Shown: positions 1-64,000 of the stretch, piece by piece | How the letters are laid out: each line of letters begins with the position of its first letter | Numbering within the stretch: the first letter of the stretch is position 1 | Assembly (NCBI GenBank): GCA_030386875.1 | Contig: CM059575.1 | Location: 50,126,859 to 50,190,858 of the forward strand | DNA length: 64,000 nucleotides | Reading direction: 5' to 3' | Source: Morinoia aosen | Lineage: Eukaryota; Arthropoda; Malacostraca; Amphipoda; Talitridae | The notes under the pieces: model-generated | What the model was told of the DNA's origin: nothing | The model's input: only the letters and a program-made list of their open reading frames with translations | The model's database searches: none | Position numbers and translations under genes: made by a program

Positions 1-1213
1 TTGGGAAATATATATCGGGGATGTTCTCAGAAGAGAAATCTTCCCCGCATTAAATCTGATAATTCGACGCTCGGGCCTAGGCAACCGCAGCACTATAAAA
101 TGTGGGAACCTCATACGACGGCGCAGAGCGCTGAGTTTAGTCTCGCCGTCCCGCGGACCATCGTTCAATTGCCGTAACGGGAGGCGGGCAGGGGCATGAG
201 ACCGGACCCCTCTCCCCCAGCCGCACCCCGGTTGGGTGGAGGGAGGCGAAGCTCAGAACCTTCTCGCCCCGTTGCTGCCCGGCTCGTGCAGTGACCCCCC
301 CTCCCCTTTGGGAGGGGTGAGCACTGTCCGAGCAGGATTGGAGTAGGACGAGTGGAGGGCACTTGGTGCGGAGCGGTAGTCGGGAAAGGACAGACGGGTA
401 GAGAGCCGTGGTCGTGAACGGACGTTCTAGGGTTCAGTGGAGGGTTGAGACGAACAGCCGGTTTTGATACTTAGGAATTTGAGTTGATAGTAAAAGCCCA
501 TATCTTAATTGTTGAATTTCGAGACTGTGTTCGAGTAGAGCGTGGCACGATCAACGAAAATCCATTGACTTGTTTTGAGGGCGCATGATTTCAAGCGTTT
601 GCTATACGCTTACCTTGGCTCATCCTTTCGGTGGTTGCACATTCCTTGGCTCGTGTGTTGGCTGTTTGTACACAGTCTGTTGCCGTGAGAAGTCGATCGA
701 AGGAAGATCGTGAGGTGTTTGTCCGATTGTTCCCCGAAATTTTATATGTTGTCTTACCTCGTGTGCTCTTGCGATCCGTACTTGCCTTCCCATCAATAAA
801 TGGAAAAAAACTGGGCCTCGTATATATCCTCTCTCTCATCTCTCTCGAAAAGGGCATAAGAAACACGTGCCGGCCGTAAGCCATCGCTACCAAATTGACA
901 GTCTGAGTTAACGTAACCAATCCTTTAATTTTAGTCGAGGCTATCTATACGCCTCGTGGTGGCAGCTATCAGCGCTACCTTTCTTAACTTCTAAATGATT
1001 ACGTAACGCTCTGCCGAGCGAGTCTGTCAGAAAAGTAACAGCAGATGAATGAAAGACACTTAAGCTTTGGAGCGGGCAGAAAATAACCCGAATTACATAG
1101 TATTGGCAGATGTATCTTCAATAAAAATCATCATATACTTCATGATTGACGCGGATTAAATGAACTTTAAGGCCATAAGGCAAGAGAGAGCGGAAGGAAA
1201 ACCCGACTCATTC
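1..1213. other. Unassigned left flank, no gene recognised
   Basis: No convincing coding region was recognised. Positions 140-470 are GC-rich, a TATA-like stretch lies near 95, and AATAAA-type signals lie near 797 and 1120. The segment could belong to an unrecognised element, since it resembles neither the LTR that follows nor the SINE-A sequence right of the LTR element. The short open frames here have no family resemblance. Confidence 0.4.
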
Positions 1214-1908
1214 ACGACTAATATTTTAAATGCAATTTTGAGTGTTGTACCCTGTTATGCAGTAGCTCACGTCTGTACGCACTATTTTTGCAATAAAAAA
1301 TAAATTACTGTCTTTGTTAAAATATATCAGTGTATGTGATAGGGACTTCAAAGAGATTCAGCCTTAAACAAGTCACACCCTGAGGTCAAAAGAGTTTCCT
1401 TTCTCCTTATTGACACAGCCTTTAGTCTCATACGACACCTCGCCTAATAAGGGGTTTAAGGAGCCACCTCGGAAGGACGAACTATTTCGCATAGTTTGTC
1501 GATAGGAAGACGCTGTCGCAGTTCGGCACAAACAGAATTCACTTCTGTTGCCCTAGCGCTCTCATACGGCGCAGACAGTTGCTCGTCTTCCTAACGGTAC
1601 CACCGTAGTTCGGCACTAACAGAATTTACTTCTGTTGCCCTAGCGGACTTATTACGGCGTAGGTGGTACCCACACACACACCTCACTCTAGCGGTACCAC
1701 TGTAGTTCAGCACATAACAGAATTTACTTCTGTTGCCCTAGCGGACTGAATACGGCGCAGGTGGTACCCACACTAACCTCACCACCCACACACACGAACC
1801 TCAGGAAGGGCAGCTGCGAAGAAAAGCTAGCGCCTCGGAAAAGGTAGCTGTACAGAAGACAGCCCCTTTTCCACGAACCCTCACGTCGACCGCACGACGG
1901 TATCGACA
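1214..1908 (+). repeat. Left LTR of the GMR1-like element
   Basis: This segment matches the right LTR from about 6688 onward and ends in the same ...TATCGACA. It carries an AATAAA-type polyadenylation signal near 1300 and three hairpin units (1504-1592, 1596-1670, 1693-1768). The last 140 bases look identical to those of the right LTR. Confidence 0.85.
1504..1768 (+). other. Array of three structured hairpins in the left LTR
   Basis: Three units of 75-89 nt share a core: GYAGTTCGGCAC, then ACAGAA...TTCTGT, then TGCCCTAGCG, then TACGGCGYA. Within the core, GGCA pairs with TGCC and ACAGAA pairs with TTCTGT around a 5-nt loop. The outer stems differ. Unit 1 uses AGGAAGACG with CGTCTTCCT. Unit 2 uses GGTACCACC with GGTGGTACC, and unit 3 uses GGTACCAC with GTGGTACC. 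The array lies 3' of the polyadenylation signal, so it probably falls in U5 and hence in the leader of the genomic RNA. Confidence 0.75.
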
Positions 1909-1913
1909 TATTC

Positions 1914-1931
1914 TGGCGCCCGAACAGGGAC
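1914..1931 (+). promoter_or_regulatory. Primer-binding site, tRNA-Lys type
   Basis: Five bases after the left LTR lies TGGCGCCCGAACAGGGAC, the 18-nt complement of the 3' end of the tRNA-Lys that primes lentiviral and some other LTR elements. This marks the minus-strand start site and supports the LTR boundary at 1908. Confidence 0.9.
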
Positions 1932-2014
1932 CCAGAAGCTTTGCGCGACTACCAACGTTGTCTGGGATTTCTGGGTTCTAATCAACTACGCGGACACCGC
2001 ATCACTTAAACAAG

Positions 2015-5000
2015 ATGAACCTCGTCGCTCAAGCTCGAGAATACGTCGAAGCCCTCGGCCTCACTCCCACCGATGCGGAGTACCGGGAAGAATTTACCAG
2101 CCGCCTGAGGCATTTGGAAGAAGCCGCAGAACGAGCAGCGGAACGAGAAGAACGAGCAGCGGAACGAGAAGCAGCACAACGAGACCACGAGCTCAGACTC
2201 CGACAACTCGATGCTCAAATCGCTCCCCAAAATGCTAGAGTGAAGATACCTCCACCGGCTCCATTCGATCCCACGAAAGAAAGGATGGACGAATTCTTGC
2301 AACGCTTCTGCACTCACACCACAGCGATGGGATTTACTGAAGTCGATGCTGTTGTCATGCTCCATAATTTGATCACACCGAAGGAACGTCGACTCATCGA
2401 TACCCTGCCCGCAGCAGATCGCTTCAAGCTTCCTGAAATTAAATTGCTCCTACTAGATGCTCATAAAGTTACTCCGGCAAAACTACGTGCCAACTACTAC
2501 GAATTGAAGCCAGAAGAAGGCGACAATATGTCACGTTACCTACGGCGACTCGAACAATCCTTTGACGCTTGGTTAAAAGGATGCAACATCGAAGCCAACT
2601 ACAAGACTCTTCGTGACTTCCTTATTGTTGACCGAGCTTATTCAAGCTTGCCGCCCTTCCTCGCTACTCAATTGCGTGACAGGGGTGGTAACACAGTCGC
2701 AAGCCTAGGAGAGCAAGGTGATATCTTCTTACAAGCAAGACCTCATACATCGCTCCATCAGCTTTGTAAAGGTCGCACACTGACATCAACGACGGATGCG
2801 GGCCCTCCAGCACTCAAAGCATCAGAAGCACCAGAGCGACGCTCGACATTTCCTGTCCGAGCCCCGAGCACTCCAGCAAGATCACCCAACTCCAGCAACA
2901 ACTCTCGAGGAGCGCCGCCAAGAACTTCTAGCACACGTGGTGGTCCCACCAGCTCAGGATCGGTCAACACTCCGCAGCGCGAACAGCGAGGACCTTACAA
3001 TGGATTTTACTGTACTTTCCATGGCCCCAACCGATCGCATTCCAGTGACGAGTGCCGCCAATTGAAGAGGAGGCAAGGTGATGGTCACAGTAATGGAGCA
3101 GCCCATGCAAGCCCACCTATCTCCAGTACTACCGCTCGAGTAAACAATCTAGCAACGCATGAAGAAGCAGATGAATACGACGATATTCCCCCAGTCGCAT
3201 GCAATCACATCGCCTCGAACAAGCTGATCGAATTGGGACAGCTGAAAACATGCTCTGGCACCATGAACCAACAACCCGTTCAAGTACTACTCGATGGAGG
3301 AGCAACGGCGGTCTTCGTCAAGAAGGCTCTCGACCCAGCTGACGCCATTTTGAAGAAGGAAATTACCGTACGGCTGGCCAACAATCACTCTTTCGAAGCG
3401 CCTCTGGCCCGGGTCTCTCTCGTGTGCCCCTATTACCACGGAGAGGTGACAGCCGTAGCCATGGAAGAGCTCTCCCACGATGTCATTCTCGGCCGAGTTC
3501 CCGGAACCACTTCCTTCGAAGAACAGATGACCGACTATAAAGAGCAACCAGTTGCTGCAGAAGTCTCTCACGTTGTCACAAGGGCAGCAGCAAAAGCGAT
3601 CGAAGATCCCACTGCCGCACCAAGCACTGTCGATATATTGCAACACAACAAAGAAGACTTCAAGAAATTACAGCGGGAGTGCAAAACATTGCAGCTTTTA
3701 TTTAAGAAAGTTGACACTGGCAAAGAAGAAACGCACAAGGATGGCAGAGTCATTACCTTTGAACTCCATGACGGCATTCTCCATCGGAAAACGTTACGAG
3801 ACGGTCAGGAAACTCATCAACTTGTAGCACCTGCAAGCGTGCGCCCACAAATCTTGGAAATGGCTCATGACAATCCACTTGCTGGCCATTATTCCCAAAA
3901 GAAGACTCAGGCTCGACTAGAACGCGATTTTTATTGGCCGTCCCTAGCAAAAGATGTGGTCCAATGCTGTCACTCCTGCCATACCTGCCAGACGCACGCT
4001 CCATCTCGACCAAGAAAGGCACCTATCTCAACCCCACCGATCACCACTCCATTCTCCGCGCTCAGTGTTGATTTGGTAGGCCCATTACAACCAGCTTCGG
4101 CATGTGGCCACCGATACATTCTCACCGTGGTGGACCAAGCAACTCGGTACGCAGACGCAGCCCCGCTCAGACATATAGATGCAGAAACAGTCGCCCAGGA
4201 GCTACTCGAAATCTGCAGCAGAGTTGGTTTCCCTCACACGCTAACAAGCGACAACGGCACTCAGTTCACAGCTGCAACCTTCGAAGCTTTCCTGAAACTC
4301 GCCGGTATCCAGCACCGATTGACGCTATTATACCATGCCCAATCGAACGGCATAGTCGAACTCTTCAATGGTACGCTCAAAGTCATGTTGCGGAAGTTAG
4401 CAGTAGAACAGCCGCGAGATTGGGACCTGTATCTGCCTTCACTCCTTTTTGCTTATCGAGACGCTCCTCAGGCCTCAACCGGGTATTCTCCTTTCGAACT
4501 CATCTACGGCCATCGCGTCCGTGGACCTTTAACCGTGCTCAAGGAATGCTGGACCGATGGTAGCTTGCAAGACGACACGAGCACTGCTCAGTATTTGATG
4601 GAAATGAAGCACCGATTGAAAGAAACATGTAAAATCGCTCGCGAGAATCTAAACAGGAGCCAAGAGAAAAGCACCAAGTTCTTCAACAGACGTACCAAGA
4701 TGCGAACTCTAAAGCAAGGAGATAAAGTCCTCGTATTTCTGCCCGATTCTCGAGAGAAGCTACTTATGACTTGGAAAGGTCCCTATACAGTGAAATCACG
4801 CCTGGGAACCTATACCTATACATTGGACGTGGATGGAAACAACAAAGTCTATCACATCAACCTCCTTCGCCAGTACCACGACCGGGAGAAGCAAAGTTCC
4901 GCCTCACCAAGCGAGAAAGATCGCGAGGAGGACGACGAGAGAGTAGAGGAAGCATTTGCAGCGGTTGGCCTCGCCCTAGAACCTACCTGCGAAGAAGAAG

Positions 5001-6460
5001 AACTCGACCGGAAAGAACCAGAGATACCGTCACCCGTCGGAGAAACCATTGAAGACTGTCTCATCTCCTCTACGTTGACTACAACACAACACTCAGAACT
5101 CCAGGAACTTCTTGAAGAATATCGCGATCTTTTCACAGATACTCCCGGAAGAACCAGCACGGCAGTTCATGAAATAAAATTGAAGGATCCTTCCAGTTTT
5201 CGACTTCAACATTCGTATCCACTTCCCTTAGCGCTGGAGCCAGAACTGCGGTCAAGTTTAGAGAAGTGGATGATGATTGGAATCGTGACGCCATCCACAT
5301 CACCTTACTATTCACCGCTCCTTGCCGTCCGGAAGAAAGACGGAACCCACCGATTTTGTCTGGACTGCAGGCACCTCAACAGCCAGACAGTATTCGATGC
5401 CGAGCCGATAGCAGACACCACTGCTATTTTCACCAATTTAGCGGGCAAAACAATATTCAGCAAAATGGATCTGACCAGTGGATATTGGCAAGTACCTCTA
5501 CACCCTGAGTCCCGCCAATACACCGCCTTCAAAACTAGGTCTGGCCTCTATGAATTCAACGTACTGCCTTTCGGCCTAGCAAATGCTCCAGCCACTTTTT
5601 CCCGCCTTATACGTCAAGTCACTGCAGGACTGCAAGATACCGAGGTCTACATGGATGACATCTTAATCGCCTCGACAACCTGGGAAGATCATTGCACAGC
5701 ATTAGCTAAACTGTTCGAAGCTCTCTCTCGACATGGCCTTAAGGCGAAGCCGTCCAAATGCGAATTCGGATTTGACAGCCTCCAGTATTTGGGTCATCAA
5801 CTGAGCAGTAATCAGATCCAGCCTCTGGAGAACCGAGTCGAAGCCTTGAAATCGGCTCCACTCCCAAAAACCAAACGGGAGCTCCGAAGTTTTCTCGGTA
5901 CAGTTGGGTACTACCAACAGTACATTCCTAACTACTCTCAACTGACATCTAAACTCCATGATTTCCTAAAGAAGAACTCCCCAGAACAAATACCTTGGAC
6001 CGATACAACAGAAGATCTGTTCGAAAGTTTGAAGACAGCGTTAGTCAAGAGGCCGGTCTTACAGTTACCAGACCCCAGATGTCCTTTCATTCTGAGGACA
6101 GATGCCTCCCAAACTGGACTTGGAGCAGCTCTCCTCCAGCCAAGCAAACGAGACTTCCGTCACTACGCGCCGGTAGCATATGCTTCACGTCGACTGAGAG
6201 GAGCAGAAATAAACTATTCTACCATTGAAAAAGAAGCGTTAAGCATCTACTGGGCTCTACAGAAGTTTGAGGTCTACCTGTATGGACGAGAATTTGTGTT
6301 ACAAACCGACCATCGACCGCTCCTTTATTTGCAACAGGCAGACAAGTTGAACCCCCGATTGAAACGCTGGGCTTTGTATTTCAGCCTTTTCAGGTTCCGA
6401 GCCGAACACCTTCTGGGAGTCGACAACCACCTTGCAGATTTCCTGTCTCGGCTATCGTAG
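2015..6460 (+). CDS. Gag-pol polyprotein with integrase before RT (GMR1-like order)
   Basis: A single frame of 1481 codons encodes the element's structural and replication proteins. About residues 30-60 form an E/R/A-rich coiled coil. Residues 70-250 resemble gypsy-type gag, with a Cys/His knuckle near 330-350. Residues 415-490 form a retropepsin-like segment. Near 625-680 is the HHCC zinc finger of integrase, followed by a DDE core near 690-830 with SVDLVGPL and SDNGTQF. The RT lies at about 1110-1290, with KKDGTHRFCLDCRHLN, LPFGLANAP and YMDD, and RNase H at about 1370-1481 with LRTDAS and TDHRPL. Gag and pol share one frame, so no frameshift signal is needed to join them. The stop lies 22 nt before the right LTR. 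The frame looks whole. Confidence 0.92.
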   Translation: MNLVAQAREYVEALGLTPTDAEYREEFTSRLRHLEEAAERAAEREERAAEREAAQRDHELRLRQLDAQIAPQNARVKIPPPAPFDPTKERMDEFLQRFCTHTTAMGFTEVDAVVMLHNLITPKERRLIDTLPAADRFKLPEIKLLLLDAHKVTPAKLRANYYELKPEEGDNMSRYLRRLEQSFDAWLKGCNIEANYKTLRDFLIVDRAYSSLPPFLATQLRDRGGNTVASLGEQGDIFLQARPHTSLHQLCKGRTLTSTTDAGPPALKASEAPERRSTFPVRAPSTPARSPNSSNNSRGAPPRTSSTRGGPTSSGSVNTPQREQRGPYNGFYCTFHGPNRSHSSDECRQLKRRQGDGHSNGAAHASPPISSTTARVNNLATHEEADEYDDIPPVACNHIASNKLIELGQLKTCSGTMNQQPVQVLLDGGATAVFVKKALDPADAILKKEITVRLANNHSFEAPLARVSLVCPYYHGEVTAVAMEELSHDVILGRVPGTTSFEEQMTDYKEQPVAAEVSHVVTRAAAKAIEDPTAAPSTVDILQHNKEDFKKLQRECKTLQLLFKKVDTGKEETHKDGRVITFELHDGILHRKTLRDGQETHQLVAPASVRPQILEMAHDNPLAGHYSQKKTQARLERDFYWPSLAKDVVQCCHSCHTCQTHAPSRPRKAPISTPPITTPFSALSVDLVGPLQPASACGHRYILTVVDQATRYADAAPLRHIDAETVAQELLEICSRVGFPHTLTSDNGTQFTAATFEAFLKLAGIQHRLTLLYHAQSNGIVELFNGTLKVMLRKLAVEQPRDWDLYLPSLLFAYRDAPQASTGYSPFELIYGHRVRGPLTVLKECWTDGSLQDDTSTAQYLMEMKHRLKETCKIARENLNRSQEKSTKFFNRRTKMRTLKQGDKVLVFLPDSREKLLMTWKGPYTVKSRLGTYTYTLDVDGNNKVYHINLLRQYHDREKQSSASPSEKDREEDDERVEEAFAAVGLALEPTCEEEELDRKEPEIPSPVGETIEDCLISSTLTTTQHSELQELLEEYRDLFTDTPGRTSTAVHEIKLKDPSSFRLQHSYPLPLALEPELRSSLEKWMMIGIVTPSTSPYYSPLLAVRKKDGTHRFCLDCRHLNSQTVFDAEPIADTTAIFTNLAGKTIFSKMDLTSGYWQVPLHPESRQYTAFKTRSGLYEFNVLPFGLANAPATFSRLIRQVTAGLQDTEVYMDDILIASTTWEDHCTALAKLFEALSRHGLKAKPSKCEFGFDSLQYLGHQLSSNQIQPLENRVEALKSAPLPKTKRELRSFLGTVGYYQQYIPNYSQLTSKLHDFLKKNSPEQIPWTDTTEDLFESLKTALVKRPVLQLPDPRCPFILRTDASQTGLGAALLQPSKRDFRHYAPVAYASRRLRGAEINYSTIEKEALSIYWALQKFEVYLYGREFVLQTDHRPLLYLQQADKLNPRLKRWALYFSLFRFRAEHLLGVDNHLADFLSRLS

Positions 6461-6482
6461 CAGAGACACCCTCCCCCGGGCG

Positions 6483-7296
6483 TGTCAGGCCGTACAGGGG
6501 TTGTCGAGCCTTTTTGTGTTAGTTACCCATAATCTTAAGTATTTTCTTCATGTGTCCAGCTCTCTGAACGCCAACTTATCTATTTCCCCACGCTGATGTT
6601 GCGTTTGTGCATTTACTTTAGTTAGCCCTTAAATATCATTTGTATTACATGTCGATATTCCAATGTTTCTTGTGTTATCTAGCTAAATACAACTAATATT
6701 TTAAATGCAATTTTGAGTGTTGTACCCTGTTATGCAGTAGCTCACGTCTGTACGCACTATTTTTGCAATAGAAAATAAATCACTGTCTTTGTTAAAATAT
6801 ATCAGAGTATGTGATAGGGACTTCAAAGAGATTCAGCCATAAACAAGTCACACCCTGAGGTCAAAAGAGTTTCCTTTCTCCTTATTGACTCAGGCTTTAG
6901 TCTCATACGACACCTCGCCTAATAAGGGGTTAAAGGAGCCACCTCGGAAGGACGAACTATTTCGCATAGTTTGTCGATAGGAAGACGCTGTCGCAGTTCG
7001 GCATTAACAGAATTCACTTCTGTTGCCCTAGCGGACTTATTACGGCGTAGGTGGTACCCACACACACACCTCACTCTAGCGGTACCACCGTAGTTCGGCA
7101 CATAACAGAATTTACTTCTGTTGCCCTAGCGGACTGAATACGGCGCAGGTGGTACCCACACTAACCTCACCACCCACACACACGAACCTCAGGAAGGGCA
7201 GCTGCGAAGAAAAGCTAGCGCCTCGGAAAAGGTAGCTGTACAGAAGACAGCCCCTTTTCCACGAACCCTCACGTCGACCGCACGACGGTATCGACA
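6483..7296 (+). repeat. Right LTR of the GMR1-like element
   Basis: It begins TGTCAGGCCG and ends TATCGACA, the TG...CA ends expected of an LTR. The start is set by comparison with the solo LTR at 44427, whose border is fixed by a target duplication. It carries two hairpin units (about 6979-7058 and 7081-7156). The first combines the left part of unit 1 with the right part of unit 2 as seen in the left LTR, so units have recombined with each other. Confidence 0.88.
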
Positions 7297-7495
7297 TCAG
7301 CACCTACTACTTTCTTCTTCAATTTTGATCTTGTTTCATGAACTTCTTTGTCATCTTACTGTTTCTATGCCCTTTCTGCATAGATTCCGCGTTCCCTTAA
7401 CTCCATACTAAATGGGACCTTCTTCCTTCCTCCCTTTGGATCTCATTTGTTGAGGAGATGTAGGCTTAAACTAACTAATAATCTAATCTGTAGTC
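7297..7495 (+). repeat. SINE-A copy, partial, abutting the right LTR
   Basis: The sequence starts in mid-family (TCAGCACCTACTACTTTC) exactly at the LTR border and runs to the family's 3' end (...CTAATAATCTAATC). The LTR element therefore probably inserted into an older SINE-A copy whose left part is no longer adjacent. Confidence 0.7.
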
Positions 7496-7570
7496 TATTA
7501 TGATATATTTTTATTTTTATATTTTAACAGTTCATTTTTTTATTTAATACTTCTTTATTTACTGGTATGC

Positions 7571-7941
7571 CCCTCGGGGGGTACAACTATTGTACCTGTG
7601 GGAATTAACGCTCCTAGGGGGACTATGTGAGGGCCCGAGCTAAACTTTAGGTAGGATTCCTTCTTGTTGAAATGGAATAGGTTTTGTTTTGTTGTGGACC
7701 ATTTTTTTAAATTCACTGCTGCCTTGTTTTTCAGCTCCTACTACTTTCTACTTCAACTTTTTCTTGTTTCATGAACTTCTTTCTTAGCTTACTATTTCTG
7801 TGCACCTTGTGCATAGATTCCGAGTTCCATCAACTCCATAATAAATGGTGCCTTCCTCCTTCCTCTCTTGGAACATCTTTGTCGTGGTTAAGGGAGGCTA
7901 AAACTTTCTTATATAATAATAATAATAATAAAAATAATAAC
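7571..7941 (+). repeat. SINE-A copy, full length, with 12-bp target duplication
   Basis: This 371-bp retroposon begins with the family's hairpin head (CCCTCGGGGGGTAC) and ends in an (ATA)n-type tail. It is flanked by TTACTGGTATGC at 7559-7570 and 7942-7953. A target duplication of this length plus a 3' simple-repeat tail points to LINE-driven retroposition. No tRNA-type A and B boxes at normal spacing were seen. Confidence 0.85.
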
Positions 7942-8334
7942 TTACTGGTATGCAGAGCACTAGTCCTGATGTTTGAAGGTAGCGCTTATGCATTAGGAGG
8001 GCTGCGATTTGCGCTCTGTGATGTTTAGCAAGTCATTTTGTACGACTACTACTTACCTAGATTTAAATGCTCAGTTTTATGTTGTCTTGGGTGTACATTT
8101 CGGAATTTATTAGCCGGAAAATGTTAAACGTGCCTTGAGTGGTCGGTGGTGTACCAATTATTGTTTTTGATGAAAAAAATAGTTTATTTAATTCATTATC
8201 GTCAAAAGTTTACGTAACATCGAGGTATTAGAAACGAAATATATTTTTAAGTAATAGGAATATTTATTCAGGGACGAGTTGTTGGCTTATATTTTGTTCC
8301 TATCCTTATAGAACAAGTGATTTAAAGTCCAGAG

Positions 8335-8655
8335 CTGAGAGTTTAGTAGGCCTTCTTTTTGTTCGAATTAAAATGTTTCGTTTCCTTAGGTTAAGACCAA
8401 ATTTTTTTGGTTCATTGGTGTCCTGTTTTTCATCACCTATGACTTTCTTCTTCAGGTTTAATTTTGTTTCATAACCTTACTCCTCAATTTATTGTTCCTA
8501 TACTGAGGTTCTCTTGTGTGGAAACACCCTTTGTATTAATTATGCAGTTCCTTTCAACTCCGGTGCTTGGCGTTTCTTTCCTCTCTTTGAACGGTTGCAT
8601 TGTAGTAAGGGAATGGAGGCTAAACCCAAGTCGGAATTCAATCTGTTGAACTAGT
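8335..8655 (+). repeat. SINE-A copy, diverged
   Basis: Shares the order of family blocks (GTAGGCCTTC, then TGTCCTGTTTTTCA, then TTTCTTCTTCA, then the 3' GGAGGCTAAAC block) with the better copies but carries many changes. Its 3' end runs into the tandem array at 8648-8960. Confidence 0.6.
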
Positions 8656-8960
8656 CAGTTTTTATAATAAAAACTTGATGTTCTATGTGAGAATATGTAA
8701 AGTCCCCCGACTGTGTCACTTTGAGCAGCTTTGTTGTGGTAAGGAAGACTGAATCTATGTCGCAACCTAATTTATAGAACTAGTCGGTATTTTTAATAAA
8801 ACTTGTTGTTCTACGAGAGAATATGTAGAGTCCTTCAACTGTGCTCGCTTTGAACAGCAAGGAAGGCTGAATCTATGTCGTAACCTAATCTGTAGAACTA
8901 GTCAGTTATCATTATGAAAACTGTGTGTTTTATGGAAGAAGATTCAAAGTCCTACGACTA
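8648..8960 (+). repeat. Tandem array of about 120-bp units derived from a SINE-A 3' end
   Basis: GAACTAGTC recurs at 8648, 8777 and 8895, giving units of about 129 and 118 bp. Each unit contains a block like the SINE-A 3' end (GGAAGRCTGAATCTATGTCG, AACCTAATYTRTAG) followed by a TAATAAAA stretch. Confidence 0.7.
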
Positions 8961-9185
8961 ACGTAAGCCATCAATTTATTGAGAATAGAAAACGTTTTTG
9001 ATTCCGTTGCAGATCATCTTTCGATTCACTGCTGTCATTATTTGTTTTTAATTAGCGATTGAACTATTCATAATTTTTCAACATGAAAATATTGTGGCGT
9101 AACTCGTGAGTGATATTGAATGCGGTAGCCCTTTGAGGGAAACACAGTTGGAATGAACAAAAGTAACGGATTTTTATTCACTCTT

Positions 9186-9480
9186 CCCCCTCAGAGGGAC
9201 ACAACTATTGCATCCATGGGAATTAGCACTCCCTCGGGGAAAATATGAGGGCCCGAGCTGAGAGTTGGGTAGGCTTTCCTTACGTTTAAATGAAATGTGT
9301 TTCTTGTGTTAAGGAACATATTTTTTTTGGTTCACAGCTGTCCTGTTTTTCAGCACCTACTACATCTTCGAATTTGATCTTGTTTCATAATCTTCTTTCA
9401 TAACTTACTGTTTCCATGCCCTTTCTGCATAGATTCCGCGTTCCCTTAACTCCATACTGAATGTTGCCTTCCTCTTTGTT
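9186..9480 (+). repeat. SINE-A copy, lacking the 3' end
   Basis: Begins CCCCCTCAGAGGGACACAAC and follows the family consensus to CCTTCCTCTTTG, where the next copy begins. Head-to-tail contact of two copies suggests insertion of the second into the 3' end of the first. Confidence 0.75.
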
Positions 9481-9481
9481 C

Positions 9482-9850
9482 TTACCCTCAGGGGGATACA
9501 ACTATTGTATCTATGGGAATTAGCGCTCCCAAGGGAAAAATGTGAGGGCCCGAGCTGAGAGTTAGGTAGGCCTTCTTTTTTGTTGAAATGAAATGTTTTT
9601 TGTTATGTCAAAAACCACCTTTTTCCGGTTCACTACTGTCCTGTTTTTCAGCCCCTCTGACTTTCTTCTTCAACTTTTACCTTATTTCATGAACTTCTTT
9701 CCCATCTTACTGTTTCTATGCCCTTTCTGCATAGATTCCTCGTATTCTTATCTCCATACTAAATGGTGCCTTCCTCCTTCCTCTCTTCGATACGCTCTAA
9801 TTTTGCAGCGGTTAGGGAGGCTTAAACTAACTTCTAATCTAATCTAATCC
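9482..9850 (+). repeat. SINE-A copy with repeated 3' end
   Basis: Near complete, from ACCCTCAGGGGGATACAAC to CTTCTAATCTAATCTAATCC. The terminal block of about 70 bp (CCTCTCTT...GGGAGGCTTAAACTAACT) then recurs near 9849 and 9921, so the 3' end is present about three times up to 9990. Confidence 0.8.
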
Positions 9851-9999
9851 TCCTTGCTCTTTTTGGATCGCATTTGTTGCTGCGGGTAGGAAGGCTAAAA
9901 CTAACGACTAATCTAATCTATCCTTCTCTCTTTGGATCGCCTATGTTGCGGATAGGGAGGTTTAAACTAACTAATAATCTCATTTAATTACGTGTGTGA

Positions 10000-10440
10000 T
10001 GGAGTCTTGTGTAGGAACAAATCTTGTGCACACATTCCCCGTTGTGTCAAGTTCATATTGAATGATTTCTAACTTCCTTTGATTGGACTTTGTTGCGGTA
10101 GGGAGGCCTGTACTACCAATAATCTAACCTTGAAATATTTTGTTTAGTTTGTACCAACTTTTTTTCGGTCCATTGCCATCCTATTCTCTGCAACCTTACA
10201 TATCCATGGTAGATTTTTCATTGTAAATTTCATACCTTGATGCTTCCATCCAAACCATATTTGGGAACACACCTCGTGCATAGATTTCCCTTATTTCTTA
10301 TTTCCACACCGATTGGTGCCTTATTCCTTCCTGTTTATGAAACACCATTTTTTGTGGGGAGAAGTTCTGAAATGATGTCATATTCATCTAGATTTTCGGT
10401 ATTTTATCATTTAGTCATATCATTATCGCAACAATGTGAA
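10000..10440 (+). repeat. Two diverged SINE-A fragments
   Basis: Positions 10000-10140 resemble the family's 3' part (GCATAG-type block, GGTAGGGAGGCC, AATAATCTAACC). Positions 10145-10440 resemble its middle (TTTCGGTCCATTGCCATCC, GTGCATAGATTTCCC). Both are old. Confidence 0.5.
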
Positions 10441-10487
10441 CGCGAGTAATTATAACTTCCCCTCACAACGATAACAATAATCAAAGC

Positions 10488-10725
10488 TCTCTGTTCTTAG
10501 CGCTCCCATGGGAAATGTACAAGTTCTTGAGCGAAAGGTTAGGTAAGCCTTTCGTTAAAATAAAGTAGTCTTTAGGATTTTTTGACCATTTTTTCGGTTC
10601 ACTGCTGTCCTGTTTTTCAGCACCTATTACTTTCTTCGTCTACTACTGTCTCTTTTCATAAACTTCTTTCTTAACTCACTGTTTCTATTTCCCTTAACTC
10701 CAAAACTAAATGGTGCCTTCTTATC
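10488..10725 (+). repeat. SINE-A copy, partial
   Basis: Runs from a degraded head (TTAGCGCTCCCATGGG) through CGGTTCACTGCTGTCCTG to AATGGTGCCTTCTTA, where similarity stops. Confidence 0.65.
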
Positions 10726-11099
10726 GGAAGTCTTTTTTTAGCGTAGAAGTTTAGATGCTGAAAAAGGATATACAACTGTAAATCGAAACTGCTGCTCATT
10801 CAGTTGGTGAACTTACATGCAGAATATATCGCAGGTTTTATTTCAAATAAATATCTGAAACTGAATCTTATATTATCCTTTTTTACGATTAAACACAGCG
10901 CGCAATAGTCAACTTCATCTGCATGGAAAAAGTATTAAAACGTTTTGTATGATTGAATAAAGTAAATTTTCCTACAGTTTGGATAGAGCTGTCTATTTAT
11001 GAAGCTGCCGGAATGATAAAATTGAAGATCGATAACCTTTTAGTTCTGGTAGATTTGTAAGTATCAGGACGGAATTCAATTTTTCAAAAATCCAAATCC

Positions 11100-11525
11100 G
11101 TTATCTGCGGAGGCACGCCGGCAGTCAGCCATGTTGTTGATCGTACGTCTGGCAGGGCAGAGTACGCTACGTAGTAGTAGTACGCTGCCGCCGCCGCTGA
11201 CGTCATGGTGTGTAGGTGACGTCATCTGGCTTGATTGAAATGAAGCCTCCTATTGGCTAATCGAATTAGCGAATGTGCGTGGCTGTCCCCGTAGTAGTGA
11301 CGGTACCTCCTTTAGTCTACCATGGGAGTGGGAGGAGCCAACTTCAGCCAAGCGTCTGTGGTTGGCTCAGAATTGTGACGTGTCGGGCATTCACACTACC
11401 CGAGTCTCTCAACTTTTGCAGCCAAATTGAGCCCGATCGGAGTGCGCTTTGCTCCCTCCATATATTCTAGCTCCATGGTCTCCAGGTTTTGGAGCTGCTG
11501 GAGGCACCACTTGTAAGGTAGCGAT
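11100..11525 (+). promoter_or_regulatory. Promoter-like segment with paired CRE palindromes
   Basis: Two TGACGTCA palindromes (near 11198 and 11217) lie about 20 bp apart, followed by an ATTGGCT CCAAT-type box and GC-rich sequence. This contrasts with the AT-rich surroundings. A possible exon end, TTGTAAG followed by GTAGCG, lies near 11515. No coding exon could be tied to it, so a transposon-internal promoter or chance remains possible. Confidence 0.3.
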
Positions 11526-13071
11526 TCATCTAGGGTCGTCACTCTGGGGTCATCGTTTGTAAGGCCAGGTGTTGCTGCTTCGGCCGTTTAGTTCCGTTTT
11601 AAGCTGGTGAAGCAGCGGCCTTACGCAAATTCTCCTCCGCGGTTGGTGTCGGTGATACGCAGTGGAGAAGTTGGAAATTTTTTATAGGTACATTTATATT
11701 GACACATTCTAGGATTACTGAACATAAAATGACTAGAATTTAGGTTTGAGGGGTACTTAAGGTAGGGCACTACAATACAACATGTATCAGGATGTCTTCT
11801 TTCTAATAAAATTTCGTAATAGATATTTTGCGTTCGAGTCCGGATGCTGAAAAATGGATTTTGCATCAGAAGTGAACAGAAAATTGCGAGCGTAAGTTGG
11901 GTTTGGTCAATATTGAGTTTAATGTTGTCAACGAATTTCATAATTTCGTAGGTATAGATAGGTAATATAGTCGATTTTAAGACGTTTTACAGGAATGACA
12001 TTCTGCCCGGTGATGCGTTATTTTTGAATTATTCAACTTTGAAGCTGGCTTGTGCGCGCCATGGAAGCGCGCGCGGCTAGCGTATTTTAATCAATAACGG
12101 ACGCTAACCCCCTATTAAAAACGTAAAGAGGTTAGGTCGTGAGGGGTAGCCACAGTTCTTTTAGTGAAAAGTATAAATAAAGCTTCTAACCCACCCGTTA
12201 AGGCCCTATTACACGGGGCAACACTTTGCCTCGGTTACGGCAACTGAAATGACGCAACTTGTGGGTGCGCTATCACCACAGATCATATACTAGAAGATCC
12301 GCAACTTATCACTAAGCGAGTTTCAGCCCTGTCGACAATGACGTAGGTGCCAATTGGCCAATGACGGAGCCGATAAATTGTTACGTGACTCTTATTTAAA
12401 TCTGAAGTCGTTAGTCGGCTGTGAGCCTGCGACAGAGGTGCATCGAAAATTGCAGCAGGAATGGCTCCTTACGTACGCTTAAAAAATGCTCATTGGAAAA
12501 TTGTGCTACTTATTTATAGCAGGTTTTTTCATCACTCAAACATCTTAATTTATTTATTATCGTATTGTTTCGACTGATATTAGAATCTGGTGTTTAATGG
12601 TTTAAAGGTTTAAAATGGTGATGAACTCTTTCCGAAAAACTTAATATACGGCACCTACGTTTTATCACATTTTGAACTTGAGTCTAATTTAAACGCACCT
12701 TAGTTTTTAAATATAAATTGCATATATGTTCATGAATGCACATTCACGTTTATGTATAGTGAAGGACAATATAAAAAAGTTTTATCAATATAATCGAAAT
12801 GTACTGCTTTGGCTTTCACTATCCTTATTACGCCAAGAAACGTTTCATAACTTTTGAATAAAAACTTGAGTTCCAATCCGAACGAGTATCATAGTAAAGC
12901 CTGGAGACGCAGCCAATTGAAAGCCTTGGCACCAATGACGTCAGCTGCCAGTCATGGCTGCTAGAAGCTGATTGGTTGACGTGCGTGAGTACGTTTGTGT
13001 AGACCGGGCTTGCGGTCCACCGTAGTTTTGAACTTCTTCTTATGTAACTGTTCTGTGCTCAGTGCTTCCAC

Positions 13072-13205
13072 TTTAGGGTAAAATACCCCATTTTAGGGTA
13101 ATCAGACACTGTCTAGGGTAGAGTTTAGGGTAACGCAAAATTCTATGATTTTTAGGGTAATTCGACTTCAATCAGGGTAGCACAGCAAAATTATAGGGTA
13201 TTGCC
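13072..13205 (+). repeat. Left subterminal TAGGGTA repeats of the hAT
   Basis: TTTAGGGTA or close variants occur about every 15-25 bp directly inside the left end. Similar repeats sit at 17600-17660 in the same orientation. Confidence 0.75.
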
Positions 13206-14079
13206 GGTTTTCATTACCAATATCAAGTTTGTTCTCCTAAGTACTTTATAAGGTACTTTGTGGAAGTACTCCACCGGAACGTTAATGAAAATGTTCAATA
13301 AGAGTCAAATTTGGAACAAACGCAAAGCTCAACCGAACTTGCGTTCAATTTATTCTTTATTGCGCCCTACGATAAGGCTCAAATTGCTGTGCGCATCGCT
13401 GCTAATCACCCAGCTGGCAGCTGTGATCTCTCCTGAGTATAATGTTGCCAGATTTGCTCAAATAATTATTACCTTGGTTTATTAAAATTACAGTAATTGA
13501 AGTGGTAGGCAACTTGATATAATGCTTAGAGATCGATATTTGATAGCCTTACGTTAGCCTTACGTCAACTAACTCGTAAATGCATCAAGGTTTACACCAA
13601 TACATCGGTCATCGTCGTTTAGTGGAATTGAACAACTATACAACGTGTAAACAACGACACCGCTCGAGCCGAGCCGACTTCGAGGGCAGAATTCTGGGTT
13701 GCCAGATTGGCCATTTCATAACCAATTTATCCAAAATTGGTCATTCTTTAAACGCCGTGGCAGTGATAAAAATCACTTGGCCATTTTTACCAATTTGGCC
13801 ATTTTTTTTACCTTGTGGCCATGAAATATTCCATTTAATCATGTTTTCCAAAATGGAGCGTTGAACGAACCAAGATACTGCAACGTAATACGAATTATCG
13901 AAGCTCGAACGAATCTTGTTCAATCTTCGATTAGGCGCGTTTATAACGCAGCAGTTGCAGCCCTGCAGGGCAATGCGCAGATAGTTTTGTTTCAGTCGAG
14001 AGCAATTAACTGTGCAAGGTGCATCACATGCAATAGTGCATTGTAACAGATAAGATTTGGTTACTTGCGTTGCAGTAAA

Positions 14080-16110
14080 ATGGATTCTCCGTCCGATCAA
14101 CCTGCTACACCACCAAGGAAGAAAAGCAAAATTTCATCGTCTGTTAAGCCCTACACATAAAAATGGAAGGAAGGATGGAGAAGCGAACCACTGTTTCGAG
14201 GCTGGTTAGAAAAATCTCAGTATTCTACCTCAACTTAAGATATGGCATACTGTACCATATGCTCATCTACCATTACGTGTGGTAAATCGGAGATTACGCG
14301 TCATGCAAACAGTCAACGCCATCAAAATCTCTCAATGCAGAGAAGGAAAACTCAAACTTTAACTTCCTTCATCTTGTCAAACGATCCAATTGACAAGTCA
14401 GCCAGAAAAATTGAATTGCGGATATGTGCATATCTTTCTGAGCATAATTTGCCTATTTCGTTAAGTGACTCATTGCTGCAACTGCTGAAACAAATGTTTC
14501 CAGATAATGAAGCATTAAAGAAAGTAAGCTTAGGGAAACAAAGAGCTTCGAACATTATTAGACAATGTTTCGGTAAACATCTACTAAGTGATCTTGTCGT
14601 GGTCCTTAATGAACGTTTATTTTCTGTAATAATTGATGAAACAACTGATCGCAGTACCGCTAAACAGCTTGGAGTCATCGTGCAATATTGGAGTGAGGGT
14701 GCAATCAAGAGCTCCTTTGTTGATCTTGTTGAAATCCAGGATAGCACAGCCACTGGATTGTTTTCTACACTTCAAAAATGTTTCAGTGATAAAAATATTA
14801 AATTGAGCAACATTGTAGGGTTTTGTTCTGACACGACTAACGTCATGATGGGATCCAAACATTCTGTTGCTTCTTTATTAAAAAAAGAATTGCCAAATGT
14901 TCATGTTGTAAAATGTTCGTGCCATTTAATTCATTTATGTGCATCATATGCTTGTCTAAAATTACCTAAATCTATCGAGGATCTTTGCCGTAATGTGTTT
15001 AACCATTTCCATCTAAGCTCGAAAAGACAGATTTCATTTCAAGAATTTCAAACTTTTGTCGGAATAGAACCACATAAAATTTTGGCGCCTGGTCAGACAC
15101 GATGGTTGGCACTAGAGCAGTGTGTTAACCGTCTATTAGAGCAGTGGGATGCTTTGAAATTATATTTCACGGAAGTAGCGTTTAGTGATCCCACTAATAC
15201 TAATGATGCAATCATGCAAACTTTAAATGACTCTTTTTCTTTGGCATATTTAGAGTTTCTTTCATACAGTCTTAGCCGCTTTAATAAGTTCAATAAGCAC
15301 TTTCAGTCAGAACTTCCTGCACTATACCGCCTCAAAAAGGATGTGTGTGACTTAATAAGAAGTATCTGTTCAGATTTCATGCGCGTGTCTTATGTGAGGC
15401 AGTGTGAAATCACAGCACTACAACCATCTGATGCTCTCTTCACCGCGTCTATGGTGACAGATGAAAGCATATACCTTGGCGTCGCGGCCACTGAAACTCT
15501 AAACGAGCTGAAAAGCAGTGCAACACCAGATGAACTGGTGATATTTTACAGGAACTGTAAAGCGTTTTTAATAGAAGCTGTTAGACAGATCCAAGCTAGG
15601 TTTACCCTTGAAGATCCTTTGTATGATGTGATTCAGTTCTTGAATCCTGCCAACGCTATTCAGCTCCAACCGCCGTCAATAGCAAAAGTTTTTGATATTC
15701 TGCCGCAATTGTTGACTTTTGCCAACAAGAATGAGACAGACGCGGAATATAGAAAACATTGTTTAATGCCTGGAATTTCAACTGATATGTCCTGTCAGGA
15801 GTATTGGAACATTATATCGAAGGCAAAGAATGCTGCGGATCTGCCATGCTTTCCTAACCTATCTCTTGTTGTTTCTACTCTTTTGGCACTACCATTTAGC
15901 AATGCATCTGTCGAGCGTTTCTTCAGTAAATTGAATCTAATCAAAACTGATAACAGATCTTCCCTAAAAAACGAGACTCTGTGTGGCCTATTGCACATGA
16001 TATACCATCTTAAGAATTCAGGAGAAACATCCGATTCAATGCCGATTGATTCCAATTTGATCGCCTCCGTAGAAAAAGTCAGAAGCAACGCTACTTGTGC
16101 TGAACTTTAA
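14080..16110 (+). CDS. hAT transposase, BED-type finger interrupted, core open
   Basis: From the ATG at 14080 the frame has two in-frame TAA codons (14158 and 14236), both in or before the BED-type zinc finger. From the next ATG at 14242 it is open for 622 residues. The finger's C2H2 part is visible (YCTICSSTITCGKSEITRH). The catalytic region shows FSVIIDETTDRS (first Asp), GFCSDTTNVMMG (second Asp) and CSCHLIHLCA (the CxxH block). The C terminus has the hAT dimerisation motif SNASVERFFSKLNLIKTDN containing the expected Glu. This arrangement is typical of hAT transposases. The start at 14242 would cost the first half of the finger, so mobility is doubtful unless splicing bypasses the stops. 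Confidence 0.88.
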
Positions 16111-16220
16111 AATTTGTCATCACGTAAAGGTAACTTGATACAGTCTTATCTAGCTCTTATTTTCGTCTTTGTAAATTGGCAGTACACTTGTTAATATAAT
16201 CGGACTTGTTGTTCGTGTAA

Positions 16221-16790
16221 TTGTCACGGAATCGCGTTGTTTGCAATGGGTGTTATTGATTTTTTTATGTGAATATGAACTTGTCAAATCCCTTTGTAAT
16301 GAGTGGAGGTTGGTGGGATGCACAAGTTGGACCCTCGTCTCACATTCTTGTAACTTACTACAGTGTGGTAAATCTGAGTGAGGCAGAATCTTGTCTTTCT
16401 AGTGTTGTTGTTGTCACGGAATCGTGTTGTTTGCAATGGATGTTATTGATTTTTTTATGTAAGTCTGTACTTGTCAAATCACTTTGTAATGAGTGGAGGT
16501 TGGTGGGATGCACAAGTTGGACCCTCGTCTCACATTCTTGTAACTTACTACAGTGTGGTAAATCTGAGTGAGGCAGAATCTTGTCTTTCTAGTGTTGTTG
16601 TTGTCACGGAATCGTGTTGTTTGCAATGGATGTTATTGATTTTTTTATGTAAGTCTGTACTTGTCAAATCACTTTGTAATGAGTGGAGGTTGGTGGGATG
16701 CACAAATTGGAACCTCGTCTCACATTCTTGTAACTTACTACAGTGTGGTAAATGTGAGTGAGGCTGAAACTTGTCTTTTTAGTGTTAAGT
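16221..16790 (+). repeat. 190-bp tandem triplication inside the hAT
   Basis: TTGTCACGGA recurs at 16221, 16411 and 16601, an exact 190-bp period. Units 2 and 3 are nearly identical; unit 1 differs more. The open frames seen across the array only reflect the repetition. Confidence 0.9.
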
Positions 16791-18116
16791 TGCAGTCAAA
16801 TTAAATTAAGTGAATTCACATAATAAGAAAGTATATTATACGATATATCCGTTGAGTCTCTAGCAATATGGGGATACATATCTTATGAATATATGATTGG
16901 AAAGATACAGATATATGTACAGATACACACACATTTGCGTTTGTCTAATTGATCTGGTTAATTCAATAAGTTCTACTTGATTTACCTTCTTTATGTTAAC
17001 AACACAAAAAATTCGAGAAAACTACCTTCTTAAGCATTGTTATCTAGCTCGATACTCTTATGCGACTAGAGTGTATCTCTTGGCGATGATCAAGCAAAAT
17101 TCATTATATAAGTTACATAGTAGTTTCGATGTACTGAGCAGTTCTCGACTTTCTAAGAGGAAAAATGTTGGTTAAGTGAAAATATAGATATTAGAAGTTA
17201 ATAAAAAGCAAATTCCTCTAGTTGGCTTGCAAAAATTGTTAATCGATGTTTGTGCTGCTGTTCAAAATTGTTTCCATAAATAAATGTTTCGAGTGTTACT
17301 TTGCCTTTCATTTCCTCTTACTATGTCTTTGCTTCTCTCTGCTATTCAGGAGTAGATCGCTTGGCATCGTAACGGTACTTAACGCATATTGAACAGCTTG
17401 TAATTAGGTCATCAAACAAAAAAGATAAAGAACAGAGAGAGCTACATAAAAAGTTGCACTTATCGTGACACATCTGACTCCGAAAAGTCAAAGAATTTCA
17501 TTTTCAAATAGCGCACGAACCCTGTTGTTGTGTCATTTTTTCACATAGAAACATAGAAGCCTTGAACATTTTAATGCAATTGCAGCAGTGGGCTTTTTTG
17601 ACATTTTAGGGTAATTTAATCATTTTTAGGGTAATCTGGAACAAAATTTTAGGGTAGGAACTTTCTCACCCGTGGAAGCCCTGTCTGTGCTATCACACAA
17701 GGCAACCAGTGTGGCGTTGCCAATTGCAGAGGGAGGTTGTAGCTCGCAGTGACTGCGGCATTTGACATCTTCGTTTCATCATTAAATGAAATGCATTAAG
17801 AACGTATACAAAACTTAGATCCTGTTTTGCGCTTTTAAATGTCCTTGCATAATTTATTGTCTTTATTTTCCAACAATGGATGAGATTGAAGGGTCGTACG
17901 ACTGTTGATTTAAAATAATTCTTTTGATGTATTATTGACTTCTAGGAAAGTATCTAATTTATGAGAATCAATATAAAATGCAGCAATATAAACATCGTAA
18001 TATTGTAATAAATTTTTAACATCTTTTTTACAGCTCATATTCACATATAAATATAATAATTTGTGTTTTTATATCGCACAGAAATAAACAAAAGGAAGAG
18101 TAATTTAAATAATTAA

Positions 18117-18290
18117 CACTTTGACTGCGGCAACTAAATATAAAGTTCAACACCAAACTCAAATTTTAAGTCAATTGTAGTAAACTATTTTGAAAATACC
18201 AAACATGAACTGGATCGTGACTTCATTTAGCTTTGGTTAAATATTTATGGAAATTGAGTTTGCGTCGGTGAGCGCATTATGAATGTCGCC
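18117..18290 (+). repeat. TTAA MITE, copy truncated at its right end
   Basis: Starts at TTAA (18113-18116) with CACTTTGACTGCGGCAAC and follows the MITE seen at 30067-30292 until near 18290, where the right inverted repeat is missing. It forms the end of the family-B copy. Confidence 0.7.
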
Positions 18291-18299
18291 TCTTACAAG

Positions 18300-20290
18300 A
18301 CACGAAAAATTCAAAGAATTTTGACAATTTATTTCGGCAACATTTTGCGGATCCGCGCTGGTTCGCAGGAGTGACGCGGCGTGTTATTTGAATTGAAGTG
18401 CTCGTGATACAACAGTGTGTTCCCGGATAATCTTAAGTTTCTGTGTCTTTTAAAAGTGAATTCGTGTTAGATATTTATTTAACTTGAACGTGTTCCATTG
18501 TTAGCTACATTTGTCGATCGCCTTAAACATATTTGTGTTTAGATAGCGGTGAACAGCCGGCTTCTGGAGCATTCGAGGATGCTTCCGGTGGCCGGTGAGC
18601 CACCCACAGTAAGCTAGACTAGCCGTCGGAACGTTTCACAGCAAGTGCGCTGCAGTGTAATGTTTGGAAATGTCAGGTTCCATTTTGGCAGTACTTTAGA
18701 AGAGAATGTGTGATTTGACTGATAAACTGATTCCTGTTTTTCCTTTCACTGCTCCAAGTGATTCTGTATTAAAGTTCAAACGTTTTTTCTTTCTTTTTGC
18801 TCAGCAACATTTGCATAATAGTCAAGCCATGTCAGCTATGTCGTCATAAAAAATAAATATAGCGTTGTAAACAGTGTCATAGGCAGTAAACGTAATATGT
18901 AGAGACTGACATTTCAATGCATTCGAATTGACACAGAAGACTCATTTCAAGTTCATTACATTTCATAGTTTGACACAAAACTAACACAATTTTACATTTA
19001 ATTAAGAATACAAATCAACCGCTGCTTCACTATTGAAAGATTTGTGTACTGAAAATAAAAACTATGGTGGTTCTTCCATGGATTAGACATCAGTTGTTGA
19101 TATTGAAAAGTTCATGACACATCGTGCTAAACTTGTACCAACTCGGGAATATGAATTTTTCTTGTCTTTGTGTTGCGCTCTCTATAACATTCATTAATAG
19201 AAAAATGTGAAGCAAAGTCAAATAAATTTAGTCGATTGGCTTCTTACCTATGAGCTGTGCTGGGCAAGTTGCGCCAGTCAGTAAGGTGGAAGCCTAAAGT
19301 TACGGCATTCAGTAGACTGAGAATAGGCGCAGAAATTTGAGACCACTAGCCCATGTGATTTGTGTTTTCAAAGCGACGTTGATAAACGTGTACTTGCCGC
19401 TTTCATTTTTTGATAATAGGATTTGTTGATAATGGCCGATCTGATAACCTAAGTAACTTGCCCTGCTTTAGAGACCTAATTTTGCTGTCCCTCTTCCACA
19501 GATAGGTTAAACAAAGAGACAGAGTAGTCACTTAGTTCATATGCTAAAATAAGCTGTTCCAGGTCTAAAGTGAGGGACCTTTCCCCATCGTCTGTAAGTA
19601 TTTTAGAGTATCCTCTCTCAACTTGTAACATTACCTAACTCGTCATCTCTTTATCATTGTGAAGCGTTCATGTGAGGACTATACATTTGTTGTGCGATCA
19701 TCCACCTTTGTTTGGATAAAGGGCTTATTAACTAATGACCGCTATGTTAAAATTGTTGGGTTAGAGATACAGAACTTATAGTCTTCTTGGCCCTCATGCT
19801 TGTGTGTATGTATACATGTGTGTATGTATACATGTGTGTATGTGTGTGAATGCATATGCGTGTGTATATATATACGGATGTATATTCATATATATATTTT
19901 TTTATGCTTCTTTAAAATGACAGTTCGAACACTGGCCGAAACAAGCGATTCATGTATTATTTCCTGGCGTCGGGAATTGCGAAGTTTGTCATGTACATGT
20001 AAACTGTCGAGAGTGTTCTCACCTCACAATGAGAAGGCATCGTCCATGAAATTGTATTTTCTCTTGTAATTATCATTGCATGTATTATCAAGTGTAGATT
20101 GAGCAAGATTAGGAGTACATCGCCCTCAATCATTTCTCTCGACAAGTGACACGAGTCTTACAATACTCGTGTGCGTGTATCATAAACGTGTTCTTTCTAA
20201 TGTGTTTCCTAGCAGTGTGTCTTTGGCAGGGCGTTCTTGACAATGTGTTCCTCGACTAGAGACTTGTTTTCTTCCCTGTCAATGCAACAG
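18300..20290. other. No supported gene; weak first-exon candidate at 18340-18590
   Basis: A GC-richer stretch at 18340-18600 contains ATGCTTCCGGTGGCCG followed by GTGAGC. This could be a short first coding exon with a splice donor, but no following exon was recognised. A TG/TA-rich microsatellite lies at about 19797-19905. Otherwise nothing was recognised. Confidence 0.25.
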
Positions 20291-20294
20291 AAAC

Positions 20295-20460
20295 CTTTTC
20301 TTGTTTCAGGAACTTCTTTCCTAGCTCACTACTCCTGTGCGCCTTGTGCATAGATTCCGCGTTCCCTCAACCTCATACTAAATGGTGCCTTCTTCTTTCC
20401 TCTCTTGGAACATCTTTGTCGTGGTTAAGGGAGGCTAAAAATTTCTATATAATAATAATT
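20295..20460 (+). repeat. SINE-A copy, 3' part only
   Basis: Begins at TTCTTGTTTCAGGAAC and runs through GTGCATAGATTCCGCG and the GGGAGGCTAAAA block to an (ATA)n tail. It is a 5'-truncated retroposon. Confidence 0.75.
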
Positions 20461-21249
20461 GAGTCATGGAATATCATTGTGCTATGTTGTTCCGAGGACT
20501 ATGCCTCGCGACCACTCTTATCGCCCTTCTGTCATTAGAATATCATGTCTAGTGCTAGAATTATTCAATTGCCTCCCATGTCTCACTCAGCTACTTCTCA
20601 TATACTTTCGATGCATGAATTTCCTTTCTTGTTATGTAGTGCTGTATACGTCAACTGGTCAGTCGACTGCGATCTTAGATTAGGAATTCTCCTGTCATGC
20701 AATCGCTAGTCCGAGTCTGACTAGTAGTAGTAGTAGTAGTAGTAGTAACATGGGTTTGCTAGCGCTTCAGTTACTCAAACTATATCGCACCGAAGGTCAC
20801 ATAATTTAGTTCGTATCAGACTCTTCTAAATAATTACACAAGATAAACATCAATATTATTAGAAACATCAAAATTATATGAGCTTCATGGTCATAATTAC
20901 AACTCAAAATTACAAGTGTCTCCCCATTAAAATTTGTACACAACACAGTACATTCGAACGCACTGAGCAGCCAAACCCCGTAGGGGTTTCAGCTGCCCAC
21001 CCATTTATGGCCGGACGCCTTCCCCACGCTGAAATCCCCGAGGTATCAACGCAGCGCGCCCGGCCATAGTACAGTTTCTTCATCCTCAAAACTTCCAAGA
21101 CGAAATCACGTCTGGCTATAACGCCTTACATCGTGGCTTCCCGTTAACTCTCTTGAAGTAGTACAACAAGGAGTACATACATTTTCAAGCACGTGAAAGT
21201 ATGGACAACAAATACAGAAGCGATACGGATGATTAAGTATGATCTTCGA

Positions 21250-24200
21250 TCAGAATTCCGACAGCAATTTGCATCTCTCAAGAAACAACACCAGAGCATC
21301 CACATTGAAAGTTACACGTTCGATCTCCGCAAGCATCTTGGTTAACACCTCATCCACGGCAAAAAGACGGAGGTTTGGAAAGCATACATTTCGGTCAGCT
21401 GCATATCTCGGGCACTCCGCAAGTATGTGTTTGACGGTCAGAGGAACGTGACACCGCTCGCATCGCGGCTGCGGTTGTCGCTCCATTAGATAACGGTGTG
21501 TCAGTCGAGTATGTCCGATGCGAAGACGGCAGAGCAGCACTTCCACCCGGCGGACGCGACACCTCGACGAGGGCCATTCCAGAACCGTTTCTTTAATAGT
21601 TCTCAGTTTGTTGTCCATTCTGTTATCCCATTCCTGTTGCCACAGACGTCTTACAGCAGCTTTGATTACGGGATAGTAGTCCCGAAAGGGTACCATTTGA
21701 TTTAGAGTTTCCTCATTACTATTTGCAACACGCTTCGCCTCCTGGTCTGCTCTCTCATTGCCTGACACCCCCACGTGTCCGGGCACCCAACACAATATCA
21801 CATGTTTGTGCTCACGCACAAGCTGCACCAGCATCAAGACGATCTCACCAATGAGGGGGTGAGTGCTATCATAAGCCTGAGCAGAGTCAATGACGCTTTT
21901 CGAGTCAATAAAAACAGTGAATTTATCATGCGGGTGTTCCCTGACTAGTTGAAGTGCCTCCAAGACACCATAGAGCTCCGCGGTGAAGCTCGAGGTCTCG
22001 GGTAGCAACCTTCTAGCCCTCACCATCTCTCCGGAAACAGCAGCACAACCTACAGCTATTCCCGTCTTGGAACCATCTGTGTAGATCTTAAAAGACTCCC
22101 CATGCACCTCCAGCACATGCTCCATAAAGATATGCTTGAGAAAGTTGGCTGGCATTGACTCCTTCCTTGGCATCCTGCACCCGGGGCAGAAAGTCTCCAC
22201 TGGTAGGCGCCATGTTGGAGAGTTGTCAAAGAGTACCGGAAGGACTCTCGTGGGTCTCAGCTGCATTGAGGCAACCAAAGTCGGGTAATCTCTAGACGAA
22301 GGTAGAAAATATGGGAAAGGTAGATGCCGTCCAAGAGGTGCGTGTACGCTGATCCATGTCGGAGACAGAGGCAGCTGATCAAGTCGGGCAAGATATTGCA
22401 GGCTCAGTTGCACACGGCGGAGCCAGAGAGGAGGTTCACCACTCTCCACACACAAACTCTCCGTCGGAGAGGTTCGGAAAGCACCAGTGCAGAGTCTGAT
22501 AGCGGCATTATGTACTGGATCCAGAGTTCTTAGCGCAGTTTCCCTTGCATATTGATAAATTATGCAGCCATAATCCAGCTTACTCCTAATTAGCGTTCGG
22601 TACAGTCGAAGCAGCGTGGCACGATCCGCTCCCCAGGATAGACCCGAGACACACTTGAGAAGGTTCATCCTCCTGATACAGTCCGCCTTGAGGGTAGCCA
22701 AGTGAGGTTTCCACGATAGCTTGTCGTCAAAAATCATTCCGAGGAGCTTGGCACTGTGCACAAAATTAATCGGCTCCCCACGAAGTAACAACTGCGGAGG
22801 GTCGTGTCGACGGCGGCCTTGAAAGAGAAGGGCTGCTGTTTTGGCAGGAGAAAAGCTAAATCCATTCTGTTCAGCCCAGTAGTTCACATTGTTTATTGCC
22901 AGCTGTATTCTCCGTGTCAACGCCGGTAAAAGGGTTGAAGAGGTGTATATCATATAGTCATCAACATATAGGGACGAGGCAACACCAGCTGGCAAGTTAG
23001 ATGAGATTCCGTTGAGGGCGAGGGAGAAGAGCGAACAACTCATCACACTCCCTTGTGGAAGGCCCTCCTGTTGGATTTGTAGCGGGGATAGAACATTTCC
23101 CACTTTGACTCGAAAAGTTCTCTCCCTCAAGAACTGCTGTAGGTACATCGCCATATTACCCCGGAGGCCGCATTCATGCACACGCTGCAGGATCCCGTGC
23201 CTCCAGACAGTGTCGTATGCTTTATAAAGATCAAAAAAGACACACAGAGTCTGTTTCCGGGCCGTGCCGCTGCTAACCAGATGGTTCTGAAACCGTACAA
23301 TAGCGTCTGTCGTCCCTCGGAGTTGCCTGTAGCCGAACTGAACCGGGTTTAAAATTTCTTCAGTCTCCAACCATCTCACCAGCCGTACGTTGACAATTTT
23401 CTCCATCAGTTTCCCAACGCAGCTTGTGAGGGCGATGGGACGGTAGCTATCGGTACGAGCAGGAGGTTTCTGGGGCTTTGGAAAAGCGAGAACTGTAGCA
23501 GTGCGCCATAGTGTCGGGTATTCGTGAGTGCTCCAGACTTGATTGAAAATGAAGAGTAGTTGACGGAACTCTGAGGAGTGCATTTTCTTTAGCATTTTGT
23601 AATGGATTCCATCAGGCCCAGGTGCGGTGTTTTTGCATTTCTTCAGGGCACGATAGATTTCAAGGATGGTAAGTGGTTCATTATAGGAGACACTCTCTTC
23701 AGCTGTAAAGTTCAGTCTTAGCTGTTCCTGTCTCTCTTTGTACACACGGAAAGCAGGAGGGTAGTTTGCGTCACTGCTTACCGAGGAAAAATTCTCGGCC
23801 AGAGCATCCGCCACTCGCTGCGGATCCGCTGTGAGGGAACCGTTCAGTTCTAGGCAAGGCTTGCTGATGCTATAATGTCCCTTCATTTTCCTGATGCGTT
23901 GCCAAATCTTGGACATGGGCGTGTCTGCATTAAGACTGGTGACATATCTACGCCAAGAGTCTTTGCGGGCTTCATCCTTGATATATTGCACCCTCGCTCT
24001 GGCCCTATTATAGGCTATCTTGTCCGCTAGCTCACCGCTACGCTGGTATCGCCTCAGTGCTCGCTTCCGTTCAACATTGGCCACGGCGCAGCTGTTGGTC
24101 CACCAAGGGACGCGGTGTTTGAGAAAGCCCCCGCGCGACACCGGGATAGCTAAGTTCGCAGCACTTCTCAGGGTTCCGTTGAAGTGTTCAACTAGTTCAT

Positions 24201-24959
24201 CCACAGTCCCATACTCAGTATCCTCGTCCATCTGCGTCATATCCTCATAGGTCTTCCAATTTGCTCGCTTCATGATGTATCGTGGCTCCGTGGGTATCGG
24301 CTTATACTGTTCCAGACGAATCACTATTGGGAAATGATCACTGCCGTGAGTATCCTCCAGCACGCTCCATCGAAGGTCCGGGAAAATATCGGGGGTGCAC
24401 AGACTCAGATCTATCGCAGATGCAGCGCCAGTTTGAACATGAAAGCGAGTGGCCGCCCCATTGTTCAGCAGGCAGGAGTTGGTATTAATAATGTAAGAGT
24501 CAATCGTTCTTCCACGTTGATCACTCTGTACATCGCCCCATGTTGGATGTTTCGCGTTGAAGTCCCCAACAAAAAGGGATGGTTCAGGCAGCTGGCCAGG
24601 TTTATCAGGTCTGGCAAGAAAACCGGTTCTGCTGGCGGGATGTATATATTACAGATTGTTATAGGTTTATTCCCAATCCAAAGGCGAAGCGCCATTGCCT
24701 GGATTTGGGTATTCAGTGCAAGCCTTGCATAGCCCAGATCTCTCCGGATGAGAACGGCCAGTCCTGATCCGGGAACCGGGTCGGGCACATGAGAGAAGGT
24801 TTCTATGTTGTAGACCCCAGGAGGTGATGGGGTTAGGTCTCCCAGCATTGATTCCTGGAGACATATGCATAGTGGTTGGTATTGTTCTATGAGGGTCCGC
24901 AAGTCGCCGTAGTTTCTTCGGTACCCTCTAACATTCCATTGAATAATGGTTTGCATCAA
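21250..24959 (-). pseudogene. LINE ORF2: endonuclease, RT, RNase H, one frameshift
   Basis: The ORF starts at the ATG at 24959 with IIQWNVRG (an AP-endonuclease motif). The frame shifts once between about 24465 and 24540. From there 1037 codons are open: the endonuclease end (DTHGSDHFPI), RT (SYRPIALTSC, LPQGSVMS, YVDDYMIY), RNase H (IYTDGSKTG, FTAELYGVLEAL, VFIDSKSVIDS, WVPGHVGVSGNERADQ) and a C-terminal CX2C...HX4C finger (CERCHVPLTVKHILAEC). All catalytic residues looked for are present. Apart from the single shift it looks intact, which implies a fairly young copy. Confidence 0.88.
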
Positions 24960-24968
24960 ATGTTACTG

Positions 24969-26857
24969 TTATGTTTTATCTTCCGGATGTTTCTTTTTGG
25001 GATCTGGTAATTTTAGTGCAGATGGCGGTTTATGTTGGCCAGGTCTATCGCCCCAAACATGCAAAGGCACTTTGGGAGGGGGCATTGAGGTCGGTTTTGA
25101 TAGCGGACATACTTTTGACATGTGTGTAGAAACGGCCTCGGGCACGGTGATCACGCGATCCAACGAACGAACGCGCTGCGCTACGGATGAGTCGCGCTTC
25201 ACGATGGTGTCTCGGCTCGGTCGTATACTATCCGTACCCCGACAGGTCAATGAGTCGCGTCTTACATCAGAACGTCGTGGGGCTGCAGGATCCTCACCAG
25301 TCCTAGTCACCGCCGGGTCTGGGTTACAACCCAAGCCGCTAGATGGTTGCACGTCCTCCCCAAGCACCGGCGACACATCGTCGCTCTTGCCGCTTGTAAC
25401 GCTGTTTTTTCTGCTCCGTGATCCATCATTATTCCAAACTTTCCCCGTGAAAGCTCTTGCCACTTTTGCTGAGGCAGCGCCAGTAGGAAGAGACGATGCA
25501 CTCGGGACACGTTTTCTCGAGACAGTAGGGGCAACAGCGCCCGTGGAGAGTTCAACATTCGGAAGGCCTGGCTGCAAATCGCTCAGAGCATCAGCAAAAG
25601 AAGGTCTAGGAGTCTGCGCTGGTTTAGTGCCATGCTGTGATTCAATATCAGAGTGGCCCGCAGCACGCAACAAACTACCCACAGCGGCAGTGGGCTCTCG
25701 ACTAGCTGCACCAGAGTTTCCGTCTGGTCCCATTGGGCGCACGGTCGTCAGAACACTTGGTCTTCTCTGAGGGGCCTGCACTCTTTCAGCGTATGACGTT
25801 CCACCTGTGATGTACCTGCTGCTTACTAACCGTTTCGCTTCTCCATAGCTTAGCCTTTGGGTCGTCTGCGTGGCAAGCACCTCCTCTTCCATTTTGTAAT
25901 AGAAGCAGTCCCAGGATCCAGCTGAGTGTTGCTTATCACAGTTTGAGCACATAGAAGGTCGGTCGCATGGCGGCTCGTGCTGTTCTTGAGCACAGTTAGC
26001 ACATATGCTCCTCAGAGATCGGCATGTCTTTGCTCCGTGACCGTATTTCTGGCACTTGAAACATCGGCGTGGCTTTGGGACGTACTGCCGTACCCTTACA
26101 CCTCGTCCATCCAATATCCACCGACTGAGGGAGAGAGCAACGGTCGAAAGTGAGGATGTATATGGACGTGGGAACCAATATGCCATTTTGTTGTCTCTTT
26201 ATCCGGTACAGGGCCTTAACTCCACACTGCTGCAACTTTTCTAAAAGGCGCTCATCAGTGTACTGTGGGTAGTTGTCGTACCATATGGTGCCTTTGCTTT
26301 CATTTAGGCTGCCATGTGCGGTCACCTCAACACTCACGCCAGCCAAATGGCGCATGCACAAGATGGCACGGCTTCGATCTTGGTTGCGCACCTCCACGAG
26401 TCTCCGTGACCTTGGCCGGTCTTCCTCCCAGCCCTCGGCACAGATCGCGGTGGGCTACAATGACATCAATATGGCTCAGGGGTGAGCCGTCGTTAGCTTT
26501 GATGTTAAAAAATCGCTTGTATTCCGTCGGAAGAATCGGATCAAGGCTGTCAGCAGCCAGGAGGTGCAGTTGCCTGTTACGACGGCCTCCACGGCGTGCC
26601 TGATTACCCCATCTCCCACCAGGAACGTCAGCTGCGTTGGTTTTCATAGTTGGGCGTTGGTAGGGTTCCATTGTAAGTTCAGTGGCCTGTTGTTGTCCGC
26701 CTGCAGCACCTCCACTCGCAGGGGAAACCTGCGATGGCAGCTGCGGTAACGGCTCTTGAGAGGGAGTTTCCGTAGTAATGTCCATTTGAATCCGGGTTGT
26801 CAGTGGCGCAGTTTGAGAGGGTTCCATGAAAAAGGGTTGTTTAGATTTCGTTCGCAC
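24969..26857 (-). pseudogene. LINE ORF1 (nucleic-acid-binding, CCHC), frame-shifted
   Basis: The reading starts at the ATG at 26857 with a P/Q/T-rich N terminus and continues in other frames after about 26330-26400 and again near 26170, so at least two frameshifts separate start from stop. The last 405 codons hold three knuckles: CFKCQKYGHGAKTC, CANCAQEQHEPPC and CSNCDKQHSAGSWDC. The C-terminal half is low-complexity and S/P-rich. The product would bind the LINE RNA. The stop at 24969 lies 10 nt before the ORF2 start. Confidence 0.8.
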
Positions 26858-27329
26858 GTCAAGCAGGCAGTCATGTTAGGCCTCCAACAAGGGGATCCCT
26901 GGAGCCAGGCACACGCAGTCCCAGCGGGACCACTCTTTCGTGCGAATATAGCTTCAAAAGCCCAAGAATCTAAATCGGATGCTGCGCTTGACTAAAGGCA
27001 GGAACGGGCGCCACTCCGCACTACCACGTTTAAACAGCCACCAACCGACCCCGGGGCTCCCTCGGCTATCCCTCGCCGCAATTGACTCAATTAAAACTGA
27101 AGAAGTCGAGACTAGGTCTCCTCCAGAGTTGTTGTCATTATAGGGGGTGGTCAAAGGAAGATCCAGTTGGGGTCCAAAATACCTGTCTGACTATACCTGT
27201 CTGAGCAGATTTACGGAACCACGGGATAAGAAATAAAAAACCTGAAGAGACCTCGTTTCCCTTTGGGCGTCCTACCGAGTTCCGTTCAATTGCGTGCCGA
27301 AGCGAAGATAGAAATTCCGCTAGCGCACG

Positions 27330-27387
27330 ACATTACAATGAAAATTACCTCCGTATACCACCGGTGGCGCACGTCGCAGTTAAAGTG
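27330..27387. repeat. TTAA MITE, right half only
   Basis: Matches the right part of the MITE family (CACCGGTGGCGCACGTCGCA, then AAAGTG and TTAA at 27388-27391). The left half is absent. Confidence 0.65.
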
Positions 27388-27885
27388 TTAACCCCATTCA
27401 TTTGGTATATTGATATAGTTAGGTTCAAGCCTAAAAAAAACATATTAAATGGTTTGATCATTAGACGCTGAATAAATTATTGTCTATTTTTCTACCCGCT
27501 ACTTATGATAGAAAATTAAAAATGAAATGCACATTCAGTTACCTGACTTCATAGAGTCAATCTTCTTGTTTTTTCTATTTTTTGTGGCTTCGATAGTTAC
27601 ATCATATCCAGCTAAACTGTTCAAACTTATAAACCTATGGATTATTCTTTTTCAAATTTCTGACCACTTCATTTATCATAAAATTCTACCTGATAAACAA
27701 TCCGATATATGGAAAAGTTACAGCATTTGAAAATGAAACGTCACGAATGAAACGTCACGGTAAATGGTAATATTCCGCTTTATTTTATACAGAAATTACG
27801 ACTAATTATATGAATGAAATGACACTTAATTGCTTATATAAGACTTATTAGCTTCCATATTATAGAACACTGCGCGATTTATTAA

Positions 27886-28110
27886 CACTTTGACTGCGAC
27901 GTGCGCCACCGGTGGTACACAGAGGAAATTTTCATAATGCTGCTGACCGACCAATAGTCGCAAACTCAATTTTCATAAATATTTAATCACAACCAAATAC
28001 ATGCACGATCCAGTTTATGTTTGATATTTCCAAAATAGTTTCTATAATTGACTTAAAAATTTGAGTTTGGTGGTGAACTTCATTAATACCTAGTTGCCGC
28101 AGTCAAAGTG
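27886..28110. mobile_element. TTAA-flanked MITE, 225 bp (piggyBac-like)
   Basis: Flanked by TTAA at 27882-27885 and 28111-28114. The ends are CACTTTGACTGCG and its inverse. A TTAA target and C-rich terminal repeats are the pattern of piggyBac-type elements; there is no coding capacity. It lies inside the left palindrome arm. Confidence 0.8.
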
Positions 28111-28737
28111 TTAAATCCTTCGACTTTCTATTGAATGGTGGACCAAGTTTATGTTGGCTCAGTGGGAGGCGGTGTTTCATAGCATAGGACATTGATGAAA
28201 GGCTTCTTTTATCAATTGTATGGCGGATCGAGACCATAGTGAACCAGACGGAGACGGTGTTGCAGACATCCTCACACTACGACGCTCAGTCGAGCACTGC
28301 TCCGTCGCTCTGAGGCCCTATTACCAGGGCTCCCACTCATGGGTTTTTCCACCCAGATCTTGTTTTTTTAGACCCCTCCTGGGTTGCTAGGTTTAATTTT
28401 TGAAAAATTCGTTAAATCTGGGTTTTGTTAAGTCAGATAATAAATTCATCATTAACTCGAATAAATTGAACAATGCAGTCAAGAATTTCTGATTCTACAC
28501 CGCATGCAAAAGCATATCATGTACAAAACTAAGCCACTCGGATGAGGTAGAACGCGTTTAATCCGTTTTTCGCCCGTTAAAACGCGTAACGAACGAATAG
28601 CAAACGAACTCGCACGCCCGGCCAAGCCGGGATTAACCGGCGCGCCACTTCAGTGAGTTCAGTCTTTGGTGAGCTTGAGTAAGTTGTGTTGTTTTGATTT
28701 GCTTGGCTCGTGGCAGTGACGTGACTGATTGTGACTA

Positions 28738-28925
28738 AAGCGGCCCATAGACGATCAATTTTATTGTCAATATAATTGACAATGATGAATATTGACAATT
28801 TAATTGATCGTCTGTGGGCTTGATTGACGACCGTCAATTAATTGACTTAGTGGGCAAAAATAATTTCATAAATATATTGAGTCAATGATATTGACAATCA
28901 AATTGATCGTCTATGGGCCGCTTGA
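28738..28925. mobile_element. Small MITE inside the hAT derivative
   Basis: The ends are AAGCGGCCCATAGACGATCA and its inverse, about 188 bp apart, and an internal inverted copy of the end lies near 28802-28821. Target duplication was not resolved, so the superfamily is unknown. Confidence 0.65.
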
Positions 28926-29010
28926 AACTGATAGTGCATTATTTAAAAGTGCATGTAGAAATGTATTATAGATATTTAATTTTTATATTTCAGCCGCAGT
29001 GGTATTCAAA

Positions 29011-29356
29011 ATGGCTAGCCCTCCAAAAAAGATAGCTAAAAAGTGGTATAAGCAATTTAAAGAAGAATGGTTGAAGGACGAGAATTTGAAAGAGTGGCTT
29101 AAAGAAGATCCAAGTGAAAAGGGCTGTAGTTACTGCGTATGCTGTGATACAAAATAAGAAACGCAAATAAGTCAATGTTGTTAGCGCATAGTAAGACTGC
29201 TAAACACGAGAAGAACATGAAATGTGCGAAGTCAACGACGAAGTTGGATGTATTTTTCAAGAAACCGAAGCTTAGAGAAAACGAGGAGGTGGCAAAGGCA
29301 AAACTGATGATCTCTGCTTTCATTACCGAGCATCATATGCCATTTGCTCACTCATG
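29011..29356 (+). pseudogene. hAT BED-finger exon remnant
   Basis: An acceptor-like TTTATATTTCAG precedes ATGGCTAGCCC. The product reads KKWYKQFKEEWLKDENLKEW, then CSYCVCCDTK with a frame change near 29155, then SKTAKHEKNM, matching the aromatic start, Cys pair and His pair of a BED finger. The rest of the transposase is absent. Confidence 0.75.
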
Positions 29357-30066
29357 ATCATTTGATAGAAGTGTATAAGAAAGCCTTCCATAACAGCACT
29401 ATTGCTAATCGGGTTAAAATGGAAGCAACAAAAGCATCTTATTTCCTTCGAGAAAGAATTTCATACCATGAAAAACTGGAGAGATGTCATCTACGGAGTA
29501 AGTCACCAGCGTAATGAAAAGTGCCTTGCACAACAGAAAAGTCGCCTTAATCTTGATATTTGCGCTGCAGAAGCGAATTAAGAGGAGGGACAGGAATAAA
29601 ATCAGCAATACCATCATTGTTTTCCCTCATGTATGTTAACTTTTACTTTTTCCTATTAAAATAACACTTCTAGGTTTTTTTGAACGAATCTGGGTTTTTT
29701 TTATGTTCAATCTAGGTTTATCTGAAAATTTAGAGTGGGAGCCCTGCCTATTACACGGTGCAACAATTGCTCCAAAAAGCAGCGACGGATGCTTTTGAGT
29801 GCAACGGACTGCAGTTGCAGGGCGAGTTTTGGGTATCGCGCTTTATCAAAAACTTCGTGAACCTCAGAGCGACGGAGCAGTGGTCGACTGAGCGTCGTAG
29901 TGTGAGGATGTTTGCAACACCGTCTCCGTCTGGTTCACTATGGTCTCGATCCGCCATACAATTGATAAAAGAAGCCTTTCATCAATGTCCTATGCTATGA
30001 AACACCGCCTCCCACTAAGCCAACATAAACTTGGTCCACCATTCAATAGAAAGTCGAAGGATTTAA

Positions 30067-30292
30067 CACTTTGACTGCGGCAACTAGGTATTAATGAAGT
30101 TCACCACCAAACTCAAATTTTTAAGTCAATTATAGAAAACTATTTTGGAAATATCAAACATAAACTGGATCGTGCATGTATTTAGTTGTGATTAAATATT
30201 TATGAAAATTGAGTTTGCGACTATTGGTCGGTCAGCAGCATTATGAAAATTTCCTCTGTGTACCACCGGTGGCGCACGTCGCAGTCAAAGTG
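30067..30292. mobile_element. TTAA-flanked MITE in the right palindrome arm
   Basis: Flanked by TTAA at 30063-30066 and 30293-30296, with CACTTTGACTGCG ends. It is the inverse counterpart of 27886-28110. Confidence 0.8.
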
Positions 30293-30791
30293 TTAATAAA
30301 TCGCGCAGTGTTCTATAATATGGAAGCTAATAAGTCTTATATAAGCAATTAAGTGTCATTTTATTCATTTAATTAGTCGTAATTTCTGTATAAAATAAAG
30401 CGGAATATTACCATTTACCGTGACGTTTCATTCGTGACGTTTCATTTTCAAATGCTGTAACTTTTCCATATATCGGAATGTTTATCAGGTAGAATTTTAT
30501 GATAAATAAAGTGGTCAGAAATTTGAAAAAGAATAATCCATAGGTTTATAAGTTTGAACAGTTTAGCTGGATATGATGTAACTATCGAAGCCACAAAAAA
30601 TAGAAAGAAACATTAAGAAGATTGACTCTATGAAGTCAGGTAACTGAATGTGCATTCATTTTTAATTTTCTATCATAAGTAGCGGGTAGAAAAATAGGCA
30701 ATAATTTATTCAGCTTCTAATGATCAAACCATTTAATATGTTTTTTAGGCTTGAACCTAACTATATCAATATACCAAATGAATGGGGTTAA

Positions 30792-31000
30792 CACTTTGAC
30801 GGCGACGTGCGCCACCCGTGGTACAGGTAATTTTCATAATGCTGCTCACCGACGCAAACTCAATTTCCATAAATATTTAATCAAAGCTAAATGAAGGCAC
30901 GATCCAGTTCATTTTTGGTATTTACAAAATAGTTTACTACAATTGACTTAAAATTTGAGTTTGGTGTTGAACTTTATATTTAGTTGCCGCAGTCAAAGTT
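30792..31000. mobile_element. TTAA-flanked MITE, diverged copy
   Basis: Flanked by TTAA at 30788-30791 and 31001-31004, with ends CACTTTGACGGCG and TTTGACTGCGGC (inverse). It also forms the end of the family-B copy that follows. Confidence 0.75.
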
Positions 31001-32025
31001 TTAATTAATTAAATTACTGTTCCTTTTGTTTATTTCTGTGCGATATAAAAAGACAAATTATGATATTTATATGCGAATATGAGCTGTAAAAAAGATGTTA
31101 AAAATTTATTACAATATTATGATGTTTATATTGCTGCATTTTATATTGATTCTCATAAATTAGATATTTTCCTAGAAGTCAATAATACATCAAAAGAATT
31201 ATTTTAAATCAACAGTCGTACGACCCTTCAATCTCATCCATTGTTAGAAAATAAAGACAATAAATTATGCAAGAACATTTAAAAGCGCAAAACAGGATCT
31301 AAGTTTTGTATACGTTCTTAATGCATTTCATTTAATGATGAAATGAAGATGTCAAATGCCGCAGTCACTGCGAGCTACAACCTCCCTCTGCAATTGGCAA
31401 CGCCACACTGGTTGCATTGTCTGATAGCGCACCCACAAGTTGCGTCCTTTCAGTTGCCGTAGTCGAGGCAAAATGTTGCACCGTGTAATAGGGCCTTGAG
31501 GTGCACGACTCAGCACGAGATTTTTGAACAAACGCGATAACCAAAACTCGCCCAGCAAATGCAGTCCGTTGCTCTCAGAAGCATCCGTCGCTGCTTTTTG
31601 GAGCAATTGTTGCCCCGTGATAATAGGGCCTTTAGGGTGACGATCGCAATCTTGTTTACATCGGCACCAAGATGGCGGCGCCCATGGCGGCAGCCATCTT
31701 CCAGTCGATGTAAACAAACGTCACTAGAAACCATTATTTATAATTTTCACTAAAAGAACTGTGGCTACCCCTCACGACCCAACCTCTTTACGTTTGTAAT
31801 AGAGGTTAGCTTCCGTTTACATTGCAAAAACAATGACTGTTTTTGCGCAAATAAGGCCATTCAGGAGCGCCGTTCGTATAACTTCAAACTTAAATAACTC
31901 GAAAACTAAGCATTTCCGGGCACATTGTCATTCATGTAAAACGTCTTAAAATTGACTATATTACCTGTCTGTACCTACGAAATTATGAAATTCGTTGACA
32001 ACATTAAACTCAACATTGACCTTGG
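30792..32025 (-). repeat. Family-B repeat, copy 2 (inverted)
   Basis: Inverse of 11890-12276 plus 17689-18290. It lacks the insertion at the GCTATCA site and so represents the empty state. It has an extra segment at about 31503-31630 that resembles the loop of the giant palindrome (GCTCCAAAAAGCAGCGACGG, on the minus strand) and carries another GGCCCTATTA end. Confidence 0.75.
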
Positions 32026-32029
32026 GTTT

Positions 32030-33160
32030 CTGCAACTCGGCGAGTACTTCAATAATTTTGTGTTCTTATAATTTGTAATCATTAATATGTTTTCCACGCC
32101 TTCTTGCATTTTCATATCTTGTATTCTCGTGTGTAGTATATGTCGTGAAGGTCCTGCCAATTCCTCAACCCGAGTATTTAGTCTTCCTCGTTAATACAAA
32201 TTAACAAGGAAGGTAGAGTTGTCTCGTGACATTACCGTATATGTTAACTTTATAGGACATTAATGTTTTCATCTATTATTCATGCACCAAAGTGTTCTCG
32301 TTAGCTTTGTGTGGTGCAATTTTTCATTGCTTACGCTTGTGAGAATATTACGACAGCGTTATCTAGGTAATTAATCTCACGTATTACTCCAATAATGTTC
32401 TGTTTTGGTTACCGTTGTAGAACACTCATTTATATTTCTGACTCCGGTAACTTTTGTGCTGCTATTAACATGGAAATATCACCGTTTCGCGGTGTGACAA
32501 AAATATATTTTCTCAGAGCTTCTTGATTGACACACTAGTTGATACGTTGGAGTGAAAATATGGTTCCAAATGTCGACCTCATAGACTTAGAAGCAAAATA
32601 ATTTTTTCCGACCAGTTTTATTTTCACGAATAATTCAAACACCGCAAGTCCATGAGTTCGAATTTTAATGATAGAGTGCACTAGTAAGTGTATTTTCAAC
32701 AATGCATCGTCACTGAAATTGTCATTTGATATTGTAGTTACATATATTATCAAACTAGTGACATGGACCCATGTCACTAGTCAACCCATATGTGTATGTC
32801 AACTAAGAATCCTATTTCAAGATATTTTAAAACCCAATAATGTTCATTGCATCATCTTCGTTGGAAATAATTTTTCTTGTCTTTCTTTCAAGCATTCAAA
32901 CGTCAAGTATAACTTTAATAACCACACGATCTGTTGTTCTTATTAGACCGGAATTTGCGCTGGATGTTATGTAAATAATATCGAAGATAGTTCGAGTTAC
33001 CGCCTCTTTAGCCATTACAACGGTGTTCCCAAGAGAGTAGAGATAAGAGCACATTTCGTATGGGCTTTAGAACGAGAAATCTACGCACAAGTTGCTCCCA
33101 TAAACGTAATCCCCGGGCATCGAAACAAGTTGGAAACAAGTTTATAGAACTAGATAAAAC
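32030..33160. other. No gene recognised
   Basis: AT-rich sequence without a recognisable coding region or repeat. The short open frames here lack family resemblance and codon pattern. Confidence 0.4.
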
Positions 33161-33169
33161 TCCAAGACA

Positions 33170-33720
33170 GTATATGTGGGAAAACTGGGCTACAGTGAAA
33201 CGAAAAAAATGATCTGAAGCAAAACCTACTCAACTTACACCAAACGAAGGCCTACCTAACTTTAAGCTCGACATCTCGCAGCTTCCCCCTGGGAGCGCTA
33301 ATTCCCAAGTCTATGGTTAAAAAACTTCACGAAGTGTCACTTTCAGAATAACCCAAAATTCTTGCTCATCACTAAATGTGGGCAAATCTCAATGAACAAA
33401 CATCATGATTTACTATATATTATAAAAGTTTAGGACTCCCTAGTCCCAAAAAATCTCAAGTGAGGGAAGAGGGAGCATTTAGTATGAACTGCAGAAATCG
33501 GGAATCAATGCACAAGGCAAGCTCCACACAGGATACCTTGCCCGCTGAAACAGAAAGTTAGAAAGAGAAGTAAAAAAAATAGACTTAAGGGAGATAGTGG
33601 AAGCTATAACAAAGAAGTAAAGTGGGCACTTCGATACGTCTCCGAAGGCTTACCCATAAACTAAAGCGAAACTAACCTAACAGTATCCCTCCTGAGGATT
33701 CCCGTAGCACATGACAGACA
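33170..33720 (-). repeat. Two degraded SINE-A copies
   Basis: Positions 33170-33320 hold the head-side part (GGCCTACCTAACTTTAAGCT, CCCCCTGGGAGCGCTAATTC). Positions 33425-33720 hold another copy (GAGCATTTAGTATGAACTGC). Both are in minus orientation. Confidence 0.6.
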
Positions 33721-34355
33721 AGCCTAAACCTATTGCATCTCCTACTCTCATTGAGAAAATTAGTACTGTATTACTTGCTGCTTTCTGTTTCGCTGAATTG
33801 GTAGTCTTTTTTTAATTATAATAGACACAATGCAACTTCCAATCGAAATGAGAGCACGACTCGCAATTCATTGCTTAACAATACAACAATTATATCCTAA
33901 GCAGTAGCAAGTCGTCACTGTAGCCTTGAACCATCTAACACACTGCTTGAGGATAAAATAAACCAAGTTTACATGTAGTATGTAATAAAATCCATTTAAA
34001 ATATCTCTGTTTATGTTTGAAAAGTAAGTTGTCGAAAAATAGAGGAAATAAAAGACGCTGGATCGACACTCAGCATAAGGCACATGAGCGAGGTTCAAAA
34101 AGGCACATGTCATAGGCAGGTTCAGGTGAGGGGCATCCGCATGCGTAGCTCTGTCGGACGCCGCTGTAACGCGGTAACTCGTTTAACACATGCGGCAGAG
34201 GTAGCACTTGACGCACTTTCAGATAGTTGAGACTAAAACAGTATTTCATGGTTTGTCATGCACACTGCGACAGAGGCAGAGTTTCACGCTATACCGAACA
34301 CACGCGGCAGAGGCAGCGTTCTACACAAAACAAAACGCGCCACACAGGCAGCAGA

Positions 34356-34509
34356 TCAAGCAACATTGAACAGGTCCTTGAGGTCGTTGAGGGTGAGCTT
34401 GTTGTCGCCACCGCGTCTCTTCGCGCCGCTCAGCACATCCTCAGCGAGCTGAAGCTTCTTTTTCTGTAGCTCCAAAATTTTCATTTCAACCGTGTTCTCG
34501 ACCACGAAC
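34356..34509 (-). CDS. TTF2: TTF2 last coding exon
   Basis: After the acceptor TTTTTGTGCCAG it reads [20 protein letters not shown] to [13 protein letters not shown] and TGA. The helical tail and LxDLxxLF-type end are as in other TTF2 proteins. The gene's 3' end is therefore complete; the polyadenylation site was not identified. Confidence 0.9.
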
Positions 34510-37500
34510 CTGGCACAAAAATATCAGTGAAAAGGTGAAGTAGCTGGAGTCGCTTTTATTGAGTTACTACTATATTCACACAAAAATGACCCTGGAGACT
34601 GAGAAGCAAAATAATTCATCGACAAAAATAGTAAATGAGTGATTGATTATTAATTAGCTTTAGCCTCCTTTCACCACAACAAAGATGTTCAGAGAGAGGA
34701 AGGATGAAGGCACCATTTAGTATGGAGTTTAATAAACGTGGAATCTATGCACAAAAGGTGTTCCTGCAAGGGATCTCGTGCGCATAGAAAGAGTAAGATA
34801 AGTAGGAAGGTTATGAAACAAGATAAAAGTTGAAGAAGAAAGTCAGAGATGCTGAAAAACAGGACAGCAGTGAACCGAAAAAAGATTGCCCTTAAGAAAA
34901 CAAGAACATCTTATTTCAGCAAAAATAAGTCCTACCTAACTCTCAGCTCAGGACTCACATTTTCCCCCTGGGAGCCCTAATTCCCATAGATACAATAGTT
35001 GAATCCCCCTGAAGGGGGAAAAAGAAGTAAGAAGTGGCGATACATGGTGCGCAGGTTGAATGCAAATTGGTAAAAGAATAATGAAATAAATAGAGGGAAT
35101 TAACAATGAATTTACGGAGAACTCCTGTTCAGTACAAGAGATCGCGATAGTGTCATGGTGGGGAAACGAAATGTCAACAACTTTGGGCACGCACGAGAAC
35201 AACGCCCTCATCACAAGCACAGGAATGTTTACGCTTATAGACGCCTAAGAAATTCTGCACACCTCCCGTCTGTTCGGAATACGGCAGACAATGTGATAAA
35301 GAACGTGACCGGAGTGAAATGGTAAGTTTCATTCTAGTGTCAAAGTTCATTTTAAATAGAGAAACTAGATACAATTGAACAAACTCAAATTTGATGTGTG
35401 ATCGATTGCTGGCGGATAAAAGGATTAGATTAGGTTAGCAGTTTATTCAAGTCTCCCTGAGGGTGTTTCGAAAGGAGGAAGGTACTGTAGTAGAGTATAA
35501 AGGGAACTGGAATCCCCTCTCTGCAACAGCAAAATTGGAAAAGGTTTATGAAACAAGATGACCGTTGAAGAAGTATGAAGAGCTGAAAAACATCAGGGGA
35601 CCAAAAATCGATCCTGCAACAAAACAAAGAACTATTTCAACAAGATGAAGGTCTACCTAACTCACAGCGCAGAACCTCGCATCTTCCTTTGAGAGCACAA
35701 ATTCCCATAGATACATTGAGAGGATAAAACAGCGGAAAAAACATTATTGCTAGCTGCTGGATAACCAAAGAAAGCAAAAAAAAAAACCGTTCGTAGCTGC
35801 TGAATGGTTCAAGAAGGCTAAATATAGCACCCGTGGCTGCTGGAGAACTAACGAGAGCAAGAAGCAGCAGCCACAGCTAACTGAGGAGGAAATAAGGCGT
35901 CCCTGACCTGTGCACGAAGACGGGGCGAGTCTGGCCCACCCTGTAAATGCGGTCGCACGCCTGCGCCTCGAGCTGCGGGTTCCAGTGCATGTCCAGCAAG
36001 AACAGGTGGTTCGCGCCGATCAGGTTCAGCCCCACGCCACCTAACACACAATGCAACAGAAAAATGAACTTTCACTGCAAGAAGGATTATACGTTAGTGT
36101 AAGCCTTCCTAAAAGCTACAAAAAATAGCGTATCCAAGAGAGGACGAAGGAAGGCACCATTTTCAATGCAACATAGCGCAGCACAGTACTTCAGAAAATC
36201 AATGTGAAATAATAGCGAAATTAGGTTGAATCTATGGTTGTTTACAATTGCCGAACTACTTGGAAACTTCGTAGATCACGTTATTCCCATTAAGAATGTT
36301 GCTTAAATCAGAGAGAGTCAAGTGAAATGTTAATTTCAGTTGTCGAAAATTGTCATATTTTTGGGGTATCGGAGAAAAAATTTTCACACGTATATTAATA
36401 GCAAAGCAATTCGTTCACAAAAGTAAGATAGGTAAAATTCAACAACGGTCCAAAGGAACGCAGCAAAATTACTTGAACCAAAATTTTGGATGTCTGTTCC
36501 CTCGTGGTGAAAAAAATAATACCATTTCGCCAAGTCCAGCCTCAAATGTTCACGACGGAATAAAGGCATCAATGACAGCAGAGTCAGTGACAGCAAGAAC
36601 ATATTAGGTAGTAATAACAAAGGTTACGGCATCACAGGTGTTTAAAACTCTTATCATGAGCATATCAATAGGTATTCAGATACCAGACTATAGGTAAATT
36701 ATATTGAAAAAGACATAAATAAGAAATAGACAAAAAAAAACCTGAAGTATTATTTAACATCTGTTGCTCGTATATCCTCATTCAAAACGACAAAATTCAC
36801 CAGTTATGTACCGAGAAGAAAGATTAGATTATAAGTTAGTTTAAGCCTCCCTAACCGCTACAAAAAAAGAGCGTATCGAAGAGAGGAAGGAGGAAGGCAC
36901 CATTTAGTATGGAGATGAGATAATGGGGAATCTATGCAGAAAGGTCATAGAAACAGTAAGATGAGAAAGAAGTTCATGAAACAAGAAAAAGTTGAAGAAG
37001 AAAGTAGCAGGTGCTGAAAAAACAGGACAGCAGTGAACCGAAAAAAGATGGTTCATAACAAAACAAAAACCTATTCTATTTTAACAAAAAAGAAAGCCTA
37101 CCTAACCTTCAGCTCGGGCCCTCACATTGTCCCCCTGGGAGCGCTAATTACCATAGATACAATAATTGTATCCCCCTGAGGGGTGTACCGAGAAGAAGAT
37201 ACATGGCTTTTGAGCATTGCTAAATTTCTATTCCCTTCTTCAGAAACTAAAAAATTTTCTTTCTCAATAAAATGGCCCCTTTCGTACAAATTCCAGCAAA
37301 TTACTTTCCATATCTATGAATTCAAAGAGCTAATTGACTTAAAAATAAGTTTTCTAGAAAAAGGACGGGACTTGCACTTGAGGGAGTACGAGCGTAGGTC
37401 GACAAGAAGAAAACACTACTTCTGGCGCTATGAAGTTGGGCTTGAGGACCTTGAGAAGAGCAACTCCACCCAGAAGAAACAACGCCTTCCATGCACATAG

Positions 37501-40500
37501 TCGACAAAGCTCATGAGAGATGATGGAAGAGCTTTCATTAAGCAACTAACATTCGGAGCTTAACTTAACATGCTCGCCGCCTTACTCGCGCTGGTGAGTT
37601 GTTCACTCGATACCGAGCTACAGTATGTATTTTCCCCTGTATTAAGCGTCGAATGTGGATGTTGCCAAAGGTAGAAAAAATATCTCGTGTTTTCATCGTT
37701 AGTAGACACTATCAACGAAGTGCAAAAATAAATTTGCCCCAGCTTCAGCAACCTATTCTCGTACAGCTTAGAGAACACCACGCAACGAGGGCGATAGACC
37801 AGTGGTTCTTAACCTTGTTGGAGGTGCTGAACCCCACAAGTTCTAGACATGCATTCACCGAACCCTTCATACTGTAGTTAGAAAAATAAAAATGTGCTTT
37901 TTTCTTGAAATCCAAAACATCTGTATGTATAACTAGTGCATACATTATTTTAGTGGACAAACTGTACCATGCATCATTTGCCGAATCCCTGAAACTGATT
38001 CACCGAACCCCTGGGGTTCGATCGAACCCAGGTTAAGAACCACTGCGATAGACGGAGATCATCAGGCCGGAACAATGTTCGTCTGGAAGTTGACTAAGTA
38101 AGAATGAAAGGACCTATCAGCGTCGGCATAAAGAATCTTGTACATGTTGTGTGGGGGTGGTTTGACGTAGTTTTACCCTTCATTTGTGTCTTCTAGTACA
38201 AAAGATTGAACCCTGATTCCCGTGCTTGATTTTTAAGATTGGTCACATTGAGAATAGAAACGCAGCTCCTAGTTTGTAGACTATCATGGTTGCCTAACAT
38301 TGGGGGGTATTAAAGTGTTTGTCCATGACGTACTACCGGACACACAGGAGACAAAGTTACTAGATAGTATCTGTAATTAAACTTATGATGCAGCCTAATA
38401 CAATGAATAGAATTCTTTACAGTCATGATAAATGCAAAAAGGGAAGTAATAGTGATGAAACAAAGTGCTGCCTAAAACTTGACACCAACCTGAACTTTTT
38501 CGTACATTTTGTGTATCAGTTGAACTGACCGGCACCAAGAGAAAGAAGCAGAACTTTAGGTCCCTTTGGGTTGTTGTTGAAGTCCGTGACGATGGGCGTC
38601 CTGTCCTTGACAGGCACGGTGCCGTCTATGATATGCGTCTTCATCCCACACCGCTTGAGGTGGTCCCTCACGATCTGCAGCATCGACGTCCACTGCGACA
38701 CTATGACCGCCTTCTCGCGGAAGCCATTCTCGGGGTCCGGATTGCCTTGCAGGTCTGTTCGCCCTATGGAATACAGCGCTCAAATAAGTGGCGGCAAGTA
38801 CCGTAGTGAGGCAGCGCGAGTGGCGGCAATGCAAAGGGCAAATATGGAATGGAAAACTGTGACTGGCAGCATACCTGAAATATATTCTTTACGAACACAA
38901 CAGAAATCAAAGCACGTTCTATTATAAGAAAAAAGAAACCATTTTTGCACATTTGTTCAGTAGCAGAAGGATATTAAACATTATGAACTGTGAGAAGCTA
39001 ATAATGAACTGGGCTACACAAGTGAATGAAAATATTACAGTAAATACTAATTAATTATATCTGAGATGAATGATGCTCGACTTTTATTGTATATAATTTT
39101 AAATCATTATTATTGTTTACCATTAATAAATCAATTTAGCCATCCCTAGCTGCAACAACGGCGATCTCAAGAGAGCAAAGAGAAGAAACCATTTAGTATG
39201 TAATACAGAAAACAGAGAATCTATGCACAAGATGCACATCTTAAATCTCATTTTTTTAGGAAAGTCATAGAAAAAAAATTTTTTTTGAAGAACGTTTCGA
39301 CCTCCATTAACCTGAAAAAATTATCAACCTGAAAACAAGTAGAAAAACTAGTCAAGTGTCAAATGTACATAAATCATGAAAGAAGAAAGCAAAAAAACAA
39401 AACAAAACATGAAAGGAACAAAATAAAAATGTTCAGTATTAAACTTACGTTAGTAGGAGAGGAAAGGCAGATTGCATATCATTTAAAACCGGTTTTTCTT
39501 TCAGAATAATAAGAGATTCTAAAATGCGGAGGTTTATTTGGTTTGAGGCAGCAGAAATTACTCTAAAATCACCTAATCTAACAGGAATGTCGCACTTCTC
39601 TGAATGAGAGCGGACTGAAGAGTGGGAAGGTGGGGAAAATAACTGATTAGTTCTAAAACTCCTGCCAGTATGCTCTGCAGCGTACTCAGACGTACCACGT
39701 ACTCAGACGCACACTGTGCGCAATTATATTTGTAAATCACAGATGAGAGCATATCTTTGGGAGTTTTCTTTATAATTGAAGAATGATCCTATTCTTTACG
39801 TATTGACTAACACTAATTTAAAATCAATCTGCGGAAAATATTTCAAAAGAAGAATGGCAATGTCTTTTTTAGGTTTCTCCGATTATGACCAAAGAACGGA
39901 AACAAGAAAAAGTTTCTTTTTAGGAGCGGTAGTTAGAGTGACATCGGTAAAAAATTTCCTGTTCAAAAAGTTCTTAACACATAAACTAAAGCGCCAGACT
40001 AGTGGTGAAGGGAAACCATTGTTGCTAAAAAAAACCTTCAAAAATTCAAATTCCTTATGCATAGCTTCAAATGTAGAACACACACGATAGGCCCTAGACA
40101 ACAATGTTTTGATGCTATTTAATTTGAAGGAGAATGTACAAAAACTGAAAAAACTAATTCCTAACCCAGTAAATGTTTGCTTACGGAAAACAGAACTTTG
40201 AAACCAACCCTCTTTCCGTGTTATAGTAGCGTCTAAAAATGAGAGACAATTATTCTTTCCGGACTCCATAGGTAATTTTGATGTTAGGGTGACGCGAATA
40301 AATAACGAGTTTTAAGACGTGCATCTTGGCACTTTTATTTATAATTAGAATATGCAGAAAGCAAACCACTCATATATATCTATGCACAAGACGTATTTCA
40401 ACACCGGATACCTTGCGCATATAAACACCAAGTTTGGGAGGAAGAGGAGAAAAAGGACTAAGAAAAGATAGCAAAGAAAACATAAAAAGCAAAAGGGCAC

Positions 40501-43500
40501 GAAAGGTAAAAGTCTCTAAGGGCTGGCTTATCTATAGCTTAGGTACCTTAGAGTATCTCTCCAGGGGCGCCAGTCCCATAAGCACAGGATAGACAAACCT
40601 TCCTAACCTAAATCTATTGCCAACCCTGAGCCTCATGAACGGTTGGGAATCATATATTAAAAATTTGTTAAATGAACACGAATCCGTTCATTATTTTTGA
40701 TCAACAAATTTGCATTAAATAAGATTTCAAACTATGTTCAGAGCACCTCAGCATTCACTAACAATGGGTCTCAAGTAGCTGAACTGGTGGCTCGTATAAC
40801 ATCAACTAGGAAATGTCGGCCGAGTGTCGTTGGTGAGCGTTGAACGCAGCGCTTTCTTGATCACGATGAAGTTCTAGGACCACTCTGTACTACGCTTTTT
40901 GTTCATGCAGAAATAATATTTATTATTATTATAATTCTCATTCCATTCTAGTAACAAAATATATTGAAGTAGACAAAAAGTTTTGTAACAAGAAATTATA
41001 ATATAAAGTAGTCCACCATGCAAAAGCTTATCTTGACGATCAGAACTTATCAAAAATTCAATCCATATAGTGAGTTCGAAATATTGCTGCAAAAAATACT
41101 TGGCTAAATATATCCATCGTAACATAGATAACAATTCGACACCAACTGATATCTTAACGCAGAGCTGCAAAGAATTACCACTTTCTGCAACAATTATTGG
41201 AGTGAGAAAAGGATTAAAAAGTGTCCAGACCTAAAAACAGTCATCCACCTACAAGAGAGGTGTTCAGATCAACGAATTAACGCAGCGCACATCAATCCGC
41301 AAAACTGATTTTACAATTGCTTTCCTTAGTTCAAAGGAGCAACTTCACAATTGGGTTTCATTACCTCATTACAAATCTGCAGCGCCTAAATGGCAAGCAA
41401 AGTTAAAATCTACAACTCTCAACTGGTTTCAATTGCATCAATGAAAGATTAGATTATTAGTTAGTTTAAGCCTCCCTATCCGCAACAAAGGCTATCCAAA
41501 GAGAGGAAGGAAGAAGGCACCATTTAGTATGGAGTTAAGGAAACGCGGAATCTATGCAGAAAGGGCACAGAAACAGAAAGCTAGGAAAGAAGTTCATGAA
41601 ACAAGAAAAAAGTTGAAGAAGAAAGTAGTAGGTACTATAAACAGGACAGCAGTGAACCGAAAAAAAGATGGTCCATAACAAAAAAAACTTATGTTGTTTT
41701 AACAAAAAGAAAGCCTACCTAACCTTCAGCTCAGGCCCTTACATAGTCCCCCTGGGAGCGCTAATTCCCATAGACACAATAGTTGTGTCCCCCTGAGGGG
41801 GCATCAATGAAAGAATGAAAGTGCAGGCACACATGGCAAAATGCAGGATAAAGGCTAAAAAGAGAAACACAAATTTACCTTTCTGCTTGATTTGCACCAA
41901 CTCCTCGATGATGCGCTCGATCTTGGAGCTCGTAGTTTCAGGGTCGAACACAGGGTTGTTCAGAGTGAAGAACTGCAACAATACAAGAGGGTATTCACAC
42001 ACCTAAAATTCACAGTTAAAACAGAGTAAAGTAACACCACAGTTTTTTTGTGAGGAATAAACAAGACAAAATTTTTTTGCGAAAAATGGAAAAACAAAGA
42101 AAACATAATCACGGAGTGACATTAGAGCGAAATTCAGTCATAAACAAGACAGCGATTATATCTTACGGGACTTGGCCTTCAAAACTAACTTCATCATAAA
42201 CCCAGTCTTGGACTAGAGTGGAGGGTGATGCAGCAATTGTGCCTTGAACGAACATGTGCCGGTTCAGATAGCGCATAGTTACTATGTTTTGAAGCTGACA
42301 GATTTGCCCACCTGGAGTTCATACGTTGGGAAGTGGTGCATAAAGCGGATCACGAGAGTACAGAAATAAAGAATAGAAGGTTGGCCTGGTTTGTCAGCAA
42401 AAATATTTTGAAGGCTAGAAACGCTTTACCTACAAGAAAAATAACATGAAATTAAAATACATAAAGAATGGTTGAACATTCATTAATTGAAAAAACGACT
42501 TCAAAGCAGTGTGTATAGCAAATAACTTGCTACTAGTCTATCAAAGCCATCAATCAACAGATCATCGATGAGACATTTCAACGCTGTGCTCTACAACGAC
42601 GCACACGACACTATTAGCTCCCAGTCAAGCACATACCCTAAGAACTATGCAGCATTACTTTCATTCTTTTCCACTTAACCCCAACGATTCATTCGATGCT
42701 GGGTATACCTTTAAAGTTTAAACAGTTCACTTTGGGGTCCATGGTACTAGTGACAAACAGGCGGCAAATGAAATGTGCGAGACTCAGAGCTGGGCTGCTA
42801 TCATTAGGAGTAAAAGTTTCAGGAGTTTCTTCAATCCATTAGCAACCAGCGTAGTAGACAGTAGTACAGTAATGATGTCATTGCCTGACAAGACTGGGAG
42901 ATGATCTTCTACAGGGATCTCAAATAGAGCGGGGCAGAAAAGCTCTAATGTTTTCCCACAAAGATTTGATCTCATCTCCCGCCAGTAAGTTTTGCTCTAA
43001 AGTAGGATAATGCATGGCATGAACACGTCATGAAATCAATTATCAAACCTTGACCGTGGTTAGGAATGCAACTCTTGCTGGATGCGCCCTTGCATCATGA
43101 CAGCGTCGAAAAAACTTGAGTTACTTTAATAAAAACTGGAACAACAGCCTGATATCAAGAACGTGGTGTTTACTGCGACCTAAGTATTCTCAGACATACC
43201 AGCAGGAAATTACACGCTGGACTTGCATGGCAAGCGACAAGCCCCATTAAATAGTTGGGAGTATATATTTCCTCAATGCAAAAACCAAGTCCACAATTGT
43301 TAACATGATTTCACTGGACATCATGTCAAGATCATCTGATGTTACTGCGGATCTAAAATTATATCTACATTGCAAAATTGTTGAACTACACAAAGAAAAT
43401 TGAAAGGACTTTACAAATTTAATCTCTCGAATGATAGATGAACACTGATCACAATCGAATGACATAGTAGCTGGTTTACATTTACGATAGTTAGTTAATT

Positions 43501-46500
43501 TAAGCCTCCCTTATCTCAACAAAAGTTTTTCCTAGGAGAACAAGGAAAGCACCATTTAGTATGACGTAAAGGGACCGGAAATTCTTTGCACAAGCTGCGT
43601 ACCTACTCCCAGCGCACATAAATAGCAAGATTTAAAGAATTCTATGGAACAAGATGAAAGACAAATAAGAAAAAACGTTGGAAAAATGACAGCATTATTA
43701 TTATTTATTATTATTATTTTGGGATTTTCCCGCCGTTTTCGATACTCTTACGACATCACAGCATAATTTGGTAGCGTCGCTACATTTAGGTCTTATGATG
43801 GGAATTTGTAGGGGGTGAGGATCATCCCAACTGCGTTTTAGAGCCGTGGTGTGTCAGCTTTGGTCTGACGGAGGAGCGACGGTGTTTCTAGTCGCGGGCA
43901 TGCGCGCTGGCGATGGTTTGGGAAAAATGACAGCAGTGGACCGAACAAAATATGATTCTTAACACAAAAAATTTCTATTTTACTTTAACAAAAGAAAGGC
44001 TGTCTAACTCTCAGCTGGAGACCTCACACATCTTCCACCTAGAAGCGCTGATTCCCATAAATACAATAGTTGTATCCCCCTGAGGAGAAAAATAAGTCAG
44101 AATTGATTATAAAGTTATCCACTACTATTCATATTCATTACCTCGCCTCCTAGCTTTCCGCGTTTTTTTTCGCCGCATATTGGTTGTTATTAAATTTGCT
44201 CAAAATGATTAAATGAGGCTCAATGAAAGGATAAAAGGCTCCTGAAGTGACATTTCCGTTGAAAAATTGACGAAGTTGCAACAAAAAATCTTCCAGAGAC
44301 ACATGCAATGATCTGATAAAAAGAAGGAAATGAAAGCTTATATATAACGTTTATTTTTGTTCAACAGTCACGTGAAGAAAACGTGAAAACAAAACAGGAT
44401 GAATTCCTAAAGAAGAATTTGACCAGTGTCACGCCGCACAGGGGTTGTCGAGCCTTTTTCTGTTAGTTACCCATAATCTTGAGTATTTTCTTTATGTGTC
44501 CAGTTCCCTGAACGCCGACTTGTCTGAGTGCTCTCCGTGGCACAGCGGTTAAGGGATCGAACTTGTATGCTGGAAGTCGCGGGTTCGTTCCCAGCGCTGG
44601 CGCGGAGATTTTCCCCGTTGGGTATAAGGGAAAGCTCAAGCACAATACCCCACTCGACCCAGGTGTCGGAAATGGGTACCGGCTTTACGGGGGAACCGTC
44701 ATGGTGTCCTATATATAGGGTTAGTTATAAGACATTTGAAAAACCAATGCTAAGATCATATGTATCAGGCTTGATTGGAAATAAAGCATCCCAAAGATGC
44801 AGATGTTAACCTTAACCTTTAACCTTCTCTGCGCAGATGTTGCGTCTGTGCATTTACTTTAGTTAGCCCTTAAATATCATTTGTATTACATGTCGATAAT
44901 CCAATATTTCTTGTGTTATCTAGCTAAATACGACTAATATTTTCAATGCAATTTTGAGTGTTGTACCCTGTTATGCAGTAGCTCACGTATGTACGCACTA
45001 TTTTTGCATTAGAAAATAAATCACTGTCTTTGTTAAAATGTATTTGTGTATGTAATAGGGACTTCAAAGAGATTCAGCATTAAACAAGTCAAACCCTGAG
45101 GTCAAAAGAGTTTCCTTTACCCTTATTGATACAGGCTTTAGTCTCATACGACACCTCGCCTAATAAGGGGATTAAGGAGCCACCTCGGAAGGACGAACTA
45201 CTTCGCATAGTTGGTCGATTAGGAAGACGCTGTCGCAGTTCGGCACTAACAGAATTCACTTCTGTTGCCCTAACGGTCTCATACGGCGCAGACAGTTGGT
45301 CGTCTTCCTAAAGGTACCGCCGTAGTTTGGCACAAACGGAATTTACTTCTGTTGCCCTAGCGGACTGAATACGGCGTAGGCGGTACCCAAACACACACAC
45401 CTCACTCTAGCGGTACCACCGTAGTTCGGCACAAGACAGAATTTACTTCTGTTGCCCTAGCGGACTGAATACGGCGCAGGTGGTACCCACACTAACCTCA
45501 CCCCCACACACAACGGTACCGCCGTAGTTCGGCACTAACAGAATTTACTTCTGTTGCCCTAGCGGACTGATTACGGCGTAGGCGGTACCCACACGAACCT
45601 CAGAAAGGGCAGCTGCAAAGAAAAGCTAGCGCCCCGGAAAAAGGTAGCTGCACAGAAGACAGCCCCCTTTTCCACGAACCCTCACGTCGACCGCACGACG
45701 GTATCGACAACCAGGCTTATGAGTAGTTAAGAAAGCTACTCTGAATACCAATCACTTTAAGTTATGTCAAACACAAGGCGAGGCTCACAAGAGAGCCAGT
45801 ACCAGCGCACACACATGCAATACTACACAGACCTGAAGGATCATCGTCAGCCTCCGAGAAATGACAAGCTCATAAAAAACAGAACAATTCTACACATAGG
45901 ACGCCAAAAAAATGGTCCCTGTCTATCCTAAAGGCCTTCGTTATGAACTGAACCTTAGATAAAGAAAAAAATTAATTATTTATCCTGCAATTGATTTTCA
46001 CACGAAGATTATCGAGAATAAAACAGTAGTTTTCTTGTACAGTCACTGAAATTCTGATCAACTTGAAGAAATATTACTTTAAAATTTCAACAGATCATTA
46101 ACATATAGACATCATAAAGCATAAACCTTGGTAGAACTTAATCTTCAAGAATGCTAAGCTAACATCTCATAAATCTAGACCGGAAACAGGGATGTTTGCG
46201 CGTTCGTCGGTTTAAATGGCATTAAAAATTTTACTATCTTAAAAATTTGAGAAAGGAAATATTCTATGTCACAACTGAATTTCTGATTCCAACATTTACA
46301 CCATTTTTTGCAAGAAAGAAAAAAAAATTGTAAATGAAGACTTGAAATTTCACGCATCAACAGCTCTAAGGTTTTTACTCATATATATGAAATACTTTAA
46401 CAAATTCGATTTACTAAATGAAGATTTTGAGAAAACCACTGCTCAGCGAGCGATCAAATTTTATTTCCATTCAAACTTCTTGAAATTAAAATACACTGAA

Positions 46501-49500
46501 AGTCAACGGTATGGTGAGCATTAATAATTCTGCAATGATACAAATCTTGCTCAACCTGAATTTCCGATCCACCACAAACAACAGTGTAACATTCATCACG
46601 ACTGTGAAACAAAGCACACCTCAGCAAGCCGATGCAGCCAACACATGTAGCGTCGCACGCTCACTTTTGGGCCACAAGAGATAGCGATACAAGAGACGCC
46701 CGTGAATCTTTGCCCTCAGAAAACACAAATACTGACATTGAAAGCATAATGAGTTCCTAAGGCTTCCCTGTACACAAAAAGTCATTTGTACTCAAACAGC
46801 AAATTATGATGACATTATCAAGTAAGTGCTACGTTCACATTGAATTTATCAAGTTTGCCAGGGCACAGGGGGAACTAAAGTTAGCCAAAAAAAGTCACCA
46901 TCAATTGCAGCAGTACTCCAAGATGGAAATCAGATGAAAACATGAATGACGTACCTTTTGCTGGAGCTGCTGCTGCGCCTCCTGCTTGATGTCATCCACT
47001 TCCTGCAGAGTCATGTCCTGCAGCTGAGCAAGCAGCGCTACTTCCAGGCCCTCTGCAACACCAAGTACATCATGACTGCGACTGTCTCATGCGAGGTCGG
47101 TGTTACACAATTGATACAAAATTAACCCTCTTTCGAGATGTGTTTTAGACTTCCAAGAATGGGTCAGAAGCGCGCAATAATGCTCGTACTTGTGTAACAT
47201 AAATGCTGTGAAGAATGTGGGGCAGTTGAAGATTGCTCTATGCAGCAGCAATACTGAAGTGAAAAGTCGAGCAAGTAAAGACTCGAAAACGAGATATCGC
47301 CTTCAAAAGAAGGCGGTGCCAACAGATGAATGGTGCCATGGTTGTTCAACGTGAGAACGTCGTGTGAATGGAAACGTGAATGCTTTTGTTTATGATGCAT
47401 GTCGCTGATTAAAAATTAACGAACTTCTTTTCATAAGAAAAATTATTATTTCTGAATGCACTTCTGGTCGCTGATGATTAAGCGATCAGTGATGCTGATA
47501 CTATACTCGAATTTCCAATACAATAGTTGCATCTCCCAGAGAAGTTCTATCTTAGTAAAATAATTTTAGAATAAGATTTTGCTCACATTCTGAATTAACA
47601 TTGCAAATAAAATGCAATTTAGACGGTTTTCAAGGTCATAAAAACCAAAATTTAATCTCATATTAATTTTATCTAACAGTTCTTGTGAAAATTTCTTCTC
47701 ATTGTCACTGAAGTTGCGGCACAGTTATTCACACGTTTAAAAGAAAGCAAAAATGGACTCCAACAGCTCTAGTTCTCTCTAGGTCTCAACAAGTCGAGCA
47801 GCATCCTGAAGAGTAAATAAAAAAATAGCTAATAATGCCCAGATGCTGACGCTGTACTTGCATTTACCTCACCTCATCTAAACAATTAAATCTGCAGGGA
47901 AAATTGGAAAAGTGGTGAATCCTGATCCGAGATAGGCTCATCTAACACTTCAAGTTCTCACCTTTGTCACTGTTGGAAATATCGTGGTTTTCTTCCTCAT
48001 CTCCATCACCAACCATCTGTAAAACAGCAGTGGAAATGGATTATAGTCGCTTTTATGACGTAAGAACAAGCAAAGTGTGGCGATTAGCAACAATCTGGAA
48101 GCAAAAAATGGATAAAGCTTATTCATAGCGCAAAAAAATGTTAGTACCAAGGGCTAGAACAATTCTTATCATGGAAATTGTTCTTTGGCTAATTGAAACA
48201 ATACATTTTCTTTTAATTTTTTTATCAAAGTCTTTCAGCTTGATATGAAAATACCACCAATTCTGTCAGAGCTCTAAAATGAAGATAGACCCAACAATTA
48301 CGCACAAAAAAAGTGAAACACCAAGGCGCCAGTGGATAGATGCAAGAAACCACTCGTTCAGCCGAGCATTCTTTAATTCACGAGAAATACACAATAACCG
48401 TCGTGCATCACATTAAGCTTTCAAGTTTGTTTGAGCCTCCTTTATCACAAGAAAGTTCTCCCAAATGAGGAAGGAAGAAGACACCCTTTAGAAAGAAATC
48501 AAGAGAATGGGGAATCTATGCAAAAGGTGCATCCGCACATTCTTTGCATAGAAACAGAAAGTCTGAAAATGTTCAGGAGACAAGATGAAAGTTGAAGTAT
48601 GTAACTGGAGCTGGAATACGGACAGCACTGAATCGAAAAAATATGTTCCTACAACACAACAAAAACTACTCAATTTCAACAAAAGGAAGACCTGCCTAAC
48701 CTTCAGCTAGGGATGTTACATTTTCCCCCTTGGGAGCACTTATTTCCACAGATACAATAGTCGTATTCCCTGGAGAGGACCGTGATAACGAAATGAGCTC
48801 ATGGACCATACTGTGACGGAATAGGAGTTGCAGCTATGAACATAACTCGCCGGTTTCCTCCTGTAATTGGACATGAAAAATATAAATATAGAACTAAATG
48901 AAATGAACCTGAGTAGCCCATAACTACTGCCACGCTTATTCATGCAGCAAACCAAACTTAGCAGTATAAATGTTTCAGAAGACTTCAGAATTCCCCACGT
49001 CAGTCCACAACTTTAAAAAGCATCAACAGAGCAAGACGCAGAGTCGTGGAGTTAGGCGCACCATAACAATACTCACAGCTTTAATAAGAGTAGGATGGCA
49101 GCAAATCTGACGCAGTCTGAGCAGCAGCACCAACAGGTGGTGAGTCTTGATGCCGCTGTCGACAAAGTTGCTTAGGTTCAGAGTAGGAGTGAACTGGCTC
49201 GCCTCTACAACAGGCACTTTACGACCAACCTGAGTTTTGGCTTCCTTCTCCATTTCTTTTTGTTCATGTGATTTCATGTATTCGCACAAAGAGTTTTTCG
49301 AAAAAGTAAACACTCGATCATAAATCTGACGCTCTTCCTGCGACAGACAGAGTTTGTGCTCAACAACCGTTTTCTCGGGAAGCTTTACCAGTTGCTCACC
49401 GGTCACCTTGTCCACTTGGTCTTTAGTGCGTCTCAAAAGAATGGCTTTCACAATCATGGTGAGTCGGCGCATGCCTTGTACGCTGCTATTTTCAATTTGA

Positions 49501-52290
49501 TGCTTCCAACATGTATAATCATCAAAAGGTGCAATACGAAGAAACCTAATGAGTGAAAACACATCTTTTTCCTTGTTTTGTACTGGAGTGCCAGTCACAA
49601 TCCAGCGCCGGCCGCCCTTCAACATACACATGGCTTGCGCAGTTTGGCTTTTGTGATTCCGAATTATGTGAGCTTCATCCAAGATGATTCGAGCCCATCC
49701 AATCTGATATAGGCTACCTTGATCGCTTCGAATCACATGAGGAATTCCATCAGAATTCTTTTCCTTTTTGGAACATCCTCCTTTGCCAAATGCTTCTTTC
49801 ATTGCCAGCTGGTAGGTAGTGACAACAACGTCATGCTGACATATCCTGCTGAGTGAAGTGTCTCTCTTCGTTCCATGGTACACCAATACAGATAAACGAC
49901 GGCCTGACACGCGCTCGTGTGCTTCTCGCTCCCACTGACCAATAAGCGAGGCAGGACAAACGACTAACGTGGCTTGAGTTTTCTTTAGTTTTTGTCTATT
50001 GCTCCTTGCCAGCCACCCGTGAGTCTTCTTAACAGATTCATCTTCGTCCTCATCTTCATCTCTCACGGATTTCATGGCAAAGTCCTGGATGGCACCCTCT
50101 TCAAGCAGCTCTCTATGTCGAAGGATCAAAGAGAGCATCGTAAGAGTTTTTCCCAGGCCCATGTCATCAGCAAGTATACCACCAGGGGGATCCTGAGACT
50201 CCCTCCACAGAAGCCAAGCAAGCGCTCGCTTTTGATGAGGCATAAGGTCGACTTTCAGGCCCCTAGGTTCTTGAACTTCGTTCGGGTCGAGATTATCAAC
50301 ATCAGGCATGCTTTTGATCATATCAGTGAAATGTTCGAGGGTGTCACTAGTGACTCGCACCATTTCTCGTTCCCTGGCGTGTGAAATTTTACCACCGTAA
50401 TCTCTGCCTCCATAATTGTGCTCAGCAGCGTACAAAGCATCAATCACATGCTGAGGCATATTAGGCGGCAAATACCGAGCATCGGCACTAGCTCCACCCT
50501 TGCTCACGCTCACTGTATTCACGTTTGTCAGCTTTTCAAGTGGTTTCTGTTCATAGTTAGGAGCTGTATCCTGGCGAACGACAGTGGGACCAGCCTTGAG
50601 TTCAATCATCATCAGTTCTCTTTCCAGATCAGTAATTTCTTTCTTCAGCTTCTCACCATTGTCTGGCAAGTGTCTTAGATTGGTAGCCTTGAATAGTTTC
50701 TTCTTCCTTTCTAAGGTTTCTTTGATGTCAGCAACCGCGTCGTTAGCCTTTTCTTGCTTCAAAGCACCTAGCTTTTCTGGGGAAAAACTCGGTGGTGGCT
50801 CGTACCGGTAAACATTTGAAGAATTGACAGGAATAGTGTTGGCCGTTGGCAACTTGGTGTGAGGGCTCTCAGTCTCACTAGAAGAAGATACACTCAAAAC
50901 TGATGCCTCACGAGAATTAGCCTGAGAGATCGAACTGTCCTGAATGCTTGAGTTCATGGAAAGATCAGACAAAGATTTTCCTAATTCACTGATTTGCTCT
51001 TTAATGCGCTCTCCTTTATCGGGCAATTTATGAAGATCTACTGTTTTTACCAGTTTTTTCTTTTGATCAATCATGGACTGAATTTCTTGAATGGATGAAT
51101 TTGATACATCAAGGGATTTATTGGTAACACTGACATCAGTCATGCTATTTTTGCCAATAGAAATATTGCTCGACTTCACACTACATGGAGACACAGCTTT
51201 GCTCAAACCTTTTTTCTTTATGACATACTTGCCTCCATATTTTGTTGAGGACGAAATAGACACATCTTGATAAGATGCATCAGTTTCTTTGTGAACAACA
51301 GAGAAGTCATCTTGTTGAGTCCCAACACTATTTTCAGAAACTATTGAAGCATCAGCTTCCTCACTTGATGTGTTATTTATTGTGATTGACAAGTCATGAT
51401 CCTCATCATCGCTGCCTATGACTACGCAAGGCCTTCTTTTTTGCTTAACTATCACAGGACTCTCGTCAAAACTATTATCCTGTGCAAGGGAAGTCACAAT
51501 TGATTGCTTACTTGTGTTTTTACTTTTGTAACTATTGCTGGCCCGTTTTTTATCAGTAGCAGACACATCTTTAGCACTAGCCATATTCCGAACTGTCTGT
51601 TTGGGCATAAAATGCTTTGGAGTAGACATTTTACTGGATGAATGATTGGAATTTTGTAACAAATATTCCAATTCGTTCTCAGACATTTCATCAGGTAAAT
51701 GAATATTTGATTTGCGGAGTGGGTTTACAGGACTTTCTTGGTCATCATCCGACAGCCCAGCAATGACAGACTCACGCCACCGACCAGCAGGAGTGGCAGG
51801 GTCCAGAGCAGGTGTGCTGACCATAGCGTGCTGCGGTCTGGCCGAGCCACGGGGGGTGGTTGGCCAGCCATGGCCAGCATTTATGGAACCACCCGCACCT
51901 GGAGAGGTTTTTGGGATAGACAACGACTGGCGCGTGTCATTAACAATAGATGACCTACTGTTGGATGGCATTTTATTGCTGCTAACGTAAGGCTTTCCTT
52001 GAGGACATTTATCATCAAATACATTTATTAAGGAATCATCTACAACTGAATCATCACTGGACTCTTCTACAACTCCATGGGTATCTGTTATAACATTCGT
52101 TTTATGAGTAAAACTCAATTTTTTAGGAGAAAGTGAAGCAACAGCTTGTGATGGAGGAACAAAAGACAATTCAGAGTCTGACACCACAACAGAAGAGTTA
52201 GACTCGTCAGTTTCAGGGACAGAGAATTTGGAGTGCACGCCTCTGCTTTGCGTAGTGCGAGAGTTGCTTGACGCTGACTCCACCAGGGAT
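34356..52290 (-). CDS. TTF2: Transcription termination factor 2 / lodestar-like SNF2 ATPase (5' end not found)
   Basis: Seven exons with matching splice phases give about 1323 residues plus an unseen N terminus. The long first visible exon encodes an S/T/D-rich N-terminal half with two copies of a short motif (KKKL...[12 protein letters not shown] near 51045 and KKKL...[12 protein letters not shown] near 50670), as in TTF2 proteins. The SNF2 helicase follows: [40 protein letters not shown]. The C-terminal helicase lobe lies on small exons: [10 protein letters not shown], then [20 protein letters not shown] and [15 protein letters not shown]2/lodestar is a double-stranded-DNA-dependent ATPase that releases RNA polymerase II and its transcript, notably at mitosis. 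The C terminus ([11 protein letters not shown], stop TGA at 34356-34358) matches the family's usual ending. Confidence 0.93.
34640..35022 (-). repeat. SINE-A copy in TTF2 intron
   Basis: Near complete in minus orientation, from the tail-side TTAGCTTTAGCCTCC to the head CCCCCTGAAGGGGG. Confidence 0.8.
35425..35727 (-). repeat. SINE-A copy, diverged
   Basis: From AGATTAGGTTAGCAGTTTAT to GAGAGCACAAATTCCCATAG, with loss of the outer head hairpin. It lies in the last TTF2 intron. Confidence 0.7.
35908..36040 (-). CDS. TTF2: TTF2 exon with helicase motifs V and VI
   Basis: The acceptor TGTGTGTTAG and donor CACAG-GTCAGG frame [20 protein letters not shown] to [13 protein letters not shown]. This exon carries the arginine-finger region of the SNF2 domain. 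Confidence 0.9.
36085..36205 (-). repeat. SINE-A 3'-end fragment
   Basis: AGTGTAAGCCTTCCTAAAAG to GGCACCATTTTCAATGC, only the tail-proximal third of the family. Confidence 0.55.
36821..37183 (-). repeat. SINE-A copy, full length, 14-bp target duplication
   Basis: Flanked by TGTACCGAGAAGAA at 36807-36820 and 37184-37197. On the minus strand it starts CCCCTCAGGGGGATACAAT and ends in a TAATCTAATC tail. One of the best reference copies. Confidence 0.9.
37800..38045. mobile_element. hAT MITE, 246 bp, Charlie/SPIN-like ends
   Basis: The ends CAGTGGTTCTTAACCT and exact inverse are flanked by CGATAGAC at 37792-37799 and 38046-38053. These terminal repeats resemble those of the widespread Charlie-type hAT families. 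No coding capacity. It lies in a TTF2 intron. Confidence 0.9.
38530..38754 (-). CDS. TTF2: TTF2 exon with first part of helicase C lobe
   Basis: Encodes [20 protein letters not shown] to [11 protein letters not shown], with donor GCCG-GTCAGT. Two in-phase acceptors are possible (CGAACAG, exon start 38754; or CTGCAAG, exon start 38745), differing by three residues; neither has a strong pyrimidine tract. Confidence 0.87.
39130..39330 (-). repeat. SINE-A copy, partial
   Basis: TTTAGCCATCCCTAGCTGCA to GGAAAGTCATAG, the tail-side half only. Confidence 0.55.
39431..40290 (-). mobile_element. Penelope-like element remnant (RT end and GIY-YIG endonuclease)
   Basis: On the minus strand, 40269-39883 encodes [36 protein letters not shown] and [20 protein letters not shown], the C-terminal RT block typical of Penelope-like elements. 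About 39740-39435 then shows CAQCASEYV and [10 protein letters not shown] to [17 protein letters not shown], the shape of their GIY-YIG endonuclease. The copy is 5'-truncated and broken in several places, so it is an old fossil in a TTF2 intron. Confidence 0.8.
40330..40625 (-). repeat. Degraded SINE-A-like copy
   Basis: Weak family blocks (TCTATGCACAAGACGTATTT, CTTAGGTACCTTAGAG, CTCCAGGGGCGCCAGTCCC) in the usual order, minus orientation. Confidence 0.4.
41449..41800 (-). repeat. SINE-A copy, full length, 14-bp target duplication
   Basis: Flanked by GCATCAATGAAAGA at 41435-41448 and 41801-41814. 352 bp; head CCCCTCAGGGGGACACAAC on the minus strand, tail AATAATCTAA. It sits just 79 bp from a TTF2 exon. 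Confidence 0.92.
41879..41972 (-). CDS. TTF2: TTF2 exon, 94 bp
   Basis: The acceptor TATTGTTGCAG and donor AAAG-GTAAAT frame [20 protein letters not shown] followed by [11 protein letters not shown], the segment leading into the C-terminal helicase lobe. Confidence 0.88.
42010..43485. other. TTF2 intron, no further feature recognised
   Basis: AT-rich intron sequence; no exon, RNA gene or repeat recognised. Open frames here are short and without similarity. Confidence 0.4.
43488..44092 (-). repeat. SINE-A copy split by another retroposon
   Basis: The tail-side half is 43488-43694 and the head-side half 43921-44092 (ending TATCCCCCTGAGGAG). The two halves join at a 15-bp duplication around the inserted element. 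Confidence 0.8.
43695..43920 (-). mobile_element. Second short retroposon type, 226 bp, nested in SINE-A
   Basis: Flanked by GGAAAAATGACAGCA at 43680-43694 and 43921-43935. On the minus strand it ends GGCGGGAAAATCCCAAAAT followed by (AAT)n, so it is a SINE or a very 5'-truncated LINE. The body has no tRNA-type boxes that I could place. Confidence 0.82.
44526..44823 (+). mobile_element. tRNA-derived SINE inside the solo LTR
   Basis: RNA polymerase III boxes are spaced as in tRNA genes: TGGCACAGCGG (44538-44548) and GGTTCGTTCCC (44582-44592). The 3' end is an AACCTT-type repeat. A short imperfect duplication (CTTGTCT / CTTCTCT) may mark the insertion. The other LTR copies lack it. Confidence 0.85.
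45221..45589 (+). other. Array of four structured hairpins in the solo LTR
   Basis: Units at 45221-45309, 45313-45387, 45412-45487 and 45515-45589. Basal stems are AGGAAGACG/CGTCTTCCT in unit 1, GGTACCGCC/GGCGGTACC in units 2 and 4, and GGTACCACC/GGTGGTACC in unit 3. The A-T to G-C change is matched on both sides, while the core stays nearly constant. Confidence 0.8.
45715..46950. other. TTF2 intron, no further feature recognised
   Basis: AT-rich; nothing recognised beyond short unsupported open frames. Confidence 0.4.
46955..47052 (-). CDS. TTF2: TTF2 exon, 98 bp
   Basis: The acceptor GGTGTTGCAG and donor AAAAG-GTACGT frame [20 protein letters not shown] and a Q-rich helical end. It starts in phase 1 and ends in phase 0. 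Confidence 0.87.
47060..47955. other. TTF2 intron, no further feature recognised
   Basis: No exon or repeat recognised. Confidence 0.4.
47962..48016 (-). CDS. TTF2: TTF2 exon, 55 bp
   Basis: The acceptor CTGTTTTACAG and donor AAAG-GTGAGA frame [18 protein letters not shown], an acidic linker. Its phase fits both neighbouring exons. Confidence 0.85.
48415..48780 (-). repeat. SINE-A copy, diverged, near full length
   Basis: AAGTTTGTTTGAGCCTCC to CAGATACAATAGTCGTATTC, minus orientation, in the TTF2 intron before the long exon. Confidence 0.78.
49077..52290 (-). CDS. TTF2: TTF2 exon with N-terminal region and ATP-binding lobe (3214 bp)
   Basis: The acceptor TTTTATTCCAG precedes the exon (starting in phase 2) and the donor GCT-GTGAGT ends it after LIKA in phase 0. 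The open frame continues upstream to an ATG at 52388, but the acceptor and the unrelated peptide there suggest that stretch is intron. Confidence 0.9.
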
Positions 52291-52399
52291 CTGGAATAAA
52301 AGAATGATTGTCTTGAGCTATGAGTTAATATTTTATGAGTGAGAAGCCTTTGCCATGGAAAGTTTTTACAACAATTGCTAACTCTCAAAGAAATATTTA

Positions 52400-52725
52400 T
52401 TTATAACTAAATCTACAAATTCATCAGTCTGGTACATAAAATCATTTCATAAATGCATATAAAATGATGAAACAAAAGACAAACATAATCTCTCTACTGA
52501 CTCATGCCAAGTAACAAAAGTGGAAGTTGAATATCTCAGGCTGTGAGGGCAATTTAATGAGCCAAAATCAAATTTATCCTTTTCCTTCTACATCTGTTAC
52601 TCAACACCACCATTACAGAGGGAGACAAGTGAGATGCAATCACGCATTCTACACACAACATTCAAGCTTATTTACACCTAAAGAACAGAAACGAATAAAT
52701 GGCAATATCATGAGCAAACTCGCAT
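52400..52725. other. Upstream of the visible TTF2 exons, no gene recognised
   Basis: Probably intron or 5' flank of TTF2. I looked for a Cys-rich N-terminal (GRF-type) exon on the minus strand and did not recognise one here or further right. Confidence 0.35.
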
Positions 52726-52729
52726 TTAA

Positions 52730-52950
52730 CCCTTTAACGCCCACATTTTTATACTCATATTACCGTTATAACAACCACTATCACTAAACCGACACTGGCA
52801 TTAGGTAGTCACTGTTATCAAGATGGGGAAGGAACTGCCTCTCAGCAGTGAAGTTCAAAGGACACATTAGTGAACAAATTGAATAAGAAATACAATATAT
52901 TATTGTTATTTTTGAAAGAGGACCGTACAGTCCACTTGGGCGTTGAAGGG
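52730..52950. mobile_element. TTAA-flanked MITE, 221 bp, second family
   Basis: Flanked by TTAA at 52726-52729 and 52951-52954. The ends are CCCTTTAACGCCCA and the inverse of TGGGCGTTGAAGGG, one mismatch apart. piggyBac-like pattern, no coding capacity, unrelated in body to the 28-kb MITE. Confidence 0.85.
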
Positions 52951-53099
52951 TTAAAGAATCACTTGAAAGTTATACATTCCGGATGTTAACCTTTTGCACA
53001 CACATACACAAAAGCATCTCAAATTGAACTTCACAAGATAAAATGGAATTAATTTTGTGATGGTAAAATTATTCCACAGAAAAACCTGCGCTTCATCAG

Positions 53100-53475
53100 A
53101 CAAGATTAGATTAGATGTTAGTTCAAGCCCCCTAGTTGCAATAAAGACATTCCTAAGAGAGGAAGGATGAAGGCACCACTTAGGATAATATTGCAAAATG
53201 CAGAACCTAAGTACAAGGTGTGCCCCAACACAAGATCCCCTGCACATAGACGGTAACTTAAGAATGAAGCCTATGAAACAAGGTAAAAATTGAATAAAAA
53301 AATTAGAAGTACTGAAAAGTAGAACAGCAGTGAATTGAAAAAAATGATCCTCAACAAAAACCTTTCATTTCAACCAAAAGGCTGCTAACCTAATTCTAAA
53401 CAAAAGGACATTTAGTTTCCCTCTGAAAGTACTGATTTCCATACATACAACAGTTGTATGCTTCTGAAGGGTGTC
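53100..53475 (-). repeat. SINE-A copy, diverged, near full length
   Basis: Tail side GATTAGATTAGATGTTAG to head ATACAACAGTTGTATGCTTC; the palindrome of the head is still visible. Confidence 0.78.
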
Positions 53476-53484
53476 TGTCAACTA

Positions 53485-54235
53485 ATAAATGAGTTAAGAG
53501 CACTTCAGTATTCCATTGGACGGAAGTGACACTTCAAGTCTTGCTCAGAAAATAGCCACAGCAGGTGAATGAAAGCACATTTCACCAACACTTGTGCGCT
53601 AGCTCACAGACATGCATTATTCCTATTTTAGGGTTCACATCCCTAATGTATGCAGCTATTGTAAAACTAACAGATCATGCAAGTCCTCCCAGTGTCCCCC
53701 TGTCATTGCACAAAACCTGCATGCAGTTATTCCATGTACATGGACTTTGTTACTATAGCAAACATGTAAGGTTAAAACCTCCAGCTTTATACATTGTATT
53801 CAAGTCTACTCTATTCAGTTAAAATTTGTAAGTGATTGATTAATCCCTCAAAGATGACTGTCTTTGTATTTTAAACATAGTTAAACTTTGCCAATAGCAC
53901 AACTGTAACATCTATCATTTAATGTTTCTCTCATTTCACCATTAACTCATTCATAGCAGTTTATCATTTTTGAATTTTCATATTTAACTGAGTTCACTTT
54001 CTCAGGGCAACTCTGAGAAGAAAATGCTAAATATCAAGTCGACCAATCCTCCTCACACTCAAAGTAGTTCCTGAAAAGTTTTCCAGAACTGGCAACTGGT
54101 TCATTTTCCTATTTTGTGAGTCACTATCTCTAGTGAGATCCACCAGCCAGCTGATATAAATAGCTCCAGAATGTGGAAAGGTTACACATTGTCCAATATG
54201 AAATACACTCAGGGGCATCTCTATAAAAAAGCTTA
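53485..54235. other. No gene recognised
   Basis: AT-rich; nothing recognisable. Confidence 0.4.
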
Positions 54236-54239
54236 AGGG

Positions 54240-55080
54240 GGTCTACTACCCTGGACTTTGCCTAATTTACAAATTTCACTGTTCCCGTTTCTATTGCATC
54301 TAGAGGAACAAAAATGCATACAGATATGTAAAATTGAATTCTGAACACATATGCTTCTAAAAAATTTTCGATTTTTGCAAAAGGAAAAAAAGTATTGTGG
54401 AAATTTACAAAACTATATATATTAACTCAAATCCCTACTCCTGCCGCAATTTTCAACTTAGAAGCTTGATTTTGGTCTCATTTGACGCAGAAAGACTCCG
54501 GCACCTCGAAAATGAAGATTTTTTTTATTTTGAATAAAAAAATTTTTTAGGACTGTTTTGGTAAAAAAATTATTTATTTTTTAATAATATCAAATTGTTC
54601 AACATAAAATTTAATTTGGAGTTCAAATGGAATTCTGCTTCTCTACTGTTCCCACTGCTTTCCCGCATTGAATGAGACAAAAATCAAGCTTATAAGTTGT
54701 AAATTGTAGAAGGGGTAGCGTTTTGAGGTAACATATAATTTTGTATGTTAGCACAATAACGATTTTCCTGTTGCAAAAATCGAAAAAATTTGTAAAAGAA
54801 AATAGGTTTAGAATTCAATTTTATATAACGTTATACATTTTCGTTTTTCTTGTTGCAATAGAAATGCAAAAAACCCTAAATTAGGATAATTAGGAATATT
54901 CTTTCCACGTCAAATGAGACCAAAATCAAGCTTCTAGATTGAAAATTGCTGAAATGGTAGGGATTTGAGCTAATTTATATAATTTTGTAGGTTTGCACAA
55001 TACCTTTTCTTTTGCAAATATCGAAAAATTTTATAGAAGCAACTGCGCTCAGAATTTAAATTTACATGTCTGTATGCATT
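54240..55080. repeat. Foldback repeat with three arms
   Basis: The block around AAGCTTGATTTTGGTCTCAT (about 54258-54510) recurs inverted at about 54655-54890 and again inverted at 54895-55080. Arms are roughly 200-260 bp. No coding capacity. Confidence 0.7.
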
Positions 55081-55734
55081 TTTGTTTTAAAAAATCATGT
55101 TAAAAAAAATCATTTGTAAAACAACATGAATATTAATATATTTTATCTGACCATTAAACCATGCTGATTTTTTCCACATTATTTAGTCAACATGCAGTTT
55201 AGTGCGCTCACGGAAATTGAAAATTCCGTTCTAAAGGATCACTAAAGGAACACGTTTAAAAACCTTTTACATGAATGCCATTCTGGTCGCTGATGCATTA
55301 TTTTTGAGTTATTCAGCTTCAAAATTTTTGTCTTCCATAGCAGTCAGTTCCAGTCAGTTGCACGCTTGAGCTGGTAAAGTACGTTTGGGTACTTGTAATT
55401 CATTATTAGCTGACCCTCCGGAGCCTGAACCCACTTCTAGGATGTTTTAGTTAACACAAACATTTTCACCCAAAAATATTAGCGAGGCTGGGGAAGTAAA
55501 TACTTGAATGTACAGTATTCACTCCTACGCTTTTGCTAATGTTCTACGGTTGCCGCCGTATTGAAACTGATGTCAACTGCATATCAATTATAGTATTCAC
55601 TACCCCAGTCCCACTAATATTATTGGGGTAATAGCCTGTATTGTGTTATTAACCCCTTCCCCAACAATTTTTTTGTTAAAAACGTTTCTTTTTCAGACTA
55701 ATTTTTTCATTTTGGTTCTATGTAGTATTATTGA

Positions 55735-57416
55735 CAGGGTTGGCACATAAAAAACCCACCCAAAATAACCTACCCTTAAAAGCTCAAAAAAAACAAAAAA
55801 ATAGTGTTTTTTGGGGGTTTTATTAGTGCCTTTTAAATTTCACTTGTTTTCAAGCTTATAGAATCAAAATGAGCTAAATATTTATATTGTCAAAAATTTG
55901 TCTAAGGCATTTGCATGACTATGACAATAAATTTTGAAAAAAACACCACTATAAAAATAAAATAAGAAAAACCCTAATCACAAAAAGAAAACTCAAGGGA
56001 CTAGCATATTTCCATGAGTTCCATTTCCAAAGTAAAAACAAAAATTAAGAAACAAATACAGTTTGACTATTTGAGAGTACAGAGACTTCTGAATTCTTCC
56101 TCTGTCTTCTAGACTAGACTGCTACTACAGTACTACTGTGTTTCTCTTTCTACATCCACTGCCATTTCATCGTTGTCATCCACATCATGATCATTTGTGA
56201 GGTGGCAATATACTCAGACCAATTTCTGTGCGCGTTCTGATCCTAATCGATTTCTCAATTTATTCCACACAATTCCAAATGTTTAGAAAATTCTTTCAAC
56301 GGATCCTGAACTTGCGAAGCAAGAATGAAGATTGCTTATAAACTTGCAGAAACCCTCTGCCAGTGTTTTTTCAGGAATCTGCATTTTCTGCTGTTTCATG
56401 TCTTAAATATCCCACCATCAATGAGGAGTCTTTGTCTCAGTGATATTCTTGTTGAACATGTGCTTTGGGAAGATGTTGGAGTCCTTCAATTTATACAAAT
56501 AAAGCGCACCGATGAACTCCGGATTGTACTCAGCCAACCACTCTTCAATATCTGTCTCCTGTGAGAGCTTTGCCTGAAATAAGTCTTAACAATTATAGTC
56601 AGATGGTGTAAGACACGACGGCAGCCATCATGGGGTAAGAAAGTAAAGAAACGACTGGCCTATGGTGAGCATTAAAGCTGCACTGGAAAAAATTTTACAA
56701 TGGAATCTGTTAGAGCATTTATTTCTAATCATTTTAGTGTTTGTTGTTATCCGGAACTACAAAAATAGATTTTATTGGCAAATTTTTAAAAGAAATTTTT
56801 GGCATGTCACTACATGTTGTAACATGTGACAGTGTGGTTGACTGACTTGGCTCATGCTGCTGAGTCCTCCAGCTCACACAATACACATGTTAAGTTGTTA
56901 ACAGCATGACTGTTAAGTGATGTGCAGCTGTCTTGCTTCAAGTTCCTTGTGGTGGTTACTTAGATCTGCATGGTGCTTCCCTCTCACATGACTTGCATCT
57001 GTCTGCTGCTAAAACAAACTTACTATGAATTGACAAGCATAGCAATTCTCTTTGCACATCTTATATTTTTACAGACTGCAGAGCTATGTCCCTATGCATA
57101 TGGTAATTGGTAAATGGTAATTGTGATGGACAAACTTAATTCATAAATTGTTCATATAATGTAATAATTCATTTAATAATGTAATATAATGTTGGAAATA
57201 AAGTAATTAAATAACAATATTTACTCAATAAGTGTATATATATGAATCTGGAAAAGAGGCAACTGGAGCTGTGTGAATAATTCTTTTAAACAAAAACAGG
57301 TATTACAAAAAACCCAATAAAGCTCAAAAAACAATAAAACTCCAAAAAAAATTTAACCCCAAAAAACCCATGTGGGTTGGGTTCTATTAAAAAACCCAGG
57401 GTTTTTTCCAACCCTG
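55735..57416 (-). mobile_element. hAT derivative, 1.7 kb, with transposase C-terminal remnant
   Basis: The ends CAGGGTTGG and inverse CCAACCCTG are followed inside by AAAAACCC-type repeats. The flanks ATTATTGA and ATTTTTGG agree at 6 of 8 positions, a decayed target duplication. Only the transposase end survives, on the minus strand. Confidence 0.78.
56115..56340 (-). pseudogene. hAT transposase C-terminal remnant
   Basis: The minus strand reads SCFASSGSVERIF, a stop, then TFGIVWNKLRNRLGSERAQK, a stop, then VYCHLTND and an acidic tail. This is the hAT dimerisation region with its SVERIF motif. At least two stops interrupt it, and the rest of the gene is missing. Confidence 0.75.
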
Positions 57417-58229
57417 ATTTTTGGTGCTGGTAATGAAAACAGTTTTTAATTCTTTTTTCTGTCCATTTTTGTGGTCAACTTTTTATTTTGAAAATCCCTT
57501 TGTCAGCAAAAATGAGTTAAATAGTCATTTTTTGATGTCTAGATATAGTCATTGTCTGATTAACTGGCAGAGTTATCAGAAGTATTCAAGCTTCTGAGGG
57601 AAGGTTCATATTCACAATCTTCCGTTGAACTAGACATTTGGGGTTGTAACACTTGAAAATGCTACAAAAAAATTAACAAAAATGTGGATGCAAACAACAT
57701 CCATCCAATGCAATGGCTGTCGGAGCAAGTCTAGTAACAATGTCTTTGAAATCCCACGGCTCTACCTTATCGCCTGTCAGGCGTACAATTTGACGAGAAT
57801 ACTCGTTTCACACGTAGAATGGCTTTTACAAAGTCTTAGAATTGACGAGTATATACGCATGTAGCTGTTTTTTAGGGTAAAGTTTCAGACGAGTATACTC
57901 GTCGACGACTGAAAAACAAACATTTTGTGAAAAGGAGTATACACGTTTCTGCCGGAAAGGGGTTAACAAAAACATCCTAGAAGTGGGTTCAGGCACCGCG
58001 AGGTTGGCCAATAATAAATTACAAAGTACCCTAGCGTACTCTTAACAGCTCAAGCGTGCAAAGGAACTGCTATGAAAGATGAAAATTTAAAACTTGAATA
58101 ACTTAAAAATAACACATCTGCAAGCAGAATATTCTTGTAAAACATTTTGAAATGTGTTCCTTGTGATTCTTTGGTGCGGAATTTTTAATTTCCGTGAGCG
58201 CATTAAACTGCATATTGACCTTTTTTTTT

Positions 58230-59350
58230 TTACAAAAAAGCATGTCTAAAAATATGGATATTAATATATTTAATTTGAATAAAAAAATCATCTATAGTCA
58301 AACATGTTTTTTTACAAGTCATTAACATTCATTTTTTGGTCATGACTTCTGTGAAGAAAATGGATATTAATATGTTTTATATGACCAAAAAAACATACTT
58401 TTTAAAAAATGTTTTTTACATAAAATCATTAGCATCCATTTTTTGTAAAAAGACATTTTTCTACAAAAAGCATGGTTTTTGGTCACATAAAATACATTAA
58501 TATACACATTTTTAGTCATGATTTTTCTGTGAAAAAGATGTTTAAAAATAAACAGCATGGTTGTATTTGGTCAAATAAAATATATTGACATCCATGATTT
58601 TCAGTCATGATTTTTCTGTAGAAAACAATGTTTTTTTTCAAAAAAGCAGCATGGGGGTTTTTGATCACACAAAATATATTAATGTCTACATTTTTTAGTC
58701 ATGATTTTGTTTAAATAAATGATGTTTTTTAAAAAACAAGCATGTTTTTTGGTCACATAAAAGATAATAGTACCCATGTTTTTTTAGTCATGATTTTAGT
58801 AGAAAAACATGTTTCAAAAAAACAGCATGGTTTTTTGGTCCCATACAATATATTAATATCCATGTTTTTCTAGGTCATGATTTTTCTGTAGAAAAACAGC
58901 ATTGGTTTTTTGTCATATAAAATATATTAATATCCATAATTTTTACCCATGTTTTTTTGTAAAAATAGCATGTTTTTAAAAAACAGCATGTTTTTTTGGT
59001 CACATCTCAACCAATGACCATAAGTAAAGATATATTATAACAATACACTATTTGGGAAGTTGAAAGTGATTCACATGCATTGTAAAATAAATGAAATATC
59101 AAGTTATGAGTCTTATGACACCACAGAAAATAAAATATTCAATTACATCATAGAAAATCATGAATTAAGAAGTATGCTGGTTTATCTTATAATCTAACAT
59201 GAAAACAAATAATTTAAAGTAGTTCTTTTCCTTCCTGAGTTATTTTCAAGTGAAGTATTTAAAAAAAAACCTAAATACCCACGCTTTTTATAGCCATGGT
59301 TTTTTTGTAAAAAAAAACATGTTTTTTTGAAAAACCGCAGTTTTTTTTTT
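58230..59350. repeat. AT-rich tandem array, units of about 85 bp
   Basis: The pattern GTCATGATTTTTCTGTAGAA, AAACATGTTTTTTAAAAAAC, AGCATGGTTTTTTGGTCACA, ATATATTAATATCCATG repeats about eight times up to 59000, with a further unit at about 59275-59350. One related unit lies at 55080-55180. Units are diverged and rich in short palindromes. Confidence 0.7.
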
Positions 59351-59381
59351 AGTTGCATCTCTAGTCAGAATAGAATAGGTT

Positions 59382-59733
59382 TTTAGTTTATTAGTTAGTT
59401 TAAGCCTCCCTATCCTCAACAATGAGATGTAAAGAGAGGAAGGAAGAAGGCACCATTTAGTATTGAGTTAAGGGAACGTGGAATCTATGCAGAAAAGGCA
59501 CAGAAACAGAAAGCTAAGAAAGAAGTTCATGAAACAAGAAAAAGTTGAAGAAGAAAGTGGTAGGCGGTGAAAAACAGGACAGCAGTGAACCGAAAAAAAG
59601 ATGGTCCGTAACACAACAAAACCTATTCTATTTCAACAAAAGAAAGCCTACCTAACCTTTAGCTCGGGCCCTCACATTGTCCCCCTGGGAGCACTAGTTC
59701 CCATAGATACAATAATTGTATCCCCCTGAGGGG
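59382..59733 (-). repeat. SINE-A copy, full length, 13-bp target duplication
   Basis: Flanked by AATAGAATAGGTT at 59369-59381 and 59734-59746. The right duplication lies at the very edge of the minisatellite, whose units contain a similar TTAGGTT motif. Confidence 0.92.
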
Positions 59734-59759
59734 AATAGAATAGGTTAGTAAAGGTTGGA

Positions 59760-61135
59760 ATAGATTAGGTTAGGATAGATTAGGTTAGGATAGATTAGGT
59801 TAGGATAGATTAGGTTAGGATAGATTAGGTTGGCACAGATTAGGTTGGCACAGATTAGGTTGGCACAGATTAGGTTGGCACAGATTAGGTTGGCACAGAT
59901 TAGGTTGGCACAGATTAGGTTGGCACAGATTAGGTTGCCACAGATTAGGTTGCCACAGATTAGGTTGCCACAGATTAGGTTGCCACAGATTAGGTTGCCA
60001 CAGATTAGGTTGCCACAGATTAGGTTGCCACAGATTAGGTTGCCACAGATTAGGTTGCCACAGATTAGGTTGCCACAGATTAGGTTGCCACAGATTAGGT
60101 TGCCACAGATTAGGTTGCCACAGATTAGGTTGCCACAGATTAGGTTGCCACAGATTAGGTTGCCACAGATTAGGTTGCCACAGATTAGGTTGCCACAGAT
60201 TAGGTTGCCACAGATTAGGTTGCCACAGATTAGGTTGCCACAGATTAGGTTGCCACAGATTAGGTTGCCACAGATTAGGTTGCCACAGATTAGGTTAGCA
60301 CAGATTAGGTTAGCACAGATTAGGTTAGCACAGATTAGGTTAGCACAGATTAGGTTAGCACAGATTAGGTTAGCACAGATTAGGTTAGCACAGATTAGGT
60401 TAGCACAGATTAGGTTAGCACAGATTAGATTAGCACAGATTAGGTTAGCACAGATTAGGTTAGCACAGATTAGGTTAGCACAGATTAGGTTAGCACAGAT
60501 TAGGTTAGCACAGATTAGGTTAGCACAGATTAGGTTAGCACAGATTAGGTTAGCACAGATTAGGTTAGCACAGATTAGGTTAGCATAGATTAGGTTAGCA
60601 TAGATTAGGTTAGCATAGATTAGGTTATCATAGATTAGGTTATCATAGATTAGGTTATCATAGATTAGGTTATCATAGATTATGTTATCATAGATTATGT
60701 TAGCATAGATTATGTTAGGATAGATTATGTTAGGATAGATTATGTTAGGATAGATTATGTTAGGATAGATTATGTTAGAATAGATTATGTTAGGATAGAT
60801 TATGTTAGGATAGATTATGTTAGGATAGATTATGTTAGGATAGATTATGTTAGGATAGATTATGTTAGGATAGATTATGTTAGGATAGATTATGTTAGGA
60901 TAGATTATGTTAGGATAGATTATGTTAGGATAGATTATGTTAGGATAGATTATGTTAGGATAGATTATGTTAGGATAGATTATGTTAGGATAGGTTATGT
61001 TAGGATAGATTATGTTAGGATAGATTATGTTAGGATAGATTACGTTAGGATAGATTATGTTAGGGTAGATTATGTTAGGGTAGACTATGTTAGGGTAGAC
61101 TATGTTAGGGTAGACTATGTTAGGGTAGATATGTT
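59760..61135. repeat. 15-bp minisatellite, about 90 units, graded variants
   Basis: The basic unit is AGATTAGGTTNNCAC or AGATTAGGTTAGGAT. Variants occur in blocks from left to right: TTAGGATAG, GGCACAG, GCCACAG, AGCACAG, AGCATAG, ATCATAG, then TTATGTTAGGATAG and TTATGTTAGGGTAG. Each block differs from the next by one base. The unit length is a multiple of three, so a long artificial open frame (AQIRL/PQIRL repeats) crosses it. Confidence 0.95.
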
Positions 61136-61639
61136 AGAATATGTTATGTTAGAATTGATAAGGTAATGTTGACTGAATTTTTTTTCACCAATCCACCTAG
61201 CTTAAAGATGGTATTGTCTGTGGAACTTCCATGAGTTCTATTAATAAAAAACATCATTTTAATAATTTACATCATACCTCAACAGTTTGGCAATAGAAAC
61301 ATTGGCAAACCATCAATTTAAAAGAAATTGACCATTCCATAACAATATTGTAATAGCTTTGTAATACAAGATTCAGATACATTGATTACTGCATATAAGA
61401 ATCCAGTACTTATTTTCAAATGGAAACTAGTGCCAACCATTAATTCAGTTATATTTGCAATTTTGATAGGAATATATTGGCAAACAGGCTATGTAAAATT
61501 AGGCCCAATTTGTTATATAAATTGTTAACCCATGCAAATCTGCAGACATTTCCTACTGGAGGTGCTAACCTGCTGTTTCTTTGAGGATAGGATCCATGAA
61601 GCTGATACTTTATGAGACTGGAAATATTTTGCTTTTTAT

Positions 61640-61850
61640 CATAGATATTTAGGGCAATATTTACTTTAATGTTGTCAACAATTTTCATAATTTCGTAGCT
61701 ATAGATGGGTAATATAGTCAATTGGAAGACGTTTTACAGGAATGACAATGTGCCCGGAAATGCTTAGTTTTCGAGTTATTTAAGTGCATTCAAGGCCTTT
61801 TTCGCGCAAAAACAGTCATTGTTTTGGCAATGGAAACAGAAGCTAAGTAG
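61640..61850 (+). repeat. Family-B repeat, copy 3 (partial)
   Basis: AATGTTGTCAACAATTTTCA, GACGTTTTACAGGAATGACA and GTCATTGTTTTGGCAATGG match 11900-12010 and the inverse of 31820-32020. It stops where TAGTGATGTACCGATGTATC begins, a sequence resembling the end of a hAT MITE. Confidence 0.7.
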
Positions 61851-62110
61851 TGATGTACCGATGTATCGGTATCGGCCATTTTTAGTGGTATCGGTATCAG
61901 TATCGGCAAAATCCGGCCGATACTTTACCGATACTTTCCAAAAATACTTATTTTATCATTCAAATGAAGGTCATAAATCATGAAAGTAAAAGTATTTAAC
62001 CTAATAATACCCGTTGTGTGTTTATTTATATATTTATTTGGTGTCCGCGTTGTGTGAGTTTGCAGTATCATGGATACCGAATTCCTCAGTGTAACATTAA
62101 AAGATGGCGT
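61851..62110. repeat. Possible hAT MITE fragment (GTACCGATGTATCGG repeats)
   Basis: GATGTACCGATGTATCGGTA is followed by several GGTATCGG repeats, as at the ends of some hAT MITEs. It interrupts a family-B copy, but the second end was not found. Confidence 0.4.
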
Positions 62111-62144
62111 TTCCATGCATTTAAATATTTGACATTTTATCAGG

Positions 62145-62290
62145 ATAGGTTTTGTTAGGATAGGATAGGTTAGCTTAGATTAGGGTAGGCTAGGTTAGCA
62201 CAGATTAGGTAATACTGTCAGAATTTTTTCTCGGGTCCGCCTAGCTTAACGATGACATTGTCCATGGAATCTCCGCGGGTCCTGCTACTA
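62145..62290. repeat. Second minisatellite focus with the same flank
   Basis: A few degenerate TTAGGTTAGCACAGA units are followed by AGGTAAT, a T-run and CCGCCTAGCTTAACGATGAC. The sequence right of the large array (61140-61235) has the same order (CCACCTAGCTTAAAGATGGT). Confidence 0.75.
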
Positions 62291-62294
62291 TCTA

Positions 62295-63080
62295 ATAATA
62301 CCCTTGGTTTATTTGGAGTCCGCTTTTTCCATTTTCTTAGTCACGCTCATGAGGAGAGTTATAGTGACCGTATCTGTGATACGAGTTTCACCAGTGCGTA
62401 AGAACAAGAATATTTTTCATCACGAGCGCTGTTAGGATGAATACATTCGTTGGGCATCACATTTGGAAAATTTGGTCAAGAAAGTTAGTGAGTCCCGTAA
62501 TTTTTGACGGGCTGTGCGTACTTGTAATCAAATAAAGAGCCTATTCATACCTAGTAAACTAGATAGCTAACTGTTGAATTATAGCGTTCAATCAGGCCCG
62601 CTAACTGAATTCACTACTTTGAATTCCCGATGAGTCACGGTCATAACTGAAAGCTATGTAAAATTAATAGTTAAACCCTGTAGCTACATAAAATTTTTAT
62701 ACTTTTACGACTAAACCTTTATGGTTTGACCCAATATCCATATCTTAAAGTATGTGACAGGCTAACAAAAACCAAACCAATTTAATAAAGTTGAAGGTGC
62801 ATTTGAAAGTTTTTGTGAATTTAATATGGAAATTGCCGAAAATTCTATTTTAATTTAGCTTGTAAATTGCCAAATATTACGAAGCTAATAATTTATTTTA
62901 ACTTAGCATGCATATCACCGTTCATTACGAATCTTGCATTTTTCTTCTATGTTAAGATGTTTGAACAATTCACGAACAATCTTATAGTTCAATACATCTG
63001 AACGGGTCAGTTGATTGCTTTCATCGCAACTTGATGAATTTAAAAACGAGGAAAATTCCAATGAACTTAATCATATTTAC
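62295..63080. other. No gene recognised
   Basis: AT-rich; no supported feature apart from the motif noted at 63089. Confidence 0.4.
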
Positions 63081-63088
63081 TAGGAATA

Positions 63089-63115
63089 CGTTTCGGAGTC
63101 CAGCTCCATCATCAG
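63089..63115 (-). ncRNA. Hammerhead-like core motif (weak)
   Basis: The minus strand reads CTGATGA, then a possible GGAG/CTCC stem, then GAAACG. The first and last blocks match the hammerhead core. However, stem II has a T-C mismatch at its base and no clean stem III was found. Penelope-like elements are known to carry hammerheads, but no coding part is seen next to this motif. Confidence 0.25.
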
Positions 63116-63212
63116 TTCGTAAAATTAAAATTCATTACGACTACAATAAAAGAAAAAATAAAATGTTGGATACAGTCATTAAAGAAAATCACGAAAAAAA
63201 AAAAAAATCAAA

Positions 63213-64000
63213 ACATGTCCCAGAGAAAGTAAAATCGACATGATCTACTTCCAATTTACGATGGGTAGGAACTGTCAGAATTGTTGAGGGCCAGTTTTAG
63301 TTTAAAAATATGTAGCGACTCTGAAATTCTGAGGTCACATGTAGTTGAAGCCGAATCTAAGATTTTGAAGTCCGCAGAGGATATCGGTTCGTTGCATTTT
63401 ACTGCGTGATTACGTACGAATTGTGCGAATTCATTACCCGTGCGGAAGCTTCAACCCCGATGTTCGGCCATTCTGATATAAAAATTTTGCGCCGTAATGC
63501 CGACGTGCGATGATGTGCACTGCACACAACTGTATGAATAAATCAGAAAGGCTCTTGCTCCATCAAAAGCGTATCCTTGTACCGGAATTGTATAATTTTA
63601 TGGTTGCTTCATTTTTCCGGTACAAGGATACGCTTCCGATGGAGATGCGAACCTCGATCTCTGATTTATTTTTAACAGTTATACAGTTGTGTGCAGTGCA
63701 CATCATCGTACGTCGGCATGACGTCACGAAATTTTTATAACAGAATGGTCGAACATTGGGGTCGAAGCTTCCGCGCGGGGAACTAATTAGCTTACTCCTC
63801 ACACTCCGCAGTACGTAATCACGCAGTAAAATGTAACTAAATCTTAGATTCGGCTTCAACTGCATGTGACCTCAGAATTTTAGAGTCGCTACATATTTTT
63901 AAACGAAAACCGGCTCTCAACAATTCTGATAGTTCCTAACCATAACAAATTGTAACTAAATAGTAATCTTGTCGATTTTAGTTTTTCTGGGACATGTTTT
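63213..64000. repeat. Palindromic element with arms of about 390 bp, running off the window
   Basis: Positions 63213-63585 (from AAACATGTCCCAGAGAAA onward) are the inverse of about 63608-64000. The centre near 63597 has AAGCGTATCCTTGTACCGG inverted on the other side. The short open frames across it reflect the symmetry. Likely a foldback-type DNA element. Confidence 0.85.

Follow-up and report, generated by a model that had tools for sequence, protein, structure and literature searches.

The window analysed here is a 64-kb stretch of the Morinoia aosen genome that contains three LTRs of one retrotransposon family, each with a short array of hairpin units. The features on which the following account draws are given below.

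1214..1908, + strand: 5' LTR, truncated at its 5' end; located in a blastn search with L004, a complete LTR of 985 bp, as query
1292..1297, + strand: AATAAA polyadenylation signal, read from the sequence and equivalent to LTR position 291 in L004
1504..1592, + strand: unit a of the 5' LTR, outer arms AGGAAGACG-CTGTC / GACAG-..-CGTCTTCCT
1596..1670, + strand: unit b of the 5' LTR, outer arms GGTACCACC / GGTGGTACC
1693..1768, + strand: unit c of the 5' LTR, outer arms GGTACCACT / GGTGGTACC, including one T-G pair
1914..1931, + strand: primer-binding site (PBS) TGGCGCCCGAACAGGGAC, read from the sequence
2015..6460, + strand: single ORF of 1481 aa, with the order protease-like stretch, integrase, reverse transcriptase, RNase H
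6483..7296, + strand: 3' LTR with a two-unit array; located by blastn with L004
6979..7058, + strand: recombinant unit of the 3' LTR, a-type 5' arm and b-type 3' arm, outer stem unpaired
7081..7156, + strand: unit c of the 3' LTR, from the real-copy covariance model and fold
44427..45709, + strand: third LTR copy, broken by other DNA at about 44527-44824; located by blastn with L004
45221..45309, + strand: unit a of the third LTR, from the real-copy covariance model and fold
45313..45387, + strand: unit b of the third LTR, outer arms GGTACCGCC / GGCGGTACC
45412..45487, + strand: unit c of the third LTR, outer arms GGTACCACC / GGTGGTACC
45515..45589, + strand: unit d of the third LTR, outer arms GGTACCGCC / GGCGGTACC

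The element that bears the arrays is an LTR retrotransposon of high copy number, in which the integrase lies 5' of the reverse transcriptase. Its 5' LTR aligns by blastn to positions 206-985 of the L004 LTR, positions 1-205 being missing, and the third copy is split into LTR positions 1-99 (44427-44526) and 101-985 (44825-45709). The foreign DNA lodged between these two parts (44527-44824, approximately 300 bases) starts with a stretch that appears tRNA-like by eye. A Pfam search of the ORF, conducted on separate pieces, placed H2C2 and rve within 3215-4414 and RVT_1 and RT_RNaseH within 5315-6460; the protease-like stretch falls under the Pfam cut-off. The PBS is one that we take to be complementary to tRNA-Lys. 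Five full copies from other parts of the 1.99-Gb genome carry LTR pairs that align over 982-1079 bp at 97.8-100% identity, one pair being 100% identical, and 5-bp target duplications were recognized by eye in all five. Thus, the family displays the paired TG..CA LTRs, target duplication, PBS, integrase, and reverse transcriptase of an LTR retrotransposon. The window copy further has an integrase 5' of a gypsy-type RT/RNase H, an order it shares with the Gmr1-like Ty3/gypsy elements, in which the integrase precedes the reverse transcriptase (PMC3587641); this domain order makes it a candidate member of that clade. One difference is that a hairpin array goes unmentioned in the accessible part of that paper. 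Elsewhere in the window, tandem repeats of other kinds are present, comprising approximately 88 copies of the 15-bp unit AGATTAGGTTAGCAC (59762-61078, 98% alike), a 190-bp repeat in three copies (16221-16786, 96% alike), and a 302-bp repeat in two copies (9188-9776, 80% alike). No telomere repeat occurs in the first 240 bases of two contigs or in the final 264 of a third.

A first-pass annotation of this DNA had described nine units (three, two, and four) built on a common core, and all nine were confirmed at the three LTRs, namely at 1504-1768, 6979-7156, and 45221-45589. A covariance model constructed from real copies only, with matches accepted up to an E value of 0.01, returned exactly these nine in 64 kb, all on the + strand and at E ≤ 2.1e-13. 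With a previous model and a cut-off of E 1, the same nine units came up along with five weak minus-strand matches on top of them (E 0.19-0.41). Likewise, the 17-mer CTTCTGTTGCCCTAGCG has nine matches at three or fewer mismatches in the window, compared with 0.06 expected in shuffles. The annotation had also stated that the outer stems differ and nonetheless still pair. This holds for eight of the nine units, for which the quoted stem pairs are correct, the last pair in 1693-1768 being T-G; it fails for the a/b recombinant at 6979-7058, whose 5' arm AGGAAGACGCTGTC and 3' arm GGTGGTACC cannot pair. The units are situated between the AATAAA and the PBS, in U5 of the element, and the array was rightly placed after the polyadenylation signal: in the 5' LTR it starts about 207 bases 3' of the AATAAA, near which the R/U5 boundary would lie. 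In L004, the array starts at LTR position 496.

Each unit appears to constitute one structured-RNA module of approximately 75-90 nt on the + strand, a proposal that the evidence supports but does not prove. From the outside in, the module would consist of P1 as its outer clamp, then an asymmetric internal loop with GY on its 5' side and about 12 nt ending in ACGGCGYA on its 3' side, P2 (AGUUC/GGACU), a 5-nt bulge (CUARC), P3a (GGC/GCC), and an inner hairpin (P3b). The available copies support the view that P1 and P3b each come in two unrelated forms, while the junction and the sequence of P2 and P3a stay constant.

This fold is backed from several sides, although it is not proven. When units were folded alone, only 0-4 of 200 dinucleotide shuffles folded equally well for seven of them; the corresponding counts were 11 of 200 for the unit at 45313 and 13 of 200 for the recombinant at 6979-7058. 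Folding z-scores ranged from -2.0 to -3.9 for eight units and reached -1.4 for the recombinant. Thermodynamic pair probabilities are divided in units b, c, and d (0.5-0.7 for P2 and 0.4-0.9 for P3a), and in the young unit a, where P2 contains a mismatch, this helix has a predicted probability of 0. Folds of old unit a show alternative pairs in place of the inner P1 segment; in one real old copy (L118), P2, P3a, and an inner hairpin of the TCAGG type described below form jointly. Folding of the whole array joins the 5' arm of b to the 3' arm of c because these arms are interchangeable, and in a 511-nt fold P1 of b and c is not formed as in the plan. Other alternative pairings in the folds include UACGG/CCGUA in b/c/d, noted by eye, and ACGGCG/CGCUGU in unit a. 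At least one of the nine P1 pairs is missing in 39 of 180 b/c/d units.

The suggestion that a stem can be replaced outright while the core is kept was borne out, and unit a shows it for its inner hairpin as well. Between unit a (9+5 pairs in P1) and b/c/d (9 pairs), the P1 stems are unrelated. In older subfamilies, unit a carries a different inner hairpin on an unchanged core, GGC-GAA-TCAGG..CCTGA-GGA-GCC and variants thereof. Thirteen old unit-a copies with this TCAGG..CCTGA-type hairpin were extracted, having been selected by a loose pattern for that very hairpin; by eye, nine pair at all five positions, with G-U counted, and four are mismatched. The older subfamily represented by L044 contains six distinct b-type units that read GATACCGCC/GGCGGTATC. 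Two narrow patterns anchored on the exact core revealed neither inner nor outer stems of a third kind.

Comparison of older with younger copies also indicates which parts of the LTR have diverged. At six older loci (L038, L039, and L041-L044), the LTR part 5' of the array is 74-82% identical to the young LTR and the part 3' of it 86-96%; because the post-array LTR is so well preserved, strong conservation is not peculiar to the modules. Among 69 older units, identity amounts to 97% in the junction (CUARC, GY), 96% in P2 plus P3a, 95% in P3b, and 94% in P1, and to 85% in the 3' strand of the internal loop and 68% in the P3 loop plus bulge, all measured against whichever young unit of a single reference locus was closest, a choice that inflates the figures somewhat.

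Genome-wide, the core pattern AGTTCGGCAC..GCCCTAGCG has 4142 matches and none in a reversed control, which, together with the near-identity of the five LTR pairs, supports a family that is large and was active recently. From 85 loci, the three LTRs of the window included, 243 units were extracted. The extraction is incomplete (the unit at 1504 of the window was missed), and because it still contains 5'/3' LTR pairs of single elements, pair tests were restricted to distinct sequences. By a rough rule of arm typing, 180 units are b-type in both arms, 48 are a-type in both, and 15 are neither; at least six of these 15 have truly altered arms (L058, L094, L099, L116, L127, and W2), and most of the others are ordinary a units with additional mutations. 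The usual order in young arrays is a-b-c-d. In a non-random sample of 32 distinct arrays, made up of the best matches to unit b and the three from the window, 24 hold four units, six hold five, one holds three, and one holds two. The 105 linkers between b/c/d units, repeats counted, are 86% A+C and 2.6% G.

Recombinants that unite an a 5' arm with a b 3' arm, and whose arms are therefore unpaired, number 53 across the genome, with that at 6979-7058 (C20:50133844) among them, against 813 units found by a corresponding pattern to have both a arms. Such broken units imply that any function of the units, if one exists, would be redundant across them. They also bear on the idea that the array is an idle minisatellite, that is, a palindromic unit multiplied by unequal recombination and homogenised by gene conversion. 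The commonness of a/b recombinants and the variable number of units (2 to 5 across the 32 distinct arrays) fit this idea; however, P1 and P3b have each kept two unrelated forms around one core, and the loop diverges where the helices do not. We regard an idle repeat as quite unlikely.

The array was also sought outside the family. Among the first 30 of 259 genomic places at which other families would combine the same primer site with a different spacer, 29 lack the unit, and the sole unit-bearing locus (L087) has the array family's own LTR end. Several other same-PBS families in this set (L061-L090, at about locus position 1502) carry, by eye, one or two near-copies of the PBS about 40-50 bases 5' of it, which gives the impression of a tandem duplication of the primer site. 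Four contigs from IMG/VR fit the core pattern and were rejected, the third core part being absent.

If the modules were maintained as folded RNA, as the first-pass annotation had argued, compensatory changes would be expected in their helices, and here the outcome is divided. In favor, 9 of the 24 helix pairs show two-sided Watson-Crick swaps, compared with 116 of 957 background pairs (p 0.0013), as counted in 128 distinct b/c/d units against column pairs with a pairable consensus and with a p value that ignores relatedness. The swapped pairs lie in P1 (2-74, 3-73, 5-71, and 7-69), P2 (14-52 and 16-50), P3a (17-44), and P3b (26-38 and 28-36). With exclusion of 7-69 and 2-74, which are seen in many copies, 7 of 22 pairs remain (p 0.0125); of 11 double-mutant cells, 8 are Watson-Crick, versus 191 of 560 (p 0.011). 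Seven of the nine compensated pairs draw their support from just one or two copies, among them a pair in P2 of L116 that adjoins a C-A mismatch. Shuffle tests by helix, which likewise ignore the relatedness of copies, yielded 45 two-sided cells in P1 versus 18 expected, with none of 300 shuffles as high, and two cells each in P2 (0.5 expected; 25 of 300 shuffles as high), P3a (0.5; 20 of 300), and P3b (0.6; 39 of 300). In a set of 12 real units, two-sided change was found at just two pairs, equalled by 72 of 500 shuffles, and the covariation score was equalled by 7 of 500.

On the other side, a tree-aware null of the R-scape type returned no pair with E <1 among 2628, in a test of low power confined to one genome. 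This null was custom-written, with a tree from the same 75 columns and 200 simulations. Its two top-ranking pairs, 7-65 and 65-69, are non-helix; the helix pair 7-69 comes third (E 4.1) and 2-74 seventh of 2628. Significant covariation in both outer and inner stems, which the annotation had named as supporting evidence, was consequently not obtained with the present copies.

Half-changes add an indication of their own. G-U exceeds A-C by 71 to 51, a surplus that only leans toward RNA of the + strand. The same surplus touches on whether the array could instead act as DNA, by binding a protein (as an enhancer or insulator) or by extruding cruciforms, with the RNA fold as a by-product. The arms are palindromic at the DNA level too, and LTRs with arrayed binding sites have a precedent in the gypsy insulator. 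Both the half-changes and the G-poor linkers suit RNA better, though neither is decisive, and we regard a DNA-level element as distinctly improbable.

No counterpart of the module was recognized among known RNAs, in agreement with the annotation's statement that the array matches no known ribozyme or element. Searches with the covariance models of Rfam (release 15) gave no match at gathering score in the window and none at E up to 10 in 1490-1800, and the Rfam models detected no hammerhead core in the window or in 1490-1800. Ribozymes and ligand-binding RNAs typically look like this, with stems of free sequence framing a junction that is conserved and largely unpaired, and the module might be an unrecognised member of either class. 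Nevertheless, Rfam is without a match on both strands, and self-cleavage at several leader units would sever the genomic RNA. We consider this idea far-fetched. A description of such an array was found neither in the literature, as judged by titles and the starts of abstracts, nor by word search in PMC4974528.

Some LTR elements nevertheless invite comparison. Retrozymes also keep a conserved structured RNA within their LTRs, in their case hammerhead ribozymes, but they are non-autonomous, and the present array is without a hammerhead match (PMC4918200, as far as accessible). Cassandra, Helenus, and Ajax similarly possess LTR-internal sequence that resembles folded RNA, namely 5S rRNA- or tRNA-derived parts; these are non-autonomous elements with a Pol III promoter, unlike the array described here, which has no Rfam match (PMC10886601, accessible part).

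Because its stems change while pairing and core mostly stay, the array is probably a modular RNA signal that serves the retrotransposon's own life cycle. The best explanation in our view, held tentatively and at rather less than an even chance, is that the + strand RNA modules of the U5 leader are repeated docking sites on the element's RNA. With the AATAAA upstream and the PBS downstream, the genomic RNA would carry the modules in its 5' leader, two to five of them in series on G-poor, A/C-rich U5 linkers. There, they may tag the RNA as belonging to the element, most probably for recognition by its Gag, during packaging or dimerisation. Arrays with lost or broken units would then be explained by redundancy among modules.

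A role in packaging or dimerisation is a best guess, made by analogy with retroviruses and Ty1. Retroviral packaging stem-loops are hairpins of the leader, 5' of gag, in which conserved unpaired bases are exposed. The modules, as putative leader hairpins with conserved unpaired bases, would resemble them and differ in their long conserved junction and U5 position; homology was neither found nor expected. In Ty1, the 5' end of the RNA carries cis signals for translation, packaging, and priming, and its function is restored by compensatory changes (PMC5454406, accessible part). The present element would share with Ty1 a structured 5' end of the LTR-retrotransposon RNA; however, the Ty1 leader (TIPIRT domain) forms a pseudoknot with two complementary (kissing) hairpins, in contrast to the tandem like modules found here.

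Position in the leader would also be compatible with other tasks. The modules might affect ribosome entry or scanning, or shield the RNA, as a translation or stability element; they are located upstream of one long ORF, and the leader has few ATGs, with a mean of 2.2 versus 3.95 in shuffles over 44 stretches (one of them a spurious match on the reverse strand, and a few overlapping each other). CAT, the other-strand word of ATG, is likewise scarce (4.5 versus 7.0 in shuffles), so the shortage is non-specific, and we dropped it as a sign of scanning. A translation or stability element is unlikely on this evidence, albeit worth keeping in mind. U5 is, moreover, copied into strong-stop DNA, and the modules could fold it close to the primer site and so assist priming or strand transfer. 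Here, GTTCGG in the core is the complement of CCGAAC in the PBS, but a 6-base match is expected in an estimated one of seven such comparisons. We consider a part in reverse transcription very unlikely.

A bolder reading can also be formulated, which we deem rather unlikely: the modules would represent a class of modular functional RNA that has not been described before and that a single retrotransposon lineage has multiplied to thousands of copies, with the conserved junction as a protein- or ligand-binding (even catalytic) site and with copy number tuning what becomes of the element's RNA. For a cis-acting RNA of a retroelement, the tandem arrangement and the exchangeable stems are in any event unusual. 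In our judgement, little is known about such cis-acting RNA signals in the LTR retrotransposons of animals. A module that recurs within each element and thousands of times across the genome, along with its natural stem swaps, copy-number variants, and broken recombinants, would provide a set of mutants in which to study the role of such a signal.
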